A stretch of 64,000 bases of DNA from an uncultured Clostridia bacterium (GTDB lineage Bacteria > Bacillota > Clostridia > TANB77 > CAG-508), in contig CANQYM010000003.1 in NCBI GenBank assembly GCA_947628085.1, forward strand, positions 124,001 to 188,000. The letters run 5' to 3'. Numbering within the stretch: the first letter of the stretch is position 1; each line of letters opens with the position of its first letter. Shown piece by piece: positions 1 to 64,000 of the stretch. The notes below the pieces were generated by a model that did no database searches, was not told the DNA's origin, and saw only the letters and a list, made by a program, of their open reading frames with translations. Position numbers and translations under genes: made by a program.

Positions 1-890
1 TGCACTTTAGCACCACTTGTTTTTGATGAACCGTATTTAATAGAAGCTCCTTTTCCTGCGATAGTTCCGCCTTTTGATTTCTCATCTCCAATATATTTAT
101 CTGCATAGCTTAAGATTTCATCAGAAAAGAATGGCTCTTCACATACAGATGCTTCACTTTCTGTTAAGTTTCCAATTACAGAACAGTTTATTTCTTTTAA
201 GTTTTCAACTGCTTTTTCAACAATTATTCTATCTGTGAATTCCATTGCAAATTCAATGGCCTCTTCTAATTCTGTTTTATTTTTTGCTTTTTTAATTCCA
301 ACACTTGAACCTAAATTTCCTGGTTTTACTATAAGCGGATAATCTAATTTTTCTTCTATTTCCTTTAATATTTTTTCTTCATCTTTTATGTATTCAACTG
401 AATAAAAAGAAACAAAATCTACAACAGATATTCCTGATTCTCTTAAAACTTTTTTCTGTAAAATTTTATCCATTCCTATACTAGATGCCATAATATCTGG
501 TCCTACAAAAGGAATTCCAAGCAAAGTAACAAAGCCTGCTATTGTTCCATCTTCACAGTTTGTTCCATGAACTATTGGAAATGCAACATCAATAGTATTT
601 AAAACTCTTTTTCCTATTAATGGTGCTGGTGTTCTTACAACTTTTACTCCTTTTCCATCATTAATTACAGCAACTTTATAACATCTTTTTAATAAAACAT
701 CCATATCTCTAAAAGAATATAAGTCTAATAAATCATCTCCTGTATACATTACTCCATTTTTAGCAATGTATATAGGAACTATTTCATATTTTTCTGGGTC
801 TAAGCTTGAAATTGCTTGATTCATTGTAATAACTGAAATTTCATGTTCTACTGAAGCTCCACCGAAAAATACACCTACTTTTATTTTCAT
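1..890 (-). CDS. ddl: D-alanine--D-alanine ligase, 3' end cut by window edge
   Basis: An ATP-grasp ligase that joins two D-alanines for the peptidoglycan pentapeptide in the cytoplasm. The frame opens at the ATG at 888-890 (MKIKVGVFFGGASVEHEIS) and runs off the window start without a stop, so about 296 residues are visible. Family landmarks are the N-terminal GGxSxEHxxS loop, HGTNCEDGT, a GPDIMASSIGMDK stretch, and the ATP-binding segment VKPGNLGSSVGIKKA. The classical HGxxGEDG motif reads HGTNCEDG here. It lies 50 bp downstream of murF in the same direction, so the two consecutive steps of D-Ala-D-Ala synthesis and addition are probably co-transcribed. D-Ala-D-Ser or D-Ala-D-Lac specificity cannot be excluded because the C-terminal specificity loop is mostly missing. 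Confidence 0.92.
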   Translation of the reverse strand, partial: MKIKVGVFFGGASVEHEISVITMNQAISSLDPEKYEIVPIYIAKNGVMYTGDDLLDLYSFRDMDVLLKRCYKVAVINDGKGVKVVRTPAPLIGKRVLNTIDVAFPIVHGTNCEDGTIAGFVTLLGIPFVGPDIMASSIGMDKILQKKVLRESGISVVDFVSFYSVEYIKDEEKILKEIEEKLDYPLIVKPGNLGSSVGIKKAKNKTELEEAIEFAMEFTDRIIVEKAVENLKEINCSVIGNLTESEASVCEEPFFSDEILSYADKYIGDEKSKGGTIAGKGASIKYGSSKTSGAKV

Positions 891-940
891 TTTTATTTCC
901 TTTCTATACTTAAATTTTAAGTATATTTTAAATTTTCAAA

Positions 941-2515
941 TTATAAATAATTATCTGGTAAATCATTTTCTAATAATACAACACTATCTTTTGTTATTAT
1001 AGAATTCATTTTACCTAAAGCATCTTGTAAATTTTCTGCTATATAAACTTTTGATTCTGGATAATGCTTTTCTTTTATTCCATTATAAATAGGTATTGCT
1101 TGATTTGCTCCAACTAATATAATAAAATCTGAGCTTTCTGCTGCATTTCTTCCTAATTCTTGATTGATTTTTGCAGAATCATCTCCTAGTTCTACAATTC
1201 CTGGTGTTATTAAAATTCTTTGTTTATGTTCAAAAGATTTTAAAACATCTAATGCCATTTTTGCACCTTTTATATTTGAATTATAAGCATCATCTATAAT
1301 TATACTTCCATTTGGATTTTGTTTTAATTCTAACCTATGTGGCACTGGTCTTATATATTTTACACCTATTTTTATTTCTTCTTCTGATAATCCTAATTTA
1401 TCTGCAATAGCAACTGCGCCAACAATATTTAAAATATTTAATTTTCCAAGTAATTTTGTTTTTACATTAATACTGTCTTTTCCTGGAATAACAACATCAA
1501 AAGATGAGCCTCTTTCTGTTATATTAATGTTTTTTGCATAATAATCGGCCTCTTTACTTAAGCCAAATTTAACTTGTTTTTTAGAAATTTTTGAATTTCT
1601 AATATTTTCATCTTCCCAATTTATAAAAGCTAATCCTTCATTTTCTGGAAGACTATCTATTAATTCTAATTTGGTTTTTCTAACATTTTCTATGTTTTTG
1701 AAAGTATCTAAATGTTGTGGGCCAATTGCTGTAAGAATTCCATAAGTAGGATTTACAATATCTGTTATTTCTTTGATATCTCCTACATATTTTGCACCCA
1801 TTTCACATATGAATAGTTGGTGCATTGGTGTTAATTTTTCATTTATTGTTCTTACAACTCCCATTGTTGTATTATAGCTTTCTGGTGTCATTAATGTATT
1901 GTATTTTTGTGAAAGAATTGTATTTACTATATATTTTGTACTTGTTTTTCCATAGCTTCCTGTAATTCCAATTACTTTTAAATTTGGAATTTCTTGCAAT
2001 TTATGTTTTGCCTTTTGGCAGAAACCATTTCTTATACTTTTTTCTATTGGTTTATTTATGAAGCTAACAATATAAACAAATAAATATGCTAGCATTGTAG
2101 AAATATTTGCAACAAGCATTACATATTTATAGTTTAAAATATTTGCACAAACTACTAATATAACAAATAAAACTAAATATGTAGCATAAACTCTTTTTAT
2201 TCTCGCTGTTACAACAAAAGGCTTTTTTTCTTTTCTTTTTTGGAAAGAAAATATTAAATAAAGTAAAATAAATGCTTCTAAAATTAATCCTACTCTATTT
2301 ACAATATCATCATTAATAAAAATTAGTATTGTTGGAATAATTAAAAGAATTATTGTTTTAATGTTTAATACTTTTTTTAAATATCTTTTCATCCAAATAG
2401 CATATCTGTCTAAATAATAATTTTCTAATTGTAAAATATGTAATCCGTGCCTTGCAACTCTATAAAAATAAGTTAATATTAAAATTAAATTAAAATTTAA
2501 TAAAACTTTTTCCAT
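941..2515 (-). CDS. murF: UDP-N-acetylmuramoyl-tripeptide--D-Ala-D-Ala ligase with N-terminal membrane domain
   Basis: MurF adds D-Ala-D-Ala to the UDP-MurNAc-tripeptide. The Mur-ligase P-loop GITGSYGKTST lies near residue 188, followed by the central domain (GAKYVGDIKEI, GPQHLDTF) and the C-terminal domain (HRLELKQNPNG, DDAYNSN). Unlike textbook MurF of about 450 residues, it carries about 160 extra N-terminal residues with four to five hydrophobic segments, so it should be membrane-anchored. The frame can open at a GTG at 2521, but the GGGGAG ribosome-binding site is properly spaced only for the ATG at 2515, giving 524 residues. It sits 12 bp after the upstream hydrolase gene and 50 bp before ddl. 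Confidence 0.9.
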   Translation of the reverse strand: MEKVLLNFNLILILTYFYRVARHGLHILQLENYYLDRYAIWMKRYLKKVLNIKTIILLIIPTILIFINDDIVNRVGLILEAFILLYLIFSFQKRKEKKPFVVTARIKRVYATYLVLFVILVVCANILNYKYVMLVANISTMLAYLFVYIVSFINKPIEKSIRNGFCQKAKHKLQEIPNLKVIGITGSYGKTSTKYIVNTILSQKYNTLMTPESYNTTMGVVRTINEKLTPMHQLFICEMGAKYVGDIKEITDIVNPTYGILTAIGPQHLDTFKNIENVRKTKLELIDSLPENEGLAFINWEDENIRNSKISKKQVKFGLSKEADYYAKNINITERGSSFDVVIPGKDSINVKTKLLGKLNILNIVGAVAIADKLGLSEEEIKIGVKYIRPVPHRLELKQNPNGSIIIDDAYNSNIKGAKMALDVLKSFEHKQRILITPGIVELGDDSAKINQELGRNAAESSDFIILVGANQAIPIYNGIKEKHYPESKVYIAENLQDALGKMNSIITKDSVVLLENDLPDNYL

Positions 2516-2527
2516 TAGCACTCCCCT

Positions 2528-3295
2528 TTATTTATCATTTTTAAAAAATTCGTTTAATACGCTATTTACATTATTTATGTTTTCTAAATAAGAAAAATGA
2601 GTTGAACCAGCGTATTCAATTAAGCCACAATCTGGAATTAATTTTTCCATTTTTTTAGCATCACTAATTGGTGTGTCTTTATCTAAACTACCCCAAAAAA
2701 GCAATGTTGGAACACTAATTCTTGGTAATAAGTGGCTCAAGTCTTCATTTACAATTATTTTTAGAGTTTCTTTTAAAACGTTTGCAGACATTTTGTAGTC
2801 TTGTGATCCTACATTATTTCTTAATTTTTCTTTGAATTTCTTAATTCCTTTAGTATTTGGTAATAAATTCAAGAAAAATTTTCCTGTTTTATAGAAACCG
2901 ACTTTTAAGTAATATTTTAAGCTTCTTTTTGGTTTTATTCCTGCACTGTCTATTAAAACTACTTTTTTTGCTGAAACTATTCCTCTTCCGACTGCATTTA
3001 TTATGATTCTTCCGCCATTTGAATGTCCTATTAGAATTGGATTTTTAATTTCAAGCTTCTCTACAAATTCTTTTAAGAAATCGCCAAAGTCATCTGTTTT
3101 TAAAGGATGCTCTGGCAAGTCGCTTTTTCCAAATCCAATAACATCTACTAAATAAACTTTAAAATTTTTGCAAAGCTCATTTGCTATTGGTCTCATTGTT
3201 TCCATGTTTGTAAGCCATCCGTGTAATAAAATTACAGGATTTCCATTGCCAATAACTTCATAATAAATGTTACAGTCTTTTACCTTAACTTGCAA
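2528..3295 (-). CDS. alpha/beta hydrolase
   Basis: A 255-residue alpha/beta-hydrolase fold protein. It has the oxyanion loop HGWLTN, the nucleophile elbow GHSNGG (serine), an acidic residue in LFWGSLDKDTP and the catalytic histidine in STHFSYLEN. The substrate is unknown; the family includes esterases, lipases and C-C hydrolases. The start appears to be TTG at 3293-3295, five bases after a strong GGAGG, with no better ATG nearby. It is first in the operon with murF and ddl, behind a promoter at 3394-3420. That position hints at a cell-envelope role, but this is inference from context. Confidence 0.82.
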   Translation of the reverse strand: MQVKVKDCNIYYEVIGNGNPVILLHGWLTNMETMRPIANELCKNFKVYLVDVIGFGKSDLPEHPLKTDDFGDFLKEFVEKLEIKNPILIGHSNGGRIIINAVGRGIVSAKKVVLIDSAGIKPKRSLKYYLKVGFYKTGKFFLNLLPNTKGIKKFKEKLRNNVGSQDYKMSANVLKETLKIIVNEDLSHLLPRISVPTLLFWGSLDKDTPISDAKKMEKLIPDCGLIEYAGSTHFSYLENINNVNSVLNEFFKNDK

Positions 3296-3393
3296 AATTC
3301 CCTCCTATATGTAATCCACAAAACTTTGGCATTTTGTGGAATTTTTCTTACTATAATTTATTCAAATTAAAAGTTTTTTGTTACTGGTACTAT

Positions 3394-3420
3394 ATTATAA
3401 CAATATTGTTACAATTTCAA
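3394..3420 (-). promoter_or_regulatory. promoter with 14-bp palindrome for the hydrolase-murF-ddl operon
   Basis: Reading the minus strand, TATAAT (3394-3399) has a TTGAAA-like -35 about 15-16 bp upstream (near 3415-3420). A perfect 14-bp palindrome, TAACAATATTGTTA (3398-3411), overlaps the -10 and the spacer, a typical placement for a repressor operator. The regulator is not identifiable from this sequence. Confidence 0.5.
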
Positions 3421-3452
3421 GTTTTATCAATATAAAATGATAAATTTTAATT

Positions 3453-4796
3453 TTATACTGTTAAAGTTCCACCTGGCGTATCTAAAATTACTAAAATATC
3501 TTCTTCTTTCCCAGTTTCTACATTTATATAAACTAAAAATTCTTTATCCTCAACTTTTCCCTTGAATTCATAACAATTAATCTCTGTTTTCCATTCAGTA
3601 GGAATTATAGCCATATTTTCAGATAAAATCTCTAATTTAGGATTTAGTTTATTTCTTGCTTCATCTAAAGAAATTTTAGGTTCTACATATTTTCTTTCTG
3701 TGTGTGAATTCAAATATCCACTTGTTTCTATTCCTAAAACCTCGCCATTATCTAGTGCAATTCTTACTTTTATTAAGTCTGGATATATAATTATTCCATT
3801 ATCATTATAAGCATAATTTATTGTAACGACATTGCTTTGCTTTATGAAATATGTTTCTTTCATATTTTCAAATCCTTTATCTGCTAAATAACTTTTTCCA
3901 ATTTCATTTGCCTCTTCTTGTGAAATTTTTTCTTCAGTAACTTCTCTATCTAAAGAAGTTTCCACAACATGTCCACCTTTTTTAGAAATCATTATGCTAT
4001 ATTTTTCTTCTTTATTTTTCAATTTTACAGAAAAATCATATCCAGGAATATCTGCAGTTTCAAGAACTATATTTGTTTGAGCACTTTCAAAATCATCTCC
4101 AAAAAATTCTTTTACTTTTTCTTTTGCCTCTTCTTCACTAATATCATTTCCAGTTAAACCTAATTTTTCTTTTTTATTTATATGGTCTGAATAAGCTCCA
4201 TCATATATTAATCCTTCATAATCATTTAAATTATCATCAATGTTTGAAAAAACATTAATACTATCAACTGATTGTGCAAATTTAGTTCCAGAATTTAAGT
4301 TTAAATCTTTCCAATTAATTTCACCACTATATATTTCTTCTGAAAGTTGATTTAATGTATTTTCTAAGTCAACACTATATTTATACATAGTTTCTAAATT
4401 ATTAAAATCTTCTTCTGATAAACCTTCACCATTAATATTTTTTCTTGACAAAGAATATGAATAATCACTTACTTGATTTAAAAATTTGGCAGTTTGAGAT
4501 AAGCCTTCATTTTCAGAAAAAATTCTTGAAAGATATACCATTCCTAAATTAGAATCCCTCCAAATTTGAGTTAAAGTTTGTGCAGAATGTTCTGGACTTT
4601 TTGAAATCATTGCTTTTGCCAAATAATTTTCCACACTATTTACATAGTTTACTAAATTGCTAAATGCCTCTGTATAGTTATTTTCATTTAAGTTATTATA
4701 TTCTTCTCTTAATTTAAATGCATAATATCCTGTTGCAAATGTTAATACAACTAAAACAGTTATGCATGCAAGTAACCAATTTCTCTTATTTTCCAT
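3453..4796 (-). CDS. ypeB: spore germination protein YpeB
   Basis: YpeB stabilises the cortex-lytic enzyme SleB in spores. The 447-residue protein has an N-terminal transmembrane segment (residues about 7-27), the conserved helical YpeB region including SPEHSAQTLTQIWRDSNLG, and PepSY-like repeats in the C-terminal half (ISEEEAKEKVKEFFG, ISQEEANEIGKSYL, ISLDEARNKLNPKL). The frame opens at 4811, but the sequence AAAGGAG lies between that codon and a second ATG at 4796, so 4796 is the real start. No sleB lies next to it in the window, although ypeB and sleB are often adjacent in Bacillus and Clostridia. It is followed at 150 bp by the promoter of the murF operon. Confidence 0.88.
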   Translation of the reverse strand: MENKRNWLLACITVLVVLTFATGYYAFKLREEYNNLNENNYTEAFSNLVNYVNSVENYLAKAMISKSPEHSAQTLTQIWRDSNLGMVYLSRIFSENEGLSQTAKFLNQVSDYSYSLSRKNINGEGLSEEDFNNLETMYKYSVDLENTLNQLSEEIYSGEINWKDLNLNSGTKFAQSVDSINVFSNIDDNLNDYEGLIYDGAYSDHINKKEKLGLTGNDISEEEAKEKVKEFFGDDFESAQTNIVLETADIPGYDFSVKLKNKEEKYSIMISKKGGHVVETSLDREVTEEKISQEEANEIGKSYLADKGFENMKETYFIKQSNVVTINYAYNDNGIIIYPDLIKVRIALDNGEVLGIETSGYLNSHTERKYVEPKISLDEARNKLNPKLEILSENMAIIPTEWKTEINCYEFKGKVEDKEFLVYINVETGKEEDILVILDTPGGTLTV

Positions 4797-4831
4797 ATGT
4801 TCTCCTTTCATTTTTTCTTATTTTTTCCATT

Positions 4832-4863
4832 AAAGTAATAAATATACTTTTATTTATTACTTT
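4832..4863. other. perfect 13-bp hairpin in the ypeB leader
   Basis: AAAGTAATAAATA (4832-4844) and TATTTATTACTTT (4851-4863) form a perfect 13-bp stem with a 6-nt loop, 36 bp upstream of the ypeB start. It could be an operator or a leader hairpin. No clear SigG-type promoter could be assigned around it. Confidence 0.45.
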
Positions 4864-4883
4864 TCTATTTATAAATTTTATAA

Positions 4884-5112
4884 ATATTATTGCTTAGTTA
4901 TAAACTCTTCTTTAAGTAACTTGGTGTCGCAATCTTCTTTTCTAAAAAAAAAAATAAAAGGAAGATTGCTCCAATCGCCCTTCGCTTACGCTTCGGTTGG
5001 TCGCTTACGCGTTACTTTAGAAGAGTTCATAACTAAGCAATCTTGTTTTTAGTATTTGGAATTGTTTCCGCTTATGCACTCTTTAAAAGAGTTTGTAACT
5101 AAGCAATAATAT
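4884..5112. repeat. dispersed structured repeat, copy 1 (with a second right arm)
   Basis: The conserved G+C-richer core at about 4921-5010 starts TTGGTGTCGC, contains an inner hairpin (GCAATCTTC...GGAAGATTGC) and ends with two direct TCGCTTACGC units. Flanking arms are complementary: TTGCTTAGTTATAAACTC (from 4890) against GAGTTCATAACTAAGCAA (ending 5040). A second copy of the right arm ends at about 5112 (GAGTTTGTAACTAAGCAATA) and pairs with the left arm over a longer stretch. The copy lies between divergent ypeB and the glycosyltransferase gene and fills most of that 430-bp gap. The same core recurs at 30361 and 35491. Confidence 0.9.
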
Positions 5113-5190
5113 ATAAATTAGAGAAAATTTTTTATTTAACTTAAGTTTATTAAGATTTAATTAAAAGGTTGAATTTTAAGAAAATTGAAA

Positions 5191-5219
5191 TTGTTTTTTG
5201 CCTAAATCTATGATATAAT
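5191..5219 (+). promoter_or_regulatory. promoter of the MGDG-type glycosyltransferase gene
   Basis: TTGTTT (5191-5196), a 17-bp spacer and TATAAT (5214-5219) with a TGA extended -10 lie 26 bp before the ATG. An AAAGGA ribosome-binding site follows. Confidence 0.7.
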
Positions 5220-5245
5220 TTTTGAGAATTTGAAAGGAAAAATTT

Positions 5246-6379
5246 ATGAAAAAAATTTTAATTTTTTATGGCTCTTATGGTGGAGGACATCTATCTGCAG
5301 CAAAAACAATAGCATCACATCTGCAAGAATATTATAAAGATGAAGTTGAAACTCAATTAGTTGATTGCATAGAATATATTAATAAATACATAAATAAAGT
5401 TTCAACAGAAGCATATAAAGAACTTGCTAAAAAAGCTCCTTGGGCTTGGAAGCATGTTTATAATAACTCTCAAAATGGTGCTCTTTCATATGTAAGTTAT
5501 ACAACAAATAGATTAATGGCTTTAAAATTAAATTCACTTCTTCAAGAAGTTAAACCAGATTTAATAATATCCACACATCCATTTTCTAGTCAAATGTGTG
5601 CAATTTTAAAACAAAGAGGAAAAATTCATTGTAAAATTGCAACAATACTTACAGATTATCACATACATGCACAATGGCTTGTTTCTTATAAATATATCGA
5701 TTATTTCTTTGTTGCAAACGAGCAAATGAAAATAGATATGATTGGTAAAGGAATTAGTGATCAAAGAATTTTTGTAACTGGAATTCCTATTTCAAGTAGA
5801 TTTTTAAAGAAATATGATAAGGAAAAAACACTAAAAGAACTTGATTTATCTCCAGAAAAAGAAACAATTCTTTTCTTTGCTGGTGGCGAATTTGGACTTG
5901 GAAGAAACATGACTTTTCTTGTTTTAAAAGTTTTAATTAGATTATTTAAAGAATTACAAGTTGTAGCAATATCTGGCAAAAATAAAAGAATGAATAAAAA
6001 ATTTAGAGAACTTGTAAAAACTACAAAATCTGAAGATAGAGTTAAAATTTTAGAATATACCAATAAGGTTCCAGAACTTATGAGCGCTTGTGTTGCAGTT
6101 ATAACTAAGGCTGGAGGTCTTACTTTAACTGAAGCATTAGTTTCTAATTTACCTATAGCAATTATTAATCCTATTCCTGGTCAAGAAGAGCAAAATACAG
6201 AATATTTAGTTCATAATGGAGCTGCTATTTGGATAAAAAAAGGCGATAGTATTGCAAGAACTTTAAAGTATCTTTCTAGAAATAGAGATAAATTAAAAGC
6301 TATGAAAGAAAGAGCAAAAGCTATTTCTAAACCTAATTCAACAGAAGATATTTGTAAAATTCTTTTAGAACTAAAATAA
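5246..6379 (+). CDS. UgtP/MGDG-synthase-type diacylglycerol glycosyltransferase
   Basis: A GT28-family enzyme of 377 residues, expected to add sugar to diacylglycerol at the inner membrane face for glycolipids or a lipoteichoic acid anchor. The N-terminal MGDG-synthase domain shows FYGSYGGGHLSAA, STHPFSSQ and TDYHIHAQWL. The C-terminal nucleotide-sugar domain shows ITKAGGLTLTEAL and NPIPGQEEQNTEYL. Length and motifs fit B. subtilis UgtP-like proteins. It stands alone on the plus strand with its own promoter and a shared terminator at 6397-6460. A related domain recurs in the fusion protein at 50395-52368, so this genome has at least two such enzymes. The sugar (glucose or galactose) cannot be read from sequence. 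Confidence 0.87.
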   Translation: MKKILIFYGSYGGGHLSAAKTIASHLQEYYKDEVETQLVDCIEYINKYINKVSTEAYKELAKKAPWAWKHVYNNSQNGALSYVSYTTNRLMALKLNSLLQEVKPDLIISTHPFSSQMCAILKQRGKIHCKIATILTDYHIHAQWLVSYKYIDYFFVANEQMKIDMIGKGISDQRIFVTGIPISSRFLKKYDKEKTLKELDLSPEKETILFFAGGEFGLGRNMTFLVLKVLIRLFKELQVVAISGKNKRMNKKFRELVKTTKSEDRVKILEYTNKVPELMSACVAVITKAGGLTLTEALVSNLPIAIINPIPGQEEQNTEYLVHNGAAIWIKKGDSIARTLKYLSRNRDKLKAMKERAKAISKPNSTEDICKILLELK

Positions 6380-6396
6380 TTAAATCAAATTTAAAA

Positions 6397-6460
6397 TAAA
6401 AAACTCCTTAAAATATGTTAAACTTTTAAAATTTTTAACATAATATAAGGAGTTTTTTAA
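6397..6460. terminator. bidirectional terminator
   Basis: AAAAAACTCCTTA...TAAGGAGTTTTTT flanks an inner complementary pair (ATGTTAAA / TTTAACAT). The stem has A-runs and T-runs on both sides, so it can end both the plus-strand glycosyltransferase gene and the convergent spoIIE. Confidence 0.85.
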
Positions 6461-6492
6461 TATTAGTTTTGCATTCTTAAATCTATTTTTAT

Positions 6493-8919
6493 TTAGTTTT
6501 CTTTTATTTTCTTTTTTATTATTTTTATTACAATAACAGTCATATCATCTTGCACAGCACCATATCCATTATCTACTGCTTCTGCTAAAATTAAATCTGC
6601 TATTTTTTGCACATTACTTGTTGTAAGGTTTTTAAGGAAATATGGTATCCAATCTTCTTCATAATCTGCTTGTGAATCTAATATGCCATCACTGCACATA
6701 ACTATAATATCGCCATCATTAAGGTCTATTGTTTGTGACTCAAGTTCTATGTTTTCAAGCATTCCTATAGGTAAGTTTTCAGATTTTATTTCTCTAATGT
6801 TTCCTTTATTTTTTATGTAGGTACAGCATGCTGCATTTTTCATAAGTTCTGCTTTTCCAGTAAACAAATCCAAAATAGAAACATCTAAAGTTGAATATCT
6901 TTTTGAACCTCCTAAATAATTTATTCTCGAATTTATCATTTTAACAGATTCTTCACTATCAAATCCTGCAGATAGCATTTGTTTTATTAACCTTAAAGCT
7001 GTTTTACTGTATTCTCTAGCTTTTTCTCCACTACCCATTCCATCAGCAATTGCTAATAAATATTTACCGTCTGCTAACTTAATTTGCAAACTGCAATCTC
7101 CTGAAACGCTACTATCATCTTTTGTTAGTTTTCCAGTTCCAACTTGAAGAACAAATTTATCTTCACTTGAATAGATTTGATAGTATTCTTGCTTTTCTTC
7201 ATCTAGTCTTTCTCTTTGAAAGCAAACTTTTGTGTTTAAGCTTTTAGAAATAATTTCTATTATGCTATCCATTATTTCTTTATTTCTTAGTCTACTATCA
7301 TTATAATCTAGTTTTAGTTCTATAATAAATTTTTCATTTTTTAATTGTTTTATTTGACAATCTTCTAGTTTTATATTTTTATTTTTTAAAAGAATTGTAA
7401 GCTCTTGTTCTTTTTTATAAAACTTACTTTTCTTTTCTTCATTAACTTCTTCTGCACATTTATCAATTATTTTTACAGCACTTTTTAAATTTTCATTCAT
7501 TGCATTAATTGTATTTTTTCTTTCTTGCTCTTTTGCTCTATTTATTTGATAAATTTTTAATGTTCTATTTGCTATTTTTACAATTTCTTGTAAATCATTT
7601 TTTATATTTTCATCTCTCATAATAACATAATTATTATGTTCTTTTAAAATTTCTATTAGGTCTCCATCAACTAGTATTTCATTTTTAATTAGAACAGCAC
7701 ATATATCTCTTGCAATTCCAGTATCTTCGTTGGAAATTTCTTCATAAAAAATATTTAGTTTAACCTCTTCTAAATTATCTAAAAAATCTTGTATAAAGTT
7801 TTCTCTGCTTGCTATTTCATCTTTATCAGCAGTTTTCATTAAAGTATTAAACATCTCTGAAATAGTTTTTAGCTTTTTAGACACATCCTCATTTTTTGCT
7901 TCTAATCTTCTATCTCCAGAATCATCTAATAATTTATCTTTTCCAAAAAGATCTTCTACTTCTATTTTTATTCTGCTAGGAACTAATAAAAGTCCTATTG
8001 AAGCAATGAATATTTCTCTAAAATAAATTATCATAGTTGATGCTCCTCTTACCCAATAAGTAAGAATTGCATTTCCTAATAAAAATCCTATTATAACTCC
8101 TATTTTTCCAAATTTATTTAAAAGTCCTGATAGTATTCCAGATATTGCATACATTGAAATTTGTACAAAGCTTGTGCCATCTAAAAAACTAGTAGCAAGT
8201 CCTATTGAAATTCCTGAGATGGCTCCAAGCAACATTCCATTTTTCCAACCTAATATCATAATCATAAATATTATGATTATATTGCTGATATTTAGCGTAA
8301 ATACACTTACATTATTAAATGCAGAACTAGCTATAGCAATAATTATTGTTGTTGCAATTAGTTCATCAACTGTAAAAGCCTTTTTTTCATTTAATTTGTT
8401 TATAGAAGCTAGTCCATTAACAAAAATTTTGTAAAACACATATATTATTGCACCTGAAATTGCACTCATAAAAACATCATATAATAAAAATACACCTGCA
8501 AAATTTTTTATAAGTGAAACAATAAAATAAGCAAAAAATAACTTCCCTCCTGTTTTTATCATCTCGTTTCGCTCTTCAACAGCTACTTTTGCTCTAAAAA
8601 TTAAAACTAATAAAAAATATACTACTGAAATCTCAAGAAAATTTATTAAACTTGTAGGACCGCCTCCAACACAAGTTCCAATAATTGCTGAAATAAATAC
8701 ACCTGCTATAGGTATGTTTTCTCCAACACAAGAGGCCATTATAGCAAGTCCGAAAGGCATAAGCTCGCCTTTAATTGATAATGTAGACATTAAAAATGTT
8801 AAAATATAAATGATTATATTTTGATATTTAAAAATTTCTTTTAATCTATAATAAGTTTTATTGTTTTCTTCTTCTATTTCTTCATTTTGATTTGAAAAAT
8901 CTGCGACATTTTGAAACAT
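6493..8919 (-). CDS. spoIIE: stage II sporulation protein E
   Basis: SpoIIE is the membrane phosphatase that dephosphorylates SpoIIAA, activating sigma-F in the forespore, and acts at the polar septum. The 808-residue protein has about ten hydrophobic segments in the first 330 residues (family-typical), a coiled-coil central region, and a C-terminal PP2C-type phosphatase domain from about 570. Its metal-binding motifs are IADGMGSGEKA, CSDGILDSQ and a final DDMTVIVIKI. Length matches the family (about 820). The start at 8919 has a GGGAG site. It is preceded by a promoter with the unusual 21-bp spacing described at 8951-8983. It marks the organism as a spore former. Confidence 0.96.
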   Translation of the reverse strand: MFQNVADFSNQNEEIEEENNKTYYRLKEIFKYQNIIIYILTFLMSTLSIKGELMPFGLAIMASCVGENIPIAGVFISAIIGTCVGGGPTSLINFLEISVVYFLLVLIFRAKVAVEERNEMIKTGGKLFFAYFIVSLIKNFAGVFLLYDVFMSAISGAIIYVFYKIFVNGLASINKLNEKKAFTVDELIATTIIIAIASSAFNNVSVFTLNISNIIIIFMIMILGWKNGMLLGAISGISIGLATSFLDGTSFVQISMYAISGILSGLLNKFGKIGVIIGFLLGNAILTYWVRGASTMIIYFREIFIASIGLLLVPSRIKIEVEDLFGKDKLLDDSGDRRLEAKNEDVSKKLKTISEMFNTLMKTADKDEIASRENFIQDFLDNLEEVKLNIFYEEISNEDTGIARDICAVLIKNEILVDGDLIEILKEHNNYVIMRDENIKNDLQEIVKIANRTLKIYQINRAKEQERKNTINAMNENLKSAVKIIDKCAEEVNEEKKSKFYKKEQELTILLKNKNIKLEDCQIKQLKNEKFIIELKLDYNDSRLRNKEIMDSIIEIISKSLNTKVCFQRERLDEEKQEYYQIYSSEDKFVLQVGTGKLTKDDSSVSGDCSLQIKLADGKYLLAIADGMGSGEKAREYSKTALRLIKQMLSAGFDSEESVKMINSRINYLGGSKRYSTLDVSILDLFTGKAELMKNAACCTYIKNKGNIREIKSENLPIGMLENIELESQTIDLNDGDIIVMCSDGILDSQADYEEDWIPYFLKNLTTSNVQKIADLILAEAVDNGYGAVQDDMTVIVIKIIKKKIKEN

Positions 8920-8950
8920 CCTTAACCACTCCCTTACCTTTAATATATAT

Positions 8951-8983
8951 AATTTAGCATAGATTTTTCTAAAAATTTGTCAA
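8951..8983 (-). promoter_or_regulatory. Spo0A-type promoter of spoIIE
   Basis: On the minus strand TTGACA (8978-8983, within TTTGACA, a near match to the 0A box TTCGACA) is separated by 21 bp from TAAATT (8951-8956), which has an extended TG. A 21-bp spacer is too long for ordinary sigma-A promoters, but it matches what is known of the Spo0A-activated B. subtilis spoIIE promoter. Confidence 0.72.
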
Positions 8984-9093
8984 ATAAAAAAAATATATAT
9001 TAAAAGTTTTTTACAAATTGTGATAATTTAGACTTATTTTATTACATTTATTTCAAAAAGACAAGTAAAAAAACAAAAAACTAAAAATAAAAT

Positions 9094-9134
9094 AAAAAGA
9101 ATGCTAGCAAATTTTGCTAGCATTCTTTTTTTAT
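9094..9134 (-). terminator. terminator of the tandem-WXG100 gene
   Basis: AAAAAGAATGCTAGCAAA pairs with TTTGCTAGCATTCTTTTT. The long perfect stem has a T-run on the minus strand just after the stop of the gene at 9141. Confidence 0.88.
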
Positions 9135-9140
9135 AATTTT

Positions 9141-9752
9141 TTATGATACTGTATTGTTTGTTTCTGCTGCAGAAATATCAGTTTCTGCTGCTGCCATTAA
9201 AGTAGACAAATTAGTTTTAACAGAATTTAATGCTGTTTCTATATTTGTTTTTAATGAAGTAAATTTTGTACCAAATGCTGTTGCTGCTTCTGAATCCCAA
9301 ACAACACCTGACCAATGACTTTGGATAGTGTTTAGATTTTCTAAAGCATCAGCAATATATTGTTCTATATTTGCTTTATTAACACTTACATCAGTTGATA
9401 CAAATCTTAATCCAACATCTTCTGTTGCTGCTAATTCTTCTATTTTTGGAAGTTCTTTGTCATTTACAGTTTTTGTAGGTGCTCCATCTGCTAATGCATA
9501 GTTTTTAGCTACAGTTTCCAAAGCAATTGGTATATCGTCAACAACTAATCTTAATATATCATTTACTGCTGGAAGCATTGAATTTAATTCTTTAATAAAA
9601 GAATTATATCTAACACCATACCAATTAGAATGCATATTTTGAGTTTCTTGAAATATTTTATTCAAATTAGTATTTAATTTTTGACCTTCTGCACGAATTG
9701 AACCTGCTTGATCAGGTAATCTTTCATAATCTACTTGTGTTATATTTGCCAT
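9141..9752 (-). CDS. tandem WXG100-domain protein (type VII secretion substrate)
   Basis: WXG100 proteins are helical-hairpin substrates and partners of type VII secretion, usually about 100 residues and dimeric. This 203-residue protein holds two such units in one chain. Unit 1 has its turn motif W-Y-G at residues 44-46 and unit 2 has W-S-G at 147-149, almost exactly one domain length apart. A YxxxD signal (YALAD, residues 85-89) follows unit 1; unit 2 has no obvious equivalent. There is no signal peptide. It has its own promoter (9805-9833), an AGGAGG site and a strong terminator, so it is expressed separately from, but near, the essC operon. A single-chain heterodimer mimic is the simplest reading. 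Confidence 0.78.
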   Translation of the reverse strand: MANITQVDYERLPDQAGSIRAEGQKLNTNLNKIFQETQNMHSNWYGVRYNSFIKELNSMLPAVNDILRLVVDDIPIALETVAKNYALADGAPTKTVNDKELPKIEELAATEDVGLRFVSTDVSVNKANIEQYIADALENLNTIQSHWSGVVWDSEAATAFGTKFTSLKTNIETALNSVKTNLSTLMAAAETDISAAETNNTVS

Positions 9753-9804
9753 AATTTTAATCCTCCTAAAAAAAATTGTGATAAAATAAATTTATCATAT
9801 TTTT

Positions 9805-9833
9805 AAGTTATCAATAAGATACTAGCAAGTCAA
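9805..9833 (-). promoter_or_regulatory. promoter of the tandem-WXG100 gene
   Basis: TTGACT (9828-9833), a 17-bp spacer and TAACTT (9805-9810) with a TGA extension lie on the minus strand about 50 bp before the ATG at 9752. Confidence 0.6.
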
Positions 9834-9989
9834 GCTTTTTAACACAAATGTAATATTGCTATTTTATTTCAAATAACAAAAATGCTTTGTTACATTTTTG
9901 TTAAAAAAATTAAATTTACAAAATAACTATTTTTTTATTACTTTATTATTATTATAATGTTATTATAGATTTAGAAAGGTTGTATAAAA

Positions 9990-11090
9990 ATGAATGATTC
10001 AATAAAAAAAGCAGAAATAAGTTTATGTATGATTGTAAAAAATGAAGAATTAGTTTTAGAACGATGCTTAAATTCTGTAAAAGATATTGTCGATGAAATA
10101 ATAATTGTAGATACTGGTTCAACAGATAAAACTAAAGAAATTGCTTATAAATTTACTTCTAAAGTATATGATTTTGAATGGGTTGATGATTTTTCTAAAG
10201 CTAGGAACTTTTCTTTTTCTAAAGCTACTAAAGAATATATTATGTGGTTAGATGCAGATGATGTTATAGAAGAGAATGATGCAAAAAAAATTTTAGAACT
10301 TAAAAATAATATAGATCCAAACGTTGATATTTATATGTTTATTTACAACTATTCTTTTGATTCAAACGGAAATCCTAAAGTTGTTCAAAAAAGAGCTCGT
10401 ATTCTTAAAAAATCTAAAAATTACACTTGGGTAAGTCCTATACATGAAATTATAGTCCCTTCTGGAAATATAGTGTATACAGATATTTGTGTAAATCACA
10501 AAAAAATAAAAATAAATGATAAGGATAGAAATCTTCGAATATTTAAAAAAATGGAATCAGAAGGCAAAGATTTCGATATTAGACAAGGTTATTCCTATGC
10601 ACACGAATATTTTTATAGAAAAGATTATGACAAAACAATTTCTATGTTGAATACATTAGTAGATAAGTATGAAAATACATATTCTGCCAATTCGAGATTT
10701 TTATATAAATCTTTACTTGTTTTAGCAGATTGCTACAAAAATAAAAATGATTTTGAAATGGAAGAAAAGTCTTTATTTAAAATAATAAAATATCAAAAAC
10801 CAGGTATTAAAGCTTGTAATAGACTTGGTGATTTATTTTATAGAAAAAAGAATTTTGAAGCTACAATATTTTGGCTTCAAAATGCCATTGCTTTAGAAGA
10901 TATACATGAAGATGTAAATATTATTGAACACTACTATACTCCAAATTTATTAATAGGAGCCTCTTACTTCTATTTAAAAGATTATGACAATGCCATAAAA
11001 TACAATAATTTTGCTTGGCAAATAATGCCTAATAGTATAGCTTGTAAAAAGAATAACGATTTATATATAAAAAAGAAAAATAATTTATAA
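9990..11090 (+). CDS. GT2 glycosyltransferase with C-terminal TPR-like region
   Basis: The N-terminal family-2 domain of this 366-residue protein shows ISLCMIVKNEE, DEIIIVDTGSTDKT and the metal-binding WLDADDVI (residues about 83-90), followed by EIIVPSG. From about residue 190 the protein is built of helical tetratricopeptide-like pairs (SYAHEYFYRKDYDKTISML, NRLGDLFYRKKNFEATIFW, SYFYLKDYDNAIKYNN). This layout is common in Clostridia for enzymes glycosylating surface or secreted proteins. It lies on the opposite strand between the WXG100 gene and the essC operon, so it could modify a type VII-associated product such as the Thr-rich protein next door; that is inference. A likely -10 TATAAT lies at 9953-9958. 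Confidence 0.82.
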   Translation: MNDSIKKAEISLCMIVKNEELVLERCLNSVKDIVDEIIIVDTGSTDKTKEIAYKFTSKVYDFEWVDDFSKARNFSFSKATKEYIMWLDADDVIEENDAKKILELKNNIDPNVDIYMFIYNYSFDSNGNPKVVQKRARILKKSKNYTWVSPIHEIIVPSGNIVYTDICVNHKKIKINDKDRNLRIFKKMESEGKDFDIRQGYSYAHEYFYRKDYDKTISMLNTLVDKYENTYSANSRFLYKSLLVLADCYKNKNDFEMEEKSLFKIIKYQKPGIKACNRLGDLFYRKKNFEATIFWLQNAIALEDIHEDVNIIEHYYTPNLLIGASYFYLKDYDNAIKYNNFAWQIMPNSIACKKNNDLYIKKKNNL

Positions 11091-11124
11091 TTTATTTGTA
11101 TTTTATCTAATAAATATTTAATAG

Positions 11125-11162
11125 AAAAAGCCCCTTTTTGTTATAAAAGAGGCTTTCTTATT
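11125..11162. terminator. bidirectional terminator
   Basis: AAAAAGCCCCTTTTT pairs with AAAAGAGGCTTTCTT between the convergent GT2 gene and the type VII operon, with A/T runs on both sides. Confidence 0.75.
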
Positions 11163-11167
11163 TTTAT

Positions 11168-12982
11168 TTATTCATCTTTTTTTATATCATTACTTATATT
11201 TCCAAATGTGTTATCTGTTCCGTCCTGCGATGTTTTTATATTATGTATTATATCTTTAAATTCACTATCTGTTATTTTGTATGCAAACATACCATGCAAA
11301 TCATTATTTGGATTATTTGGTATTGACAAATCTGGTTCTGTTAATGTTACTGTTTCTGTACTATCTGTTTCTGTGCTTTCTGTTTCGGTTATTGGACTAT
11401 CTGTTTCTGTTAATGTTGCTGTTTCTGTACTTTCTGTCTCTGTACTTTCTGTCTCAGTTATTGGACTATCTGTCTCTGTTAATGTTGCTGTTTCTGTACC
11501 ATCTGTTTCTGTACTTTCTGTTTCTGTTATTGGACTATCTGTTTCTGTTAGTGTTGCTGTTTCAGTACCATCTGTTTCAGTGCTTTCTGTTTCAGTTATT
11601 GGACCTTCCGTTTCTGTTAATGTTACTGTTTCTGTACTATCTGTTTCTGTGCTTTCTGTTTCAGTTATTGGACTGTCTGTTTCTGTTAGTGTTACTGTTT
11701 CTGTACTATCTGTTTCTGTGCTTTCTGTTTCAGTTATTGGACTGTCTGTTTCTGTTAGTGTTACTGTTTCTGTACTATCTGTTTCTGTACTTTCTGTTTC
11801 AGTTATTGGACCCTCTGTTTCTGTTAATGTTACTGTTTCTGTACTATCTGTCTCTGTACTTTCTGTTTCAGTTATTGGACCTTCTGTTTCAGTTATTGTT
11901 GCTGTTTCAGTTATACTTGTTTCTGGAGCATCTGTTCCTGGTACTGCTAAATCTGGTTCTGTTACTGTTGGCCTTTCAGTGCTCTCTGTTTCTGTACTTT
12001 CTGTTTCAGTTATTGGACCTTCTGTTTCTGTTACTGTTACCGTTTCGGTGCTATCTGTTTCTGTACTTTCCGTTTCTGTTATTGGACCTTCTGTTTCTGT
12101 TACTGTTACCGTTTCGGTGCTATCTGTTTCTGTACTTTCTGTTTCTGTTATTGGGCCTTCTGTTTCTGTTACTGTTGCTGTTTCAGTGCTATCTGTTTCT
12201 GTATTTTCTGTTTCTGTTATTGTCACATCTGGTTCTGATATTGTTGCTGATTCAACTTCAGTTTCTGTAATATCTGTTTCGGTTATTGGTTCCTCCGTTT
12301 CTGTTATTGTTGTCGTTTCGGTGCTATCTGTTTCTGTACTTTCTGTTTCTGTTATTGTCACATCTGGTTCTGATATTGTTGCTGATTCAACTTCTGTTTC
12401 TGTAATATCTGTTTCGGTTATTGGTTCTTCTGTTTCTGTTATTGTTACTTCTTCACCATTTTCTGAATCTTGAGTTACATCTTCAAGTAAGTTTGCATCT
12501 GTTTCGGTTATTGTTATTATAGTTTCAGTAGTAATGTCTGTTTCTGTACTCTCTGCTTCTGCTGGTGTTGATGGATTTTCTTCTATAGCTGCTACCACAG
12601 TTTCATTTTCTCCTTCAGCAGCTGAAAAATTATCATATGTATCTTCAATTGGTGGAATTACATTATCTTCTAAATCACTTATATATGAATTCATGTTCTC
12701 TACAATTCCTAATATTGGTGTTAAATCCATTGAATAGTCAAGTCCTTTACCGGCATCCCCAGTTTCTCTATTTCCAAAAAAATCTAAAAAACCGTCTATT
12801 AACTTATTAAACCATTTATCACTATTTCCAATTTCTTCTCTCAAACCTTGTGGTACACATTTTTCTAATTCCTTTGCTGTTTCCAATTTTTCGGATAAAT
12901 TAGTTTTAACTCCGTCAAGGGTAGCTAAATCTTCTTTTAATCCATCATAATCTATCGTTACTACAGTTGTTGAATCACTCAT
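11168..12982 (-). CDS. Thr/Glu-rich repeat protein of the type VII locus
   Basis: This protein is not recognised as a known family. The 604 residues fall into three parts: an N-terminal helical region of about 130 residues (contains DKWFNKLIDGFLDFFGN), a long repeat region, and a 50-residue C-terminal tail. The repeat unit is 23 residues, ITETESTETDSTETVTLTE plus T-[DE]-[SG]-P, with about nine simple copies and two longer variants containing EVESATISEPDVT. There is no signal peptide, LPXTG motif or membrane anchor. It ends the essC operon and overlaps the upstream gene by 8 bp. The frame opens at 13009, but a GAAGG site favours the ATG at 12982. A stalk or linker on a secreted protein, possibly O-glycosylated on its many threonines, is inference. 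Confidence 0.6.
   Translation of the reverse strand: MSDSTTVVTIDYDGLKEDLATLDGVKTNLSEKLETAKELEKCVPQGLREEIGNSDKWFNKLIDGFLDFFGNRETGDAGKGLDYSMDLTPILGIVENMNSYISDLEDNVIPPIEDTYDNFSAAEGENETVVAAIEENPSTPAEAESTETDITTETIITITETDANLLEDVTQDSENGEEVTITETEEPITETDITETEVESATISEPDVTITETESTETDSTETTTITETEEPITETDITETEVESATISEPDVTITETENTETDSTETATVTETEGPITETESTETDSTETVTVTETEGPITETESTETDSTETVTVTETEGPITETESTETESTERPTVTEPDLAVPGTDAPETSITETATITETEGPITETESTETDSTETVTLTETEGPITETESTETDSTETVTLTETDSPITETESTETDSTETVTLTETDSPITETESTETDSTETVTLTETEGPITETESTETDGTETATLTETDSPITETESTETDGTETATLTETDSPITETESTETESTETATLTETDSPITETESTETDSTETVTLTEPDLSIPNNPNNDLHGMFAYKITDSEFKDIIHNIKTSQDGTDNTFGNISNDIKKDE
11340..12465. repeat. 69-bp tandem coding repeats
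   Basis: The region encodes the 23-residue Thr/Glu repeat of the type VII-locus protein. Inside each unit a shorter TETES/TETDS sub-repeat recurs. The plus strand is open throughout because of the repeat composition, which creates long spurious frames. Confidence 0.9.
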
Positions 12983-13631
12983 TTCCTTCACCTTCCTTTG
13001 CGTCCACATAATTTAAAAAGTCATATGTATTTGTACTATAATATACATCGTAATACATATTTGTCCAATCGTTTGTTAAAACTGCCTTATTGTTCCAGTA
13101 ATATGTATTAGCTAAAGTATATTTTCTCCTACAAGTAGCAACACTACTTTTTATTTTAGTATATAGCTCATCATATAATGCTTTTCTTGTATTATAATCT
13201 GTATCCATCTTATTAAGGTTGCTTTCCAAATTAGATAATATAGTTTCAAATTTATTTATGCTATTTGTTTCCATGGCTTCTACTAAATTTTCTAATGTTT
13301 CTTTAATACCTATTTTACCGTTTTCGCCTCCACTATTTTCGCCTACGTAAGCAATTGTACCTGCCATATGACTTCCTAGACTAGTATTTACCGTTTCTAA
13401 GCTATCTCTTGCAGTTTTTAAAGCATTATTAACTTCTAACAGATAATCGTAAATATTTTGATAAGTGTTTTTAGCTTCTTTAATAGCTTGACATTCTGCA
13501 TCATATGTTTGACAATCTATTAAATCAGATAGTGATAAGCTATTCTCAGCATTTTTAAATGCAGCATATCTATTACTATATTCTATTTTAATAGAATTAT
13601 CTGCAGATGTTTCATCAACTTCTAATCCCAT
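12975..13631 (-). CDS. coiled-coil hypothetical protein of the type VII locus
   Basis: This 218-residue protein was not recognised. It is mostly helical with heptad-like stretches (YQNIYDYLLEVNNALKTA, FETILSNLESNLNKMDTD), four cysteines (CQTYDAEC and others), and a Tyr/Asn/Trp-rich C-terminus. No signal peptide or membrane segment is seen. Size and helical hairpin character resemble accessory proteins coded beside WXG100 or LXG genes, but no WXG motif is evident. It sits between the YukD-like gene (14 bp upstream) and the Thr/Glu-repeat protein (8-bp overlap), which strongly suggests translation as one operon and a shared task. A chaperone, adaptor or secreted partner is possible. Confidence 0.6.
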   Translation of the reverse strand: MGLEVDETSADNSIKIEYSNRYAAFKNAENSLSLSDLIDCQTYDAECQAIKEAKNTYQNIYDYLLEVNNALKTARDSLETVNTSLGSHMAGTIAYVGENSGGENGKIGIKETLENLVEAMETNSINKFETILSNLESNLNKMDTDYNTRKALYDELYTKIKSSVATCRRKYTLANTYYWNNKAVLTNDWTNMYYDVYYSTNTYDFLNYVDAKEGEGNE

Positions 13632-13645
13632 ATATAACTCTCCTT

Positions 13646-13897
13646 TTAAATTAAAATTATTTCACTTCCATTTACAATTCCAGCTTCTTTCACAGTTATA
13701 TTTATCGCAAATAACTGAGATGTTGTTTTATCATATAACTTTGGTAATTCTTCTGGATTATAGTATCCTCCAGAAAATTCATTAATAGCTTTTACCAGCA
13801 AAATTATTGTATTATATATTCTTTTATTTAAAGGTAGCCAAACATCATATTGCTGATCTAGCATTGGAACATAGAGTTTTACCAACACTTTATTCAT
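13646..13897 (-). CDS. yukD: YukD/EsaB-like ubiquitin-fold protein
   Basis: An 83-residue protein of the size and beta-grasp pattern of YukD/EsaB, cytoplasmic ubiquitin-like components of Firmicutes type VII systems. Visible pattern: VKLYVPMLDQQYDVWLP strand pair, the helix IYNTIILLVKAINEF, then LPKLYDKTTSQLF and a final NGSEIILI strand. There is no C-terminal di-glycine, as is normal for this family. The start overlaps the essC end by 8 bp, indicating translational coupling. It supports the type VII assignment independently of essC. Confidence 0.82.
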   Translation of the reverse strand: MNKVLVKLYVPMLDQQYDVWLPLNKRIYNTIILLVKAINEFSGGYYNPEELPKLYDKTTSQLFAINITVKEAGIVNGSEIILI

Positions 13898-16800
13898 TTT
13901 CTACCTCCTCTTTTATTTCCAATAATTTTATTAATGCAGCATTTCCAGATGTTATTACATATCCATGATCTAATCCGCAATTTCCCACTAAATTTCTTCT
14001 AGGTGTTATAATATTTATATTGTATTGATCATCCACTCCATTTCCAACAAAAATACCTGTATCTCCTGGTATATAATTTTTATACCACTGTTCATATTCA
14101 TGGCTTTTCATTTTCTTTAGATTTTCTACAATAATAAAATTCAATGACTTTGTTTCGTTTGACTTCTTTAATAACTCATTAAAGTCTGCATCTCTTTTTC
14201 CTATTATATCCCAGAACTTATCTAATCCAATTATTATACATATTGTTTCTTCTTTTACATTTGAATTTAGAATATTTTCTTCAAATTTTTTATACCTATC
14301 TATAAATTCTTCTTTTTTATCTGCTTCAATGCCTTCTGCATCAAATATTTCAAGATTAACATCTATCATTCTAAATTCTTCTATTACTTTATATAAAAAT
14401 TCTGTTGTCTTTTCTATAGATCTTCCAATCACTAAAGTAACAAAGTCTTTTTTAAAATTATATGTACATACTGATAAGTCTTTTTCATATAAACCTATTG
14501 GTACTGTTCTTATTGTTTTAAGTTTATCTCTTACCATTTTATACTCTATTTTAGGTGGCATTGTTGGAACTTTTGGAACATGTTTAGAAATTTTGGTTTT
14601 TAGTTCCTCTATTTTATTTTTTACAGTAGCATTAAAGTCTTCTGCTTCACAAAATCTAGCTGTTTGAAACTCATAAATTTCATTACTATCATTAATTTTT
14701 ATTAATCCTCTTCCAAACAAATTAGATGCTCTTTTTTTACTAATGCTTTCAAAAATACTATATAAATCATCTTCTTTATTTAATTTTAATGCAATTTTTT
14801 TCTTAAAGTTTTGTGTCAATCTAAACCTCATATCATGATATGCAGTTGTTGTTACACAAAATACAATTCCATACTTTGTACAATCTCTTGTTAAAGAAGT
14901 AATCACATCTTCATATTTATTTTCTGTTGTTTCTGTAAATACATCATATCCATTCAATATTATAAATATTAATGGCATCGTTTTTCCAGAGGTTCTCAAA
15001 TATAAATTATAATCACCATTATAGTTAGAAAGAATAAGTCTTCTTTCATTTAATTTGTTTAAAATAATATCAAAAAACCTTTCTAACTTTTCTTTTTCAT
15101 TTCCTAATATTACATCTCCAACTGTTGGACTATCTTTAAATATTTTAAAAGATTCACTGCCAAAATCCAAAACATATGTCCAAACACTGCTAATTGAATA
15201 ATTACACATAATGTCATAAATAAGAGTACTAATTAAAGTTTCTTTTCCACTATCAGCACTTCCATAAATTATAGTATTTCCATCCTCTAATAAGTTATAA
15301 TTAACTATTCCTTGTTTTTGGTTAGCTGGATCATCATATTCTCCAATTATAGGTTTTATACTCTTTTTGTCTTCTACTACGTTATATTTTTTTCTTAAAT
15401 CCTTTAAGAATATTTTTTCTGGTATACTCTCTAACCATAGTGTATCCATTTTTATATGTTCATATTTTGCAAGTTCATCTAAGTATTTTACAATTTGTGT
15501 TAATTGATCACCACTTGATGCTACATTAGTAATTACCTTATCATTTATTGATTTTATTATATTTCCTGTATTTGAAATGAATTCAATAGAATTATCTTCT
15601 TTTTTCTCAACAACATTTGATGGAACATATTGTGCACCTGACCATCCGGATTGTCCTAAAGTATAATATTCATCGTTTCCTACATTTAAATAAAATGTTC
15701 CTGATGTTTTTAAATTAGCAGCATCTGGATGTTTAATTACATCATTACTATCTGATTTGTCTTGTACTTTTAAACAAACTGCAAATTTACTATTACTACG
15801 AATTTGATCATTAACTATTCCTGAAGGCTTTTGAGTTGCCAATATTAAGTGAACTCCCAAAGAACGACCTATTCTTGATACACTCATTAATTCTTCCATA
15901 AAATCTGGTTGTTGTTGTTTAAGTTCTGCAAACTCATCACATATTATAAGTAAATGTGGTATAGGTTTTTTTATTACACCCTCATGATATAACTTTTGAT
16001 ATTTATATATATCTATAGTTCCACCATCTGTTTTATCTCTTGCTTCATTAAATAGTATTTGTCTTCGTCTAAGTTCAGACTTTATTGATGCTAAAGATCT
16101 TTGCAATCCAACTTTTTCAATATTAGTTATAGTTCCTACTAAATGAGGAAGTTTTACGTCATTTTTTTGGAAAGCTCCAGCTAAACCTCCACCTTTATAA
16201 TCTATTAAGATAAATGTTACATCATCTGGCCTATAGTTTATAGCTAAAGACAAAATATATGTTATTATAAATTCACTTTTTCCAGATCCTGTTGTACCAG
16301 CTATTAATCCATGTGGTCCATGTGCATTTTCATGGATATCTAACATTATTTTTGATCCATTTGAATCTATTCCTATTGGAGCTTTTAAAGATAGACTTGT
16401 ATTGTTTTTATTCCATCTATCTAATATATTTAATTGTTCAATCATTCCAACATCATACATCTCTAAAAAAGTATATTTTTCCTTAATGTTACTAACTGAA
16501 TTCGTACTATTAAATCTAATTGGAATATTAGATAAAATTTTTACAATTCTATCTACAGAATAATGTTCTGTATCATCTATTGTAAAATCACCACTTGCAT
16601 CTATTTTTTCACTTTCTTCTATTTCTACTTCATTAATTTCTGCTTTATTTTCTGTTATATTAATAAAAGTTTTACATTCATCAGGTAATTCTGTTAGATT
16701 ATCTCCTAAGCAAAGAACAGAAAAATCTATATTTTTTTCATTATTAATTATCTCTTTTAGTGCACTAATTGATTCTAAAGTTGAATAATTATCTGTTATT

Positions 16801-18503
16801 ATTAAGTAAAATGGTGTATATGATTGTTTTTTATCACTACTTGTCATAGCATATCTTACTTGAAATGTTCCATATATATTACCAATTACTGATTTTGCTT
16901 CTTCAGTATCTGTAGCAAAATATCTAAATTTTCTAGAATTGTCCCAAACATGTGGTAAATTTTTTACAAAATCCCATAAATATGATGTTTCATCTTTTAG
17001 TAAAAAAACTAATTTTAAATCTTCATAACTTTGGAAGGTTATTAGTTGTATTATTAAATTTTTAACATATTTTACAAGTCTTTCATAATCTTGTGAAATA
17101 AAAGATACTAAATTTCTTTTATTAAATGACATTGTAATTGGGGCGTCTGATATTAAAGCTGAATTCTTTTCCATTTCCAATAAAACATCTTCTAATTCAT
17201 CATCGTACATTGTAAAACGTTCTTCTGGATAAGAAATGTTTGCCTTAACATGAATATTTCCTGTTCCCAATCTAACTTCCATAAAGTCTCTATCATTTAC
17301 ATTTCGTTCCCATAGTCTAATGTTTTTACTTAGTATTAAGCTTATGCAATCTTCTGTTGGTAGAAAATTATTAGATAACACATTTCTTTGATCTTCTCTT
17401 ATATTATCTATTACACCCTGCTTTATACTTAAATATTTTTTATATCTCCATTGTCTTTTTTTCTCATATTCTCTTTTTCTTTTTTTATCATACAACCTAT
17501 TAATAATAGGCATTAAAATCATTGCAATTAGCATAGCTCCAGATGTAATTAAAGATGTAATAGTACTTCTAAATGTAGCTTCACCACTTAAACTTTTCTC
17601 TATTGTATTAGATACTGAAACTATCATTGCTGTTCCCATAGCCATTGATGTTCCCATCATAAGTATCATTGGTTTATCATCCATTTGTTGAACAGCCGGA
17701 ATGGCATCAATTTGAACTTTTTGTTCTTCTATCCAATTTGTTAATCTTGGAACTTTTGAGAAATAATCTTTGCTTGTCCATAGTTGTATATTATTATCTT
17801 CTTCATAATTTTCTGGAATTTTAGGAAACTTATAAAAATCCTCTTCTAATATTAGTTTATTTAACTTTATTTTTCCAAAAGGATTATTTATATATAATTT
17901 TTGATTTAAAAATACTATTTTTAACCCCATTATATAAATTACATCGCCATTCATTAATGGTACCATTTCTTCATTTAATGCCCTATTATTTAAATATGTT
18001 ATATTTTCTCTTTTATCTATATTTTCAAGCATCCATCTATTATTAGATAAAAAAATTCTTGCATGTTTTTTTGCAATTAATAAATTGTTATAGAAAATAT
18101 CTGAATTAGGGTCGCTTCCTATTGAAATTTCTTTTATATTTGGTGTTAAATTGTATGGCTTTAAAGTTTTATCATAAACATCTGAGCAATATAATATATA
18201 TATTTTATTTGAATAACCAATTGAAACAGCATACATGCTTCCTGGTTTTAAAATTACTTTTTCTTTTACAATAAAATTAGACCCTTGCAAAGAAAACTCG
18301 TAATCTACTATTTTCAATGATTTTGGATCTATAACTCTAGCATATGAATTGCTGGTAATTTTCCATTTACCATCTTGAGATTCTATATTTACTAATTTTT
18401 TTTCTTCATTATCTTCAATTTCAGTAATCCAATAATTACCAATAACAACTTTTGGTAAAATTATTCTGTTTATTGATTTACTTCCTATTAGTGTTACTAA
18501 CAA
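13890..18503 (-). CDS. essC: type VII secretion ATPase EssC/YukB
   Basis: EssC is the motor of the Firmicutes type VII secretion system, at the inner membrane. The 1537-residue protein has N-terminal FHA-like domains (IGSDPNSDIFYNNLLIAKKH near 128-147), two transmembrane segments (about 277-297 and 311-335), then FtsK/SpoIIIE domains. Domain 1 (about 700-900) has an intact Walker A, GTTGSGKSEF near residue 735, and Walker B LLIICDEFAEL. Domain 2 (about 1060-1250) has GSADSGKET. Domain 3 (from about 1330) has a degenerate GRSIEKTTEF. The start is TTG at 18501-18503 behind GGGAG; no in-frame ATG precedes it. It leads the operon essC-yukD-coiled coil-repeat protein. No essB, esaA or essA is adjacent. 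Confidence 0.93.
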   Translation of the reverse strand: MLVTLIGSKSINRIILPKVVIGNYWITEIEDNEEKKLVNIESQDGKWKITSNSYARVIDPKSLKIVDYEFSLQGSNFIVKEKVILKPGSMYAVSIGYSNKIYILYCSDVYDKTLKPYNLTPNIKEISIGSDPNSDIFYNNLLIAKKHARIFLSNNRWMLENIDKRENITYLNNRALNEEMVPLMNGDVIYIMGLKIVFLNQKLYINNPFGKIKLNKLILEEDFYKFPKIPENYEEDNNIQLWTSKDYFSKVPRLTNWIEEQKVQIDAIPAVQQMDDKPMILMMGTSMAMGTAMIVSVSNTIEKSLSGEATFRSTITSLITSGAMLIAMILMPIINRLYDKKRKREYEKKRQWRYKKYLSIKQGVIDNIREDQRNVLSNNFLPTEDCISLILSKNIRLWERNVNDRDFMEVRLGTGNIHVKANISYPEERFTMYDDELEDVLLEMEKNSALISDAPITMSFNKRNLVSFISQDYERLVKYVKNLIIQLITFQSYEDLKLVFLLKDETSYLWDFVKNLPHVWDNSRKFRYFATDTEEAKSVIGNIYGTFQVRYAMTSSDKKQSYTPFYLIITDNYSTLESISALKEIINNEKNIDFSVLCLGDNLTELPDECKTFINITENKAEINEVEIEESEKIDASGDFTIDDTEHYSVDRIVKILSNIPIRFNSTNSVSNIKEKYTFLEMYDVGMIEQLNILDRWNKNNTSLSLKAPIGIDSNGSKIMLDIHENAHGPHGLIAGTTGSGKSEFIITYILSLAINYRPDDVTFILIDYKGGGLAGAFQKNDVKLPHLVGTITNIEKVGLQRSLASIKSELRRRQILFNEARDKTDGGTIDIYKYQKLYHEGVIKKPIPHLLIICDEFAELKQQQPDFMEELMSVSRIGRSLGVHLILATQKPSGIVNDQIRSNSKFAVCLKVQDKSDSNDVIKHPDAANLKTSGTFYLNVGNDEYYTLGQSGWSGAQYVPSNVVEKKEDNSIEFISNTGNIIKSINDKVITNVASSGDQLTQIVKYLDELAKYEHIKMDTLWLESIPEKIFLKDLRKKYNVVEDKKSIKPIIGEYDDPANQKQGIVNYNLLEDGNTIIYGSADSGKETLISTLIYDIMCNYSISSVWTYVLDFGSESFKIFKDSPTVGDVILGNEKEKLERFFDIILNKLNERRLILSNYNGDYNLYLRTSGKTMPLIFIILNGYDVFTETTENKYEDVITSLTRDCTKYGIVFCVTTTAYHDMRFRLTQNFKKKIALKLNKEDDLYSIFESISKKRASNLFGRGLIKINDSNEIYEFQTARFCEAEDFNATVKNKIEELKTKISKHVPKVPTMPPKIEYKMVRDKLKTIRTVPIGLYEKDLSVCTYNFKKDFVTLVIGRSIEKTTEFLYKVIEEFRMIDVNLEIFDAEGIEADKKEEFIDRYKKFEENILNSNVKEETICIIIGLDKFWDIIGKRDADFNELLKKSNETKSLNFIIVENLKKMKSHEYEQWYKNYIPGDTGIFVGNGVDDQYNINIITPRRNLVGNCGLDHGYVITSGNAALIKLLEIKEEVENE

Positions 18504-18536
18504 ATCTCTTTTCTCCCATCATTTGTATTCTATTAT

Positions 18537-18566
18537 ATTATATCTCTAATAATATTTTTAAGTCAA
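18537..18566 (-). promoter_or_regulatory. promoter of the essC operon
   Basis: TTGACT (18561-18566), an 18-bp spacer and TATAAT (18537-18542) lie on the minus strand, 34 bp before the TTG start. Confidence 0.75.
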
Positions 18567-18713
18567 TAAAATTTATGTTTTATAACAATAATATTTAAAT
18601 TACAAAATTTTCGTTTATTGGTTTAAATCACTAATTAATTTTGCATAAATTTTACTTGTGGTAGATTACTCTGTAGAATATGTTATAAAAAATATTGACT
18701 TTTTTTACAAAAT

Positions 18714-18742
18714 TTGACAAAATATACTTGTAAAATTATTTT
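18714..18742 (+). promoter_or_regulatory. promoter of the DUF5684 gene
   Basis: TTGACA (18714-18719), 17 bp and TATTTT (18737-18742) precede an AGAAAGGGG ribosome-binding site and the ATG at 18772. Confidence 0.6.
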
Positions 18743-18771
18743 ATAAAAAATTAGAAAGGGGATTTTTAAAA

Positions 18772-19215
18772 ATGGACACAGCATATTATAACGGTTTAGT
18801 TGAAGGATCTATTGTCACAAATCCAAGTGCTGCAGATGCACTAATGCCTTATTTAGGTGCTATTATAGCAGTTGCTATAGTTGTAGCAGTTCTTCAAATT
18901 ATTGCTATGTGGAAAATTTTCACAAAAGCAGGAGAGGCTGGTTGGAAAAGCATTATACCTATTTATAATTTAATAGTACTTTACAGAATATCTGGTCTTA
19001 ATCCTTTATTAATATTACTATATTTATTAGTAGCAGTTCCAGTTGTTGGAGGAATACTATCTATTGTACTATCAATTCTTTTAGCTTATAAACTTTCAAA
19101 ATCATTTGATCATGGAATTGGTATGACTATAGTATTACTTTTATTAGGACCAATTGGTTATTTAGTAATTGGATTCGGTTCTTCACAATACGTTGGATCA
19201 GGTGAAAATGCATAA
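18772..19215 (+). CDS. DUF5684-type integral membrane protein
   Basis: A 147-residue protein with four hydrophobic segments. It carries the family signature AMWKIFTKAGEAGWKSIIPIYN after the first membrane segment, then GLNPLLILLYLLVAVPVVGG and a C-terminal GPIGYLVIGFGSSQY. Related domains occur alone or fused to signal peptidase I-like proteins in Firmicutes, and their function is unknown. It is divergent from essC across a 268-bp promoter region, so shared regulation with type VII secretion is possible but unproven. A terminator follows at 19232. Confidence 0.75.
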   Translation: MDTAYYNGLVEGSIVTNPSAADALMPYLGAIIAVAIVVAVLQIIAMWKIFTKAGEAGWKSIIPIYNLIVLYRISGLNPLLILLYLLVAVPVVGGILSIVLSILLAYKLSKSFDHGIGMTIVLLLLGPIGYLVIGFGSSQYVGSGENA

Positions 19216-19231
19216 AAATTAATAATAAATT

Positions 19232-19280
19232 AAAGTCTTATGATTTCACTATAATTGAAACTATAAGGCTTTTTTATTTT
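19232..19280 (+). terminator. terminator of the DUF5684 gene
   Basis: AAAGTCTTAT pairs with ATAAGGCTTT and is followed by a T-run on the plus strand. Confidence 0.75.
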
Positions 19281-19282
19281 AA

Positions 19283-19320
19283 AAAAATTGTGGGAGAGCT
19301 TTTATTCTCTCCCGCAATTT
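19283..19320 (-). terminator. G+C-rich terminator of the anomalous gene
   Basis: AAATTGTGGGAGAG pairs with CTCTCCCGCAATTT (one G-U pair). It is followed by a T-run on the minus strand, downstream of the gene at 19353. Confidence 0.85.
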
Positions 19321-19352
19321 TGTGTGCTTTTTAGACATTTTTCTAGGACACT

Positions 19353-20333
19353 TCACCCGTTCCTTTTGAATATTTTGTTCATAAAGCTAACAAGTTTAGA
19401 CTCAGTTGTTGCAACTCTAGATTTTACACCAGTTTCTTCTGGTGTATATAGTTTCTCAACAAACTTTCTGCTTCGCTCATCAGCTCTCCAAAAGTCACAG
19501 ATTTGCTTTGCATCAGTTTCGTCCGTGACATCGATATATTTGCTCGGAATAATTGATTCCGTTTCTGGGTTATACTGGAACGGAATGCATGCCTTCATAG
19601 GCAGTTCGTTCGCGAGCTTTGCAAAGTCTGTTTTTCTTGGATGATATAGTAAATCGACCATCAATGAGTCGTTAAGATAAACAGTAATGCCCACTTTGTG
19701 TGGATTGAGTGTTTGAGAAGGAATCAGAAGAATTGAATGTCCTTTTTGGAGCATGCAGTTTTCAACCACAAAGCCAAAATCCTTCTCAATTCGGTTTTTT
19801 ACCGTCTTGTAGAAGAGATTTCTCTCGTCACGCTCCTTGATTTCTCCTTCCCATGAATGATTTCCACTAAATCTACTCATTGGGCAGTTTTTTACAGAGC
19901 ATTCCCTGCAAGTTCTTTTATCTGCCATCCAACCCATGTTTAAGAAAGCAGATCGGCAACCCAATATTGTGAGATATCTGTTGATTTTTTTCTTGTCGTG
20001 TATTCCCCCTTCTCTTTCTATCACGGTCCAATATATGCTTTCTACGAACGACGGTCCTGGACAGAAAAAGCCAAAACTCCAGATGGAATTGTTCACATAC
20101 TCCTCCACTGAAATCTCGCCACTTTCCATTCTCTTCATGTCCATGTCTGGAATTATCATGGACAGTGGTCCCTTCTGATGCCGCAATACAATTGGGTAAC
20201 CTGTTTGCAAGCATCTGGTTGGAATGTGATAATGAAGCCAGCAGTTCGCGTCTGTGCGAATTTGATCGACACCTATCATCATCCCTATCAATTCACTCAC
20301 AATGACACTGAGCTGTCTAATAATCTCTTCCAT
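19353..20333 (-). CDS. hypothetical protein of atypical base composition
   Basis: Not recognised. This 326-residue protein has no signal peptide or membrane segment. A cysteine cluster, CRECSVKNCP near residue 141, could bind a metal; other visible stretches are FGFFCPGPSF and CIPFQYNPETESIIPSKYID. Codon use and G+C are clearly unlike its neighbours (frequent GGC, CTC, TCG and CGC), which suggests recent transfer. The frame opens with a GTG at 20345, but GGAGG is placed for the ATG at 20333. It has its own consensus promoter with a leader of about 140 nt and its own strong terminator, so it is a self-contained cassette between the type VII region and the exporter operon. Confidence 0.65.
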   Translation of the reverse strand: MEEIIRQLSVIVSELIGMMIGVDQIRTDANCWLHYHIPTRCLQTGYPIVLRHQKGPLSMIIPDMDMKRMESGEISVEEYVNNSIWSFGFFCPGPSFVESIYWTVIEREGGIHDKKKINRYLTILGCRSAFLNMGWMADKRTCRECSVKNCPMSRFSGNHSWEGEIKERDERNLFYKTVKNRIEKDFGFVVENCMLQKGHSILLIPSQTLNPHKVGITVYLNDSLMVDLLYHPRKTDFAKLANELPMKACIPFQYNPETESIIPSKYIDVTDETDAKQICDFWRADERSRKFVEKLYTPEETGVKSRVATTESKLVSFMNKIFKRNG

Positions 20334-20480
20334 GTCATCCTCCACTTAAGGGTCCATGCGCGCACACCTTTCTGCGAAAAATTCTTTCGAGACTTATCAC
20401 TCCTTAAAAATTATTTTACTATCCTGCTGTACATCCAAAGGTGCAAAAAAGAAGTATAACAGAATTGTAATTGCCAATAA

Positions 20481-20509
20481 ATTATATCATGTTTACATAA
20501 CAATGTCAA
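20481..20509 (-). promoter_or_regulatory. consensus promoter of the anomalous gene
   Basis: TTGACA (20504-20509), 17 bp and TATAAT (20481-20486) read on the minus strand. An 11-bp inverted repeat (AAGAAGTATAA 20449-20459, TTATACTTCTT 20518-20528) brackets the promoter. Confidence 0.8.
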
Positions 20510-20564
20510 AATCCATATTATACTTCTTCATATCTTTTTATTTATTTATATTTTTAATATTTAA

Positions 20565-21527
20565 TTAGTTATTTCTTTCTGGCATTTGTCCGCCTGATGG
20601 TGCCTCTCCTCCGAAATTTCCTTTTGGAAATTCTCCTCCTTCTCCTCTCATATTTTGATTCATTCTTCTATTAAAGAAACTATTTTCACTTTCTTCTGTT
20701 TCTATCATTTGAACAGTTTCATTTCCTGTCAATCCAGATTTTATTTCAGTGTATGCATCATTTGATATTCCCGTTTCTACATTTACATTTTGTGTTTCTC
20801 CAGAATCACTAACTACTACTACATATTTTTGATCATTAGAAGTTTGAATTGCTTCATTTGGCACTGAAATTACATTCTCTGCTTTTTCAACAATTATTTC
20901 ACAAGTTGCTGACATTCCAATTTTTAAATTTCCGTTATTTTCAAAAGTGACAGTTGCAGTAAAATAAGAACCGCTTGAACTATATGTTCCAACTTCTGAG
21001 ATTTTAGTTATATATCCTGTTATTTTTTCATTAGTTGCAGTAAGAGTTATATCTACCTCATCACCTATTTCTACTTTATTTATATCTCCTTCACTTATGC
21101 TTAAAGTCATGCACAAGGTATCAATAGATTCTATTTCAATATAATGTTCTGATGTACAAACTTCTTCTTCATTTGGTAAATTACTAGATATTAAAACACA
21201 ATCATAAGGAGCTGTTAGGTAAGTTCCATTTGTGTATTGAATTATGTTTTCACCTTCTTTTATCATTATGTTTTCTTGAACTAATAACTTTTCAAAATAA
21301 TATGATGCATGTAGTTTTATTTTTTCATCTAATTCTGAAGATATTTGACCAGAATTTGATAATCTGTTTTCAATTGTTTGTGTTGATACTTGAGCCGTTG
21401 TTATGTTTGTGCTATCGCTAGTTTGTTCTGCATTCTCACTTTCTGGCTTTAAATATAAATATACTATTAAGCATAGTAATATTATTAGTATTACTATTAT
21501 ATAAATAATTGGATTTTTCTTTTTCAT
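20565..21527 (-). CDS. MacA/HlyD-like membrane-fusion adaptor (second of two)
   Basis: A 320-residue exporter adaptor with an N-terminal membrane anchor (residues about 6-26). It has a lipoyl/barrel-sandwich region with YTNGTYLTAPYDCVL and beta-barrel segments (GDEVDITLTATNEKITGYI, LKIGMSATCEIIVEKAENVISVP). The C-terminus is Gly/Pro/Asn-rich and disordered-looking. It is closely similar in layout to the adaptor at 24461, sharing the YTNGTY.TAPYDCVL block, so the two probably arose by duplication. Last gene of the six-gene export operon. In Gram-positives such adaptors bridge ABC permeases to the cell wall or to substrates. Confidence 0.82.
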   Translation of the reverse strand: MKKKNPIIYIIVILIILLCLIVYLYLKPESENAEQTSDSTNITTAQVSTQTIENRLSNSGQISSELDEKIKLHASYYFEKLLVQENIMIKEGENIIQYTNGTYLTAPYDCVLISSNLPNEEEVCTSEHYIEIESIDTLCMTLSISEGDINKVEIGDEVDITLTATNEKITGYITKISEVGTYSSSGSYFTATVTFENNGNLKIGMSATCEIIVEKAENVISVPNEAIQTSNDQKYVVVVSDSGETQNVNVETGISNDAYTEIKSGLTGNETVQMIETEESENSFFNRRMNQNMRGEGGEFPKGNFGGEAPSGGQMPERNN

Positions 21528-21551
21528 ATTTTTTCCTTTTCTATTTTAATT

Positions 21552-22580
21552 TTATTTTTTTGTTACATAAACTCTATAATTTCTTGTGGTTCCATCTTCT
21601 GCAGTTACAGTTATTAATATTTTATTTTTTCCAGTTTTTAAATTTGAATTTCCATATACAGTTACTACTGATGCAGAGTTTTCTGGGGTTGCTGAAATAC
21701 TTAAATTTTGAACTTCACTTCCTACATCAAGAAAATATGTTGATGTTGTTTTTTGGAAATTATTTTTTAATTCATATCCACTTACAACTAATTCTTTTAA
21801 ATAATTATTTTGTGAGCCTTGATATACATTTGTGTTTTGAAGAGATTTAATTTCTTTATTTGCATTTTGCAAATTTTCTTCCATTTGTTTCATCATATTT
21901 TTCATGTTATCATATTCTTTTTCTTTATCTTTGTCTTCTAGCAAATCCTTCTCTCCAAAAGGTTTTTCTTTCATTTTATTTTCTTCATTTTCTTGCCTAT
22001 CTTCTTCCAAATCTGGATTTTTTTGTTCATCTTTATTTTCCGGTTTTATTCCTCCAGTTTGGTTTTGAGTATCAGTTTCATTAGAAACTTCTATATTATT
22101 TTTAGATACATTTATTGTTACGTCTTCTCCCACTAAAACATTTCCTGTTTCTTTCATTTCTGTTCTCACTTCATTATTTTCAGGAGAAGTAATTTGATTT
22201 TCCTTTAATTCTATTACTTTAATGCTAAATTTCACATTTGATTCATTCATAGGCATTGTATATGCTACAATTATTTTGCTTAAAGAATTATCTTTATTTA
22301 CTGTAAAACTTAAACTATTACTTGTTGAAGATTCAAGTTGTGCTCCACCTTCTAGTCTTCCTTCTCCTATATTTAAGTCATTTGAAATTTCAACTCTAAA
22401 ATTTTGATATTCTATTTTTGATATATCTAAAGTAAGATTTATTTCTTCTCCTAATCCTGCCTTTTCTTTGCTAGCAGTTAACAGCTTTTCTGCTCCTTCT
22501 GCTCCTAAAACAATTGAAATCGTATTAGCAATAGTAAAAAGTAAAATAACAATTGCTAAAATAATTTTTTTAATCTTCAT
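21552..22580 (-). CDS. secreted protein with C-terminal cadherin-like beta-sandwich domain
   Basis: The 342-residue protein has a signal peptide or anchor (residues 5-27, ending near SIVLGAEG) and a first beta-rich domain (LTLDISKIEYQNFRVEISND). A very acidic/lysine-rich central coiled segment (about 165-250) follows. The last 85 residues match the cadherin-like beta-sandwich pattern: LKELVVSGYEL, LSISATPENSASVVTVYG, LKTGKNKILITVTAEDGTTR and YRVYVTK. Such domains mediate binding on cell surfaces. It lies between the MacB-like permease and the second adaptor, so it is probably an extracytoplasmic part of this exporter or its substrate-binding partner. Confidence 0.75.
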   Translation of the reverse strand: MKIKKIILAIVILLFTIANTISIVLGAEGAEKLLTASKEKAGLGEEINLTLDISKIEYQNFRVEISNDLNIGEGRLEGGAQLESSTSNSLSFTVNKDNSLSKIIVAYTMPMNESNVKFSIKVIELKENQITSPENNEVRTEMKETGNVLVGEDVTINVSKNNIEVSNETDTQNQTGGIKPENKDEQKNPDLEEDRQENEENKMKEKPFGEKDLLEDKDKEKEYDNMKNMMKQMEENLQNANKEIKSLQNTNVYQGSQNNYLKELVVSGYELKNNFQKTTSTYFLDVGSEVQNLSISATPENSASVVTVYGNSNLKTGKNKILITVTAEDGTTRNYRVYVTKK

Positions 22581-22618
22581 AAATTTTATTCCTTTCTATA
22601 TTTTTAAAACCTATAAAA

Positions 22619-23788
22619 TTATTCTGTTCTTAAAGCATCAATTGGACGTAAACATGCTGCTCGATATGCTGGAAAGATTCCAAATATTAATCCTATTACA
22701 GCACTTGATGTAAAAGAAATTAATATTACAAATGATGAAGCAGAGAAAGAAAGTCCAAGTTTTTCAGTTAATCCGCCTAAAGCAATTCCTAAAAAAATTC
22801 CTATTGTTCCACCAATTAAACTAAGAACTAGTGATTCTACTAAAAATTGTAGCAATATGTCTCTTTTTCTTGCTCCTAATGATTTTCTAATTCCTATTTC
22901 TTTAGTTCTTTCTGTTACTGAAACTAGCATTACATTCATAACTCCAATTCCACCAACAACAAGTGAAATACTTGCTATTCCACCTAGCAATAATGATAGT
23001 GTTGTTCCTATGTCTGTCATAGCATCTAACATAGAATCTTGTGATGTTACACTATAATACTCACTAGAAATTAATAGTGTACTTCTAATATAATTTTCTA
23101 TTTCTGATTGAGCTAAATCTATATAATCTTCATCTTTTACTTTTACATAAATATTGTTTATATTCATACTTTCATCAAAATATTTTGCTGTTGTAATTGG
23201 TATTAAAATAATATTGTCAATATTTGTTCCCATTGTAGAGCCCTGCTCTGTTAGCACTCCTACTACTGTGTAGTTATCTCCATTTAATTTTATTTTTTCT
23301 CCAATTGGATCAGTTAAAGAAAAAAGTGTTTCTGCAATTTCAGAACCTAATATACATGCTTTTGTATTATTTTCTATATCAATTCCAGAAATTGTTCTTC
23401 CTTTTGCTAAAGTTAAATTTGAAATTTCTAAGTAATTATCATTAGTTGCTAAAACATTAGCATTTGATGAAGATTCTTTTCCTCTATTTACAGTTACAGA
23501 TATATTTTTAAATGGTGCTATTTCTTCTACATTATCCAAATTTTTAAATTCATCTAATTTGTCATATTCTAAACTAACATCAGAAGAATTAATATTAACT
23601 GTTAAAATATCTGTTCCTAAATTTTGAACACTATCTTGTATATTTGTGGTTGCTCCACTTCCAATTCCTACTAATACAATAACAGATGCAATACCAATTA
23701 TTAATCCAAGCATTGTAAGAGCAGATCTTAATTTATTGCTTTTAATATTTTTGAAAGCTATTTTTATTATATTTAGTAATTTAACCAT
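22619..23788 (-). CDS. MacB/FtsX-type ABC transporter permease
   Basis: The 389-residue permease has one N-terminal transmembrane segment (ALTMLGLIIGIASVIVLVGIG), a large extracytoplasmic MacB-type domain, and three C-terminal segments. The conserved FtsX motif GGIGVMNVMLVSVTERTKEI is followed by IGIRKSLGARKRDI. It overlaps the ATPase gene by 8 bp. The family works by mechanotransmission to move peptides, lipids or antibiotics outward. It belongs to the operon 80-residue protein, adaptor, ATPase, permease, cadherin-like protein, adaptor. Confidence 0.9.
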   Translation of the reverse strand: MVKLLNIIKIAFKNIKSNKLRSALTMLGLIIGIASVIVLVGIGSGATTNIQDSVQNLGTDILTVNINSSDVSLEYDKLDEFKNLDNVEEIAPFKNISVTVNRGKESSSNANVLATNDNYLEISNLTLAKGRTISGIDIENNTKACILGSEIAETLFSLTDPIGEKIKLNGDNYTVVGVLTEQGSTMGTNIDNIILIPITTAKYFDESMNINNIYVKVKDEDYIDLAQSEIENYIRSTLLISSEYYSVTSQDSMLDAMTDIGTTLSLLLGGIASISLVVGGIGVMNVMLVSVTERTKEIGIRKSLGARKRDILLQFLVESLVLSLIGGTIGIFLGIALGGLTEKLGLSFSASSFVILISFTSSAVIGLIFGIFPAYRAACLRPIDALRTE

Positions 23789-24464
23789 TTTCTATAGCCT
23801 CCTCATCATATAATTTTCCATCTGAAATTCTTACAATTTTCTTAGCTTTTTGTGCTATCCCATTATCATGTGTTATAAGAATTATGGTTTGACCTTCTTC
23901 ATTTAGTTTTTTAAACATTTCTATAATTTCTACACCAGTTTTAGAATCTAATGCACCTGTTGGTTCATCTGCTAGTATAATTTCTGGCTTGCAACATAAT
24001 GCTCTTGCTATTGCAACTCTTTGTTGCTGTCCACCTGAAAGTTGTTTTGGAAGATGATTTTCTCTTCCCTTTAGTCCAACTTTTTCTAAATATTCAAATG
24101 CAATTTTTTTAGATTCTTTTGATGAAATTCCTTGATAAATTAGTGGAACTTGCACATTTTCCCATGCTGTTAATTTAGAAAGTAAATTGAAGTTTTGGAA
24201 AACAAATCCTATTTTTTTGTTTCTTAATTTTGCTAATTCTCCATCTGTTAAGTCTTTTGTGTTTACACCATCTAAAATATATTCTCCTGAATCTGGAACA
24301 TCTAATAATCCTAATATATTCATTAACGTGCTTTTACCACTTCCAGATGGTCCTATTATTGAAACATATTCGCCTTTTTCCACTTCCAAATTTACGTTAT
24401 CTATTGCTTTTATTTCTTCATCTCCCATAAAAAAGCTTTTGTTTAAGTTTAAAAGTTTTATCAT
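23781..24464 (-). CDS. MacB/LolD-type ABC transporter ATPase
   Basis: A 227-residue nucleotide-binding subunit with Walker A GPSGSGKST, Q-loop VFQNFNLL, signature LSGGQQQRVAIARAL, Walker B ILADEPTGALD and the H-loop ITHD. It is typical of the LolD/MacB class that pairs with FtsX-type permeases. The start overlaps the upstream adaptor by ATGA and the stop overlaps the permease by 8 bp, so the three are translationally coupled. Confidence 0.93.
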   Translation of the reverse strand: MIKLLNLNKSFFMGDEEIKAIDNVNLEVEKGEYVSIIGPSGSGKSTLMNILGLLDVPDSGEYILDGVNTKDLTDGELAKLRNKKIGFVFQNFNLLSKLTAWENVQVPLIYQGISSKESKKIAFEYLEKVGLKGRENHLPKQLSGGQQQRVAIARALCCKPEIILADEPTGALDSKTGVEIIEMFKKLNEEGQTIILITHDNGIAQKAKKIVRISDGKLYDEEAIENG

Positions 24465-25387
24465 TTATTATAACCTCCTCTTCTATCCATTGGATTTTCT
24501 CCACCACCTAAAATTGAGGTTATAGATTTTGTTTCATTTTTTTCTTTAGTTCCTTCTTTTTGCTCAATTACTTTTTCATATTTTATTTTATCTCCAAGAG
24601 ATAACCCACTTTTTACTTCAACATAATTTGCATCTGCTTTTCCTGTTTCAATACAAATTTTTTCTACTTCATTATTATCTTTTATTTTATTTACATATTT
24701 TTTATTATTCTCTATTGTTACAGCTTCCACCGGAACAGATAAAACATTTTCAGATTTTTCAATTGTTATTGTGCAAGTTGCTGACATTCCAAGTTTTAAA
24801 TTTCCATCATTTTCAATTTTTGCTATAGCTGCAAATTTTGTTCCACCGTTAGACACTTCTCCTATATCATTAATTTTAATTATTGCTCCTTTATATACTT
24901 TTGCTTCATCATAATTTGCAACTATTTCTACTTCTTGATTTACACTAACATTTTTTAAATCTTCTTCTGTAATACTAATGTTCATATATAATTCATCTAC
25001 AGAAGCTATATAAATATAATTTTCTGATGTACAACGACTCTTAGCTTCTGGTACAGAATATTCAACAAGTACACAATCATATGGTGCAGTAATATAAGTT
25101 CCATTTGTATACTCTAAAAGGTTATCTCCTTGTTTCACATATTCTTCTTTTTCTGCACACATTGTTAAATAAGATAAATTTGTGTTTAATGCTATTTTTT
25201 CTTCTTTTGCAGATTCAACTTCTCCAGATGCTGTTAATGTTGTAATTATTGTTTGATTTGTTACTTCACATGTTTCTTCTGAAGTATTTGATTTACTATC
25301 TGCCTCTGATGATTTTGCAAAAAATATTATCACTACTAATAAAATTATTATTAATAGTGTAATAAGTATTATTTTTTTGTGCTTCAT
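24461..25387 (-). CDS. MacA/HlyD-like membrane-fusion adaptor (first of two)
   Basis: A 308-residue adaptor with an N-terminal membrane segment (about 5-23), the lipoyl-like block YTNGTYITAPYDCVL, a beta-barrel part (VSVNQEVEIVANYDEAKVYKGAI) and LKLGMSATCTITIEKSENVLSVP. It is immediately upstream of and overlaps the ATPase gene. It resembles the adaptor at 20565 across its length, implying a duplication within one operon. Two different adaptors could form a heteromeric periplasm-like tube or serve different substrates; this is inference. Confidence 0.85.
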   Translation of the reverse strand: MKHKKIILITLLIIILLVVIIFFAKSSEADSKSNTSEETCEVTNQTIITTLTASGEVESAKEEKIALNTNLSYLTMCAEKEEYVKQGDNLLEYTNGTYITAPYDCVLVEYSVPEAKSRCTSENYIYIASVDELYMNISITEEDLKNVSVNQEVEIVANYDEAKVYKGAIIKINDIGEVSNGGTKFAAIAKIENDGNLKLGMSATCTITIEKSENVLSVPVEAVTIENNKKYVNKIKDNNEVEKICIETGKADANYVEVKSGLSLGDKIKYEKVIEQKEGTKEKNETKSITSILGGGENPMDRRGGYNK

Positions 25388-25409
25388 AAATTATCCTTTC
25401 AAATTTATT

Positions 25410-25652
25410 TTAAACTTCGTTTGCATTTTCAGAAACTATATTTTCTGGTGCATTTTCTTCGCTAGGTTTTTCTGGAATTTCTTCTCCATCCTCTGGTTTA
25501 TGCATTTGCTCAAAATTTGGTCTTTCTCCATTTTTCATAAATCCATCTGGTCTACCTCTCATATTAGATTTAGAAAATACTAAAAAAACTCCTGCTGTTA
25601 ATACAGCTCCAATTAAAATTCCTAAAATTAAATACATTATTTTTTCTTTCAT
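25410..25652 (-). CDS. small single-pass membrane protein of the export operon
   Basis: An 80-residue protein with one hydrophobic segment at 4-26 and a proline/glutamate-rich outer tail (RPNFEQMHKPEDGEEIPEKP). It is first gene of the operon, 22 bp before the adaptor. No family was recognised. It may be an assembly or regulatory subunit of the transporter. A small inverted repeat (TAGTG...CACTA) lies in the leader at about 25662-25677. Confidence 0.6.
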   Translation of the reverse strand: MKEKIMYLILGILIGAVLTAGVFLVFSKSNMRGRPDGFMKNGERPNFEQMHKPEDGEEIPEKPSEENAPENIVSENANEV

Positions 25653-25758
25653 AATAAATCACTTAGTGTTTTAGCACTATAAGCTCCTTTCCTTTTTTAT
25701 ATTCAAATTATAAATATAGTTCCTTAAAAAAATATTAAATTTTTTAAAAAATTTAATT

Positions 25759-25818
25759 TCAAAAAAATAGGCATTAAACAAAACTTTAAAATAAAGCCTG
25801 TTTTTTGCCTATTTTTCA
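25759..25818 (-). terminator. terminator of the ABC exporter gene at 25859
   Basis: AAAAATAGGC (25763-25772) pairs with GCCTATTTTT (25807-25816), with a T-run on the minus strand after the stem. Confidence 0.65.
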
Positions 25819-25858
25819 TAAATACATATTTTTTATAATTATTTTTATTTTCTAAAAA

Positions 25859-27634
25859 TTATTTTAATTTTCCATAATACATATCACTAAATATTCCATT
25901 TTTTTCTATTAATTCATCATACTTTCCACTTTCTTCAATTTTTCCTTTATTTAAAACAATTATTTTATCACAGTTTTTTAAAGTTGTTAGTCTATGTGCT
26001 ATTGAAATAATTGTTGTATTATTTTCTTTTTGCAATTTTTCTATTTCTGTTTGAATATGTTTTTCTGAAGTATTGTCTAATGCTGATGTTGCCTCATCTA
26101 AAATTAAAATTTTTGGTTTTCTTAAGAAAATTCTTGCTATTGCGATTCTTTGTCTTTGACCACCAGATAAATTATTTCCACCTTCTGAAATTAATGATTC
26201 AAACTTATCTGGAAGGCTTTCTATATAATCCAATATATATGCCTTTTTTGCTGCCTCTTTAACTTCTTCCATACTAACTTCTCTATCTAATCCATAACAT
26301 ATATTTTCATAAATTGTTCCAGCTATTAAAAATGGACTTTGTGGAACAAGAGCAATAAGTTCAGAAATATCTTTTCTGCTTAAAGAATCTATATTTTTTG
26401 AATCTACTATTATTCTTCCATGACCTTTTTCTAATTTTGAAATTGCTTTAATAAGTGAAGATTTTCCACATCCGCTAGGTCCTGCAATTCCTAAAAACAT
26501 TCCTTTATCAATTTGTAAATTAAAATTATCTAATATAACTTTTTCTTCATCTTCATTGTAATAAAACATTAAGTCTTTAATATCTACTATGCTATCTGTT
26601 TTAATGTTTTCTTTTTTATTTGATACTTCGCTATATGAAAAATCATTTGGTATTTCTACCATTTTAAAGAAATCTGTAGCTAAAACTGTACATTCTGATA
26701 ATTCATCAAAGATTCTATGTAGTTCTTCTAGTGGTTTTATTAATTGGTTAAAACATAAATATGCTGTTAATACAGCTCCAACAGATATAATATTTTTTGT
26801 TGCTAAATATGTTGAAATTCCAATTATTAAAACTGTGAAAAATGCTTGATTTACAAATTTTAAGCAATCATACATTGCCATTGCTTTATGATGTTTCATT
26901 TCTTTTGATCTTAAGAACTCAGATTTATTATCAAATCTATTTGTTTCAAAATTTACACTATCACTAATTCTTATAACTTCAATTCCATTTATTAATTCAA
27001 CTATTGTTCCATCCATTTCAGATTTGCTTTCTAATAGCTCAACTCTTATGCCTTTTTGGCTATGTATTTGTTTGAATACTATAAACACACCAATTGGTAT
27101 AACAAGCATCATTGGAAGTGCTAAAACAAATGGAAGAGTTATAAATATTGTTATAATTGCAGCAATACTATTAAAAATTGCTGGAGCAAAATCCATAAAT
27201 AATAGTTTTTCAAGTTTTACTGTTCCTTCTAGGCATCTATTCATTCTTCCATGAATATTTCCAGTCATATTTTCTCTAAAATATGAAAGTGGTGCCATAA
27301 GTAAAGATTTAATAACCATTCCTCTTGCTTCTTTTTCTGTTCTTGTTGCTGTATCTTCAACCATAACTCTTCTGCCAATTTTTATAACTTCGTTTGCAAC
27401 ATTGACAATTAATATCAAAATAAGAAAAGGAATAACTTTAGAAAAAGCTATTTCTTCTTGTGTTAAAATATCATCAGTAAGCCAGCCTATTGCTTTTGGT
27501 GTTACTTGTGTTAATCCTGCTGAAATTATCATTATTAAAACAATTATTAAAAATGAAATTTTTTGTTTTTTAGTTAATATTTTATATAGTTTCTTTAATA
27601 CAGATTTTATTGATTCATTTTTTTCTTTTTTCAT
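25859..27634 (-). CDS. ABC exporter, fused membrane and ATPase domains
   Basis: The 591-residue half-transporter has a six-segment membrane domain (about 20-330) and a C-terminal ATPase. ATPase motifs are Walker A GPSGCGKSS, signature NLSGGQRQRIAIAR, Walker B ILILDEATSALD and H-loop SIAHRL, all canonical, so a homodimer would have two active sites. The substrate is unknown; relatives export drugs, lipids or peptides. It is monocistronic, with its own promoter (27672-27700) overlapped by a perfect palindrome and its own terminator, which suggests dedicated regulation. Confidence 0.9.
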   Translation of the reverse strand: MKKEKNESIKSVLKKLYKILTKKQKISFLIIVLIMIISAGLTQVTPKAIGWLTDDILTQEEIAFSKVIPFLILILIVNVANEVIKIGRRVMVEDTATRTEKEARGMVIKSLLMAPLSYFRENMTGNIHGRMNRCLEGTVKLEKLLFMDFAPAIFNSIAAIITIFITLPFVLALPMMLVIPIGVFIVFKQIHSQKGIRVELLESKSEMDGTIVELINGIEVIRISDSVNFETNRFDNKSEFLRSKEMKHHKAMAMYDCLKFVNQAFFTVLIIGISTYLATKNIISVGAVLTAYLCFNQLIKPLEELHRIFDELSECTVLATDFFKMVEIPNDFSYSEVSNKKENIKTDSIVDIKDLMFYYNEDEEKVILDNFNLQIDKGMFLGIAGPSGCGKSSLIKAISKLEKGHGRIIVDSKNIDSLSRKDISELIALVPQSPFLIAGTIYENICYGLDREVSMEEVKEAAKKAYILDYIESLPDKFESLISEGGNNLSGGQRQRIAIARIFLRKPKILILDEATSALDNTSEKHIQTEIEKLQKENNTTIISIAHRLTTLKNCDKIIVLNKGKIEESGKYDELIEKNGIFSDMYYGKLK

Positions 27635-27671
27635 ATATGCTCCTTTTTATATAATTACAAAACTAATTTAT

Positions 27672-27700
27672 ATTATATCATAGTTTACATAAAATGTAAA
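27672..27700 (-). promoter_or_regulatory. promoter with overlapping palindromic operator
   Basis: TTTACA (27695-27700), 17 bp and TATAAT (27672-27677) read on the minus strand. TTTACAT-AAA-ATGTAAA (27684-27700) is a perfect 7+3+7 inverted repeat covering the -35 and spacer, a likely repressor site for the exporter gene. Confidence 0.65.
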
Positions 27701-27710
27701 TGATTGCTTT

Positions 27711-27768
27711 AAAAAAGATATGACATTGAATCAATTTTAACATTTAATTTCAAATCATATCTTTTTTT
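27711..27768. terminator. terminator between the exporter promoter and the DUF362 gene
   Basis: AAAAAAGATATGA pairs with TCATATCTTTTTT. T-runs on both strands can end the DUF362-flavodoxin transcript. Confidence 0.75.
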
Positions 27769-27838
27769 ATAAAATTTCAAATATTTTCATATAATTTTTT
27801 ATATAACTTCTAATGTAATTTTTAGCTATAATATAAAA

Positions 27839-28723
27839 TTATTCATCTATGTCTATTAATTCATACTCTTTAGAACCTATTCCTAAATCTGCTGCTGCAT
27901 CTATTGTGTGAGTTCCATGTCTTGAATTAACTCTTTCTAAGAAATGTTCTTTTCCTGGATCATTTGAATTTTTAACTAAATCTATACAAGCTTGATCTAT
28001 TGCAACTGGGTCTAAAGAAGCTAGAATTCCAATATCTTTCATACATGGGTCTTCTGCAACATTACAGCAATCACAGTCAACACTCATGTTACACATAACA
28101 TTTATATATGCAATGTTTTCTCCAAATTTTTTAGTAACACTGCTTGCAGCATCTGCCATAGCCTCTAAGAATTTTATTTGATCTGCTCTAAACATATCTT
28201 CATAGCTTGCATTCTCTGCTCCTGTGCAGTGAATATATCTTTTTCCTTTTCCAGAAGCAACACCTATTGATAGTTGTTTTAATGCTCCACCATATCCGCC
28301 CATTGGATGTCCTTTAAAATGTGATAGTACAAGCATTGAATCATAATTATCTATATTTTTACCTACATAATTTTTCTTAATTACTTTTCCGTTTGGTATT
28401 TCTAAAACTTTATCTTCGCCTTCACCATCTAAAATGTCTACTTTAAAATATTTTGTCCATCCATGCTCTGCCATTAATTCATTATGTCTTTCTGTTGTAT
28501 TTCTAGCACCGTCATAAGCTGTGTTACATTCAACAACAGTTCCATTTACGTGTTCTACCATAGCTTTTACCATTTCTGGTCTAATGTAGTTTTGATTTCC
28601 ACGTTCTCCTGAATGTAGCTTAACAGCTACTTTTCCTGGTAGTTTTCTTCCAAGAACTTCATACATTCTAACAATGTTTTCAGGTGTAATTTCTTTACAA
28701 AAATAAACTTTTGATTTTTCCAT
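27839..28723 (-). CDS. DUF362-domain protein
   Basis: The 294-residue protein has a DUF362 pattern: VAVKLHSGERGNQNYIRPE, VVECNTAYDGARNTT, SHFKGHPMGGYGGALKQLSIG, and cysteine-rich CNMSVDCDCCNVAEDPC with GILASLDPVAIDQACIDL near the end. The family is linked to iron-sulfur or corrinoid redox chemistry in anaerobes, but its reaction is not established. The visible cysteines at about 210-227 could bind a cluster. It is 23 bp downstream of a flavodoxin gene on the same strand, so an electron-transfer pair is plausible. Confidence 0.85.
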   Translation of the reverse strand: MEKSKVYFCKEITPENIVRMYEVLGRKLPGKVAVKLHSGERGNQNYIRPEMVKAMVEHVNGTVVECNTAYDGARNTTERHNELMAEHGWTKYFKVDILDGEGEDKVLEIPNGKVIKKNYVGKNIDNYDSMLVLSHFKGHPMGGYGGALKQLSIGVASGKGKRYIHCTGAENASYEDMFRADQIKFLEAMADAASSVTKKFGENIAYINVMCNMSVDCDCCNVAEDPCMKDIGILASLDPVAIDQACIDLVKNSNDPGKEHFLERVNSRHGTHTIDAAADLGIGSKEYELIDIDE

Positions 28724-28746
28724 AAATCTTTTCCTTTCTTCTTATT

Positions 28747-29220
28747 TTAAAATTTATTAACCCATTCTCTAAGTTCTTCTTCAGAGATTGAGCTCTTAAG
28801 TCTATCTCCGCCAAGCCAATTTGTAGCTATTGAGCATGATGGCTTTAATTCTTCTATTGTTTTTCCAAGTCCACTACTTCCAGAAGTAGCAAATACTATT
28901 ATATTTTTTCCTGAGAAATCATATTTCTCTAAAAAAGTATTTATTATTGTTGGTGCTACATACCACCAAACTGGAAAGCCTAAATATATAGTGTCATATT
29001 CATCAATACTTTTTAAACCATCTTTTATTTCAGGTCTTGATGAATGATCCCTCATTTCAATTGAACTTCTACTATTATTATCCATCCAATTTAAATCTTC
29101 TGGTGTATATCTTATTTCTGGTTCTATTTGATATAAGTCACCATTTACTACATTTGCAAGTTTTTCAGCTACTTTTTTTGTAGTACCACTTGCTGAAAAA
29201 TATGCAACTAAATTTTTCAT
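28747..29220 (-). CDS. flavodoxin-like protein
   Basis: The 157-residue FMN-binding protein has the phosphate loop YFSASGTTKKVAEKLA at the N-terminus, then TIYLGFPVWWYVAPTIINTF and FATSGSSGLGKTI, which surround the flavin. Length fits the flavodoxin family used as reductase or electron carrier in Clostridia. It is probably co-transcribed with the DUF362 gene that follows. Confidence 0.88.
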   Translation of the reverse strand: MKNLVAYFSASGTTKKVAEKLANVVNGDLYQIEPEIRYTPEDLNWMDNNSRSSIEMRDHSSRPEIKDGLKSIDEYDTIYLGFPVWWYVAPTIINTFLEKYDFSGKNIIVFATSGSSGLGKTIEELKPSCSIATNWLGGDRLKSSISEEELREWVNKF

Positions 29221-29280
29221 AAGAAACGTCTCCTTTCCAAATTTAATTATTCAATATATATTTCCGCTTTGATAATATCA

Positions 29281-29316
29281 TAAAGCTAAGAATTTTTCAA
29301 ATAATTCTTAGCTTTA
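29281..29316. terminator. hairpin after the MBL-fold gene
   Basis: TAAAGCTAAGAATT pairs perfectly with AATTCTTAGCTTTA around an 8-nt loop. The T-run is weak, so it is a terminator by position and stem strength only. Confidence 0.6.
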
Positions 29317-29337
29317 TTTAAAATAGCTTACAATATT

Positions 29338-30213
29338 CTAATTACTTTGTTTCCAAAGCATTCTATTATCTTTAAATTCATAAGAAATTTTATTTTCTTC
29401 ATATAAATAAGATAAATATGATTTTATTGTACTTCCTAACAAAACATATTGATTTGGATTCATTATTAAATTATATTCATCAAATATGTATTTTAAAATT
29501 TCTTCAAAAGTTTTTTCTTCTTTGCAAGCACCACAAATTTTTTCTGCAATCTCATATATTTTGTTTTTATTAAGTTCTATTAATGAATATATATCACAAG
29601 TAGCCTCACAATGTGATGGTATATATAAGTTTCCTTTTAATGTGCTTAAAAAATCTAATGTGTTTAAATATTCTTTAACATCATAAATAAAGAACAAATG
29701 GTATTTTGTGATTGTTTCTTCGCTAAATAAAGAATCTGCTAAAAAGTAAACGTTATCACTAGTTTTAATTCCAATCATATCGAAAAAATGACCTTTTAGC
29801 ATAAAATATTCTAATCCTTCTGGCAAATTTCCATCTAACTCTATAGCATTTGATTCTTTAGCTAGTAAAAATTTATTTCTTATATCTTTAAAAGGATATC
29901 CGCCATAAAGAAAAGAAGATTCCAAAATTGGATTTTCTGTAAAACATTTTTCAATATTATGTGCTAAAATTTTACAACCAGTTCTATCTTGAATTACTTT
30001 ATTTCCGCCGATATGATCTGCATTAGAATGTGTATTTATTATTCCTTTAACTTTCCAACCTTGCTCATCAACAATTTTTAATATTTTTTTACCTGCATCT
30101 TTATCATTTCCTGAATCTATTATATACACATTTTCTTTATCTATTTTATAAATTCCAATATTTGTTGGATTTTTTATGTAATATGTTTTTTCTCCTACTT
30201 TAATTAATTCCAT
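29338..30213 (-). CDS. metallo-beta-lactamase-fold hydrolase with altered metal motif
   Basis: The 291-residue protein has the MBL fold in its first 200 residues: NTHSNADHIGGN, LKGHFFDMIG, FLADSLF and IPSHCE. The signature HxHxDH reads HSNADH, with Asn in the place of the second histidine, which should change or weaken one metal site. A helical C-terminal domain follows (EEKTFEEILKYIFDEYNL). The substrate is unknown. It stands alone, with a hairpin downstream and the dispersed repeat copy 2 about 150 bp upstream. Confidence 0.8.
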   Translation of the reverse strand: MELIKVGEKTYYIKNPTNIGIYKIDKENVYIIDSGNDKDAGKKILKIVDEQGWKVKGIINTHSNADHIGGNKVIQDRTGCKILAHNIEKCFTENPILESSFLYGGYPFKDIRNKFLLAKESNAIELDGNLPEGLEYFMLKGHFFDMIGIKTSDNVYFLADSLFSEETITKYHLFFIYDVKEYLNTLDFLSTLKGNLYIPSHCEATCDIYSLIELNKNKIYEIAEKICGACKEEKTFEEILKYIFDEYNLIMNPNQYVLLGSTIKSYLSYLYEENKISYEFKDNRMLWKQSN

Positions 30214-30360
30214 TTCATTTTCCCTTTTTATAAATTTTTTATTTAATATGTTTTATTATATTATTTCTTTTAAATTATTACAATTACTTTTAATATTAAA
30301 TCTTCTAAGAATGAAAGTTTTTCTACCAAAACTTTTATTCTTAAGTTTTTATTCTTAAAA

Positions 30361-30523
30361 AAGCTCTTAAGATGTTTATATATAATTTTATTAGTGACTT
30401 GGTGTCGCAATCTTCTTTTTTAATAAAACAAAAGGAAGATTGCTCCAATCGCCCTTCGCTTACGCTTCGGTTGGTCGCTTACGCGTCACATCATAAAATT
30501 ATATATAAACATCCTAAGAGCTT
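30361..30523. repeat. dispersed structured repeat, copy 2
   Basis: Arms AAGCTCTTAAGATGTTTATA... and ...TATAAACATCCTAAGAGCTT are inverted repeats of about 38 bp with few mismatches. The enclosed core begins GACTTGGTGTCGC and ends TTACGCGTC, and is shared with copies at 4884 and 35491. The repeat occupies the gap between the MBL-fold gene and the end of the MMPL gene. The rest of this 389-bp gap holds only AT-rich sequence and no recognisable gene. Confidence 0.92.
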
Positions 30524-30602
30524 AAATTAATATAAAAATATTAAATTCATTTTTAAAATTCTAATCCTAATATCTTAAGAATCTAAATCGTTGTAAAAAA
30601 TA

Positions 30603-33600
30603 TTAACTCTTAAATTTACTTTTATCTTTAACTATAAATCTATCCCAAAATGCCAGTACTGCTGGGAGTAAAGTTAAAATCAAAATTGTAGAACATAAAG
30701 TTCCTTCTGATATTGTTTTACATATTTTTGCCGCTATTGCTGATGCAAAATTTGCAATAATTAATGTTACTATAATAAGTATTGAACTTGAAGTTAATAT
30801 TGTGTGAATTGACTTATTGTATGAATCTATTATTGATTCTTTTATTCCTTCTGTTTTTCTATGCTCCAAATAATATGATGTATATAAAATAGCATAATCT
30901 ATTGTTGCACCCATTAGAATGCTTTGAACAATTAAGATTGAAATAAAGTAAACATCTTCTCCTACAAATGATAATATTCCCATAGTTAAGTAAACAGCAC
31001 ACTGAATTGTTAAAACTAGTATTATTGGTACAATTATTGACTTAAAAGTAATTACAACTACAACAAATATAAATATCATTGTTATAATAGTCATAAAATT
31101 TAGCTCATTATTAAAAGTTTTACTCATTTCATAAGCCATTGGAGAATTTCCTATTACATAAAAATCATTTAAATTCTTACCTAATAGATCTTTTACTTTT
31201 TGAACAAATGCAAAAGTTTCATCTGATTCTTGAGCAAATTTTGTATTTAATACAACTCTTGAATAATTATTTCCTATAAGCATTTCTTTAGCATCTGCTA
31301 CAGTTGTTTTTGCATCTGTAATATCTTTTCTCATATCATCATCAATAAAATCTGTAAAACGCTCATCTTTCAAAATATCATCATTTAAATAATTAACAAA
31401 TTCTTCTATTGTGAGTTCCCATGAATTATTATATTCTTTACTACTGCCATAATAAGTATAAAGAATTTCCACTGTATTTTTTTCTACCTTATCTGATAAA
31501 TTACTAAGAATTCCAAAAATCTCATTTGAAGTATATTTAGTTCCAATTATGCTATTTTTCATAATACCATTAACTGTATTCAAATTTGCTATTTGTTCAT
31601 TATCAAAATTACTTGAATACTCCGGATTTGTAACTACATCTTTTAGTAAAAAATTAATAAATTCATTTAATGATATAGTAAAATTTGAATTTACATATTT
31701 TGAACTATATAAACCATAAAGTAACTTTAAATCATCTTTATTTATGTTTAATAATGAGGATAATTCTTCACAATTATATTTTTTATCAAATACAATTCCA
31801 TCTATTGCTGTTTTTAATAAATTTAAATCTGAAATAGTGTCATTTGAAATTCTTCCTGCTAAAGAAGCATCATCTTTGTGTGCAAGTACAAAATTTACAA
31901 ATTCTTGTGGTGTTAAACTCATATTATTTTGAAGTGAAACATATAAAGTATATATGCTTTTTGTTTTTTCACTATCAATTCCAATAACTTGCGAAATTTC
32001 TTGATAAGTGAATGTAGTATCATTCATGGTGCTTTCCATAATAGTAGATAGCAACTTTAATTTATTAATTGTATTTTCATCAATATTTGATTGTATATTT
32101 TCCAATGTACTATTGTCTAATATTAATTTTACAAATTCCTGAGGTGTTGATGTCCAACTATTTGTGTTTCCTGTTCCATAATCTATTAAAACATATAATT
32201 GATTAATTTGTTCTAAGCTAATAGCTTGTGAACCAGCAATCTCTTGAAATAAATTTGTCATTTCTTGAGATGTAAATTTTTTATCGCTCATTATTGTTTT
32301 TAAAAATTGTAACTTTTTTAGAGCATCGCCCATGCCTTCCGGGTTAAACATACCAGAATCAGAACCACCTGGGGCTTCAGTTGGAATGCTTAATACAAAA
32401 TCTACAAACTCTTTAGGAGACATTTTATAGTCTTCTCCTTTATTTTCTTTGATAAAAGAGAATAAACTATTTAATGTATCTTGATTAATACTAGCAAAAA
32501 TTTGACCTAAACCATTTTCATCTAAAGGCATTTGAATATCTTTATTTTCAATAATTGGTAATATAGTTTTTGATAATCCTTGTAATGTTGCAAGTTGAGT
32601 GCTATCCATATAAGATGCTCCATATGTCATTGCATTATCAATGAATTCTTTTATATCATATTTACTATTTGCAGTTTGTTTAGTATATTTTAATAGCAAA
32701 ATTTGAGTTATTTTAGAATCCTCTATTCCAAATAAAGCAGATAATTCTTTGCTATTCATTTGCTTAGTAATAACATTTTTATCACTAAAAGTTGAAAGTA
32801 ATTTTATATTTTGAACTGTTGCTTCATCAAAACTGCTTGCATAATTACTATCATTTAAAACGGTGTTTAATACAAAATCTGAAAATTCAGAAATACTTAA
32901 TTTTATATCTATATCATTTACTAAAATATAATACTTATATAGTTCATTCATCGTATTTTCATCAATTCCAAATAGTCCTGCCATTTGGCTACTTGACATT
33001 TTGCTTTGAACTGTTTGTTTATTAGTAAATTTTGATAAAGTATTTAATTTATTTCTACTTTCATTATCAATTTTCTTAGAATATTCTTCATTAGTTAAAA
33101 CATCTTTATTCATGAAATCTACAAATTCATCTAATTTAAGTTGAACATTATTATTCTTAGAAAGATAATAAATAAAAATATCTTTTACTTTATTTTCATC
33201 AATTTCCAATATATTTGCAATTTCTGATGAAGTTCTTTTTCTGTTTATAGAGCTTTCGGTAACAAAATTTTTAAGTCTTGTTATATCTTTTTTAGTTTCA
33301 TCATCAATTTTCTCATTTGTTTTTTCATTTTTATATGCCTCTTCTTCAATAAAGTTTATAAAATCACTAAATGTCATTGCATTGTTCTCATTTTTATTGT
33401 AATAATCATAATATAAAATTTTTAGTAAATAATCTTCAATATTAACATCTGATCCTAAATCTTCAAGCTTATCATCTAATTTATCATAAGTTAGTTTTTC
33501 ATTAATTGTATTTCCATAACCTAAAACTTCTTTTACTTTTCCCTCATTTTCAAATTCTTTTAAATATTTAGAAATTTTTTCTTCATCTTCATTTTTATAT

Positions 33601-34742
33601 ATAATTGCAATTTGATTATTTTCGCTAAATATTTTCGATATTTCATCTTCTTTTGAATCTGTGTAGTCAATTCCCAAGTTTCCTTTTAATATGAAGCTTG
33701 TAACAAAAATTATTAAAAACAATGGAAATGCAATAAATCGAACCTTGTAACTGTATTTGCCTAACCAGCTTAATTTTATATTAGGACTTTTCTTTTTTGT
33801 TTTTGTAATCCATTTATCAAATATTAATATTAAAGCTGGAAGAACAAAGAAAATGCAAATTAAACTAAATAACACTCCTTTTGCCAAAACAAATCCCAAA
33901 TCTTTTCCTATTTTAAAGCTCATAAATACTAATGCTAATAATCCAACTATCGTTGTAACAGAACTACTTGATATTGCTTGAAAAGCTTTATATAGTGCAT
34001 TTTTCATAGCTTTGACATTATCTTTTTCTGTTTCTTTTTCTTGATCATATCTATTCATTAGCATAATTGAATAGTCCATTGATAAAGCCATTTGCAATAT
34101 AGCTGTTATTGAATCTGTTATATGCGATACATTTTCAAATATTATATTTGTTCCTTTATTCAAAATAACTGCCATCAAAATTGATGTTAAAAATAAAAAT
34201 GGCTCCACATAAGACTCACACATTACAATTAAAATTATTAAAGCACATCCAACAGCTAATGCTATAATCCAAAATGGTAATACTGTTTTATTATTTTCAG
34301 ATACATCCCCACTTGTATAAATATTATAATTACTATATTTTTCTGTTATTTGATTATATACGTCTGATGCGGTTTGAGAATCTGCTTTTTCATCTACTGT
34401 TATAACATATAAAGTGTAATTATCTTTATTGTACTCTTCAGTATTTTCATAATCTATTTCTTTAACGCCTGTTAAATTTTCTAAATAATTTTTAACATCT
34501 TCCTTTTCATCATCTTGCAAATTTTCAAACATTAAATTTAAAGTACTAGTCTCTGTTCCTGAAAATTCATCTTCCATAATATTCATTCCAATTCTTGTTT
34601 CAGAATCGTCTGGCATATATTTGGCTATATCATGATTGATTTTTACTTTATTAGATAATATAGCACAAATTACTGTAAGAATTATGAATAATGTTAATAT
34701 AAAATATCTTTTACTTATTATGAAATCAGTAATTTTTCTCAA
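30603..34742 (-). CDS. giant MMPL/RND-family transporter with repeat-filled extracytoplasmic domain
   Basis: The 1379-residue protein keeps RND/MMPL topology. It has TM1 near 12-30, a short outer loop, five to six segments at about 155-350 (DSITAILQMALSMDYSIML), a very large outer region, and a final block at about 1150-1370 (SILMGATIDYAILYTSYYLEHRK). Ordinary two-domain MMPL proteins are roughly 700-1000 residues. The excess is about 680 residues of at least nine helical repeats of about 80 residues, each with an [ST]xxEF[VI]xF[VIL] helix and a TSxE[IL]xxLxGI-like helix (TPQEFVNFVL, SPKEFVDFVL, SLNEFINFLL). The start is TTG behind AAGGA. It probably exports lipids or a toxic compound under control of the divergent TetR regulator. 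Confidence 0.88.
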   Translation of the reverse strand: MRKITDFIISKRYFILTLFIILTVICAILSNKVKINHDIAKYMPDDSETRIGMNIMEDEFSGTETSTLNLMFENLQDDEKEDVKNYLENLTGVKEIDYENTEEYNKDNYTLYVITVDEKADSQTASDVYNQITEKYSNYNIYTSGDVSENNKTVLPFWIIALAVGCALIILIVMCESYVEPFLFLTSILMAVILNKGTNIIFENVSHITDSITAILQMALSMDYSIMLMNRYDQEKETEKDNVKAMKNALYKAFQAISSSSVTTIVGLLALVFMSFKIGKDLGFVLAKGVLFSLICIFFVLPALILIFDKWITKTKKKSPNIKLSWLGKYSYKVRFIAFPLFLIIFVTSFILKGNLGIDYTDSKEDEISKIFSENNQIAIIYKNEDEEKISKYLKEFENEGKVKEVLGYGNTINEKLTYDKLDDKLEDLGSDVNIEDYLLKILYYDYYNKNENNAMTFSDFINFIEEEAYKNEKTNEKIDDETKKDITRLKNFVTESSINRKRTSSEIANILEIDENKVKDIFIYYLSKNNNVQLKLDEFVDFMNKDVLTNEEYSKKIDNESRNKLNTLSKFTNKQTVQSKMSSSQMAGLFGIDENTMNELYKYYILVNDIDIKLSISEFSDFVLNTVLNDSNYASSFDEATVQNIKLLSTFSDKNVITKQMNSKELSALFGIEDSKITQILLLKYTKQTANSKYDIKEFIDNAMTYGASYMDSTQLATLQGLSKTILPIIENKDIQMPLDENGLGQIFASINQDTLNSLFSFIKENKGEDYKMSPKEFVDFVLSIPTEAPGGSDSGMFNPEGMGDALKKLQFLKTIMSDKKFTSQEMTNLFQEIAGSQAISLEQINQLYVLIDYGTGNTNSWTSTPQEFVKLILDNSTLENIQSNIDENTINKLKLLSTIMESTMNDTTFTYQEISQVIGIDSEKTKSIYTLYVSLQNNMSLTPQEFVNFVLAHKDDASLAGRISNDTISDLNLLKTAIDGIVFDKKYNCEELSSLLNINKDDLKLLYGLYSSKYVNSNFTISLNEFINFLLKDVVTNPEYSSNFDNEQIANLNTVNGIMKNSIIGTKYTSNEIFGILSNLSDKVEKNTVEILYTYYGSSKEYNNSWELTIEEFVNYLNDDILKDERFTDFIDDDMRKDITDAKTTVADAKEMLIGNNYSRVVLNTKFAQESDETFAFVQKVKDLLGKNLNDFYVIGNSPMAYEMSKTFNNELNFMTIITMIFIFVVVVITFKSIIVPIILVLTIQCAVYLTMGILSFVGEDVYFISILIVQSILMGATIDYAILYTSYYLEHRKTEGIKESIIDSYNKSIHTILTSSSILIIVTLIIANFASAIAAKICKTISEGTLCSTILILTLLPAVLAFWDRFIVKDKSKFKS

Positions 34743-34776
34743 AGTAAATCCTTCCTTTCTTTTAAATCCGCTGTAT

Positions 34777-34782
34777 ATTATA
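34777..34782 (-). promoter_or_regulatory. probable -10 of the MMPL gene
   Basis: TATAAT on the minus strand 35 bp before the TTG start, with no good -35. The long palindrome at 34811-34852 lies just upstream. Confidence 0.4.
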
Positions 34783-34810
34783 TTCTCATTATTTTCATTT
34801 AGGAAGTATA

Positions 34811-34852
34811 AAATATAAAAAAGTGTCTAAATTTAGACAGTTTTTTATATTT
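34811..34852. promoter_or_regulatory. 42-bp palindromic operator between MMPL and tetR genes
   Basis: The centre TGTCTAAATTTAGACA (34824-34839) is a perfect 16-bp palindrome. After one G/G mismatch the pairing continues for 12 more bases on each side. It lies between two divergent genes, one of them a TetR repressor, so an autoregulatory operator is likely. Confidence 0.7.
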
Positions 34853-34879
34853 TGTATTTATTTCTTGAAAATAGTGTGC

Positions 34880-34885
34880 TATAAT
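34880..34885 (+). promoter_or_regulatory. extended -10 promoter of the tetR gene
   Basis: TGCTATAAT, an extended -10, with a weak TTTATT -35 at 34857-34862 (17-bp spacer). It sits 28 bp downstream of the palindrome. Confidence 0.55.
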
Positions 34886-34920
34886 TTTGATATATTTTTA
34901 AAAAAGGAAATGATTTATTT

Positions 34921-35472
34921 ATGAAAGTAAAATGTCTAAATTCTTCTTCTGTTAAAACTAGAAATCGTATAAAAAAAGCTTTCGCAGAATTAATTAATGA
35001 AAAGAAACAGTTAAATAAAGTAACTGTTACAGAATTAGTAAAAAAAGCAGATATAACAAGAAGCACTTTTTACACACATTATGATGATATTTATGAAGTT
35101 GCAAATGATTATCAATTACAAACTATTGAACTTTTATGCAGTGATGACTTGAAATTATATTCAAAAAATGATATAGAAAATTATTTTGAAAATATTATAT
35201 GTTGCTTAAAAGATAATGAAAAAACATATAAATTACTCTTATCTGCTGATGAGTCACTTTTATTTTTGCAGAAATTAACAAGAATTGCTTGCAATAAAAT
35301 TTATGATGCTTTAAAAAATACTTGCACAGATAAATATCTTAAACTCAATGTTTCTTTTCTTTTAAATGGAATATCTGGTGAAATTTTAAAATACTTTAGA
35401 AATGAAAGTGATTACTCATTGGATGAAATACTTTTTAATATGAAAAAATGGTTTGAGGAACTTTTTAATTAG
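34921..35472 (+). CDS. TetR/AcrR-family repressor
   Basis: The 183-residue regulator has an N-terminal DNA-binding domain: KTRNRIKKAFAELI, then VTVTELVKKADITRSTFYTHYDD with the TxSTFYxHY recognition helix. The variable helical ligand-binding domain follows. It is divergent from the MMPL transporter, the usual arrangement for a local efflux repressor, with a 42-bp palindrome between them. The ligand is unknown. Confidence 0.92.
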   Translation: MKVKCLNSSSVKTRNRIKKAFAELINEKKQLNKVTVTELVKKADITRSTFYTHYDDIYEVANDYQLQTIELLCSDDLKLYSKNDIENYFENIICCLKDNEKTYKLLLSADESLLFLQKLTRIACNKIYDALKNTCTDKYLKLNVSFLLNGISGEILKYFRNESDYSLDEILFNMKKWFEELFN

Positions 35473-35490
35473 TATCAAAACATATTAAAC

Positions 35491-35654
35491 AAGCTCTTAG
35501 AATGTTTATATATAATTTTATTAGTGACTTGGTGTCGCAATCTTCTTTTTAAAAATAAAGAAAAGGAAGATTGCTCCAATCGCCCTTCGCTTACGCTTCG
35601 GTTGGTCGCTTACGCGTCACATTATAAAATTATATATAAACATTCTAAGAGCTT
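35491..35654. repeat. dispersed structured repeat, copy 3
   Basis: Nearly identical to copy 2 in both arms and core (AAGCTCTTAGAATGTTTATA... and ...TATAAACATTCTAAGAGCTT) and in the same orientation. It sits between the convergent tetR and cardiolipin synthase genes. Copies 2 and 3 bracket the MMPL-tetR pair. Confidence 0.92.
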
Positions 35655-35674
35655 AATTTATATTTAAGAATATA

Positions 35675-37171
35675 TTACATAAGAGGTGCAACTAATCGTA
35701 GCAAAGATTGCCAAACAGATTTAAAGAAATTAGGTGATGCTTCTTTTTTAGTTACTTCATGACTTTTTTTCATAGTATCTACTAAATCTTTCTTTATATC
35801 TTTAATTACATCCATATTTTCTAAATAACATCCACATTCAAAATGTAAATACAAACTTCTATAATCCATATTTATTGTTCCAACTGTTGCAATATTATCA
35901 TCTGATACAAATACTTTGCTGTGAACAAAACCTGGAGTATATTTATAAACTTTGACTCCTGATTTTACTAGAGGTTCTACATAAGATTCAGATAATGTAT
36001 AAACTACTTTTTTATCTGGTATTCCTGGAATTACAATTCTAACATCAACACCTCTTTTTACGGCTAAGCTTAAAGCATTTACCATATCTGTATCTATAAT
36101 TAAATATGGTGTAAAAATATAAACATAGTTGTTTGCTTGATTTATAATATTTAAATAAACATCTTCTCCTGTTACTTCTTCATCTAATGGTGTTTCTCCA
36201 TAAGGAACAACAAATCCAGAATTTATATTATTGTTAAATTTATATTTATATTTGTTAAAATCTTTGTCTTCCTTTCTAAATGCATTCCACATAGTTAAAA
36301 ACATTACTGTATAACTCCAAACAGCATCTCCAGAAATTCTTATTGCATTATCTTTCCAATGTCCATATTTTTTATTTTCGTTTATATATTCATCTGCAAT
36401 ATTTATTCCTCCAGAAAAAGCAACTTTTCCATCTATAACTAATATTTTTCTATGATCACGGTTGTTTAAGAAAACACCTGCAATAGGATTTAATTTATTA
36501 AAAACAACACATTTAATTCCCTTTTTTTCCAATTCTTTTGGATAAGAGTTAGAAAGTGTAGAAATACATCCCATATCATCATACATAACTCTTACATCAA
36601 CGCCTTTTGATGCTTTTTCTTCTAATATTTTTAAAATTGAATTCCACATTTTTCCATGTGCTACAATAAAATATTCAAAAAATATAAATTTTTCTGCTTT
36701 TTTTAACTCTTCTAACATAACAGTAAAGGCTTTTTCACCAATAGGATAATATGTAACTTCATTATTTTTAGTAACTGGATATCCTGTAAAATCGCTTAAA
36801 TATCTAATTTTGCCATTATCTTTATACTCTGCTTTTAGTTTCTTATCTTGAACTAAATATTTTTGATTTTCAATTTCACTTTTTTTGATATTTTTTAAAG
36901 TTTTGCTTCCTCTTTTATTTCTTTGAAAAATTATATAAAGTAACGCACCAACAATAGGAAATAAAACTAAAATAATTATTAAAGGAAGTGTATAAGAATA
37001 GTTTTTACTTTTTCTTATAAAACCTAAAGTAAGAAGTATGCTTATAATTCCAAAAAGAACATCTATTACAACAATGTGTTCTATAAAAAATAAATATATA
37101 AATAATGTTGACAATATTTGTAAAAGTAATCCTACAACTACTATCAATCCTCTTTTTAAGGCCATTTTCAT
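35675..37171 (-). CDS. cls: cardiolipin synthase
   Basis: This 498-residue phospholipase-D-family enzyme condenses two phosphatidylglycerols into cardiolipin at the membrane. It has two N-terminal transmembrane segments (about 8-28 and 33-82) and two HKD motifs: NRDHRKILVIDGKVAFSGGI in the first half and FVHSKVFVSDDNIATVGTIN in the second. Length fits bacterial Cls (about 480-510). It is monocistronic by spacing and converges with tetR across repeat copy 3, which may serve as the shared terminator. Confidence 0.94.
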   Translation of the reverse strand: MKMALKRGLIVVVGLLLQILSTLFIYLFFIEHIVVIDVLFGIISILLTLGFIRKSKNYSYTLPLIIILVLFPIVGALLYIIFQRNKRGSKTLKNIKKSEIENQKYLVQDKKLKAEYKDNGKIRYLSDFTGYPVTKNNEVTYYPIGEKAFTVMLEELKKAEKFIFFEYFIVAHGKMWNSILKILEEKASKGVDVRVMYDDMGCISTLSNSYPKELEKKGIKCVVFNKLNPIAGVFLNNRDHRKILVIDGKVAFSGGINIADEYINENKKYGHWKDNAIRISGDAVWSYTVMFLTMWNAFRKEDKDFNKYKYKFNNNINSGFVVPYGETPLDEEVTGEDVYLNIINQANNYVYIFTPYLIIDTDMVNALSLAVKRGVDVRIVIPGIPDKKVVYTLSESYVEPLVKSGVKVYKYTPGFVHSKVFVSDDNIATVGTINMDYRSLYLHFECGCYLENMDVIKDIKKDLVDTMKKSHEVTKKEASPNFFKSVWQSLLRLVAPLM

Positions 37172-37314
37172 ATTTTTAGTCTCCTTACTATAAATTTTAA
37201 TGAAACTATAATATCATAAAAATGCGTATATTTCAAATTTTTAAGCATATATAAAAAAATATGAGATTAAATTTAAATATAATCTCATATTTTTTGCATA
37301 TTGATTAATTTTCT

Positions 37315-37806
37315 TTAGTTCATTAATATTACTTCATTTGTTTTTAAACTGTTTTGTACATCTATTACTCTTTGGTTTGAAGATCCTTTCCATTTTAATG
37401 TTGGATCATGAAGATCATCTACATATCTGCCATCAACAAGTACGTCTACATATTTCATAACTTCTTTATCTTTTAAATCTTCATCAAATTTAAATCCAGA
37501 CCAGACCCATAAGTTTTTATTTGGATATTTTTCTTTAAATTCTTTTGCAAGTTTTGTAGTTGCTTCAATATTCTTTGGATGCATTGGCTCTCCACCTAAG
37601 ATAGATAAACCTTTTATATGATTTTCACCACATAATTTCATTACTTCATCTATAGATTCTTGTGTGAAATCTTTTCCATCTTCAAAATTCCATGTTTCTG
37701 GATTGAAACAATTTTTACAATGAAATTCACATCCTTGCATAAATACTGAAACTCTTATTCCAGGGCCATTTGAGATATCCATTTTCCTTATTACATTATA
37801 TTTCAT
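37315..37806 (-). CDS. nrdG: anaerobic ribonucleotide reductase activating enzyme
   Basis: This 163-residue radical-SAM enzyme generates the glycyl radical on NrdD. The cluster motif is CEFHCKNC near residues 26-33 within MQGCEFHCKNCFNPETW, followed by SILGGEPM and WVWSGF. The start overlaps the nrdD stop by 4 bp (ATGA), which fits a two-gene operon. This enzyme pair is oxygen-sensitive and points to an anaerobic lifestyle. Confidence 0.95.
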   Translation of the reverse strand: MKYNVIRKMDISNGPGIRVSVFMQGCEFHCKNCFNPETWNFEDGKDFTQESIDEVMKLCGENHIKGLSILGGEPMHPKNIEATTKLAKEFKEKYPNKNLWVWSGFKFDEDLKDKEVMKYVDVLVDGRYVDDLHDPTLKWKGSSNQRVIDVQNSLKTNEVILMN

Positions 37807-40001
37807 CTTACCTTTGCCACCTTATTATCAATATGTAATACTCTCTCTTTTATTTCTTGAGTTCTTCCTTTGTTCCAGAAATTTGTTCCTATATAACCAC
37901 ATGTTCTTCTTGCTACATTTAATGTATTGTGATCTCTGTTACCACAATTTGGACAATACCATTCCAAATTTTCGTCTATTAAAATTTCTCCTGTGTATCC
38001 GCATTTTTGACAATAATCTGATTTTGTATTTAATTCTGCATACATTATGTTATCATAAATGAATTTTACAACATCTAAAATTACATCTAAGTTATTTTGT
38101 AGATTTGGTGTTTCGATATATGAAATTGCTCCACCTGGACTTAATTTTTGGAATTCGCTTTCTAATTTAAGTTTTGTGAAAGCATCAATTTCTTCAAATA
38201 CTGGAACATGATATGAATTAGTAATGTAGCTTTTATCTGTTATTCCTTCTACTGTTCCAAAACGTTCTTTTAAGCATTTAGCAAATTTATATGTTGTTGA
38301 TTCTATTGGAGTTCCATATACTGAATAATCAATGTCTTCTTCTTTTTTCCATTCTTTACATGCATCATTTAATTTTTGCATGATTTTTAATCCTAATTCT
38401 TTTCCTTCACCATTATCTGTATGAGAATGACCTGTCATGTATTTTACACATTCATATAATCCTGCATATCCTAAAGAAATTGTAGAATATCCATGATGTA
38501 GTAATTCGTGAATGCTTTCTCCTGGTTTTAATCTTGCTAAAGCTCCATCTTGCCATAATATTGGTGCTACATCGCTTGTAGCTGTGCTTAATCTCTTATG
38601 TCTTATTTGTAATGCTTTATGACATAATTCTAATCTTTCATCAAGTATTTTCCAGAATTTATCCATATCTTTTTCTGAAGAAAGAGCAACATCTGGTAAG
38701 TTTATTGTAACAACGCCTTGGTTAAATCTTCCATAATATTTTCCTTTTCCTTCTTCATAGTTTTTAGCATTAGCAATGTTTCCTATAGACATTGTTCTAT
38801 CTGGTGTTAAGAAGCTTCTGCATCCCATGCAAGGATAACATTCGCCTTCTCCTTTTTCATTTTTCTTTAATTCTAACATTACTTTTTCAGAAATATAATC
38901 TGGAACTAATCTTTTTGCTGTACATTCTGCTGCAAGTTTTGTTAAATAATAATATTCTCCATCTTCATTAACTGTGTCTTCTTCAAGAACATATAATAAT
39001 TTTGGAAATGCTGGTGTAATATATACACCTTTTCTATTTTTGAATCCAAGAATTCTTTGTTTTAAAAATTCTTCTATTATCATTGCAAGTTCTTTTTTGT
39101 ATTCTTTTGTTTCATTTAAATACATAAATACACTTAAGAATGGTGCTTGTCCATTTGTATTTGTCATTGAATTTACTTGATAATTGAATGTTTGTACACC
39201 ATCTGCAACTTCTTTTTTAGTATCTTCCCAAGCAAATTTTTCACAATCTTCTTTTTTAAGTTTTCTTGCTTCGTATTTTTTATAATATCTTTCGTAACTG
39301 CTTCTAACGAAAGGTGCTAGATGTGTTAAAGAAACTGTTGCTCCTCCATAGCTAGATGAAGTAACTGCTAAAATAATTTGTGTTGCTATTGTTGCTGCTG
39401 TTATAAATCTGTGTGGTTTTTCAATCATAACTCCGTTTATAACAGTTCCATTTTGTAACATATCATCTAAGTTTATAAGTTCGCAATTGTGTAATGCATT
39501 TTGTGCAAAATAGTCTGCATCATGGAAATGAATTATTCCTTCATCATGTGCTTTTACTATTTCGCTTGGAAGTAAAAATCTTCTTGTAATATCTGTGCTT
39601 GTTATTCCTGCTAAATAATCTCTTTGTGTTGTAACAACTTGTGCATTTTTATTAGAATTTTCGCTATTCCAATATTCGTTTTCACCTTCAATTAATTCTT
39701 TAATTGTTTGGTCTGTAGTGTTTGCTTTTCTAACCAATTCTCTAGTATAACGATAAGTAATATACTTTTTAGCCAATTGATATTTATCAAATTCCATTAA
39801 TTTTTCTTCTATAATGTCTTGAATATCTTCAACTAATATTCTTTTTTTATCCAAGTCTTCAATATAATGGATAATTTCTTTAATCTCTTGTTCGCTTGCT
39901 CTTTCTTTTGGTTTTACTTCTGCATTTGCTTTTTTAATAGCTGTTTTGATTTTACTTGGATCATAGTCTACAATATGTCCGTCTCTTTTAACAATTTTCA
40001 T
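37803..40001 (-). CDS. nrdD: anaerobic ribonucleoside-triphosphate reductase
   Basis: The class III ribonucleotide reductase reduces NTPs to dNTPs with a glycyl radical. The 732-residue protein has an N-terminal ATP-cone (VKRDGHIVDYDPSKIKTAI) and a catalytic barrel with conserved cysteines (ECYPCMGCRSFL). Near the end are the zinc ribbon CQKCGYTG...CPNCGN and the glycyl-radical loop RRTCGYIGTNFWNKGR. It overlaps nrdG by 4 bp. A likely -10 TATAAT lies at 40048-40053 on the minus strand. A Crp/Fnr regulator is divergent 128 bp upstream. No NrdR box was recognised. Confidence 0.97.
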   Translation of the reverse strand: MKIVKRDGHIVDYDPSKIKTAIKKANAEVKPKERASEQEIKEIIHYIEDLDKKRILVEDIQDIIEEKLMEFDKYQLAKKYITYRYTRELVRKANTTDQTIKELIEGENEYWNSENSNKNAQVVTTQRDYLAGITSTDITRRFLLPSEIVKAHDEGIIHFHDADYFAQNALHNCELINLDDMLQNGTVINGVMIEKPHRFITAATIATQIILAVTSSSYGGATVSLTHLAPFVRSSYERYYKKYEARKLKKEDCEKFAWEDTKKEVADGVQTFNYQVNSMTNTNGQAPFLSVFMYLNETKEYKKELAMIIEEFLKQRILGFKNRKGVYITPAFPKLLYVLEEDTVNEDGEYYYLTKLAAECTAKRLVPDYISEKVMLELKKNEKGEGECYPCMGCRSFLTPDRTMSIGNIANAKNYEEGKGKYYGRFNQGVVTINLPDVALSSEKDMDKFWKILDERLELCHKALQIRHKRLSTATSDVAPILWQDGALARLKPGESIHELLHHGYSTISLGYAGLYECVKYMTGHSHTDNGEGKELGLKIMQKLNDACKEWKKEEDIDYSVYGTPIESTTYKFAKCLKERFGTVEGITDKSYITNSYHVPVFEEIDAFTKLKLESEFQKLSPGGAISYIETPNLQNNLDVILDVVKFIYDNIMYAELNTKSDYCQKCGYTGEILIDENLEWYCPNCGNRDHNTLNVARRTCGYIGTNFWNKGRTQEIKERVLHIDNKVAKVR

Positions 40002-40083
40002 CTTTTTTCCCCTTCGTTTATAAATTTTTGTTTTTTAATTTAATAAAATTATAATCTTAATTTTAAAAAGTAAAAAGGTGCAT

Positions 40084-40112
40084 TTGCAACTTTTATCAAA
40101 TTGTGATATAAT
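40084..40112 (+). promoter_or_regulatory. promoter of the Crp/Fnr regulator gene
   Basis: TTGCAA (40084-40089), 17 bp and TATAAT (40107-40112) with an extended TGA, 17 bp before the ATG. Confidence 0.7.
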
Positions 40113-40129
40113 TGTAATGGTGATGAAAT

Positions 40130-40771
40130 ATGATTAATCCTTTTGAAGGACTTTCTAACTCGCAAAGGGCTAAATTACTGCATAAGCTGGAAAGTCACAT
40201 TTACAAATATAATAAAAATGAAGAGATACTTGCAACATTAAAAGCAACTAATATTGTTTGCATTTTAGTAGAAGGTCATGCCCAAATTTTGAACATAAAT
40301 TATTTGGGAGAAGAAACTCTTATAGAAGATCTTTTTGAGAATAGTATTTTTGGAACAAATATATCTAGTATTGATAGTACAGAATGTGAAATTAGAGCCA
40401 TTGAGCCTTGTAAAATAATAGTTATAGATTATAACAAACTAATCAATACAGATAATATTGAAACTTCATATTATAATAAATTCATTTTCAATTTATTTGT
40501 AATAATAAATTCACGTTTTAAAGAAAATAACGATAGAATTCAAATTCTTACTAAAAAAAGCATTCGTGATAAATTATTAGCTTTTTTTGAAAATGAATAT
40601 AGAAAAAATCGTTCTCAAAGAATTTTTTTATCTAGTAATTTAAAAAATTTAGCAGACTATCTTGCAGTAAATAGGTCTGCTATGTTTAGAGAACTAAAGA
40701 GTTTAAAAGAAGAAAACTTCATAAAAGTTGACGGCAAAAAAATTACTCTTTTATATGTTCCTAATATATAA
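40130..40771 (+). CDS. Crp/Fnr-family transcription regulator
   Basis: The 213-residue regulator has an N-terminal cyclic-nucleotide-like jelly-roll (ILVEGHAQILNINYLGEETLIEDLFENSIFG) and a C-terminal winged helix (LKNLADYLAVNRSAMFRELKSL). There is no FNR-type N-terminal cysteine cluster. It is divergent from nrdDG, so control of anaerobic nucleotide reduction or redox response is possible. The absence of a clear inverted repeat in the shared region leaves this open. Confidence 0.88.
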   Translation: MINPFEGLSNSQRAKLLHKLESHIYKYNKNEEILATLKATNIVCILVEGHAQILNINYLGEETLIEDLFENSIFGTNISSIDSTECEIRAIEPCKIIVIDYNKLINTDNIETSYYNKFIFNLFVIINSRFKENNDRIQILTKKSIRDKLLAFFENEYRKNRSQRIFLSSNLKNLADYLAVNRSAMFRELKSLKEENFIKVDGKKITLLYVPNI

Positions 40772-40772
40772 A

Positions 40773-41768
40773 CTAATTAAATAAAGACAGGGTTATTGTT
40801 ACATCTGATGTTCCTAAAAGCTTTTTTAACTCTTCTTTAGATAATCCTTCTACTTTGCCAAGTTTAGTAAAGTTCCAAGTATTTGTATCATAATATAGAG
40901 TTATTTGATTTCCTTGATATAGTATTAAATCTCCTGGCTCTGTGGTTATTTTTGTGTCATTTGTTGGAAGAGAAAAATCCAAATTTCCAACTTTTTCAAA
41001 ATCGCCATAGTCATGAGCTTTAATTACTATATCATTTTCTTTTAATTTTTCTACAAGAGCTTTAGAAGAAGAATTATCTTCTAAATTTACTGTAAGCTCT
41101 TTTCCATTTACTTCTAGCTTTATTTTATTTATCATTTCACTAGTTTCCTCTCCTATTTCGTTAGTGTTATCAATTGTATTTGTTGGAATTATTTCTGTTT
41201 GCATTGTATTTGTTTCTATTTTATTTTGTTCTTGAGATTCTTCATCATTTGTTAAATATGAATAGTGTTCACTTACTATTTCTCTTAATTTTTGACCATT
41301 AACAAGAGACTCATTTAATTTTATTCTTATATCATTTGGAAATATTTCTTTTAAAGATTTTCCATACTCAGAGCCATCTCGAGGCATTTTATAGTCTACT
41401 ATTTCATCATTTTCAAATATAAATTTATATGGTATTGAACTACCACTATTTATTATTAATTCTCCATCTTGTACATAATAACTTTCTATTAAAGCCCATA
41501 CATACACATTTGTTTTATTTTGAGATTCTCTAATTCCAAGTTTGGCAATATCTGTAAAAACTTTAAAATCACTTACATTATAATTTGGTTTGCTTTCCTT
41601 TGTTTCTAAGTTATAGTGTGGATGTTCTTGACTTATTAGATATTCCTCAACCTTATCATATAAATAGTCCTTATTATTAACCTCTTCCTCTTTTAAATTC
41701 ATTTTTATAAATATAATCAATATAGAAAGAAATATAATTATTATAAAAATTTTCAAAACTCTTTTCAT
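40773..41768 (-). CDS. membrane-anchored protein with C-terminal cyclophilin-like domain
   Basis: The 331-residue protein has an N-terminal transmembrane segment (5-23) and an outer alpha/beta region. After a Thr/Glu-rich linker (about 175-215), a C-terminal 115-residue domain fits the cyclophilin-like fold found in small bacterial proteins: KLEVNGKELTVNLEDNSSSK, DYGDFEKVGNLDFSLP, TTEPGDLILYQGNQITLYYD and WNFTKLGKVEG. Its role is unknown; it acts outside the membrane. It has a consensus-like promoter at 41801-41829 embedded in the terminator of the gene upstream. Confidence 0.72.
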   Translation of the reverse strand: MKRVLKIFIIIIFLSILIIFIKMNLKEEEVNNKDYLYDKVEEYLISQEHPHYNLETKESKPNYNVSDFKVFTDIAKLGIRESQNKTNVYVWALIESYYVQDGELIINSGSSIPYKFIFENDEIVDYKMPRDGSEYGKSLKEIFPNDIRIKLNESLVNGQKLREIVSEHYSYLTNDEESQEQNKIETNTMQTEIIPTNTIDNTNEIGEETSEMINKIKLEVNGKELTVNLEDNSSSKALVEKLKENDIVIKAHDYGDFEKVGNLDFSLPTNDTKITTEPGDLILYQGNQITLYYDTNTWNFTKLGKVEGLSKEELKKLLGTSDVTITLSLFN

Positions 41769-41800
41769 AAAATCTTCCTTTCATGATTTATTGTGAATGC

Positions 41801-41829
41801 ATTATAATACAAAAGCAAGTGATTTTCAA
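41801..41829 (-). promoter_or_regulatory. promoter nested in a terminator
   Basis: TTGAAA (41824-41829), 17 bp and TATAAT (41801-41806) read on the minus strand. Most of the spacer is the left arm of the terminator stem at 41811-41846. Confidence 0.7.
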
Positions 41830-41846
41830 GGTAATCACTTGCTTTT
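41811..41846 (-). terminator. terminator of the NUDIX gene
   Basis: AAAAGCAAGTGATT and AATCACTTGCTTTT form a perfect 14-bp stem with an 8-nt loop. Confidence 0.8.
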
Positions 41847-41878
41847 ATCCACTTATTTTATCTCCGATTGTTTATTTT

Positions 41879-42304
41879 TTAATATTTATCAATTCCAGTA
41901 CCGTTTTTTAAGTAAACTTTTATTTGTCTTATAATATGAGGAATATTATAGTTTCCAGCAAATTTTGAATTATCTAATAGATTATCATCTATAGTTACCC
42001 ATTCTAATTTATTTTTTTCTTCTACCAATTTTACTTCATGTTTTAAAATTCCATAATAAACTTGTAAATTATTTTCATATTTAAAATAATTTAAGTCCAT
42101 AAAATGGTCTAACTCTATGTCTTTATTTGATATTCCTGTTTCTTCAAATAGTTCTCTATATGCTCCTTCATCATTTGTTTCGCCTTCTTCTACTTGTCCA
42201 CCAACAAAGTTATATAATCCTTTATATGGCTCTTTTGCTCTAATGCAAAAAAGTGCTTTATCCAAATCTTTATTAAATACTACTACTAAATTCAATTTTC
42301 TCAT
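41879..42304 (-). CDS. NUDIX hydrolase
   Basis: The protein has the Nudix box GGQVEEGETNDEGAYRELFE followed by ETGI, with the REUxEExGU core intact, so it should cleave a nucleoside diphosphate-linked substrate with Mg2+. The frame opens at 42319, but TGGAG is spaced for the ATG at 42304, giving 141 residues. The substrate is unknown (8-oxo-dGTP or ADP-ribose type both possible). It is 28 bp downstream of the flavin-reductase-like gene and probably co-transcribed. Confidence 0.88.
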   Translation of the reverse strand: MRKLNLVVVFNKDLDKALFCIRAKEPYKGLYNFVGGQVEEGETNDEGAYRELFEETGISNKDIELDHFMDLNYFKYENNLQVYYGILKHEVKLVEEKNKLEWVTIDDNLLDNSKFAGNYNIPHIIRQIKVYLKNGTGIDKY

Positions 42305-42331
42305 ATTATATTTCTCCATTTAAAACAAATA

Positions 42332-42898
42332 TTATTTTTTTAGTTGTAATCCATCTTTAAAAGCTTCTCCAACTCTTTCTGTAACTTTATAATATCCATG
42401 TGTATATGGGTCAAATGCTATGGCATTTACTAAATTAATATCAACATTATCGCCATTCATTACTGATTCATCAGCATTTACATTTACTATTTTACCAACT
42501 ACTCCACAACCATATTTATCATCTTGGTATTCTATGAATTCACATTCCATACAGATTGGAAATTCATTTATAATTGGTGCATCTACATTTTCAGATTTTG
42601 TAGCTGTTAATTTGCTATTTTCGAATTTGTTTGGAGTATTATTTCCAGATGCTATTCCAAAATAATCTGCTTCTACAACATGCTTACTATCTGCAATGCT
42701 AACTGTGAATGCTTTTCTTTTTTTAATATTTTTTACTGTTTTATGTGTTTCTGTTAAGTTAAGTATTACATAATCTCTATCTAACATAGTACCCCAAGCA
42801 GCATTCATAACGTCAACACTTCCATCTTCATTATAAGTTGATACCATTAAAACTGGCATTGGAAATATTGCCTCTGTTACTTTAATATTTTTTCTCAT
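42332..42898 (-). CDS. flavin reductase / flavoredoxin-like protein
   Basis: The 188-residue FMN-binding split-barrel protein shows PMPVLMVSTYNEDGSVDVMN, AAWGTMLDRDYVILNL, TVKNIKKRKAFTVSIAD and YFGIASGNNTPNKF, as in clostridial flavoredoxins. It likely transfers electrons through bound FMN. The C-terminal YTHGYYKV stretch is typical of the group. It is in the same direction as the bile salt hydrolase gene (33 bp apart) and the NUDIX gene. Confidence 0.87.
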   Translation of the reverse strand: MRKNIKVTEAIFPMPVLMVSTYNEDGSVDVMNAAWGTMLDRDYVILNLTETHKTVKNIKKRKAFTVSIADSKHVVEADYFGIASGNNTPNKFENSKLTATKSENVDAPIINEFPICMECEFIEYQDDKYGCGVVGKIVNVNADESVMNGDNVDINLVNAIAFDPYTHGYYKVTERVGEAFKDGLQLKK

Positions 42899-42931
42899 AA
42901 TCTTTTCCTCCCATTTTTTAATATTTTAATT

Positions 42932-43906
42932 TTAGTTTTGCATAAAAATTTGTTGCCCTTTAATTAAATCATAATTTATTAAACTATTACCGTCTAAATT
43001 TTCTTTATACATATCAATTCCAGTAATTTGGCTATTTTCATAAGTTAAATAATAGTATATTCCTTTATCCATATTACAACATGAACTATATATTGTTATT
43101 TCATATTGTCCTTTTCCCATATGAACTAATCCTCTTTGATGATATACAGATTCTAGTATATGGAAGAATTGACTAATGCTTTCTGATTCTGAAGAACCAG
43201 ATTTTGAGTTCATTTTAGTAAAAGTTGCCTTTACAAATCTTGATGCAGAAGATAGGTCTCCTGGTAATCCCATTCCACCCATTCCACGACTATAAGTTTC
43301 CAAATTTAAATCTTTTGAAAAATTATTTTCTGGTTGTTCTGTTGATAAACTCATATAATTATTTAAATTAAATAAATGAATATCAAAAGTTGGGTTATTT
43401 GTTAGAACACCAACAGGATTATCATATACTTTTAATCCACTTTTTACACTTTCTACTGTTATTGATTTTTCTTTATCTGCAATTATCCAATGTAATGGTG
43501 AAGCTGGTAATTCTTCACTAAAATTAATTTTAGCAATATTCATATTTTGTAATAATTTTCTTGCCTCTTCAATGTTTGAGCATTGTGACAATATATAAGG
43601 AATAAATTCAAAAGGTGCAACATTATTCTTTCCTTCTTCTATTTCCTTATAGTCAGCATTTCCTGGGAAATTAAGTCCAGCCATTCCTAAACCTTTTTCA
43701 TTTATTGCATCATAATAAAGTGGATAATCATTTGCAACATAAGCCATTCCAATAATTGCATAATGATTTTTAATTGGCTCCATCATTCTAAAATTAAATT
43801 CATAATTTCTAGGAGTTATAGTAACAGTTTCTTTATATGAATATTCTAAATCTAAATTTCTCCCAAAATAATGATCGTTTGTACTATAAGTTACAGCAGT
43901 ACACAT
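42932..43906 (-). CDS. bsh: bile salt hydrolase / choloylglycine-hydrolase family
   Basis: An Ntn-hydrolase that cleaves amide bonds of glyco- or tauro-conjugated bile acids, or related amides. The ATG at 43906 has AGGAGG 7 bases upstream and places the nucleophile at Cys2 (MCTAVTY) after Met removal. The longer frame from 43912 would bury this cysteine. Other active-site residues expected of BSH are visible: Arg and Asp in FGRNLDLE, Asn in GLNFPGN, Asn in LTNNPTF and Arg in SASRFVKA. The 324-residue length matches. There is no signal peptide, so it acts in the cytoplasm. It suggests life in an animal gut. Penicillin V acylase activity cannot be excluded. Confidence 0.9.
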   Translation of the reverse strand: MCTAVTYSTNDHYFGRNLDLEYSYKETVTITPRNYEFNFRMMEPIKNHYAIIGMAYVANDYPLYYDAINEKGLGMAGLNFPGNADYKEIEEGKNNVAPFEFIPYILSQCSNIEEARKLLQNMNIAKINFSEELPASPLHWIIADKEKSITVESVKSGLKVYDNPVGVLTNNPTFDIHLFNLNNYMSLSTEQPENNFSKDLNLETYSRGMGGMGLPGDLSSASRFVKATFTKMNSKSGSSESESISQFFHILESVYHQRGLVHMGKGQYEITIYSSCCNMDKGIYYYLTYENSQITGIDMYKENLDGNSLINYDLIKGQQIFMQN

Positions 43907-43962
43907 AAACATTCCTCCTTTACTAATGTTTTTATTGTTTCTAATATAAATTATAATCTTTT

Positions 43963-44631
43963 TTACATTTTATTTATATAGTTGCTTAAATCTATTGACA
44001 TATATCTTGGTCCTCTAACTGCATTTATTCCAAATTCTTTTAATTTTTCTAATGATAATTTTCCCTTTTCATATCTTTTTATTAAATCTATTTTCATAAC
44101 TTTTTGTATTCTCATATTTTTATCTTTATATTCATTTTTAGCATTATTTTTATTTGTTATTGTATATGAATAACTCTCTTTAATTAATTCCATTAGTTTT
44201 TCATCTGATACAGTATTGTTTAATATAGCTGTAATCCAGCTTTTCTTGTTCATGTGATATGCGGGATAAAATCCATCTTGTTTCAATAAATCTTCTATTT
44301 CTTTTGAATCTAATTTTATATCAATTATTTCTATTTCTCCAGTAGAATTTTTATCTATTTTACTTTTGTCAATATTCATTATTATTGCATACCATTTTTT
44401 ACTATCTTTATTTCTAAAAGTAGCATATCATGGAAACTTCTCCCATTCAAATTGTGGCTCATCTCCACACATTTCTTTTATTGCATCGTTTATCTCAACA
44501 TCTATTCTAAAAGTATTATTCATAATATTTTTAGAATATTTATATAAAGAATTTTCTTTTTTAAATCCATATTTAATTATTTTTTCAAAATCAACTCTTG
44601 TTTTTTTGAATAATTCTTCTTCAATAGTCAT
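43963..44631 (-). pseudogene. broken MmcQ/YjbR-like gene (in-frame TGA and internal deletion)
   Basis: One continuous frame of 223 codons runs from an ATG at 44631 to the stop at 43963, interrupted only by TGA at 44428-44430. Before it the product reads ...FEWEKFP and after it YATFRNKDSKKWYAII..., matching the intact paralogue at 45129 (LWDKFP / IWRNKDNNKWYG). About 70 residues present in the paralogue between IDV and the EKFP region are also missing. The 16 codons after TGA have no start until an ATG at 44379. Both lesions indicate decay rather than recoding, as other genes here use TGA as stop. Confidence 0.8.
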
Positions 44632-44687
44632 TTGGTTATCTCTTGCGAATTTTACTTTTTATCTAACTAATGCAATTTGTAGTTTTT

Positions 44688-45077
44688 CTAATTGTTCCAC
44701 TCATATTCAGAAGTTAATCCATCTGGTATATCAGTAACACTTTTTTCTTTTAATAACATACAATCATTCATCATTCCAGAATCTAAATAACTAATAAGCC
44801 ATTCTTCTTCTGAATATCCTTTAACTGTATATATCTCATCTTGTTTATCTTCTCCAACATAACCCAAGTATTTTTCTCTTTCTTTTGGACTATATGCACA
44901 ATATGGCACATACTCTTTACCTTTATAAATTAAATAGGAATACTTGTCATTTGAACCTTTTTCAAACGTTATTGGATTTGACTTATCAAACCTATTATTT
45001 AACTTAATCCAAGTAAACACTCCAATTATTAAAACTAAAATTGCAATACAAATTACTATAATTACTTTTTTATTCAT
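44688..45077 (-). CDS. membrane-anchored hypothetical protein
   Basis: Not recognised. A 129-residue protein with one N-terminal membrane segment (about 4-22) and an outer domain with YLIYKGKEYVPYCAYSPKER and GYSEEEWLISYLDSGMMND. The frame opens at a TTG (45095), but TGGAG is spaced for the ATG at 45077. It lies between the broken and the intact MmcQ-like genes on the same strand. The size and acidic outer domain resemble small envelope or immunity-type proteins, but this is only an impression. Confidence 0.6.
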   Translation of the reverse strand: MNKKVIIVICIAILVLIIGVFTWIKLNNRFDKSNPITFEKGSNDKYSYLIYKGKEYVPYCAYSPKEREKYLGYVGEDKQDEIYTVKGYSEEEWLISYLDSGMMNDCMLLKEKSVTDIPDGLTSEYEWNN

Positions 45078-45128
45078 AACATAACTCCAATACAAATTTC
45101 TAACTCATAGAAATTATAATTTGTGTTT

Positions 45129-45800
45129 CTACTTATTTTTAGATAAATTATAACTATTATCTATAAGTTCGTATATTTCATTTATATTAACAGATCCATC
45201 AAGTTTTATGGTTATCCAATGTTTTTTATTCATGTGATAACCTGCAAAGTATCTATCATTATCAACTATCTTTTCTATTTTTTCTGGTTCTAATAATAAA
45301 TCAATAATTTCAATACTTCCTTCTTCTTCAATTCCTATTTTTGATTTTTGGGCTATAAGTAATGCACCATACCATTTATTATTATCCTTGTTTCTCCATA
45401 TAGCATTATTAGGAAATTTATCCCATAAATATTCTAACTCATCATTATATTTTTGTCTTATATATTCAATAATTAAGTTAGCATATTCACTTTTAAATAT
45501 ATTTTTAGAACAGCAATTATTTTTAACTTTTTCAATAATGTTATTATATTCTTCTCTTATTTTTCCTACAAATTCTCCTGTTGCACTTGTAACATAATAA
45601 AGTATAAATTTCTCTCCTGTAGAAAGTTCTATAACATCAGAACTTATAACATTATTCATATCTATCTTTATAATCAAAGAAAATTGATTGTTCATTATTT
45701 TAGTTTCATATTTATAGTAATTACTTTCTTTAACAAATCCTAATTGTAATAATTTTTGAACATTTATTTTTAAATCTTTTAATATCGCTTTATCTTCCAT
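45129..45800 (-). CDS. MmcQ/YjbR-like protein
   Basis: The C-terminal 90 residues of this 223-residue protein carry the family pattern LWDKFPNNAIWRNKDNNKWYG and YHMNKKHWITIKLDGSVNINEIYELIDNSYNLS. The N-terminal 130 residues are less conserved and include TSATGEFVGKIREEYNNIIE. The family has a double-wing DNA-binding-like fold; its cellular role is unsettled. It is the intact paralogue of the pseudogene at 43963-44631. Confidence 0.78.
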   Translation of the reverse strand: MEDKAILKDLKINVQKLLQLGFVKESNYYKYETKIMNNQFSLIIKIDMNNVISSDVIELSTGEKFILYYVTSATGEFVGKIREEYNNIIEKVKNNCCSKNIFKSEYANLIIEYIRQKYNDELEYLWDKFPNNAIWRNKDNNKWYGALLIAQKSKIGIEEEGSIEIIDLLLEPEKIEKIVDNDRYFAGYHMNKKHWITIKLDGSVNINEIYELIDNSYNLSKNK

Positions 45801-45882
45801 TATATCATCTCCACTTCTACAAATTACTATTTGTTTTACTATATAAAATAATAATTTTCCTGTAGAACTAATTCTTCATTTT

Positions 45883-46209
45883 TTATATGTCAATGTTTTT
45901 ACAAATGTAAAACCAACAACAGTCATAGCAAATATGTTTAGGTTCTATTTTTTCCCCTTTAATACGTTTTTCTTTTACAAGTTTATCATATCTACTCACT
46001 TTACTTTCATCAGTACATTTTCCATCTACATTATTAGGACAACAAATACATATATCATCACAATCATCAACAAGCACATAATTGTTATTTTTTAAACTAT
46101 ATTTAATTTTTTCTAAATTTCTACAAAATGTCTCACTATATCCTTTTCCCTTATATCTTGGAATACACATTAAATGATGATATCTAATCTTAATTTTTTT
46201 ATTATTCAT
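45883..46209 (-). CDS. DUF1284 cysteine-rich protein
   Basis: The 108-residue protein has the DUF1284 pattern: IRYHHLMCIPRYKGKGYSE, then DDICICCPNNVDGKCTDESK and VSRYDKL, plus a C-terminal CYDCCWFYIC. The many cysteines suggest an iron-sulfur or zinc site. Function is unknown, and members are typical of anaerobes. It is separated by 106 bp from the promoter of the small-peptide module. Confidence 0.82.
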   Translation of the reverse strand: MNNKKIKIRYHHLMCIPRYKGKGYSETFCRNLEKIKYSLKNNNYVLVDDCDDICICCPNNVDGKCTDESKVSRYDKLVKEKRIKGEKIEPKHICYDCCWFYICKNIDI

Positions 46210-46314
46210 ATATACTATTTCCCTACAATTTACTATTTATCTAATCAATTTTATATCATAAAAGATTATAATTATCAATTTATAAAAAATAATCAAAAAA
46301 TTTGTTTTGTTCGC

Positions 46315-46343
46315 TTGATTTTTATTTATCTTTGATTTATAAT
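46315..46343 (+). promoter_or_regulatory. promoter of the small membrane peptide mRNA
   Basis: TTGATT (46315-46320), 17 bp and TATAAT (46338-46343). The expected start site near 46350 coincides with the left inverted repeat. Confidence 0.75.
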
Positions 46344-46419
46344 CCCCTCCACAGGAAATGACAAAAAGCAGATGTGGTTTTGCCACCAATTTTTACGATT
46401 TTTCGTGGGAGAGGTGGTG

Positions 46420-46539
46420 ATGTTTATGGTTAAAGTTATACTATTTGGGATAATATCTTTAATGTTTTCTTTAACATTAAACGTTGCCTTGGCTACAGTT
46501 CTGTACAAGAACTGGGTTGATAAGCAACTACATAAATAA
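46420..46539 (+). CDS. 39-residue hydrophobic peptide, candidate type I toxin
   Basis: The peptide begins MFMVKVILFGIISLMF, forms one transmembrane helix to about residue 28, and ends with a charged tail YKNWVDKQLHK. The ribosome-binding region GGGAGAGGTGG precedes the ATG. A CCACC at 46383-46387 can pair with GGTGG at 46413-46417, around an inner ACGA/TCGT hairpin, and could hide that site. An own promoter lies upstream and a consensus antisense promoter faces it from 46660. Peptide shape, hidden ribosome site, 5'-3' pairing and convergent antisense RNA are all hallmarks of type I toxins. The sequence was not recognised as TxpA, Fst, Hok or Ldr. Confidence 0.7.
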   Translation: MFMVKVILFGIISLMFSLTLNVALATVLYKNWVDKQLHK

Positions 46540-46625
46540 AAAAATAAACCATTCTGCTTATGCCGAGCTAATGGTTTATTAAAACTATTATTGGCAAAAC
46601 CACGTTTGTGGATTCGTCATTTCCT
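46538..46625 (-). ncRNA. candidate antisense antitoxin RNA
   Basis: The transcript predicted from the promoter at 46632-46660 would start near 46625 and end at an intrinsic terminator. The stem is AATGGTTTATT (46570-46580, plus-strand sense) with AATAAACCATT (46543-46553), followed by a T-run on the minus strand at 46538-46544. It is about 85-90 nt, has no open frame, and is complementary to the 3' untranslated part of the peptide mRNA. Confidence 0.7.
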
Positions 46626-46631
46626 ATATTT

Positions 46632-46660
46632 ATTATATAGTCATTTATTTGTTTTGTCAA
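46632..46660 (-). promoter_or_regulatory. perfect consensus promoter of the antisense RNA
   Basis: TTGACA (46655-46660), exactly 17 bp, TATAAT (46632-46637) on the minus strand. It is a stronger match than the opposing mRNA promoter, as expected for an antitoxin RNA. Confidence 0.85.
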
Positions 46661-46753
46661 ATGAATTTTTAAGTAATACAAATTGTAATTTATTATTTAG
46701 TCAACACTTTTTTATTCCAACTTCTTTTATTACATTTTGGACATTTTAAATAT

Positions 46754-46954
46754 CTAGTAGTTCCATAATGCATTAATATCAAGTTCATTACATAAATCAA
46801 GCATTATAGAAGAATCTGGCATACCTTTTCCAGTTTCCCATTTTGATATTGCTCTATCTGTAATATTCAATTTTTCAGCTAGTTGAAATTGTGTTAAATT
46901 TTTATTTTTTCTGCACTCTGCAATAAATTTACCAACTTTTAATTTGTTTTTGTA
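46754..46954 (-). pseudogene. XRE-family helix-turn-helix remnant without start codon
   Basis: The minus-strand frame reads KLKVGKFIAECRKNKNLTQF, then QLAEKLNITDRAISKWETGK and GMPDSSIMLDLCNELDINAL before TAG at 46754. This is a standard Cro/CI-type DNA-binding domain. Upstream an in-frame TAA occurs with no ATG, GTG or TTG between, and the acetyltransferase gene overlaps its front end. The rest of the protein is missing at the C-terminus too, so it is a fragment. Confidence 0.75.
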
Positions 46955-47514
46955 TTATTATCTATTTGCTTAATAACTCTACAAGGATTTCCAACAGCTA
47001 CTACATTTGAGGGAATATCTTTATTTACAATACTTCCAGCCCCAATTACTGCATTATCTCCAATTGTCACACCTGGAAGAACAACAACATTTCCACCAAA
47101 CCAAACATTATTACCAACTTTAATTGGTTCAGCATATTCTAAACCTTTATTTCTTCTTTCTACATCTAACGGATGTCCTGCTGTGTAAAAAGCACAGTTT
47201 GGAGCAATAAATACATTGTCCCCAAATTCTACTTTATTTTCATCTAGTATAATTAAATTATGATTAGCATAAAAATTTTCTCCAATTTCAATGTTGTAGC
47301 CATAATCACACATAAAAGGTTGCTCAATTGTAAAAGTATTTCCTGTTTTTCCAAATAAATTTTTTATAGCATTTGTTTTTTCTACAACATTTGATGGCTT
47401 TAATTTATTGTATTCATAGCATTTATCCATTGTAATATATCTTTCTTTTATTAAATCCTCATTATAGTTTGCATCATATAATTCACCTGCTAGCATTTTT
47501 TCTTTTTCACTCAT
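46939..47514 (-). CDS. maltose/galactoside O-acetyltransferase-type enzyme
   Basis: This 191-residue left-handed-beta-helix enzyme of the LacA/Maa group moves acetyl from acetyl-CoA to a sugar hydroxyl. Visible features: N-terminal KMLAGELYDANYNEDL, hexapeptide repeats from about residue 70, catalytic His in FYTAGHPLDVERR, and VGNNVWFGGNVVVLPGVTIG and GAGSIVNKDIPSNVVAVGNP. The acceptor sugar is not known. The stop abuts a truncated XRE gene. Confidence 0.9.
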   Translation of the reverse strand: MSEKEKMLAGELYDANYNEDLIKERYITMDKCYEYNKLKPSNVVEKTNAIKNLFGKTGNTFTIEQPFMCDYGYNIEIGENFYANHNLIILDENKVEFGDNVFIAPNCAFYTAGHPLDVERRNKGLEYAEPIKVGNNVWFGGNVVVLPGVTIGDNAVIGAGSIVNKDIPSNVVAVGNPCRVIKQIDNNTKTN

Positions 47515-47575
47515 AATATATTCTCCTTTATTTTATTGCTTTAATATATATCATATAGAGTAATATCTTTCAATT

Positions 47576-48250
47576 TTAAACCTCTTTTTTATTATATATT
47601 TTAACTGATATTCTATATGAAATATAATACATTACTGCTACAATAAGTGCAAAAATTATTAAAAAATAATGCTCTATTACATAATTTATTGTTTCAAGTG
47701 ATATACTTATATTAAGCATTTTTCCTATATAAAAAAGTATTGTCCCCAAAATTGCAATTGCTAAAATTGCAAAGAATAAAACCATCCTTCCTTTTTCTGA
47801 GCCAAATTTATAAATACTTGGAATTTGTACTGTCTCTATAAAAGCTATTCCAAAAATTCCTCCCATAACTATACAAAGTTCTTCATACATATTAGGAAAT
47901 GTATGATTTATTGCTAAACTTACTATTAATCCCAAAACAAATCCTATTATACTTCCTAAAATTGTTGCACCTATTACTAATATGTATCTCGCTAAAACAA
48001 TTTGTTTTCTTGTTAGTGGAAATGTGGTAATGTATTTATCTGATTTTGATATTTCGTCATAGCTAAAAGTTGCTAAGCTAAACATTCCAAATCCTATTGT
48101 TGTCATTACTGCAAAAAGGCTAATAGTTTCTGATGGATTAGATCTTGAGAATACTGAAATAGCAGAAATTATCATAAATATAATTATAAATTTTTTGTAG
48201 CTTTTTAATTCAAATAAATCTTTTATTATTAATCCTTTTATAACATTCAT
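47576..48250 (-). CDS. ABC-2-type transporter permease
   Basis: The 224-residue protein has about six transmembrane segments and begins MNVIKGLIIKDLFELKSYKK, typical of small ABC-2 permeases paired with GntR/YtrA-controlled ATPases. The family-like motif SYDEISKSDKYITTFPLTRKQIVLARY occurs after the second segment. It is third gene of the operon GntR-ATPase-permease (1 bp after the ATPase). Such systems respond to cell-wall-active compounds. Confidence 0.85.
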   Translation of the reverse strand: MNVIKGLIIKDLFELKSYKKFIIIFMIISAISVFSRSNPSETISLFAVMTTIGFGMFSLATFSYDEISKSDKYITTFPLTRKQIVLARYILVIGATILGSIIGFVLGLIVSLAINHTFPNMYEELCIVMGGIFGIAFIETVQIPSIYKFGSEKGRMVLFFAILAIAILGTILFYIGKMLNISISLETINYVIEHYFLIIFALIVAVMYYISYRISVKIYNKKEV

Positions 48251-48251
48251 A

Positions 48252-49109
48252 CTATTTTTCCCCCTTAATATAAATAACCATTATTTCTTCAAGTGTAGGT
48301 TTATCTACAACTTGAGAATTATATTTCTTCTTAAAATCAAATTTATTTTGAACTAATAATTCAATATCGTATTTGTTTTTTCTACATTTAATGTAATCAC
48401 TTTTATCTATTTTCTCAAATTCTTCTTTTGAACATTTTACAATTCCATATTGCTCTAATAACTCGTCTCTTGTTTTTGATAGTAATATTTCTCCATTATT
48501 TATAAATGTAATATAATCTGCAATATGCTCTAGGTCTGATGTTATATGAGTAGATACCAAAACAGAACTTTCTCCATCTTTTATAAAATCTTGAAAAATA
48601 TCTAAAATGTCATTTCTTGCAACTGGATCTAGTCCAGAAGTTGGTTCATCTAACAACAATAATTTAGGTTTATGAGAAATTGCTGTTGCTATTTTAAGTT
48701 TCATTTTCATACCATTAGAAAAATCTTTTGAGATTTTATTTTTTGGTAATTTAAATTCTTCAATATATTTAAAATATAAATTTTCATCCCAATTTTTATA
48801 AACGTTTTTTATTACCTTATTTACATCATTTGGAGTTAAATATTCAGATAAAAAGCTATCATCTAGAACAACACCAATATCTTCTTTTATTTTCTTTTCG
48901 TTTTTATCTAGCTCCATTCCAAACATTTTAATGCTTCCAGAATTTATTTTGGTGCTATTTAAAATGGATTTTATTGTTGTAGTTTTTCCTGCTCCGTTTT
49001 CACCAATAAATCCCATAATTACACCTTTTGGTAATTCTATGTTTATATCTTTAAGTTCAAAATCATCATATTTTTTACATAGATTTTTAACTTCCAATAT
49101 ATTTTCCAT
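48252..49109 (-). CDS. ABC transporter ATPase
   Basis: The 285-residue subunit has Walker A GENGAGKTT, signature FSNGMKMKLKIATA, Walker B LLLLDEPTSGLD and H-loop VSTHI. The C-terminal extension of about 70 residues is typical of ABC-2 drug or bacteriocin-type ATPases. It directly abuts the GntR gene upstream (no gap) and the permease downstream. Confidence 0.92.
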   Translation of the reverse strand: MENILEVKNLCKKYDDFELKDINIELPKGVIMGFIGENGAGKTTTIKSILNSTKINSGSIKMFGMELDKNEKKIKEDIGVVLDDSFLSEYLTPNDVNKVIKNVYKNWDENLYFKYIEEFKLPKNKISKDFSNGMKMKLKIATAISHKPKLLLLDEPTSGLDPVARNDILDIFQDFIKDGESSVLVSTHITSDLEHIADYITFINNGEILLSKTRDELLEQYGIVKCSKEEFEKIDKSDYIKCRKNKYDIELLVQNKFDFKKKYNSQVVDKPTLEEIMVIYIKGEK

Positions 49110-49487
49110 TTATTTATCCTCCCCATATAAATATTCAAAAATATCTAATATTTCTTTTTTAGTTATATTAGATGATTTAGATATTAAAATAATTTTGTCA
49201 ATACATTTTTCAATTTCCTTCATTTGCTCTTCTCTTAAAAGTTCCATGTTCTTGGCAGATACAATACTTCCTTTTCCATGAACTGTTTCAATAAATCCTT
49301 CTTTTTCTAATTCATCATAAGCCTTTTTTACAGTCATAACACTAATTCTTAAATCTTGTGCTAGATTTCTTATTGAAGGTAACATTTCATTTTCTTTTAA
49401 AACATCAGTCATTATTGCTTTTTTTATTTCTTGTTTAATTTGTTCAAATACAGGCTGATTACTGCTATTACTTATAATAATATCCAC
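49110..49487 (-). CDS. GntR-family (YtrA subfamily) regulator
   Basis: The 125-residue regulator has the winged helix QIKQEIKKAIMTDVLKENEMLPSIRNLAQDLRISVMTVKKAYDELEKEGFIETVHGKGSI and the short C-terminal dimer helices of the YtrA group. It is first in the operon with the ABC pair. Its promoter contains three matching half-sites (49508-49543), so autoregulation is likely. Confidence 0.9.
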   Translation of the reverse strand: MDIIISNSSNQPVFEQIKQEIKKAIMTDVLKENEMLPSIRNLAQDLRISVMTVKKAYDELEKEGFIETVHGKGSIVSAKNMELLREEQMKEIEKCIDKIILISKSSNITKKEILDIFEYLYGEDK

Positions 49488-49507
49488 TATCTTTTCTCCT
49501 TTTTTAT

Positions 49508-49549
49508 AACTGTTATATATATAGTATAACAGTTATAACAGTTTGTCAA
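49508..49549 (-). promoter_or_regulatory. promoter and operator half-sites of the GntR-ABC operon
   Basis: TTGACA (49544-49549), 17 bp and TACTAT (49521-49526) read on the minus strand. AACTGTTATA (49508-49517) and TATAACAGTT (49525-49534) form a perfect inverted repeat; a third TATAACAGTT (49534-49543) follows directly, between -35 and -10. Confidence 0.7.
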
Positions 49550-49560
49550 TATATATAATC

Positions 49561-49641
49561 AAAAAGATTATCAACTAAGAAACAGAACTGTGCTAAACTA
49601 GAAGTTTAACAATAATTTTTTCTTACAGTTGATAATCTTTT
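49561..49641 (-). terminator. terminator of the acyltransferase gene
   Basis: AAAAAGATTATCAACT (49561-49576) pairs with AGTTGATAATCTTTT (49627-49641) around an inner small hairpin. The T-run is on the minus strand. Confidence 0.7.
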
Positions 49642-49684
49642 ACTATTTTTTATACATTTTTATTTATATATTATACAATTCATT

Positions 49685-50431
49685 TTATATATTATCTTGC
49701 ATAATATTAAATACTTGATTTTTTAAATCTTCTATACTTTCTTTTTTATTATCTTTTACTTCAAATTTTATTGGCTCTAATATTTTTAATGTAACATCTT
49801 TCTTCTTTTTAAAGAATTTTCGTATTCCTTTTGGATTTCTAAATTTAATTACTATTGGAACAACTGGAACATCATTTTTTATTGCAAAATTAAATGCACC
49901 ATTTTTAAAGTTTCTTACTTTTTCATAGTAAGGCCACAAAGCTTTTTCTGGATAAAAATGTATTACTTTACCATCTTGCAAAGCTTTATTTACTCCCTTT
50001 ATAAAGTATTCTTCATCTTTTAATTTTGTAGGAATTGGAACTGCTCTTAAAAGTTTTATTAGTTTTCTTACAAAAGGAATTTTAAAACTTCCTTCTCTTG
50101 TGGTAAAATAAACTTTTTTTAATCCAAAAGCTAGCCCTATCATACTGCAGTCTAAAATTAAAACATGATTTGATACACTTATTGCACCAGTTTTTAAGTT
50201 TTTAATATTTTCTTTTCCTTCTATTTTCAAGTCATAAACTATTTTATTTAGTACAGTTAAAACTGGAAAAGCTACTCCATAGTATAGTAAATTAGAAAAA
50301 AATGAAAATATTTTTCCATCATTAATATATTTGTAATTTGAATCCAATTTCACTTCTAATGGTTCCCATAAGTGAATTACATCTTCATTTTGCTCTAAAT
50401 TATCACTTTCTTCTGTGAAATATTTTTCCAC
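49685..50431 (-). CDS. PlsC-like 1-acylglycerol-3-phosphate acyltransferase
   Basis: The 248-residue enzyme has a membrane-proximal hydrophobic stretch (about 45-62), the acyltransferase motif NHVLILDCSMIG (HX4D) and FYPEKALWPYYEKVRNFKNGA, where the usual PEGxR reads PEKAL. Then comes VPVVPIVIKF. It would acylate lysophosphatidate or another lipid acceptor. The start overlaps the upstream fusion glycosyltransferase gene by 37 bp in another frame, so the two are tightly coupled and likely act on the same lipid pathway. Confidence 0.82.
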   Translation of the reverse strand: MEKYFTEESDNLEQNEDVIHLWEPLEVKLDSNYKYINDGKIFSFFSNLLYYGVAFPVLTVLNKIVYDLKIEGKENIKNLKTGAISVSNHVLILDCSMIGLAFGLKKVYFTTREGSFKIPFVRKLIKLLRAVPIPTKLKDEEYFIKGVNKALQDGKVIHFYPEKALWPYYEKVRNFKNGAFNFAIKNDVPVVPIVIKFRNPKGIRKFFKKKKDVTLKILEPIKFEVKDNKKESIEDLKNQVFNIMQDNI

Positions 50432-52368
50432 TGTTTATTACCTCTATCTAATTCTTTTATTACTATTTCTGATATTCTTTCACATGTGTTTTTATCTATA
50501 TATTTCTTTTGGTTTTGAATTAAACTATCTTGCAACATTTTATTTTCCATTAATTCATTTGTTGTATTTATTACTTGCTCTATATTATCGCATTTTATGG
50601 ACATTTGTTTTTCAGAAAAATAATTTGCATTATAATTTTCACATCCTGGTATTGGCATTATATGAACTAAAGGTTTTCTCATTGTTGCAATTTCTGTGGT
50701 TGTTAGTCCACCTGGTTTTGTAAGAATTATATTAGAAATTGCCATATATTTTCCAAGCTCATTTGTGAATGGAAGTACTAGTATTCTTTCATTATTCTTA
50801 TATTCTGCATTTAAAGTGTTTAATAATTCTTTGTTATTTCCACAAGAAATAATAAAAGTAATATTTTCTGTATTTTCTAATAACTTTTCAGCTACTTCTT
50901 TTACATTTCCAAAGCCCATACTTCCATTTAAAATTAATACATATTTTTTATTAATATCTAATTTTAGCTCTTTTTTTATTTCTTGCTCATTATATTTTTT
51001 TCTAAACTGTTTCATTACTGGTATTCCAAGTGGTATTAATTTTTGCTTTTTCATTCCTTTTTTTATGAAGTCTTCTTCTAATTCTTTACTTGGAATAATG
51101 AAATAATCTGGATTTGTTTCTTTCCAAAAAGGTATACTTACATAGTCTGTTGCAATTTGCATAAAATGAATATGATGTTCTTTCTTTATTGCTGTTAATG
51201 CTTGAGCTGCAAATAAATGTGTTGTTATAACAAAATTATATTTATTTTCTTTTATGTATTTGTAAAGCTTTTCTTTATTTAAACTATTAAGTAAATATAC
51301 TGGTGATATTAATTTAGTTTTTTCATACATCTTTCCTAAACTATAAGCTGTTTTAAAGACTTTTCCATCTTTATTTGTAGATTTTATATACAGTCCATTT
51401 ATTCCATCTTTCAATTTAGGATTTATTATTTCTAAATATTCTTTAAAATCCGCCTTTACATTTCTTGAAAGCAATTCTTCCTGAACAGCCCTTGCTGCTG
51501 TATTATGTCCTCCACCCGTTCCACAAGATAATATTAAAACTTTTTTATGTTTGTTTTGGGCTTCCATTTCTTCTACAAATTTATTATAAAAACAACCTAA
51601 TCTACCAACATATCCTTTATGCCAAGGTTTATTTCTACTAAAATAATGAATAATTACTGTATTTTTTCTAATCCACTTAATTCCTATTTTTGATTTTGGA
51701 TTATTTAAATTATAATAATTTAAATTTCTATCTCCTAAATTATATTTTAAATCACTTACTATTTTTATTTTATTTCCATAAACTACACTAATTATATCTT
51801 GATCTGGTAATATTAATTTTTTTTCGTTTTTCTTTAAAAACTCTTTTATCTTTTCATCTGTTTTTGTTTTTCTTAATTCTTTTAGATTCATTAAAAGAAC
51901 GCCTGTATTTATATATGGTTCATTTCTATCTATTCCAAGCCTTATTTCATTAAACTTGTGCAAAATTTTCTTAACATGTGTTGTTGCTATAAAATAGTTT
52001 TCTTCAAAGTCCATATCATATAATTCATTTAATTTATTTATAACTAAAGTATCTGCATCTAAATATAAAATTCTGTCTATATTTTGAGGTAAATATTTTA
52101 CAGCAAAAATTCTAAAATAAATTTCTAATGGATATCTTGCTTCATGCACTGGCAAATCACTTATTTTTTCCTCATCAATTTTTATATCATGCACACAAAA
52201 ATTTTCTAAATTTAATCCCCTATTTATTTCTTTAATTTGCTTTTTTGTTAAATTTCCATTTAAAACATATATATCAAATTTTTCATCTATATTAGATTTT
52301 TGTATTGAATTTAATAAGATATTTAATTGCTTTATATATGTATTATTAACAGCTACTAAAATATTCAT
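50395..52368 (-). CDS. fusion glycosyltransferase: GT8 domain plus MGDG-synthase/UgtP domain
   Basis: One open frame of 657 residues holds two complete enzymes. Residues 1-265 are a GT8 domain: ILVAVNNTYIKQLNILLNSI, DXD site YLDADTLV (104-106), NTGVLLMNL, DQDIISVVYG and HYFSRNKPWHKG. Residues 275-657 are an MGDG-synthase/UgtP-type GT28 domain: VLILSCGTGGGHNTAA, TTHLFAAQ, TDYVSIPFW, TKPGGLTTTEIA and PIPGCENYNANYF. The junction carries an ATG (MEAQNKHKK), but only a weak ribosome site. The stop lies 37 bp inside the PlsC-like gene. Building of a two-sugar glycolipid by one polypeptide is a reasonable hypothesis. Its promoter (52411-52439) is nested in the preceding terminator. Confidence 0.85.
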   Translation of the reverse strand: MNILVAVNNTYIKQLNILLNSIQKSNIDEKFDIYVLNGNLTKKQIKEINRGLNLENFCVHDIKIDEEKISDLPVHEARYPLEIYFRIFAVKYLPQNIDRILYLDADTLVINKLNELYDMDFEENYFIATTHVKKILHKFNEIRLGIDRNEPYINTGVLLMNLKELRKTKTDEKIKEFLKKNEKKLILPDQDIISVVYGNKIKIVSDLKYNLGDRNLNYYNLNNPKSKIGIKWIRKNTVIIHYFSRNKPWHKGYVGRLGCFYNKFVEEMEAQNKHKKVLILSCGTGGGHNTAARAVQEELLSRNVKADFKEYLEIINPKLKDGINGLYIKSTNKDGKVFKTAYSLGKMYEKTKLISPVYLLNSLNKEKLYKYIKENKYNFVITTHLFAAQALTAIKKEHHIHFMQIATDYVSIPFWKETNPDYFIIPSKELEEDFIKKGMKKQKLIPLGIPVMKQFRKKYNEQEIKKELKLDINKKYVLILNGSMGFGNVKEVAEKLLENTENITFIISCGNNKELLNTLNAEYKNNERILVLPFTNELGKYMAISNIILTKPGGLTTTEIATMRKPLVHIMPIPGCENYNANYFSEKQMSIKCDNIEQVINTTNELMENKMLQDSLIQNQKKYIDKNTCERISEIVIKELDRGNKQWKNISQKKVII

Positions 52369-52410
52369 TCTTTTCTCTCATACATTTTTTGTTCTTATAT
52401 ATTTGATAAA

Positions 52411-52439
52411 AGTATAACAAAAAAGCAAGCAATTGTAAA
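52411..52439 (-). promoter_or_regulatory. promoter of the fusion glycosyltransferase gene
   Basis: TTTACA (52434-52439), 17 bp and TATACT (52411-52416) read on the minus strand. The spacer is one arm of the terminator at 52425-52450. Confidence 0.65.
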
Positions 52440-52450
52440 TAATTGCTTGC
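52419..52450 (-). terminator. terminator of the gene at 52487
   Basis: GCAAGCAATT (52425-52434) pairs with AATTGCTTGC (52441-52450), with a T6 run on the minus strand. Confidence 0.85.
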
Positions 52451-52486
52451 CTGCATAATAAATCTTTCTTTGAGCATATAAAATTT

Positions 52487-52990
52487 CTAACTTTGAATAT
52501 AACTTTTTAACTCTTCAAATTCATTCACAAATGCTGTTATTTCTGAATCAAAAATATCTGTTCTAATTTTTGATTTTGATTTTCTTTCAAGTATTTTTCT
52601 TAGTATTTCAAATACATCAACAGTAAAATGCCTATATTCATAGCCATCTTCTATGTCTTTAAATCCTAATGATTCAATTAATTCAAAAGATTTATCAAAA
52701 GCTTCAAGAAGGTCATCTAATAATTCCTGAGTTATTTGTGCATTATTACTCTTATAATATATACTTAAACAGATTCTATATTTTGAATAAATTTTATCAA
52801 AATCTATACTTATATTTTTCTGCTCCATATATATTTTTGTGCAATAAAGATAATATGCTTTGATGTAAATATATGTTAGCGACTGATCTACATTTTGTAA
52901 TTTGTTAAATTTTTCTAAAACTTTATAAGTTAAATCTTCTGTTTTATCAAATATGTCACTTGAAAAATTGTCTTCATCAATTTCTTTCAT
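52487..52990 (-). CDS. hypothetical helical protein
   Basis: Not recognised. A 167-residue all-helical-looking cytoplasmic protein rich in Asp, Glu, Lys and Tyr (EDLTYKVLEKFNKLQNVD, TQELLDDLLEAFDKSFELIE). The C-terminus has FEILRKILERKSKSKIRTD. The frame opens at GTG 53005, but AAGG is spaced for the ATG at 52990. It follows the ABC exporter genes on the same strand (33 bp after the stop), so it may be the last gene of the marR-ABC-ABC operon. Confidence 0.6.
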   Translation of the reverse strand: MKEIDEDNFSSDIFDKTEDLTYKVLEKFNKLQNVDQSLTYIYIKAYYLYCTKIYMEQKNISIDFDKIYSKYRICLSIYYKSNNAQITQELLDDLLEAFDKSFELIESLGFKDIEDGYEYRHFTVDVFEILRKILERKSKSKIRTDIFDSEITAFVNEFEELKSYIQS

Positions 52991-53023
52991 AAATGTAACC
53001 TTCACTTTCTTAAATATTACTTA

Positions 53024-54871
53024 TTATCCCACTTTTTCAAATTGTGATCGATATAATTCTGCATAAAATCCATTTTTGTTCATAAGTTCATCATGGTTGC
53101 CTTGTTCAATAATGTTTCCATCATTCACAACTAAAATTAAATCTGCATTTCTAATAGTTGAAAGTCTGTGTGCTATAATAAATGATGTTTTGCCTTCTGC
53201 TAATTTATCCATTGCTTCTTGTACCATTTCTTCTGTTCTTGTATCTACATTAGAAGTTGCCTCGTCTAATATTAAAAATGGCGTTTTTTGTAACATAGCT
53301 CTTGCGATTGTAAGTAATTGCTTTTGCCCTGAAGATATACTATCATTATCTTTTAAAACATAGTCATACGTATTTGGCAATGTTTTTATAAAATGCTCTA
53401 CACCGACAGCCTTACATACTCTTTTTACATCCTCATCTGTTATTCCTTCTTGATTATAAATTATGTTTTCTTTTATTGTTCCATTAAATAACCATGTATC
53501 TTGCAATACCATCGTAAATAAATCATGAACATTTTCTCTTGTTAATTCTTTTGTAGATATTCCATCTATTTTAATATCTCCAGAATTTATATCATAAAAC
53601 TTCATAAGAAGATTTACCATTGTTGTTTTTCCTGCTCCTGTTGGACCAACTATTGCAACTTTTTGTCCTGCTTTTGCTATTGCACTAAAGTTTTTAATTG
53701 TTGGTTTATCATTATTATCATATTGAAAGACAACATTTTCAAATTCTATTTTTCCTTTAACTTCATCTTTTTTCAATTTCTTTGTTAGATTTTCTTCTTT
53801 TGTCATTTCCTCTTCATCTACAAATTCAAATACTCTTTCAGATGCAGCAGCTGTTGATTGAAGTGCAGTCATTGCTTGTGCTATTTGTGAAAGTGGTGAT
53901 GTAAATAATCTTACATAAGTAATAAATGCAACAATAACTCCAAATGTAATTATGTCGTTCATTGTAAGTAAAGCACCAACAATACATACTGCAACATAGC
54001 CAAAATTTCCTATAAAGTTCATAAGTGGTGGCATAAGTCCTGACAAGAATTGACTTTTTCTATTTGCATTATAAACACTTTCGTTTAGCTCATCAAATTT
54101 TTCATCTGATTGCTTTTTACCATTATATACTTTTACAATGTTTAATCCTGAATAAATTTCTTCAATATGTCCATTTAATTTTCCAAGTTCACGTTGTCTT
54201 GCTATAAAATATTTTTGAGATTTTCCTAAAATTAAAAACATAAATATAAAACCTATTAGGCTAGAAATAATAGCTGTTATTGCCATAATCCAATTTGTAT
54301 GAAACATCATTATTATTGTTCCTAAAAATAGTGTTACACTACTTACTAAGCTTGCAAGTGATTGGTTCATACTTTGTGCTATTGTATCTACATCATTTGT
54401 TACTCTTGACAAAATATCACCTGTAGAATTTTTATCGAAAAACGAAAGTGGTAATTTATTAATTTTGTTTGATATTCTACTTCTTAAACTTTTAGCAAAT
54501 TTATTAGCAACATCTACCATTAAAATAGATTGTATAAAAGTGAAAAGTGCGCTTGTAATATATAGTCCTGCTAAAAATATTGCTATTTTCTTTATTTCTT
54601 CCATATTCATAAAAGGTTCTGCTGAATTCACTACCACAAGGCCTTTAGAAATTTCATCTGTTAAATTTGATAATTTGTCTGGTGCAATAATTGAAAGAAC
54701 TGATCCTAAAGATGCAAGAAGTAATGCTATAAAAATCAATACTTTAAAATTTTTAAGCTCACTAAATAATCTTTTTATTGCTTTTTTAAAATTTTTAGGC
54801 TTTTCAAAGTTTCTGCCTCTTCCCATTCTACCCATTCTTGGAGGCATCCTTGTTTGATCATTATTACTCAT
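53024..54871 (-). CDS. heterodimeric ABC exporter subunit with canonical catalytic site
   Basis: The 615-residue half-transporter starts with a basic/Met-Arg-rich tail (MPPRMGRMGRGRNFEKP), six membrane segments (about 45-350) and an ATPase. ATPase motifs are Walker A GPTGAGKTT, signature SISSGQKQLL, Walker B FLILDEATSNVD and H-loop IIAHRL. The catalytic Glu after Walker B is present. It overlaps the partner gene by 8 bp. Heterodimeric pairs of this type export drugs or lipids; one subunit usually has a degenerate site, here the partner. Confidence 0.92.
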   Translation of the reverse strand: MSNNDQTRMPPRMGRMGRGRNFEKPKNFKKAIKRLFSELKNFKVLIFIALLLASLGSVLSIIAPDKLSNLTDEISKGLVVVNSAEPFMNMEEIKKIAIFLAGLYITSALFTFIQSILMVDVANKFAKSLRSRISNKINKLPLSFFDKNSTGDILSRVTNDVDTIAQSMNQSLASLVSSVTLFLGTIIMMFHTNWIMAITAIISSLIGFIFMFLILGKSQKYFIARQRELGKLNGHIEEIYSGLNIVKVYNGKKQSDEKFDELNESVYNANRKSQFLSGLMPPLMNFIGNFGYVAVCIVGALLTMNDIITFGVIVAFITYVRLFTSPLSQIAQAMTALQSTAAASERVFEFVDEEEMTKEENLTKKLKKDEVKGKIEFENVVFQYDNNDKPTIKNFSAIAKAGQKVAIVGPTGAGKTTMVNLLMKFYDINSGDIKIDGISTKELTRENVHDLFTMVLQDTWLFNGTIKENIIYNQEGITDEDVKRVCKAVGVEHFIKTLPNTYDYVLKDNDSISSGQKQLLTIARAMLQKTPFLILDEATSNVDTRTEEMVQEAMDKLAEGKTSFIIAHRLSTIRNADLILVVNDGNIIEQGNHDELMNKNGFYAELYRSQFEKVG

Positions 54872-56627
54872 TTTCTAATTCCTCCTCTGATAATTGTGAT
54901 AAGGCAATTTGTTTATACACTTCGCAATTTTTTAATAGTTCTTTATGAGTTCCTTGGCCTACACATTTGCCATCTTCTAAAACTAATATTTTATCACTAT
55001 TTATAATAGTTCCAATTCTTTGAGCAACAATTAATGTTGTAGCATCTTTTGTATATTTTTTTAATTCTTTTCTTAAAACACTATCTGTTTTATAATCTAA
55101 TGCAGAAAAGCTATCATCAAAAATATAAATTTCTGGATTTCTTGCAATTGCCCTTGCTATTGACAATCTCTGCTTTTGCCCTCCAGATACATTTGTTCCG
55201 CCTTCTGCCATTAAAGTTTCATAACCGTTTTCCATTTTTTCAACAAATTCTTTTGCTTGAGCTACTTCAATTGCCTTTTTTATTTGCTCTTCTGTTTTTT
55301 CACCTTTTCCATTATCTCCATAAGATACATTATTTTGAACTGTATCACTAAATATTACTGCTTTTTGTGAAATATATCCTATTTTATTATGTAAAAATTC
55401 TTGTGCATAATCTTTTACATTAACTCCATCTACTAATATTTCTCCAGAAGTTACATCATAAAATCTTGGTATTAAATTGATTAATGTTGATTTTCCAGAA
55501 CCGGTAGAACCAATAAATGCAACTGTTTCTCCTTTATTTGCTTTAAATGATATGTTTTCTAAAACATATTCATCTCCATCTGGATATTTAAAAGATACGT
55601 TCTTAAATTCTACAACACCCTTTTCATTTGTTGTATCTTTATTTATTTTTCCATCTTTAATAGTTATTTCTGTATCTAATACTTCATTAATACGACTTGC
55701 TGAAACTTCAGCTCTTGGTAACATCATAAATATCATTGCTAGCATTAAGAAAGACATAATAACTTGCATTGCATAAGAACTAAATACAACCATATTTCCA
55801 AAAATTATTAATTTTTCTTCTAATAATGCTCCTTTTATTAAATATGCACCTATTAAATAAATTCCAAGTGTTAAAAAATACATAACTAAATACATTGTTG
55901 GTGATAAAATAGAAAATACTTTTTGATTGAATAGTTGTTGATTTGTAAGCCTTTTATTTACTGCTTCAAATTTATTTTGTTGATATTCTTCTGCATTAAA
56001 AGCTCTTACAACTCTTATTCCAGTTAAGTTTTCACGAGTTACACCATTTATTTTATCTATTAATTTTTGAACAAGTTTAAATCTTGGCATTACAATTATT
56101 ATTAATACAGCAATAACTCCTAAAAGAATTGCAACCCCAGCTCCTGTTAAAGCACTCCATTGCCAGCTTTTGTTTAATATTTTTGTTATTGCCCAAATTG
56201 CTGTAATTGGTGCTTTTATCATCATTTGTAATCCCATTGCAACAAGCATTTGTATTTGAGTAATATCGTTTGTTGTTCTTGTAATTAAACTGCTTGTAGA
56301 AAAATTTTTAACTTCATTCATAGCTAAGTTTTCAACTTTATCAAATAGTGTTTTTCTAATTCTTTTTGAAAATGTTGCAGATATGTTAGCAATTATATAT
56401 CCTGCAATTACACTATCAATTAAACTTGCTATACTACATGCAAGCATATATGCACCATTTTTTACAATGTCTTTCATTTGGCTTCCTTCAGTTTGAACTA
56501 ATACTGTAATTTCTGACATATAATCAGGCATTTTTAACTCTAACCATACTTGACCAAAAATTAATGCAAAACAAATAACTACAAATAGCCATTGTTTTTT
56601 GCCTAAATATTTTAATAGTTTAATCAT
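54864..56627 (-). CDS. heterodimeric ABC exporter subunit with degenerate catalytic site
   Basis: The 587-residue half-transporter has six membrane segments (about 15-320) and an ATPase with Walker A GSTGSGKST and signature NVSGGQKQRLSIAR. Walker B IYIFDDSFSALD has Asp in place of the catalytic Glu, and the switch His is replaced in LIVAQRIGT. Both are hallmarks of the non-hydrolysing half in heterodimers such as BmrCD-like or LmrCD-like exporters. It is preceded by the MarR gene at 46 bp. GAACA-n5-TGTTC in that gap may be a second regulator site. Confidence 0.92.
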   Translation of the reverse strand: MIKLLKYLGKKQWLFVVICFALIFGQVWLELKMPDYMSEITVLVQTEGSQMKDIVKNGAYMLACSIASLIDSVIAGYIIANISATFSKRIRKTLFDKVENLAMNEVKNFSTSSLITRTTNDITQIQMLVAMGLQMMIKAPITAIWAITKILNKSWQWSALTGAGVAILLGVIAVLIIIVMPRFKLVQKLIDKINGVTRENLTGIRVVRAFNAEEYQQNKFEAVNKRLTNQQLFNQKVFSILSPTMYLVMYFLTLGIYLIGAYLIKGALLEEKLIIFGNMVVFSSYAMQVIMSFLMLAMIFMMLPRAEVSASRINEVLDTEITIKDGKINKDTTNEKGVVEFKNVSFKYPDGDEYVLENISFKANKGETVAFIGSTGSGKSTLINLIPRFYDVTSGEILVDGVNVKDYAQEFLHNKIGYISQKAVIFSDTVQNNVSYGDNGKGEKTEEQIKKAIEVAQAKEFVEKMENGYETLMAEGGTNVSGGQKQRLSIARAIARNPEIYIFDDSFSALDYKTDSVLRKELKKYTKDATTLIVAQRIGTIINSDKILVLEDGKCVGQGTHKELLKNCEVYKQIALSQLSEEELENE

Positions 56628-56673
56628 TTTGTTTTCCTTTCTTTAATTTACTATAAGCTTTTTAAATGAACAT

Positions 56674-57132
56674 TTATTGTTCTTTTTTTGTTTCTAAATT
56701 TTTAATCATTTTATTTAATATATTAGAAAATGTTTCTAATTCTTCTTTTGTTATATCTTTTCCCGCTATTTTTTCTAACTCTTGCAACCTTTTTTTATTT
56801 TCTCTAAAAGATTTTTTTATGTTTTCATTTAATAATATTTTTTTACTTCTCGTATCATTAGGATTAATATTTCTTTTGATTAAGCCATTTTTTTCCATTC
56901 TATTTAAAACGTCTGATACCGTTGCTTTACTTAAATTTAATGCTTTTTCTATATCTTTTTGATATATATCTTCTTTATCTATATTATTTAATATGTAATT
57001 TGCAATTCTCATTTGAGTTGGAGTTGGTTTTTGCATTGTTTTATATTCTTTATTTATTACAGGTTTCGCTAGATTCTTTAATATAATTTTTTCTAATTCT
57101 TTTATTTTATACAAAATACTATCTTCTTCCAT
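56674..57132 (-). CDS. MarR-family regulator
   Basis: The 152-residue regulator has the winged helix KPTPTQMRIANYILNNI, YQKDIEKALNLSKATVSDVLNRMEKNGLIKRN and the wing NPNDTRSKKILLN. It is first gene of the operon with both ABC exporter subunits. A near-perfect palindrome GTTAGTTAACGAAC (57155-57168) lies between the -10 and the start codon, a typical position for MarR autorepression relieved by the exported compound. Confidence 0.92.
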   Translation of the reverse strand: MEEDSILYKIKELEKIILKNLAKPVINKEYKTMQKPTPTQMRIANYILNNIDKEDIYQKDIEKALNLSKATVSDVLNRMEKNGLIKRNINPNDTRSKKILLNENIKKSFRENKKRLQELEKIAGKDITKEELETFSNILNKMIKNLETKKEQ

Positions 57133-57154
57133 AAAAACCCCTTTTAAATATTTA

Positions 57155-57203
57155 GTTAGTTAACGAACATTTATATGATACTATAATTGTTTTTTACTGT
57201 CAA
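57155..57203 (-). promoter_or_regulatory. promoter and palindromic operator of the marR-ABC operon
   Basis: TTGACA (57198-57203), 17 bp and TATCAT (57175-57180) read on the minus strand. The palindrome GTTAGTTAACGAAC (57155-57168, one mismatched pair) sits just downstream of the -10. Confidence 0.75.
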
Positions 57204-57220
57204 TAGTTAAATTATTTAAT

Positions 57221-57260
57221 AAAAAAACTCACATCTGCCTTGTCAAAGTCACAGATGTGA
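57221..57260 (-). terminator. terminator of the vanY-like gene
   Basis: TCACATCTG (57229-57237) pairs with CAGATGTGA (57252-57260), followed by a T7 run on the minus strand. Confidence 0.85.
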
Positions 57261-57267
57261 AATTTTT

Positions 57268-58065
57268 TTATTTTTTTCTATACTCTATATATTCTTCTAA
57301 ACACATATCAAGTTCATTCATTTTTTTTGCATTTTCCACTCCCACAAATCTCCAATGCCAAGGTTCATAGTCTATTTTAGTAATGTCTTCTTTTTCCTTT
57401 TTATATCTTAATATAAAACCATAATTTTCTGCATTTTCTTGTAGCCATTTAAATCCTTTTGTTTCATCAAAAGTATAATCTACATAGTTAAAATCTACTG
57501 ATAAACCTAAATTGTGCTCGCTCGTTCCTGGTTTATTTATTTTCTTTAATGTTAATTCTTCTGCCTCTTCTCTTGTTTTACCAAGTTTTATGTATGAATT
57601 TATTTTATCATTATATAAGCCTTTTTGATATTCAATGCTTCTATATGCAGATTGAACCCACACATTTTCTATTCCATCTTTTCTCATTGCTTTTAGCATA
57701 TCATTTAAATAAGAAATAGCTCTTGAATCGAATTTTCTTGTTTTATCAATATTTGCTAATTTTATTTCAAAATTTTCTGGCAATGCATTTTCATAATTTA
57801 CTAAAACTAATTTCCAATCATCAATATTTAAGTTATCCTTTTCTTCATTATTATTCTCTTTTGAACTATCTTTTTCATCATCTTGCTCTTTTAAATAAAT
57901 TTTTTCATCATCTGTTAATGGTTTCACTACATTTATAAAACTTTTATTTTCAAAAGCGACATTACTATTTAGACTAATTTTTTTATTATTAGTCGAATTT
58001 ATATTAAAATATATTATTAAGAAAGTAATCACAAGCAGTGTTAAAAAGAAAGCTGTCTTTTTCAT
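57268..58065 (-). CDS. VanY-type D-alanyl-D-alanine carboxypeptidase
   Basis: The 265-residue zinc peptidase trims the terminal D-Ala from peptidoglycan precursors outside the membrane. It has an N-terminal anchor (5-22) and an acidic/lysine-rich linker (about 55-75). The M15B catalytic domain has QSAYRSIEYQ, the zinc ligands in SEHNLGLSVDF (His and Asp), and EPWHWRFVG (catalytic Glu, ligand His). It overlaps the CofE-like gene by 4 bp, so both share the promoter with the TTGTATN array and are probably controlled by the adjacent two-component system. Confidence 0.9.
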   Translation of the reverse strand: MKKTAFFLTLLVITFLIIYFNINSTNNKKISLNSNVAFENKSFINVVKPLTDDEKIYLKEQDDEKDSSKENNNEEKDNLNIDDWKLVLVNYENALPENFEIKLANIDKTRKFDSRAISYLNDMLKAMRKDGIENVWVQSAYRSIEYQKGLYNDKINSYIKLGKTREEAEELTLKKINKPGTSEHNLGLSVDFNYVDYTFDETKGFKWLQENAENYGFILRYKKEKEDITKIDYEPWHWRFVGVENAKKMNELDMCLEEYIEYRKK

Positions 58066-58781
58066 GAAACCACCTCCTCTTTATCCTTTTTTCTAATCAG
58101 GATAAGTGGTGTTTTTTGTTTGCCCTGCCCTGCTGGATTATCTTTTATTATTTTAACTAGAATGTCATCTTCTAATTTTATATCACTAGATTTTCCAAGG
58201 ATTACTTGTCCAAAATCATTTGCATCTACAATCATAGAGCTAATCCCTAGTTTGCTTTTTATTTCATCACAAACTAAAGAAGGATTTTGGGGAATTTCTA
58301 TTCCTATATCTCTATATTCATCCCAAGCTCCATCATAAAATCCATCTAATCCGCTTACTTCTCTACCAACAATTTTATAAAAAACTCCTTTTATACCAAA
58401 AAGCTTTGTTATTCCACTTAAAACACTTGCAAAAAGCACTTTAAAAATTCCAACTTTATTTATAGCATATTGCATGTTTATTGGCATTCCTACACCATAT
58501 CCGCCTCTATTTTTTCTGCAAGCAAACTTAGACAAAAATTTTGCCCAAAATCCTATTTTAATATCTTCTCTTCTTATAACTCTGTTTTGGCATAAAGAAA
58601 TTATTTTTTCACTACAAGAAATTATATCTCCTTCTTGATATATTGGCTTTACATATTCTTTAAATATCTTAATATAATTTTCGCCTTGCTTAATAAATCT
58701 TGTTTTTATGGCATGTCTTAAATAAATGCTGCCATTAACTTCGATTTCTACTTTTTTATTTTCATTTGATACAAATTTCAT
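58062..58781 (-). CDS. coenzyme F420-0:glutamate ligase-like (CofE-domain) protein
   Basis: The 239-residue protein has features of the CofE fold: N-terminal RFIKQGENYIKIFKEYV, the segment GDIISCSEKIISLCQNR, GKSSDIKLEDDILVKIIKDN and PAGQGKQKTPLILIRK. In methanogens and actinobacteria this fold adds glutamate to F420. In F420-free Firmicutes, homologues are of unknown function, perhaps amide ligation to another acceptor. No other F420 genes are seen here. Its coupling to a D,D-carboxypeptidase suggests a cell-wall-related role, which is inference. Confidence 0.75.
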   Translation of the reverse strand: MKFVSNENKKVEIEVNGSIYLRHAIKTRFIKQGENYIKIFKEYVKPIYQEGDIISCSEKIISLCQNRVIRREDIKIGFWAKFLSKFACRKNRGGYGVGMPINMQYAINKVGIFKVLFASVLSGITKLFGIKGVFYKIVGREVSGLDGFYDGAWDEYRDIGIEIPQNPSLVCDEIKSKLGISSMIVDANDFGQVILGKSSDIKLEDDILVKIIKDNPAGQGKQKTPLILIRKKDKEEVVS

Positions 58782-58818
58782 TTTTTCCCTCCAAACTTTA
58801 TACTAAAATAGCATAAAG

Positions 58819-58880
58819 TTGTATCTGGGCTGTATGAAACTTGTATCTTACTTGTATAAAAATTGTATCTATATTGTATG
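58819..58880. promoter_or_regulatory. six TTGTATN direct repeats at exact 11-bp period
   Basis: Units begin at 58819 (TTGTATC), 58830 (CTGTATG), 58841 (TTGTATC), 58852 (TTGTATA), 58863 (TTGTATC) and 58874 (TTGTATG). The constant 11-bp step places all on one helix face, upstream of the CofE-vanY operon. Two matching units at the same spacing precede the response regulator gene (61831-61848). It is a probable OmpR/PhoB-type binding array. Confidence 0.8.
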
Positions 58881-58908
58881 AATTTTTTATATTATTTTTG
58901 TGAAATTG

Positions 58909-59673
58909 TTAATTGCTTGTATGAAAAGTAATCATATAGTTTTCTGGAGTTTCTTCTAGAGCAATAGAAATATTAGCTTTTTCTGATCTCATAATATATT
59001 TTTTACTTATTGTATTTGTATCTATTGCAATATCAGTTTTGGCTGATTTTATCATATATTTTGAATTTAAATCATCTGTTTTATATTTCCAATCATCAAT
59101 AACATGTAAATTTAAATAATTAATAAAATTATTTAATACTTCTTTTTGATTATTTTCAGCATATATATTTTCCTTCTTGAAAGCTATATATATGATTTTT
59201 CCAGTTTTACTTTCTATGTTGAAAACATAATTATTCTTTTCATTTTCATATTTAAGTATTATATGATTTACTTCATAAATGTTGTCTTCTACCTTATATT
59301 CTGTTTTTAAAATACTAACCACACCATTTGAATCTTGGTTAAAATCTATATTTTTTAATATTTTGCACTCTTGCAGCTTACATAGCTCTTGTTCATAATT
59401 ACTTTGGGTTTCCCTATTATTTAAAACTAGCTTTTCAAATAAAAGCTTTTCTTCTGGTTTGCTTATTTCGATACTTTTTCCACTTTCAATTTCATGAATA
59501 GCTTTAACTAAATAAATATTTTGTGTTTCTATATCTATATTATTTTTGTCCTTTGAAAATATTGCTGCTTCAAAATTATTATTTTCCATTTTTAATAGTA
59601 CTTCTGGAAGTTTAAAAGAAGAAAGAACAATAATGCAAATAAAAATAACTATAATACCATTTTTTATTTTCAT
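58909..59673 (-). CDS. membrane-anchored hypothetical protein of the two-component operon
   Basis: Not recognised. The 254-residue protein has an N-terminal membrane segment (5-20) and an outer alpha/beta domain with IYEVNHIILKYENEKNNYVFNIES, followed by KTGKIIYIAFKK, a PepSY-like or YpeB-like pattern. Near the end are two similar strands (YMIKSAKTDIAIDTN, YIMRSEKANISIALE), a possible internal duplication. The start overlaps the histidine kinase stop by ATGA behind GGAGG, so it is translated with the kinase and may act as its extracellular sensor or modulator. Confidence 0.65.
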   Translation of the reverse strand: MKIKNGIIVIFICIIVLSSFKLPEVLLKMENNNFEAAIFSKDKNNIDIETQNIYLVKAIHEIESGKSIEISKPEEKLLFEKLVLNNRETQSNYEQELCKLQECKILKNIDFNQDSNGVVSILKTEYKVEDNIYEVNHIILKYENEKNNYVFNIESKTGKIIYIAFKKENIYAENNQKEVLNNFINYLNLHVIDDWKYKTDDLNSKYMIKSAKTDIAIDTNTISKKYIMRSEKANISIALEETPENYMITFHTSN

Positions 59674-61076
59674 TTTTCTTCCTCCTCTAATTCAAAATAT
59701 GCTGTAGTTCCTATATTTTCCTCGCTTTCAATAAAAATTTCTGAATTATGCAAATTTAATATTTTTTTTACTAATGATAAGCCTATTCCACTTCCACTTT
59801 TTTCTCTACTTCTAGCTTTATCTACCATATAAAAGTCTTCTGTAACTCTATTTATATGTTCTTTTGGTATACCACATCCTTTATCTATAACAGAAATTCT
59901 ATATTTTTTGTTTTCTTTTCTTTCTCCTTTTATTACGATTTTATTATCTTTTGGCTCAGATTTATCGCTATTTTCTAGCAAATTTTTTATTACTACTTCT
60001 AGTAATTCTTTATCTCCTTTTACATAAGCTTTTTCCAAATTTAGCTCTATTTTAGAATTAAAAATAATACTTTCCATTTTTACCATTTTTTCTATAAATT
60101 CAGAAATTTCAAATACTTCAAGTTCTATTTTTTCATTTGATAAAGACATTAATTTCATTAGTTTAAAAGATAATTTTTCTAGTCTTTTTGTTTCTGAATA
60201 TATATAATTAATTGCTTTTCTATATGTTTCTTCATCTGTATTTCTTAATCTTAATAAGTCGCTATACCCAACTATTGCAGTCATTGGAGTTTTTAGTTCA
60301 TGTGTAAATCCATTTATAAAATCGTTTTTTTGTTTTACTTGCAAATTTAATTCATTAATTTTATTTTCAACTTGATCTGCCATTAAGTTAAAGCTATTTG
60401 CTAATTCTCCAATTTCATCTTTACTATTTATATTTACTCTTTCACTAAAATTTCCAGATGCTATTTTTTTAGTTGTTTTATTTAAGCTATCAATTGGTTT
60501 TGTAAGCAAAATGGAAAAAATTGAAATTACTATACTTGAAATTACTAAAATTACGATATCTGTAATTAGTATTTCTCTAAGCTGTCTATCTCTTTCTTCA
60601 TAAATCGTATTTATATCGTAAGCATTTATGATATAAATTGTTTCATTATTTATAAACCAATGTGAAGAAAAAAGCATATAATGATTATCTTTAACTTCTC
60701 TTAAACAATAATATTCTTTTTCTTCATCTAAAATTGACTCAATATTTAAGTTCTCTATATCTTTTATGTTTGAATATATTTGCTCATATTTTTCTGAATA
60801 TATTGCAATAGCTTCTGAATTATTATCTGAATGTTCATACATATTTTTTAAATTTTCAATTATTTTTTCATTTGATATTTGTTCTCCTGTTTCAATCATA
60901 TTAACTATTGCATTTTCTAACATATATCTTTCTAAAATATTTTGATTAGAATTTTGTTTAACTAAATTTTCCAATGAATTTAAAAAATTGTTTTTAACTA
61001 TATAAAATCTGCTTATAGAAAGAATTATAGATATAGCTGTTATCACAAACAAAACAAGTTTTTTCCAAAATTTCAT
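59670..61076 (-). CDS. sensor histidine kinase
   Basis: The 468-residue kinase has TM1 (about 5-24), an extracytoplasmic sensor region (about 25-165), TM2 (about 170-195) and a HAMP linker (LTKPIDSLNKTTKKIASGNF). HisKA follows with the phospho-acceptor His in FTHELKTPMTAIVGYS, then the ATPase domain with ENSDKSEP (N box), DKGCGIP, and SGSGIGLSLVKKI. The frame opens at 61112, but AAAGGA is spaced for the ATG at 61076. It pairs with the response regulator just upstream. Confidence 0.93.
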   Translation of the reverse strand: MKFWKKLVLFVITAISIILSISRFYIVKNNFLNSLENLVKQNSNQNILERYMLENAIVNMIETGEQISNEKIIENLKNMYEHSDNNSEAIAIYSEKYEQIYSNIKDIENLNIESILDEEKEYYCLREVKDNHYMLFSSHWFINNETIYIINAYDINTIYEERDRQLREILITDIVILVISSIVISIFSILLTKPIDSLNKTTKKIASGNFSERVNINSKDEIGELANSFNLMADQVENKINELNLQVKQKNDFINGFTHELKTPMTAIVGYSDLLRLRNTDEETYRKAINYIYSETKRLEKLSFKLMKLMSLSNEKIELEVFEISEFIEKMVKMESIIFNSKIELNLEKAYVKGDKELLEVVIKNLLENSDKSEPKDNKIVIKGERKENKKYRISVIDKGCGIPKEHINRVTEDFYMVDKARSREKSGSGIGLSLVKKILNLHNSEIFIESEENIGTTAYFELEEEEK

Positions 61077-61129
61077 CTTGCTTTTTCCTTTCATTTTCTT
61101 GTATGTAATCATTTTGTAAGCTTACTTTT

Positions 61130-61786
61130 TTATATTTCTAACATATAGCCAATTTTATAAACTGTTTTTATTTTATCTTTCCAATTCAATTTTTTTCTTA
61201 GTCTTTGAATATGCAAGTCTAAAGTTCTTGTTTCAAATTCTAACTCTTCTCCCCAAACTTTTTCAAATATAACTTCTCTGTATAATGCACAATTTCTATT
61301 TTGAATAAGTAATATAAGTAAGTCAAATTCTTTTGGTGTGAGAGATACATGTTTTCCTAATTTTTTCACACTTCTATTTGCAAAGTTTATTGAAACATCG
61401 CCAAAGATTTGCTCTTCATTTCCTTTATTATATCTTCTTAAAACAGCTTCTACTCTAGCTACTAATTCTTCTATTTCAAAGGGTTTTGTAATGTAATCAT
61501 CTGCACCTAAATTTAATCCTTTTATTTTATCTTCTATTTGACTTTTAGCTGTTATAAAAATTGTAGGAGTTTCATATGATTTACGAATGTAATCTAAAAG
61601 CTCATATCCATCAACTTTTGGAAGCATTATATCTAATAATATTAAATCATACACATTTTTTTCAATATAATTAGAGGCTATTTCGCCATCTTTTGCAGTT
61701 TGGCACATATAGCCTCTATTCTCCAATGCAATTTTTATTAAATCACTAATTGCAATTTCATCTTCAACAATTAAAATTTTATTCAT
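61130..61786 (-). CDS. OmpR/PhoB-family response regulator
   Basis: The receiver domain has acidic residues in VEDE, phospho-acceptor Asp52 in LLDIMLP, Thr in FITAKS and Lys in YITKPFE. The C-terminal winged helix shows SLTPKEFDLLILLIQN, REVIFEKVWGEE and TRTLDLHIQRLRKKL. The frame opens at a TTG (61828), but the motif MNKILIVEDE with AGGAAAG upstream sets the start at 61786 (218 residues). Two TTGTATC-like units at 11-bp spacing (61831-61848) lie near the -35, so positive autoregulation is likely. Confidence 0.95.
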   Translation of the reverse strand: MNKILIVEDEIAISDLIKIALENRGYMCQTAKDGEIASNYIEKNVYDLILLDIMLPKVDGYELLDYIRKSYETPTIFITAKSQIEDKIKGLNLGADDYITKPFEIEELVARVEAVLRRYNKGNEEQIFGDVSINFANRSVKKLGKHVSLTPKEFDLLILLIQNRNCALYREVIFEKVWGEELEFETRTLDLHIQRLRKKLNWKDKIKTVYKIGYMLEI

Positions 61787-61816
61787 ATGCTTTCCTATAA
61801 ATTTATTTTGCACATA

Positions 61817-61848
61817 ATTATAAATCAAAAATGTATCTAAGTTGTATC
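61817..61848 (-). promoter_or_regulatory. autoregulated promoter of the response regulator gene
   Basis: TATAAT (61817-61822) on the minus strand has no consensus -35. ATGTATC (61831-61837) and TTGTATC (61842-61848) occupy that place with the 11-bp step seen at 58819-58880. The promoter overlaps the stop region of the upstream deaminase gene only slightly. Confidence 0.65.
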
Positions 61849-61852
61849 TATT

Positions 61853-62302
61853 TTAATACATATTTCCTTTATATTTTTTCATAACATCTATGCAATCTTC
61901 TCTATCTAATTGTTTCATTGAAATCATATTATTGTTTCCTTTTATAAATTCATAAATATCATCATCTCTAAAGCCTATTTCTGCTGCATCTTTTTTAGTG
62001 CAACCATAATACACATCTTTGATGTTTGCCCAAATTATAGCAGATAAGCACATTGGGCATGGCTCGCAAGAAGTATATAATGTGTAGCCTGCTAAATTAT
62101 GTGTATTTAGAATTTTGCCAGCCTCTCTAATTGCAACAACTTCAGCATGTGCTGTTGGATCTTTGTATTTTAAAACTCTGTTATTTCCATTTGCAACAAT
62201 ATTTCCTTTATTATCTACTATTACTGCTCCGAAAGGTCCTCCTTCACCATTTGCAATTCCATTTTCTGCATTTTCTTTAGCTTTTTTCATATAATCATTC
62301 AT
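61853..62302 (-). CDS. guanine deaminase-like nucleoside deaminase
   Basis: The 149-residue cytidine-deaminase-fold enzyme has zinc motif 1 AHAEVVAIREA (catalytic His-Ala-Glu) and motif 2 SCEPCPMCLSAI. The context GGPFGAVIVDNKG, DPTAHAE and DAAEIGFRDDDIYE resembles B. subtilis GuaD, which converts guanine to xanthine, more than TadA. The membrane protein gene upstream ends 3 bp before its start, so the pair may be co-transcribed. Confidence 0.87.
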   Translation of the reverse strand: MNDYMKKAKENAENGIANGEGGPFGAVIVDNKGNIVANGNNRVLKYKDPTAHAEVVAIREAGKILNTHNLAGYTLYTSCEPCPMCLSAIIWANIKDVYYGCTKKDAAEIGFRDDDIYEFIKGNNNMISMKQLDREDCIDVMKKYKGNMY

Positions 62303-62305
62303 AAC

Positions 62306-62977
62306 TTAACCTCCATAATAATCATCGTTCATATATTTGTAGCCTGTTGTTTTAGTGTCACTCGCAAATTCATCTTTTCCCAAATTTTCTCTTGAAATTA
62401 TTTCTTTGCTATTAGATAAATATGTAAGTAATCTGTAAAGTCTTGTGCCTTCTGAAAAACTAAAAATTATTGGCTTTTGATAATACATATCAGTTTCATT
62501 TAAATTTTCACTATCATAATCAAAAACAATATAATTTTTTTCAGACACCATCATTGTATCTATTGAATCTGGAGAAAAGCAGTTTAAGTTAAAATCATCT
62601 ATAACAGAATAAGACATTCTATCTTCACAAACATCCTCTAAATGTGCAAAACTTTCTTCTGTTTTTTCAAACATAAAAAATCCTGGTTGATTTGCAGATT
62701 TGAAATATATTCTATCTGGATTTTTGTTTTTTATATATGTGCATTCTCTATAATCGTTTCCATATTCTGCTTCATCTTGTTCTACCTTGGCTTTTAATGC
62801 TTCTTCCTCTTCTCCTGTTAATTTTTTTACTGTTTGCTTTATGTTTGATTTTGCCATATCTTTATATTTAAATAAAGCACCTGTATTCATAAATTGTCCT
62901 ACCATAATTCCGCCTGCAAAACCTATAACAAAAGCAATAGTAATACCTATAAAAAATCCAACAGATAATTTTTTCAT
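62306..62977 (-). CDS. membrane-anchored hypothetical protein
   Basis: Not recognised. The 223-residue protein has an N-terminal membrane segment with glycines (GITIAFVIGFAGGIMVGQFM) and a helical acidic stretch (LTGEEEEALKAKVEQDEAE). An outer alpha/beta domain follows with YIKNKNPDRIYFKSANQPGF and YIVFDYDSENLNE. The three cysteines in the outer domain could form disulfides. Its place just before a deaminase gene gives no functional clue. Confidence 0.6.
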   Translation of the reverse strand: MKKLSVGFFIGITIAFVIGFAGGIMVGQFMNTGALFKYKDMAKSNIKQTVKKLTGEEEEALKAKVEQDEAEYGNDYRECTYIKNKNPDRIYFKSANQPGFFMFEKTEESFAHLEDVCEDRMSYSVIDDFNLNCFSPDSIDTMMVSEKNYIVFDYDSENLNETDMYYQKPIIFSFSEGTRLYRLLTYLSNSKEIISRENLGKDEFASDTKTTGYKYMNDDYYGG

Positions 62978-63057
62978 AGATTTCTCCCTTCAAATTAGTT
63001 TTTTACTAATTTATATTATACTTTTAAATTTAGCTATAATAAGTGCATGTGGCAATT

Positions 63058-64000
63058 TTAGTATATCTTAAATATTTGAACTATTTTTCTTGCAATTTTA
63101 TATAGCGGTGTTTCCAATTCTTTTCTAGCATTTTTCAATTCTTTTCTAATTTCGATGTGTTGTGGACAATGCCTTTCACATTTTCCACATTCTACACAAT
63201 TAGATGCAGAAGAAGAATCCTTTCTCATTTCTGTACACATAAAATATTCCATCATTGCAGGCATTTTTCCATCTGAATATCTTCTATTATATGCTGCAAA
63301 AGTACCTGGTATATCTACATTTTGAGGACAAGGCATACAATATCTGCAACCTGTACAACCAACTTTCATCTTCGAATTTATTGCATCTATAACTCTTTTT
63401 AAAAGATTATTTTCTTCTTCTTTAAATTCTCCTACTTGTACTTCTGATGCTGTTTTTGCATTCTCATCTACCATTTCTATTGAATTCATTCCAGATAACA
63501 CACAAGTTACTTCTGGTTGATTCCATAGCCATCTAAAAGCCCATTCCGCTGGACTACGTTTTATTGGATAATTTTCAAAAGCTTTTTTAGCCTCGGCAGG
63601 CAATCCATTTACTAATTTACCGCCTCTTAATGGTTCCATAATAATAACAGGTATATTTTTTGAATTTGCATAATTTAAGCCTTTTCTACCTGCTTGAGAA
63701 TTCTCATCTAAGTAATTATATTGAATTTGACAGAAATCCCAATCATAAGCATCTAACAACTGACAGAACATTTCTGAATTTCCATGATAAGAAAAACCTA
63801 TTTGCTTTATTTCTCCACTTTTCTTTTTCTTTTCTATCCATTCTACAATTCCTAAGTTTTTAAGTTTTTCCCAAGTTTTCACATCTGTTAACATGTGCAT
63901 TAAATAATAATCTACATAAGTTGTACGAAGCCTTTTTAATTGCTCAGAAAAATATTTTTCTATACTATCAGATTTTTTTATTAAATAATGTGGAAGTTTA
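63058..64000 (-). CDS. aldo/keto reductase with C-terminal 4Fe-4S domain, 5' end cut by window edge
   Basis: The frame is open from the window end to the stop at 63058 (about 313 residues visible). The aldo/keto-reductase barrel shows TTYVDYYLMHM, IGFSYHGNSEMF, CQIQYNYLDENSQAG and PVIIMEPLRGGKL. The C-terminus carries two cysteine motifs, CTGCRYCMPCPQNVDIP and CVECGKCERHCPQHIEI, typical of ferredoxin-fused reductases in Clostridia. The N-terminal catalytic Asp/Tyr region lies outside the window. Confidence 0.9.
   Translation of the reverse strand, partial: KLPHYLIKKSDSIEKYFSEQLKRLRTTYVDYYLMHMLTDVKTWEKLKNLGIVEWIEKKKKSGEIKQIGFSYHGNSEMFCQLLDAYDWDFCQIQYNYLDENSQAGRKGLNYANSKNIPVIIMEPLRGGKLVNGLPAEAKKAFENYPIKRSPAEWAFRWLWNQPEVTCVLSGMNSIEMVDENAKTASEVQVGEFKEEENNLLKRVIDAINSKMKVGCTGCRYCMPCPQNVDIPGTFAAYNRRYSDGKMPAMMEYFMCTEMRKDSSSASNCVECGKCERHCPQHIEIRKELKNARKELETPLYKIARKIVQIFKIY

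Follow-up and report, generated by a model that had tools for sequence, protein, structure and literature searches.

Background

The toxin mRNAs of bsrE and bsrG are 256-294 nt long, hold the SD in a stem and are overlapped at the 3' end by the antisense RNA (PMC6562991, PMC7430163). In Fst/par_pAD1 (RNA I/RNA II) the SD lies in a 5' stem-loop and the 5' end is sequestered (PMC7472228). The full-length toxin mRNAs of hok and aapA are kept inert by long-distance pairing of the 5' and 3' ends (PMC6733600). In Clostridioides difficile, CD2517.1-RCd8 and its relatives were described as convergent, overlapping type I modules present in multiple copies (PMC6563280). A further paper also served for comparison (PMC4147584). 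A literature search, confined to papers outside subscription, found no description of the toxin families treated here or of the exact layout.

The locus compared with these systems lies at positions 46315-46660 of the window, the whole 64,000-nt stretch of clostridial DNA that was analyzed. It resembles bsrG/SR4, txpA/RatA and bsrE/SR5 in its short hydrophobic peptide, its convergent antitoxin at the 3' end and the sequestration of its SD in a stem (PMC6562991, PMC7430163), and sister modules on the same RNA chassis carry Hol_Tox peptides (PF16935), a family that also has matches in B. subtilis. Unlike the TxpA/BsrG group, whose antitoxins measure 163-222 nt, the window module has a predicted antitoxin of about 88 nt, which begins where the end-pairing helix has its outer end, giving both RNAs a common opening sequence. 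The BsrG consensus in Rfam contains a 5'-3' helix and ends in a hairpin, whereas no plus-strand terminator was seen in the window. The module appears to work like BsrG/SR4, yet neither sequence test of membership in the TxpA/BsrG group recovers it: the peptide is not Hol_Tox and has no Pfam match, and the RNA does not match BsrG (RF01412) even at E 10. Other Rfam matches in the window (isrC and others) fell far below their cut-offs and were rejected.

With Fst/par_pAD1 the locus shares convergent promoters, a short membrane toxin, an SD in a 5' stem-loop and a sequestered 5' end (PMC7472228). The contrast with Fst par drawn in the preliminary description holds, since the end repeats of the window are inverted and not direct as are DRa and DRb. 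In place of a shared bidirectional terminator, the terminator of the window serves the antitoxin only (toxin-side U-run in 1/107 elements), and the Fst Pfam family has no match in the window peptide or in class A (see below). An end-paired toxin mRNA is also found in hok/Sok and aapA/IsoA (PMC6733600). The SD of aapA is hidden by the closure as such, whereas that of the window mRNA has a local anti-SD. The antisense RNA of the window covers the 3' region and not the leader, the latter being the target of Sok. The toxins of the C. difficile CD2517.1-RCd8 group, likened here by description only, have 34-59 aa and charged tails, and several are located in prophages. End-pairing of the mRNA, proposed earlier as a distinguishing feature, separates the module from Fst par, but it already occurs in hok and aapA (PMC6733600) and in the BsrG consensus. 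The novelty claimed for the module stands for the toxins, of which three classes are unnamed; the module as a whole is a clostridial variant not described before, placed near the TxpA/BsrG (Hol_Tox) group and built on a known principle.

Organization of the locus

The preliminary description reported two convergent promoters with 17-bp spacers, a terminator on the antisense strand, pairing of CCACC with GGTGG, and inverted ends, and this sequence observation was confirmed in full (Table 1). Both promoters are also kept across homologues; the sequence around them is not. In 49 antisense sequences the TTGAC of the minus promoter is invariant and its -10 element nearly so. In 31 non-redundant regions upstream of toxin genes the T, A, A and T of the plus -10 element each reach at least 94%, and the TTG of the -35 element is present at 81-90%. 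Given its consensus promoter, the antitoxin is probably strongly expressed. A plus-strand terminator was searched for downstream and none was found. Upstream of position 46315 lies a stretch resembling TTTGTTCTGTTCGCTTG, which several genera have in common at their class A toxin promoters and which may be a regulatory site.

Table 1. Features of the predicted module, with positions in the window
Feature	Position	Strand	Basis
Toxin promoter, TTGATT-17-TATAAT	46315..46343	+	10/12 consensus match; conserved upstream of homologues
5' arm of toxin mRNA (GGAAATGAC...GCAGATGTGGTTTTGCCA)	46354..46385	+	pairs with 3' arm, -42 kcal/mol
SD-hiding structure, GCCACC (46382-46387) with GGTGGT (46413-46418)	46382..46418	+	predicted fold, covariation
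Predicted toxin ORF, 37 aa MVKVILFGIISLMFSLTLNVALATVLYKNWVDKQLHK plus stop	46426..46539	+	start by homologue alignment; frame intact in homologues
Predicted antitoxin RNA without an ORF, about 88 nt	46538..46625	-	promoter position, fold, alignment of 49 relatives; ends inferred
Antisense terminator, stem AATAAACCATT/AATGGTTTATT	46543..46580	-	U-run towards 46538; covariation
3' arm of toxin mRNA (TTGGCAAAACCACG...GTCATTTCCT)	46590..46625	+	pairing energies
Antitoxin promoter, TTGACA-17-TATAAT	46632..46660	-	12/12 consensus match; conserved in homologues

Peptide and reading frame

The peptide was first given as 39 residues. Its length is corrected here to 37 (codons without the stop at 46426-46536), with the start placed at the ATG at 46426 because the ATG at 46420 is lost in some relatives that retain the second one. 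Hydropathy reaches its maximum of 2.32 across residues 4-22, as in small hydrophobic peptides that span the membrane in one helix, and the single helix with a charged tail noted earlier is borne out, the tail being polar and charged and the last 12 residues having a net charge of +2. The window peptide has no family match in Pfam, NCBIfam or PHROG. The peptide is probably a toxin.

A strict SD-plus-ORF rule was passed by 107/111 extracted elements. The four exceptions are two mis-anchored copies with intact frames, a third element whose frame is intact, and one truncated element, the only one of the 111 to have lost an intact frame; shuffled interiors gave SD-led ORFs of 25-48 aa in only 11/1070 cases. 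Part of the 111-element set was retrieved by peptide similarity, of which the paired-end pattern scans are independent. Values of dN/dS are about 0.3-0.6 depending on the group, and codon position 2 is least variable, which shows purifying selection on the toxin frame; the RNA also constrains synonymous sites, and the ratio may therefore understate selection. For a possible mok-like leader ORF that would run from the 5' AUG into the toxin start, the stop falls between -20 and +10 relative to that start in 53/107 elements; in the other 54/107 it lies elsewhere or is absent.

Antisense RNA and terminator

Sequence and conservation indicate a non-coding antisense RNA with its own promoter and terminator that overlaps the toxin mRNA. 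The overlap is at the 3' end, at and downstream of the toxin stop codon. The predicted RNA begins with AGGAAATGAC, like the 5' sequence of the toxin mRNA, and folds with an internal CCAC-AAAC-GTGG hairpin. As described earlier, the minus transcript is predicted to end in a stem and T-run and holds no frame. The arms of the terminator stem (46543-46553/46570-46580) consist of many different paired sequences among the elements. At least six U in the nine positions after the stem are found on the antisense side of 105/107 elements and on the toxin side of 1/107, from which it follows that the terminator is not bidirectional and that the mRNA can extend to the 3' arm. In modules of classes C and D (L331, L318 and L292) the toxin ends in Lys-Lys-stop (AAAAAATAA or similar), which is the complement of the antisense terminator U-run; there the charged tail and the antitoxin terminator constrain each other.

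Structure of the toxin mRNA

The pairing of CCACC (46383-46387) with GGTGG (46413-46417) at the ribosome site encloses a small hairpin (46390-46398/46403-46411). The anti-SD:SD helix changes on both sides among homologues (CCACC:GGTGG, CCTTAC:GTAAGG, CCTTTAAT:ATTGGAGG), and the SD is largely paired in the predicted fold of 49/49 mRNAs examined. Predicted folds and covariation thus point to an mRNA structure that restrains toxin translation. Computed SD accessibility is low in the full-length, the antisense-blocked and the 3'-truncated mRNA, the folds of the last still hiding the SD. Differences between these states are small and the full-length form is the more open in 39/49, a direction that leans only slightly against opening of the SD by displacement or trimming.

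The full-length mRNA also has conserved long-distance 5'-3' pairing of the hok/aapA type. As proposed earlier, its inverted-repeat ends let it close on itself (46354-46385 with about 46590-46625), and the full mRNA folds closed. The 3' arm can be bound by the mRNA's own 5' arm as well as by the antitoxin. In the window it binds the former with -42.4 and the antitoxin arm with -70.2 kcal/mol; the means are -38.6 and -69.6 kcal/mol, in the same order in 22/22 elements, and the margin of about 31 kcal/mol is partly definitional, the antisense RNA being a perfect complement. The claim that the antitoxin carries the 5' sequence of the toxin mRNA is correct as to sequence, but the identity is partly a consequence of end-pairing combined with antisense overlap at the 3' end.

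RNAalifold on a MAFFT alignment of the antisense sequences returned no pairs, probably through misaligned stems, and the helices were then tested by element-wise arm tests. Four helices covary: the 5'-3' end helix, anti-SD:SD, the leader hairpin and the antisense terminator. Swapping arms between elements weakens each of them (0/500, 22 representatives). Swaps confined to class A (24 representatives) or to class B (10) gave at most 9/2000, and the end-pairing helix 0/2000 within each class; related elements are not independent, and p-values from the covariation and arm tests overstate certainty. Three of four control comparisons were at chance and one reached 50/2000. The two arms repeat each other imperfectly: between them, 69 transitions keep a G-U wobble pair in the toxin mRNA and 14 break it, with the same direction in 20/22 elements; transversions (102 in the plain alignment) are uninformative here. 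This directional change indicates that the arms pair in the mRNA of the toxin strand; a repeat acting at the DNA level would not show it.

Peptide classes and distribution

Peptides on this chassis fall into several classes. Class A, that of the window, is of the form MVKVILF...SLTLNVAL..., with diverged forms ending in ...WTNKE. Class B reads MIEAVLL...ETIIVFALIILVIILSK; its members are at best marginally like class A, although the ends of the element are common to both. Class C peptides (25-32 aa, ...KEIIKNIKK type) come from a different family within the order (L276) and, in a tandem array, from a different family within the taxonomic class (L292); their modules have the same end-pairing, built of different sequence. 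In the L292 array (G658:C17, about 42.0-43.7 kb) at least five type I modules are packed into less than 2 kb; their end arms are of two kinds and their five peptides all differ. Class D peptides are Hol_Tox, scoring 32 bits with PF16935 (cut-off 23.3), and were found with the same end-pairing in other families of the order; in one case (L330, 26.6 bits) a match to R1, a model of the antisense region built from sequence only, lies beside a Hol_Tox ORF found independently by the protein model. Profile comparisons detected no relationship of class A, B or C peptides to Hol_Tox, and class A and B members have no Hol_Tox match. By sequence the chassis thus appears to carry at least four unrelated peptides, one of them Hol_Tox (PF16935). 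This suggests that type I modules evolve by exchanging the peptide while the regulatory RNA is conserved, an exchange that would escape searches by peptide. The main peptides have no match in Pfam, NCBIfam or PHROGs, and the RNA has none in Rfam.

R1 has matches in 217/287 genomes of the order, with 1-12 copies each; in a 398-genome sample of the phylum it matched the source genome and three weak cases. The module is thus present in roughly three of every four genomes sampled from this order of mostly uncultured gut Clostridia, with up to 12 per genome. A DNA search found matches in 69/96 relatives, and a pattern of paired ends only in 18/96 genomes (reversed control, 0/96). The source genome has three copies: that of the window, a diverged one (L002) and a decayed one (L297). 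The last (G000:C1:30489-30609) consists of the antisense half and the tail of a class B ORF directly beside a tRNA-Leu-like gene, and is either a solitary antitoxin or a decaying remnant. The phage and plasmid collections gave no DNA match to the module, a class B peptide scan of viral contigs found none, and the paired-end pattern matches in viral contigs yielded no complete element on extraction.

Interpretation

The locus is by far best explained as a chromosomal type I toxin-antitoxin module (probability roughly 0.86), and the family is real, widespread and probably functional. The preliminary description held that a broken frame, or homologues showing a MITE, would speak against this reading, and both points came out the opposite way, the frame being conserved among homologous loci. 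Inverted ends, multiple copies per genome, varied genomic contexts and a relative (G001) that is empty at the matching site are what one would find if the locus were a MITE or similar inverted-repeat element with transposase sites for repeats, a chance frame and accidental promoters. The repeats, however, coincide with the two predicted transcription starts, their arms differ by wobble-preserving changes, and unrelated interiors with common ends still carry an SD-led membrane peptide; moreover, the SD and terminator helices covary, the frame is under purifying selection, and no target-site duplication was evident at the junctions inspected. The homologues show a functional RNA and ORF design and not a decaying MITE, an explanation that is taken as refuted and left with a very small probability. 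It is unlikely, though less remotely so, that the peptide is a small non-toxic regulatory membrane protein under antisense control, for example of stress or the envelope: the chassis could control any peptide and the neighbors are ordinary chromosomal genes, but multiple and tandem copies, a patchy distribution and swapped cargo that includes Hol_Tox are typical of type I toxins.

Within the type I reading, the window peptide could be a toxin of its own on a shared chassis or a distant true member of the TxpA/BsrG (Hol_Tox) group diverged past recognition. The latter refines the best explanation and is compatible with it. Hol_Tox modules of the same order use the same chassis, and two elsewhere in the phylum (L333 and L334) pair strongly at their ends in the same way (z -6.8 and -8.7) and score 49.4 and 37.6 bits with Rfam BsrG, for which the curated cut-off is 55. 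Against such divergence stand the lack of a PF16935 match in the window peptide and class A, the 1.6% probability that a profile comparison gives for class A and the Hol_Tox set, and an RNA that BsrG does not match in the window; we regard it as possible rather than probable. The window module and the Hol_Tox modules probably share ancestry of the RNA chassis. What is new are the toxins, the compact antitoxin and the cargo swapping, the mode of working being close to TxpA/BsrG; specific to this case are three unnamed toxin classes and an antitoxin of about 88 nt that starts with the toxin-mRNA 5' sequence and outbinds it.

The proposed mechanism builds on the ORF, both promoters, the antisense terminator, SD pairing, the pairing of ends in the toxin-strand RNA and family distribution as established by sequence and comparison; transcription, toxicity, decay by RNase III and an activation step are added as we infer them. 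The plus-strand mRNA would encode the 37-aa single-helix membrane peptide, the putative toxin, and be produced self-silenced, its SD paired with the upstream anti-SD and its 5' end with its 3' end. The antisense RNA of about 88 nt would form a perfect duplex with the 3' region, much stronger than the end-pairing, which would open the closed mRNA and pass it to RNase III, and toxin would not accumulate. Were the antitoxin lost or its promoter silent, the stable closed mRNA would persist and be slowly activated, possibly through 3' trimming of the kind known for hok and aapA, which would free the 5' arm. More tentatively, the antitoxin may act by mimicry, its 5' arm being a strengthened copy of the toxin-mRNA 5' arm that competes for the 3' arm, with the mRNA arm kept weak by G-U pairs so that antitoxin binding would switch the mRNA from its closed to its opened form, in one chassis re-used across Clostridia for at least four unrelated toxin peptides. 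The modules link three unnamed toxin classes to the Hol_Tox toxins through a common RNA chassis, and constitute a large natural data set on how antisense binding of the 3' end alone opens an end-paired toxin mRNA.

Flanking sequence

The genes around the window module are ordinary chromosomal genes. The recurrent intergenic motif ACAAATTACTATTTATC is present in the window at 45817-45835 and 46225-46241 and also at L004 and L300; it precedes minus-strand genes and also lies at the left border of several copies of the module. Positions 46754-46938 hold the remnant of a truncated HTH_3 gene (Pfam, 1.6e-5), a fragment of which, about 175 bp long, recurs elsewhere in the genus.
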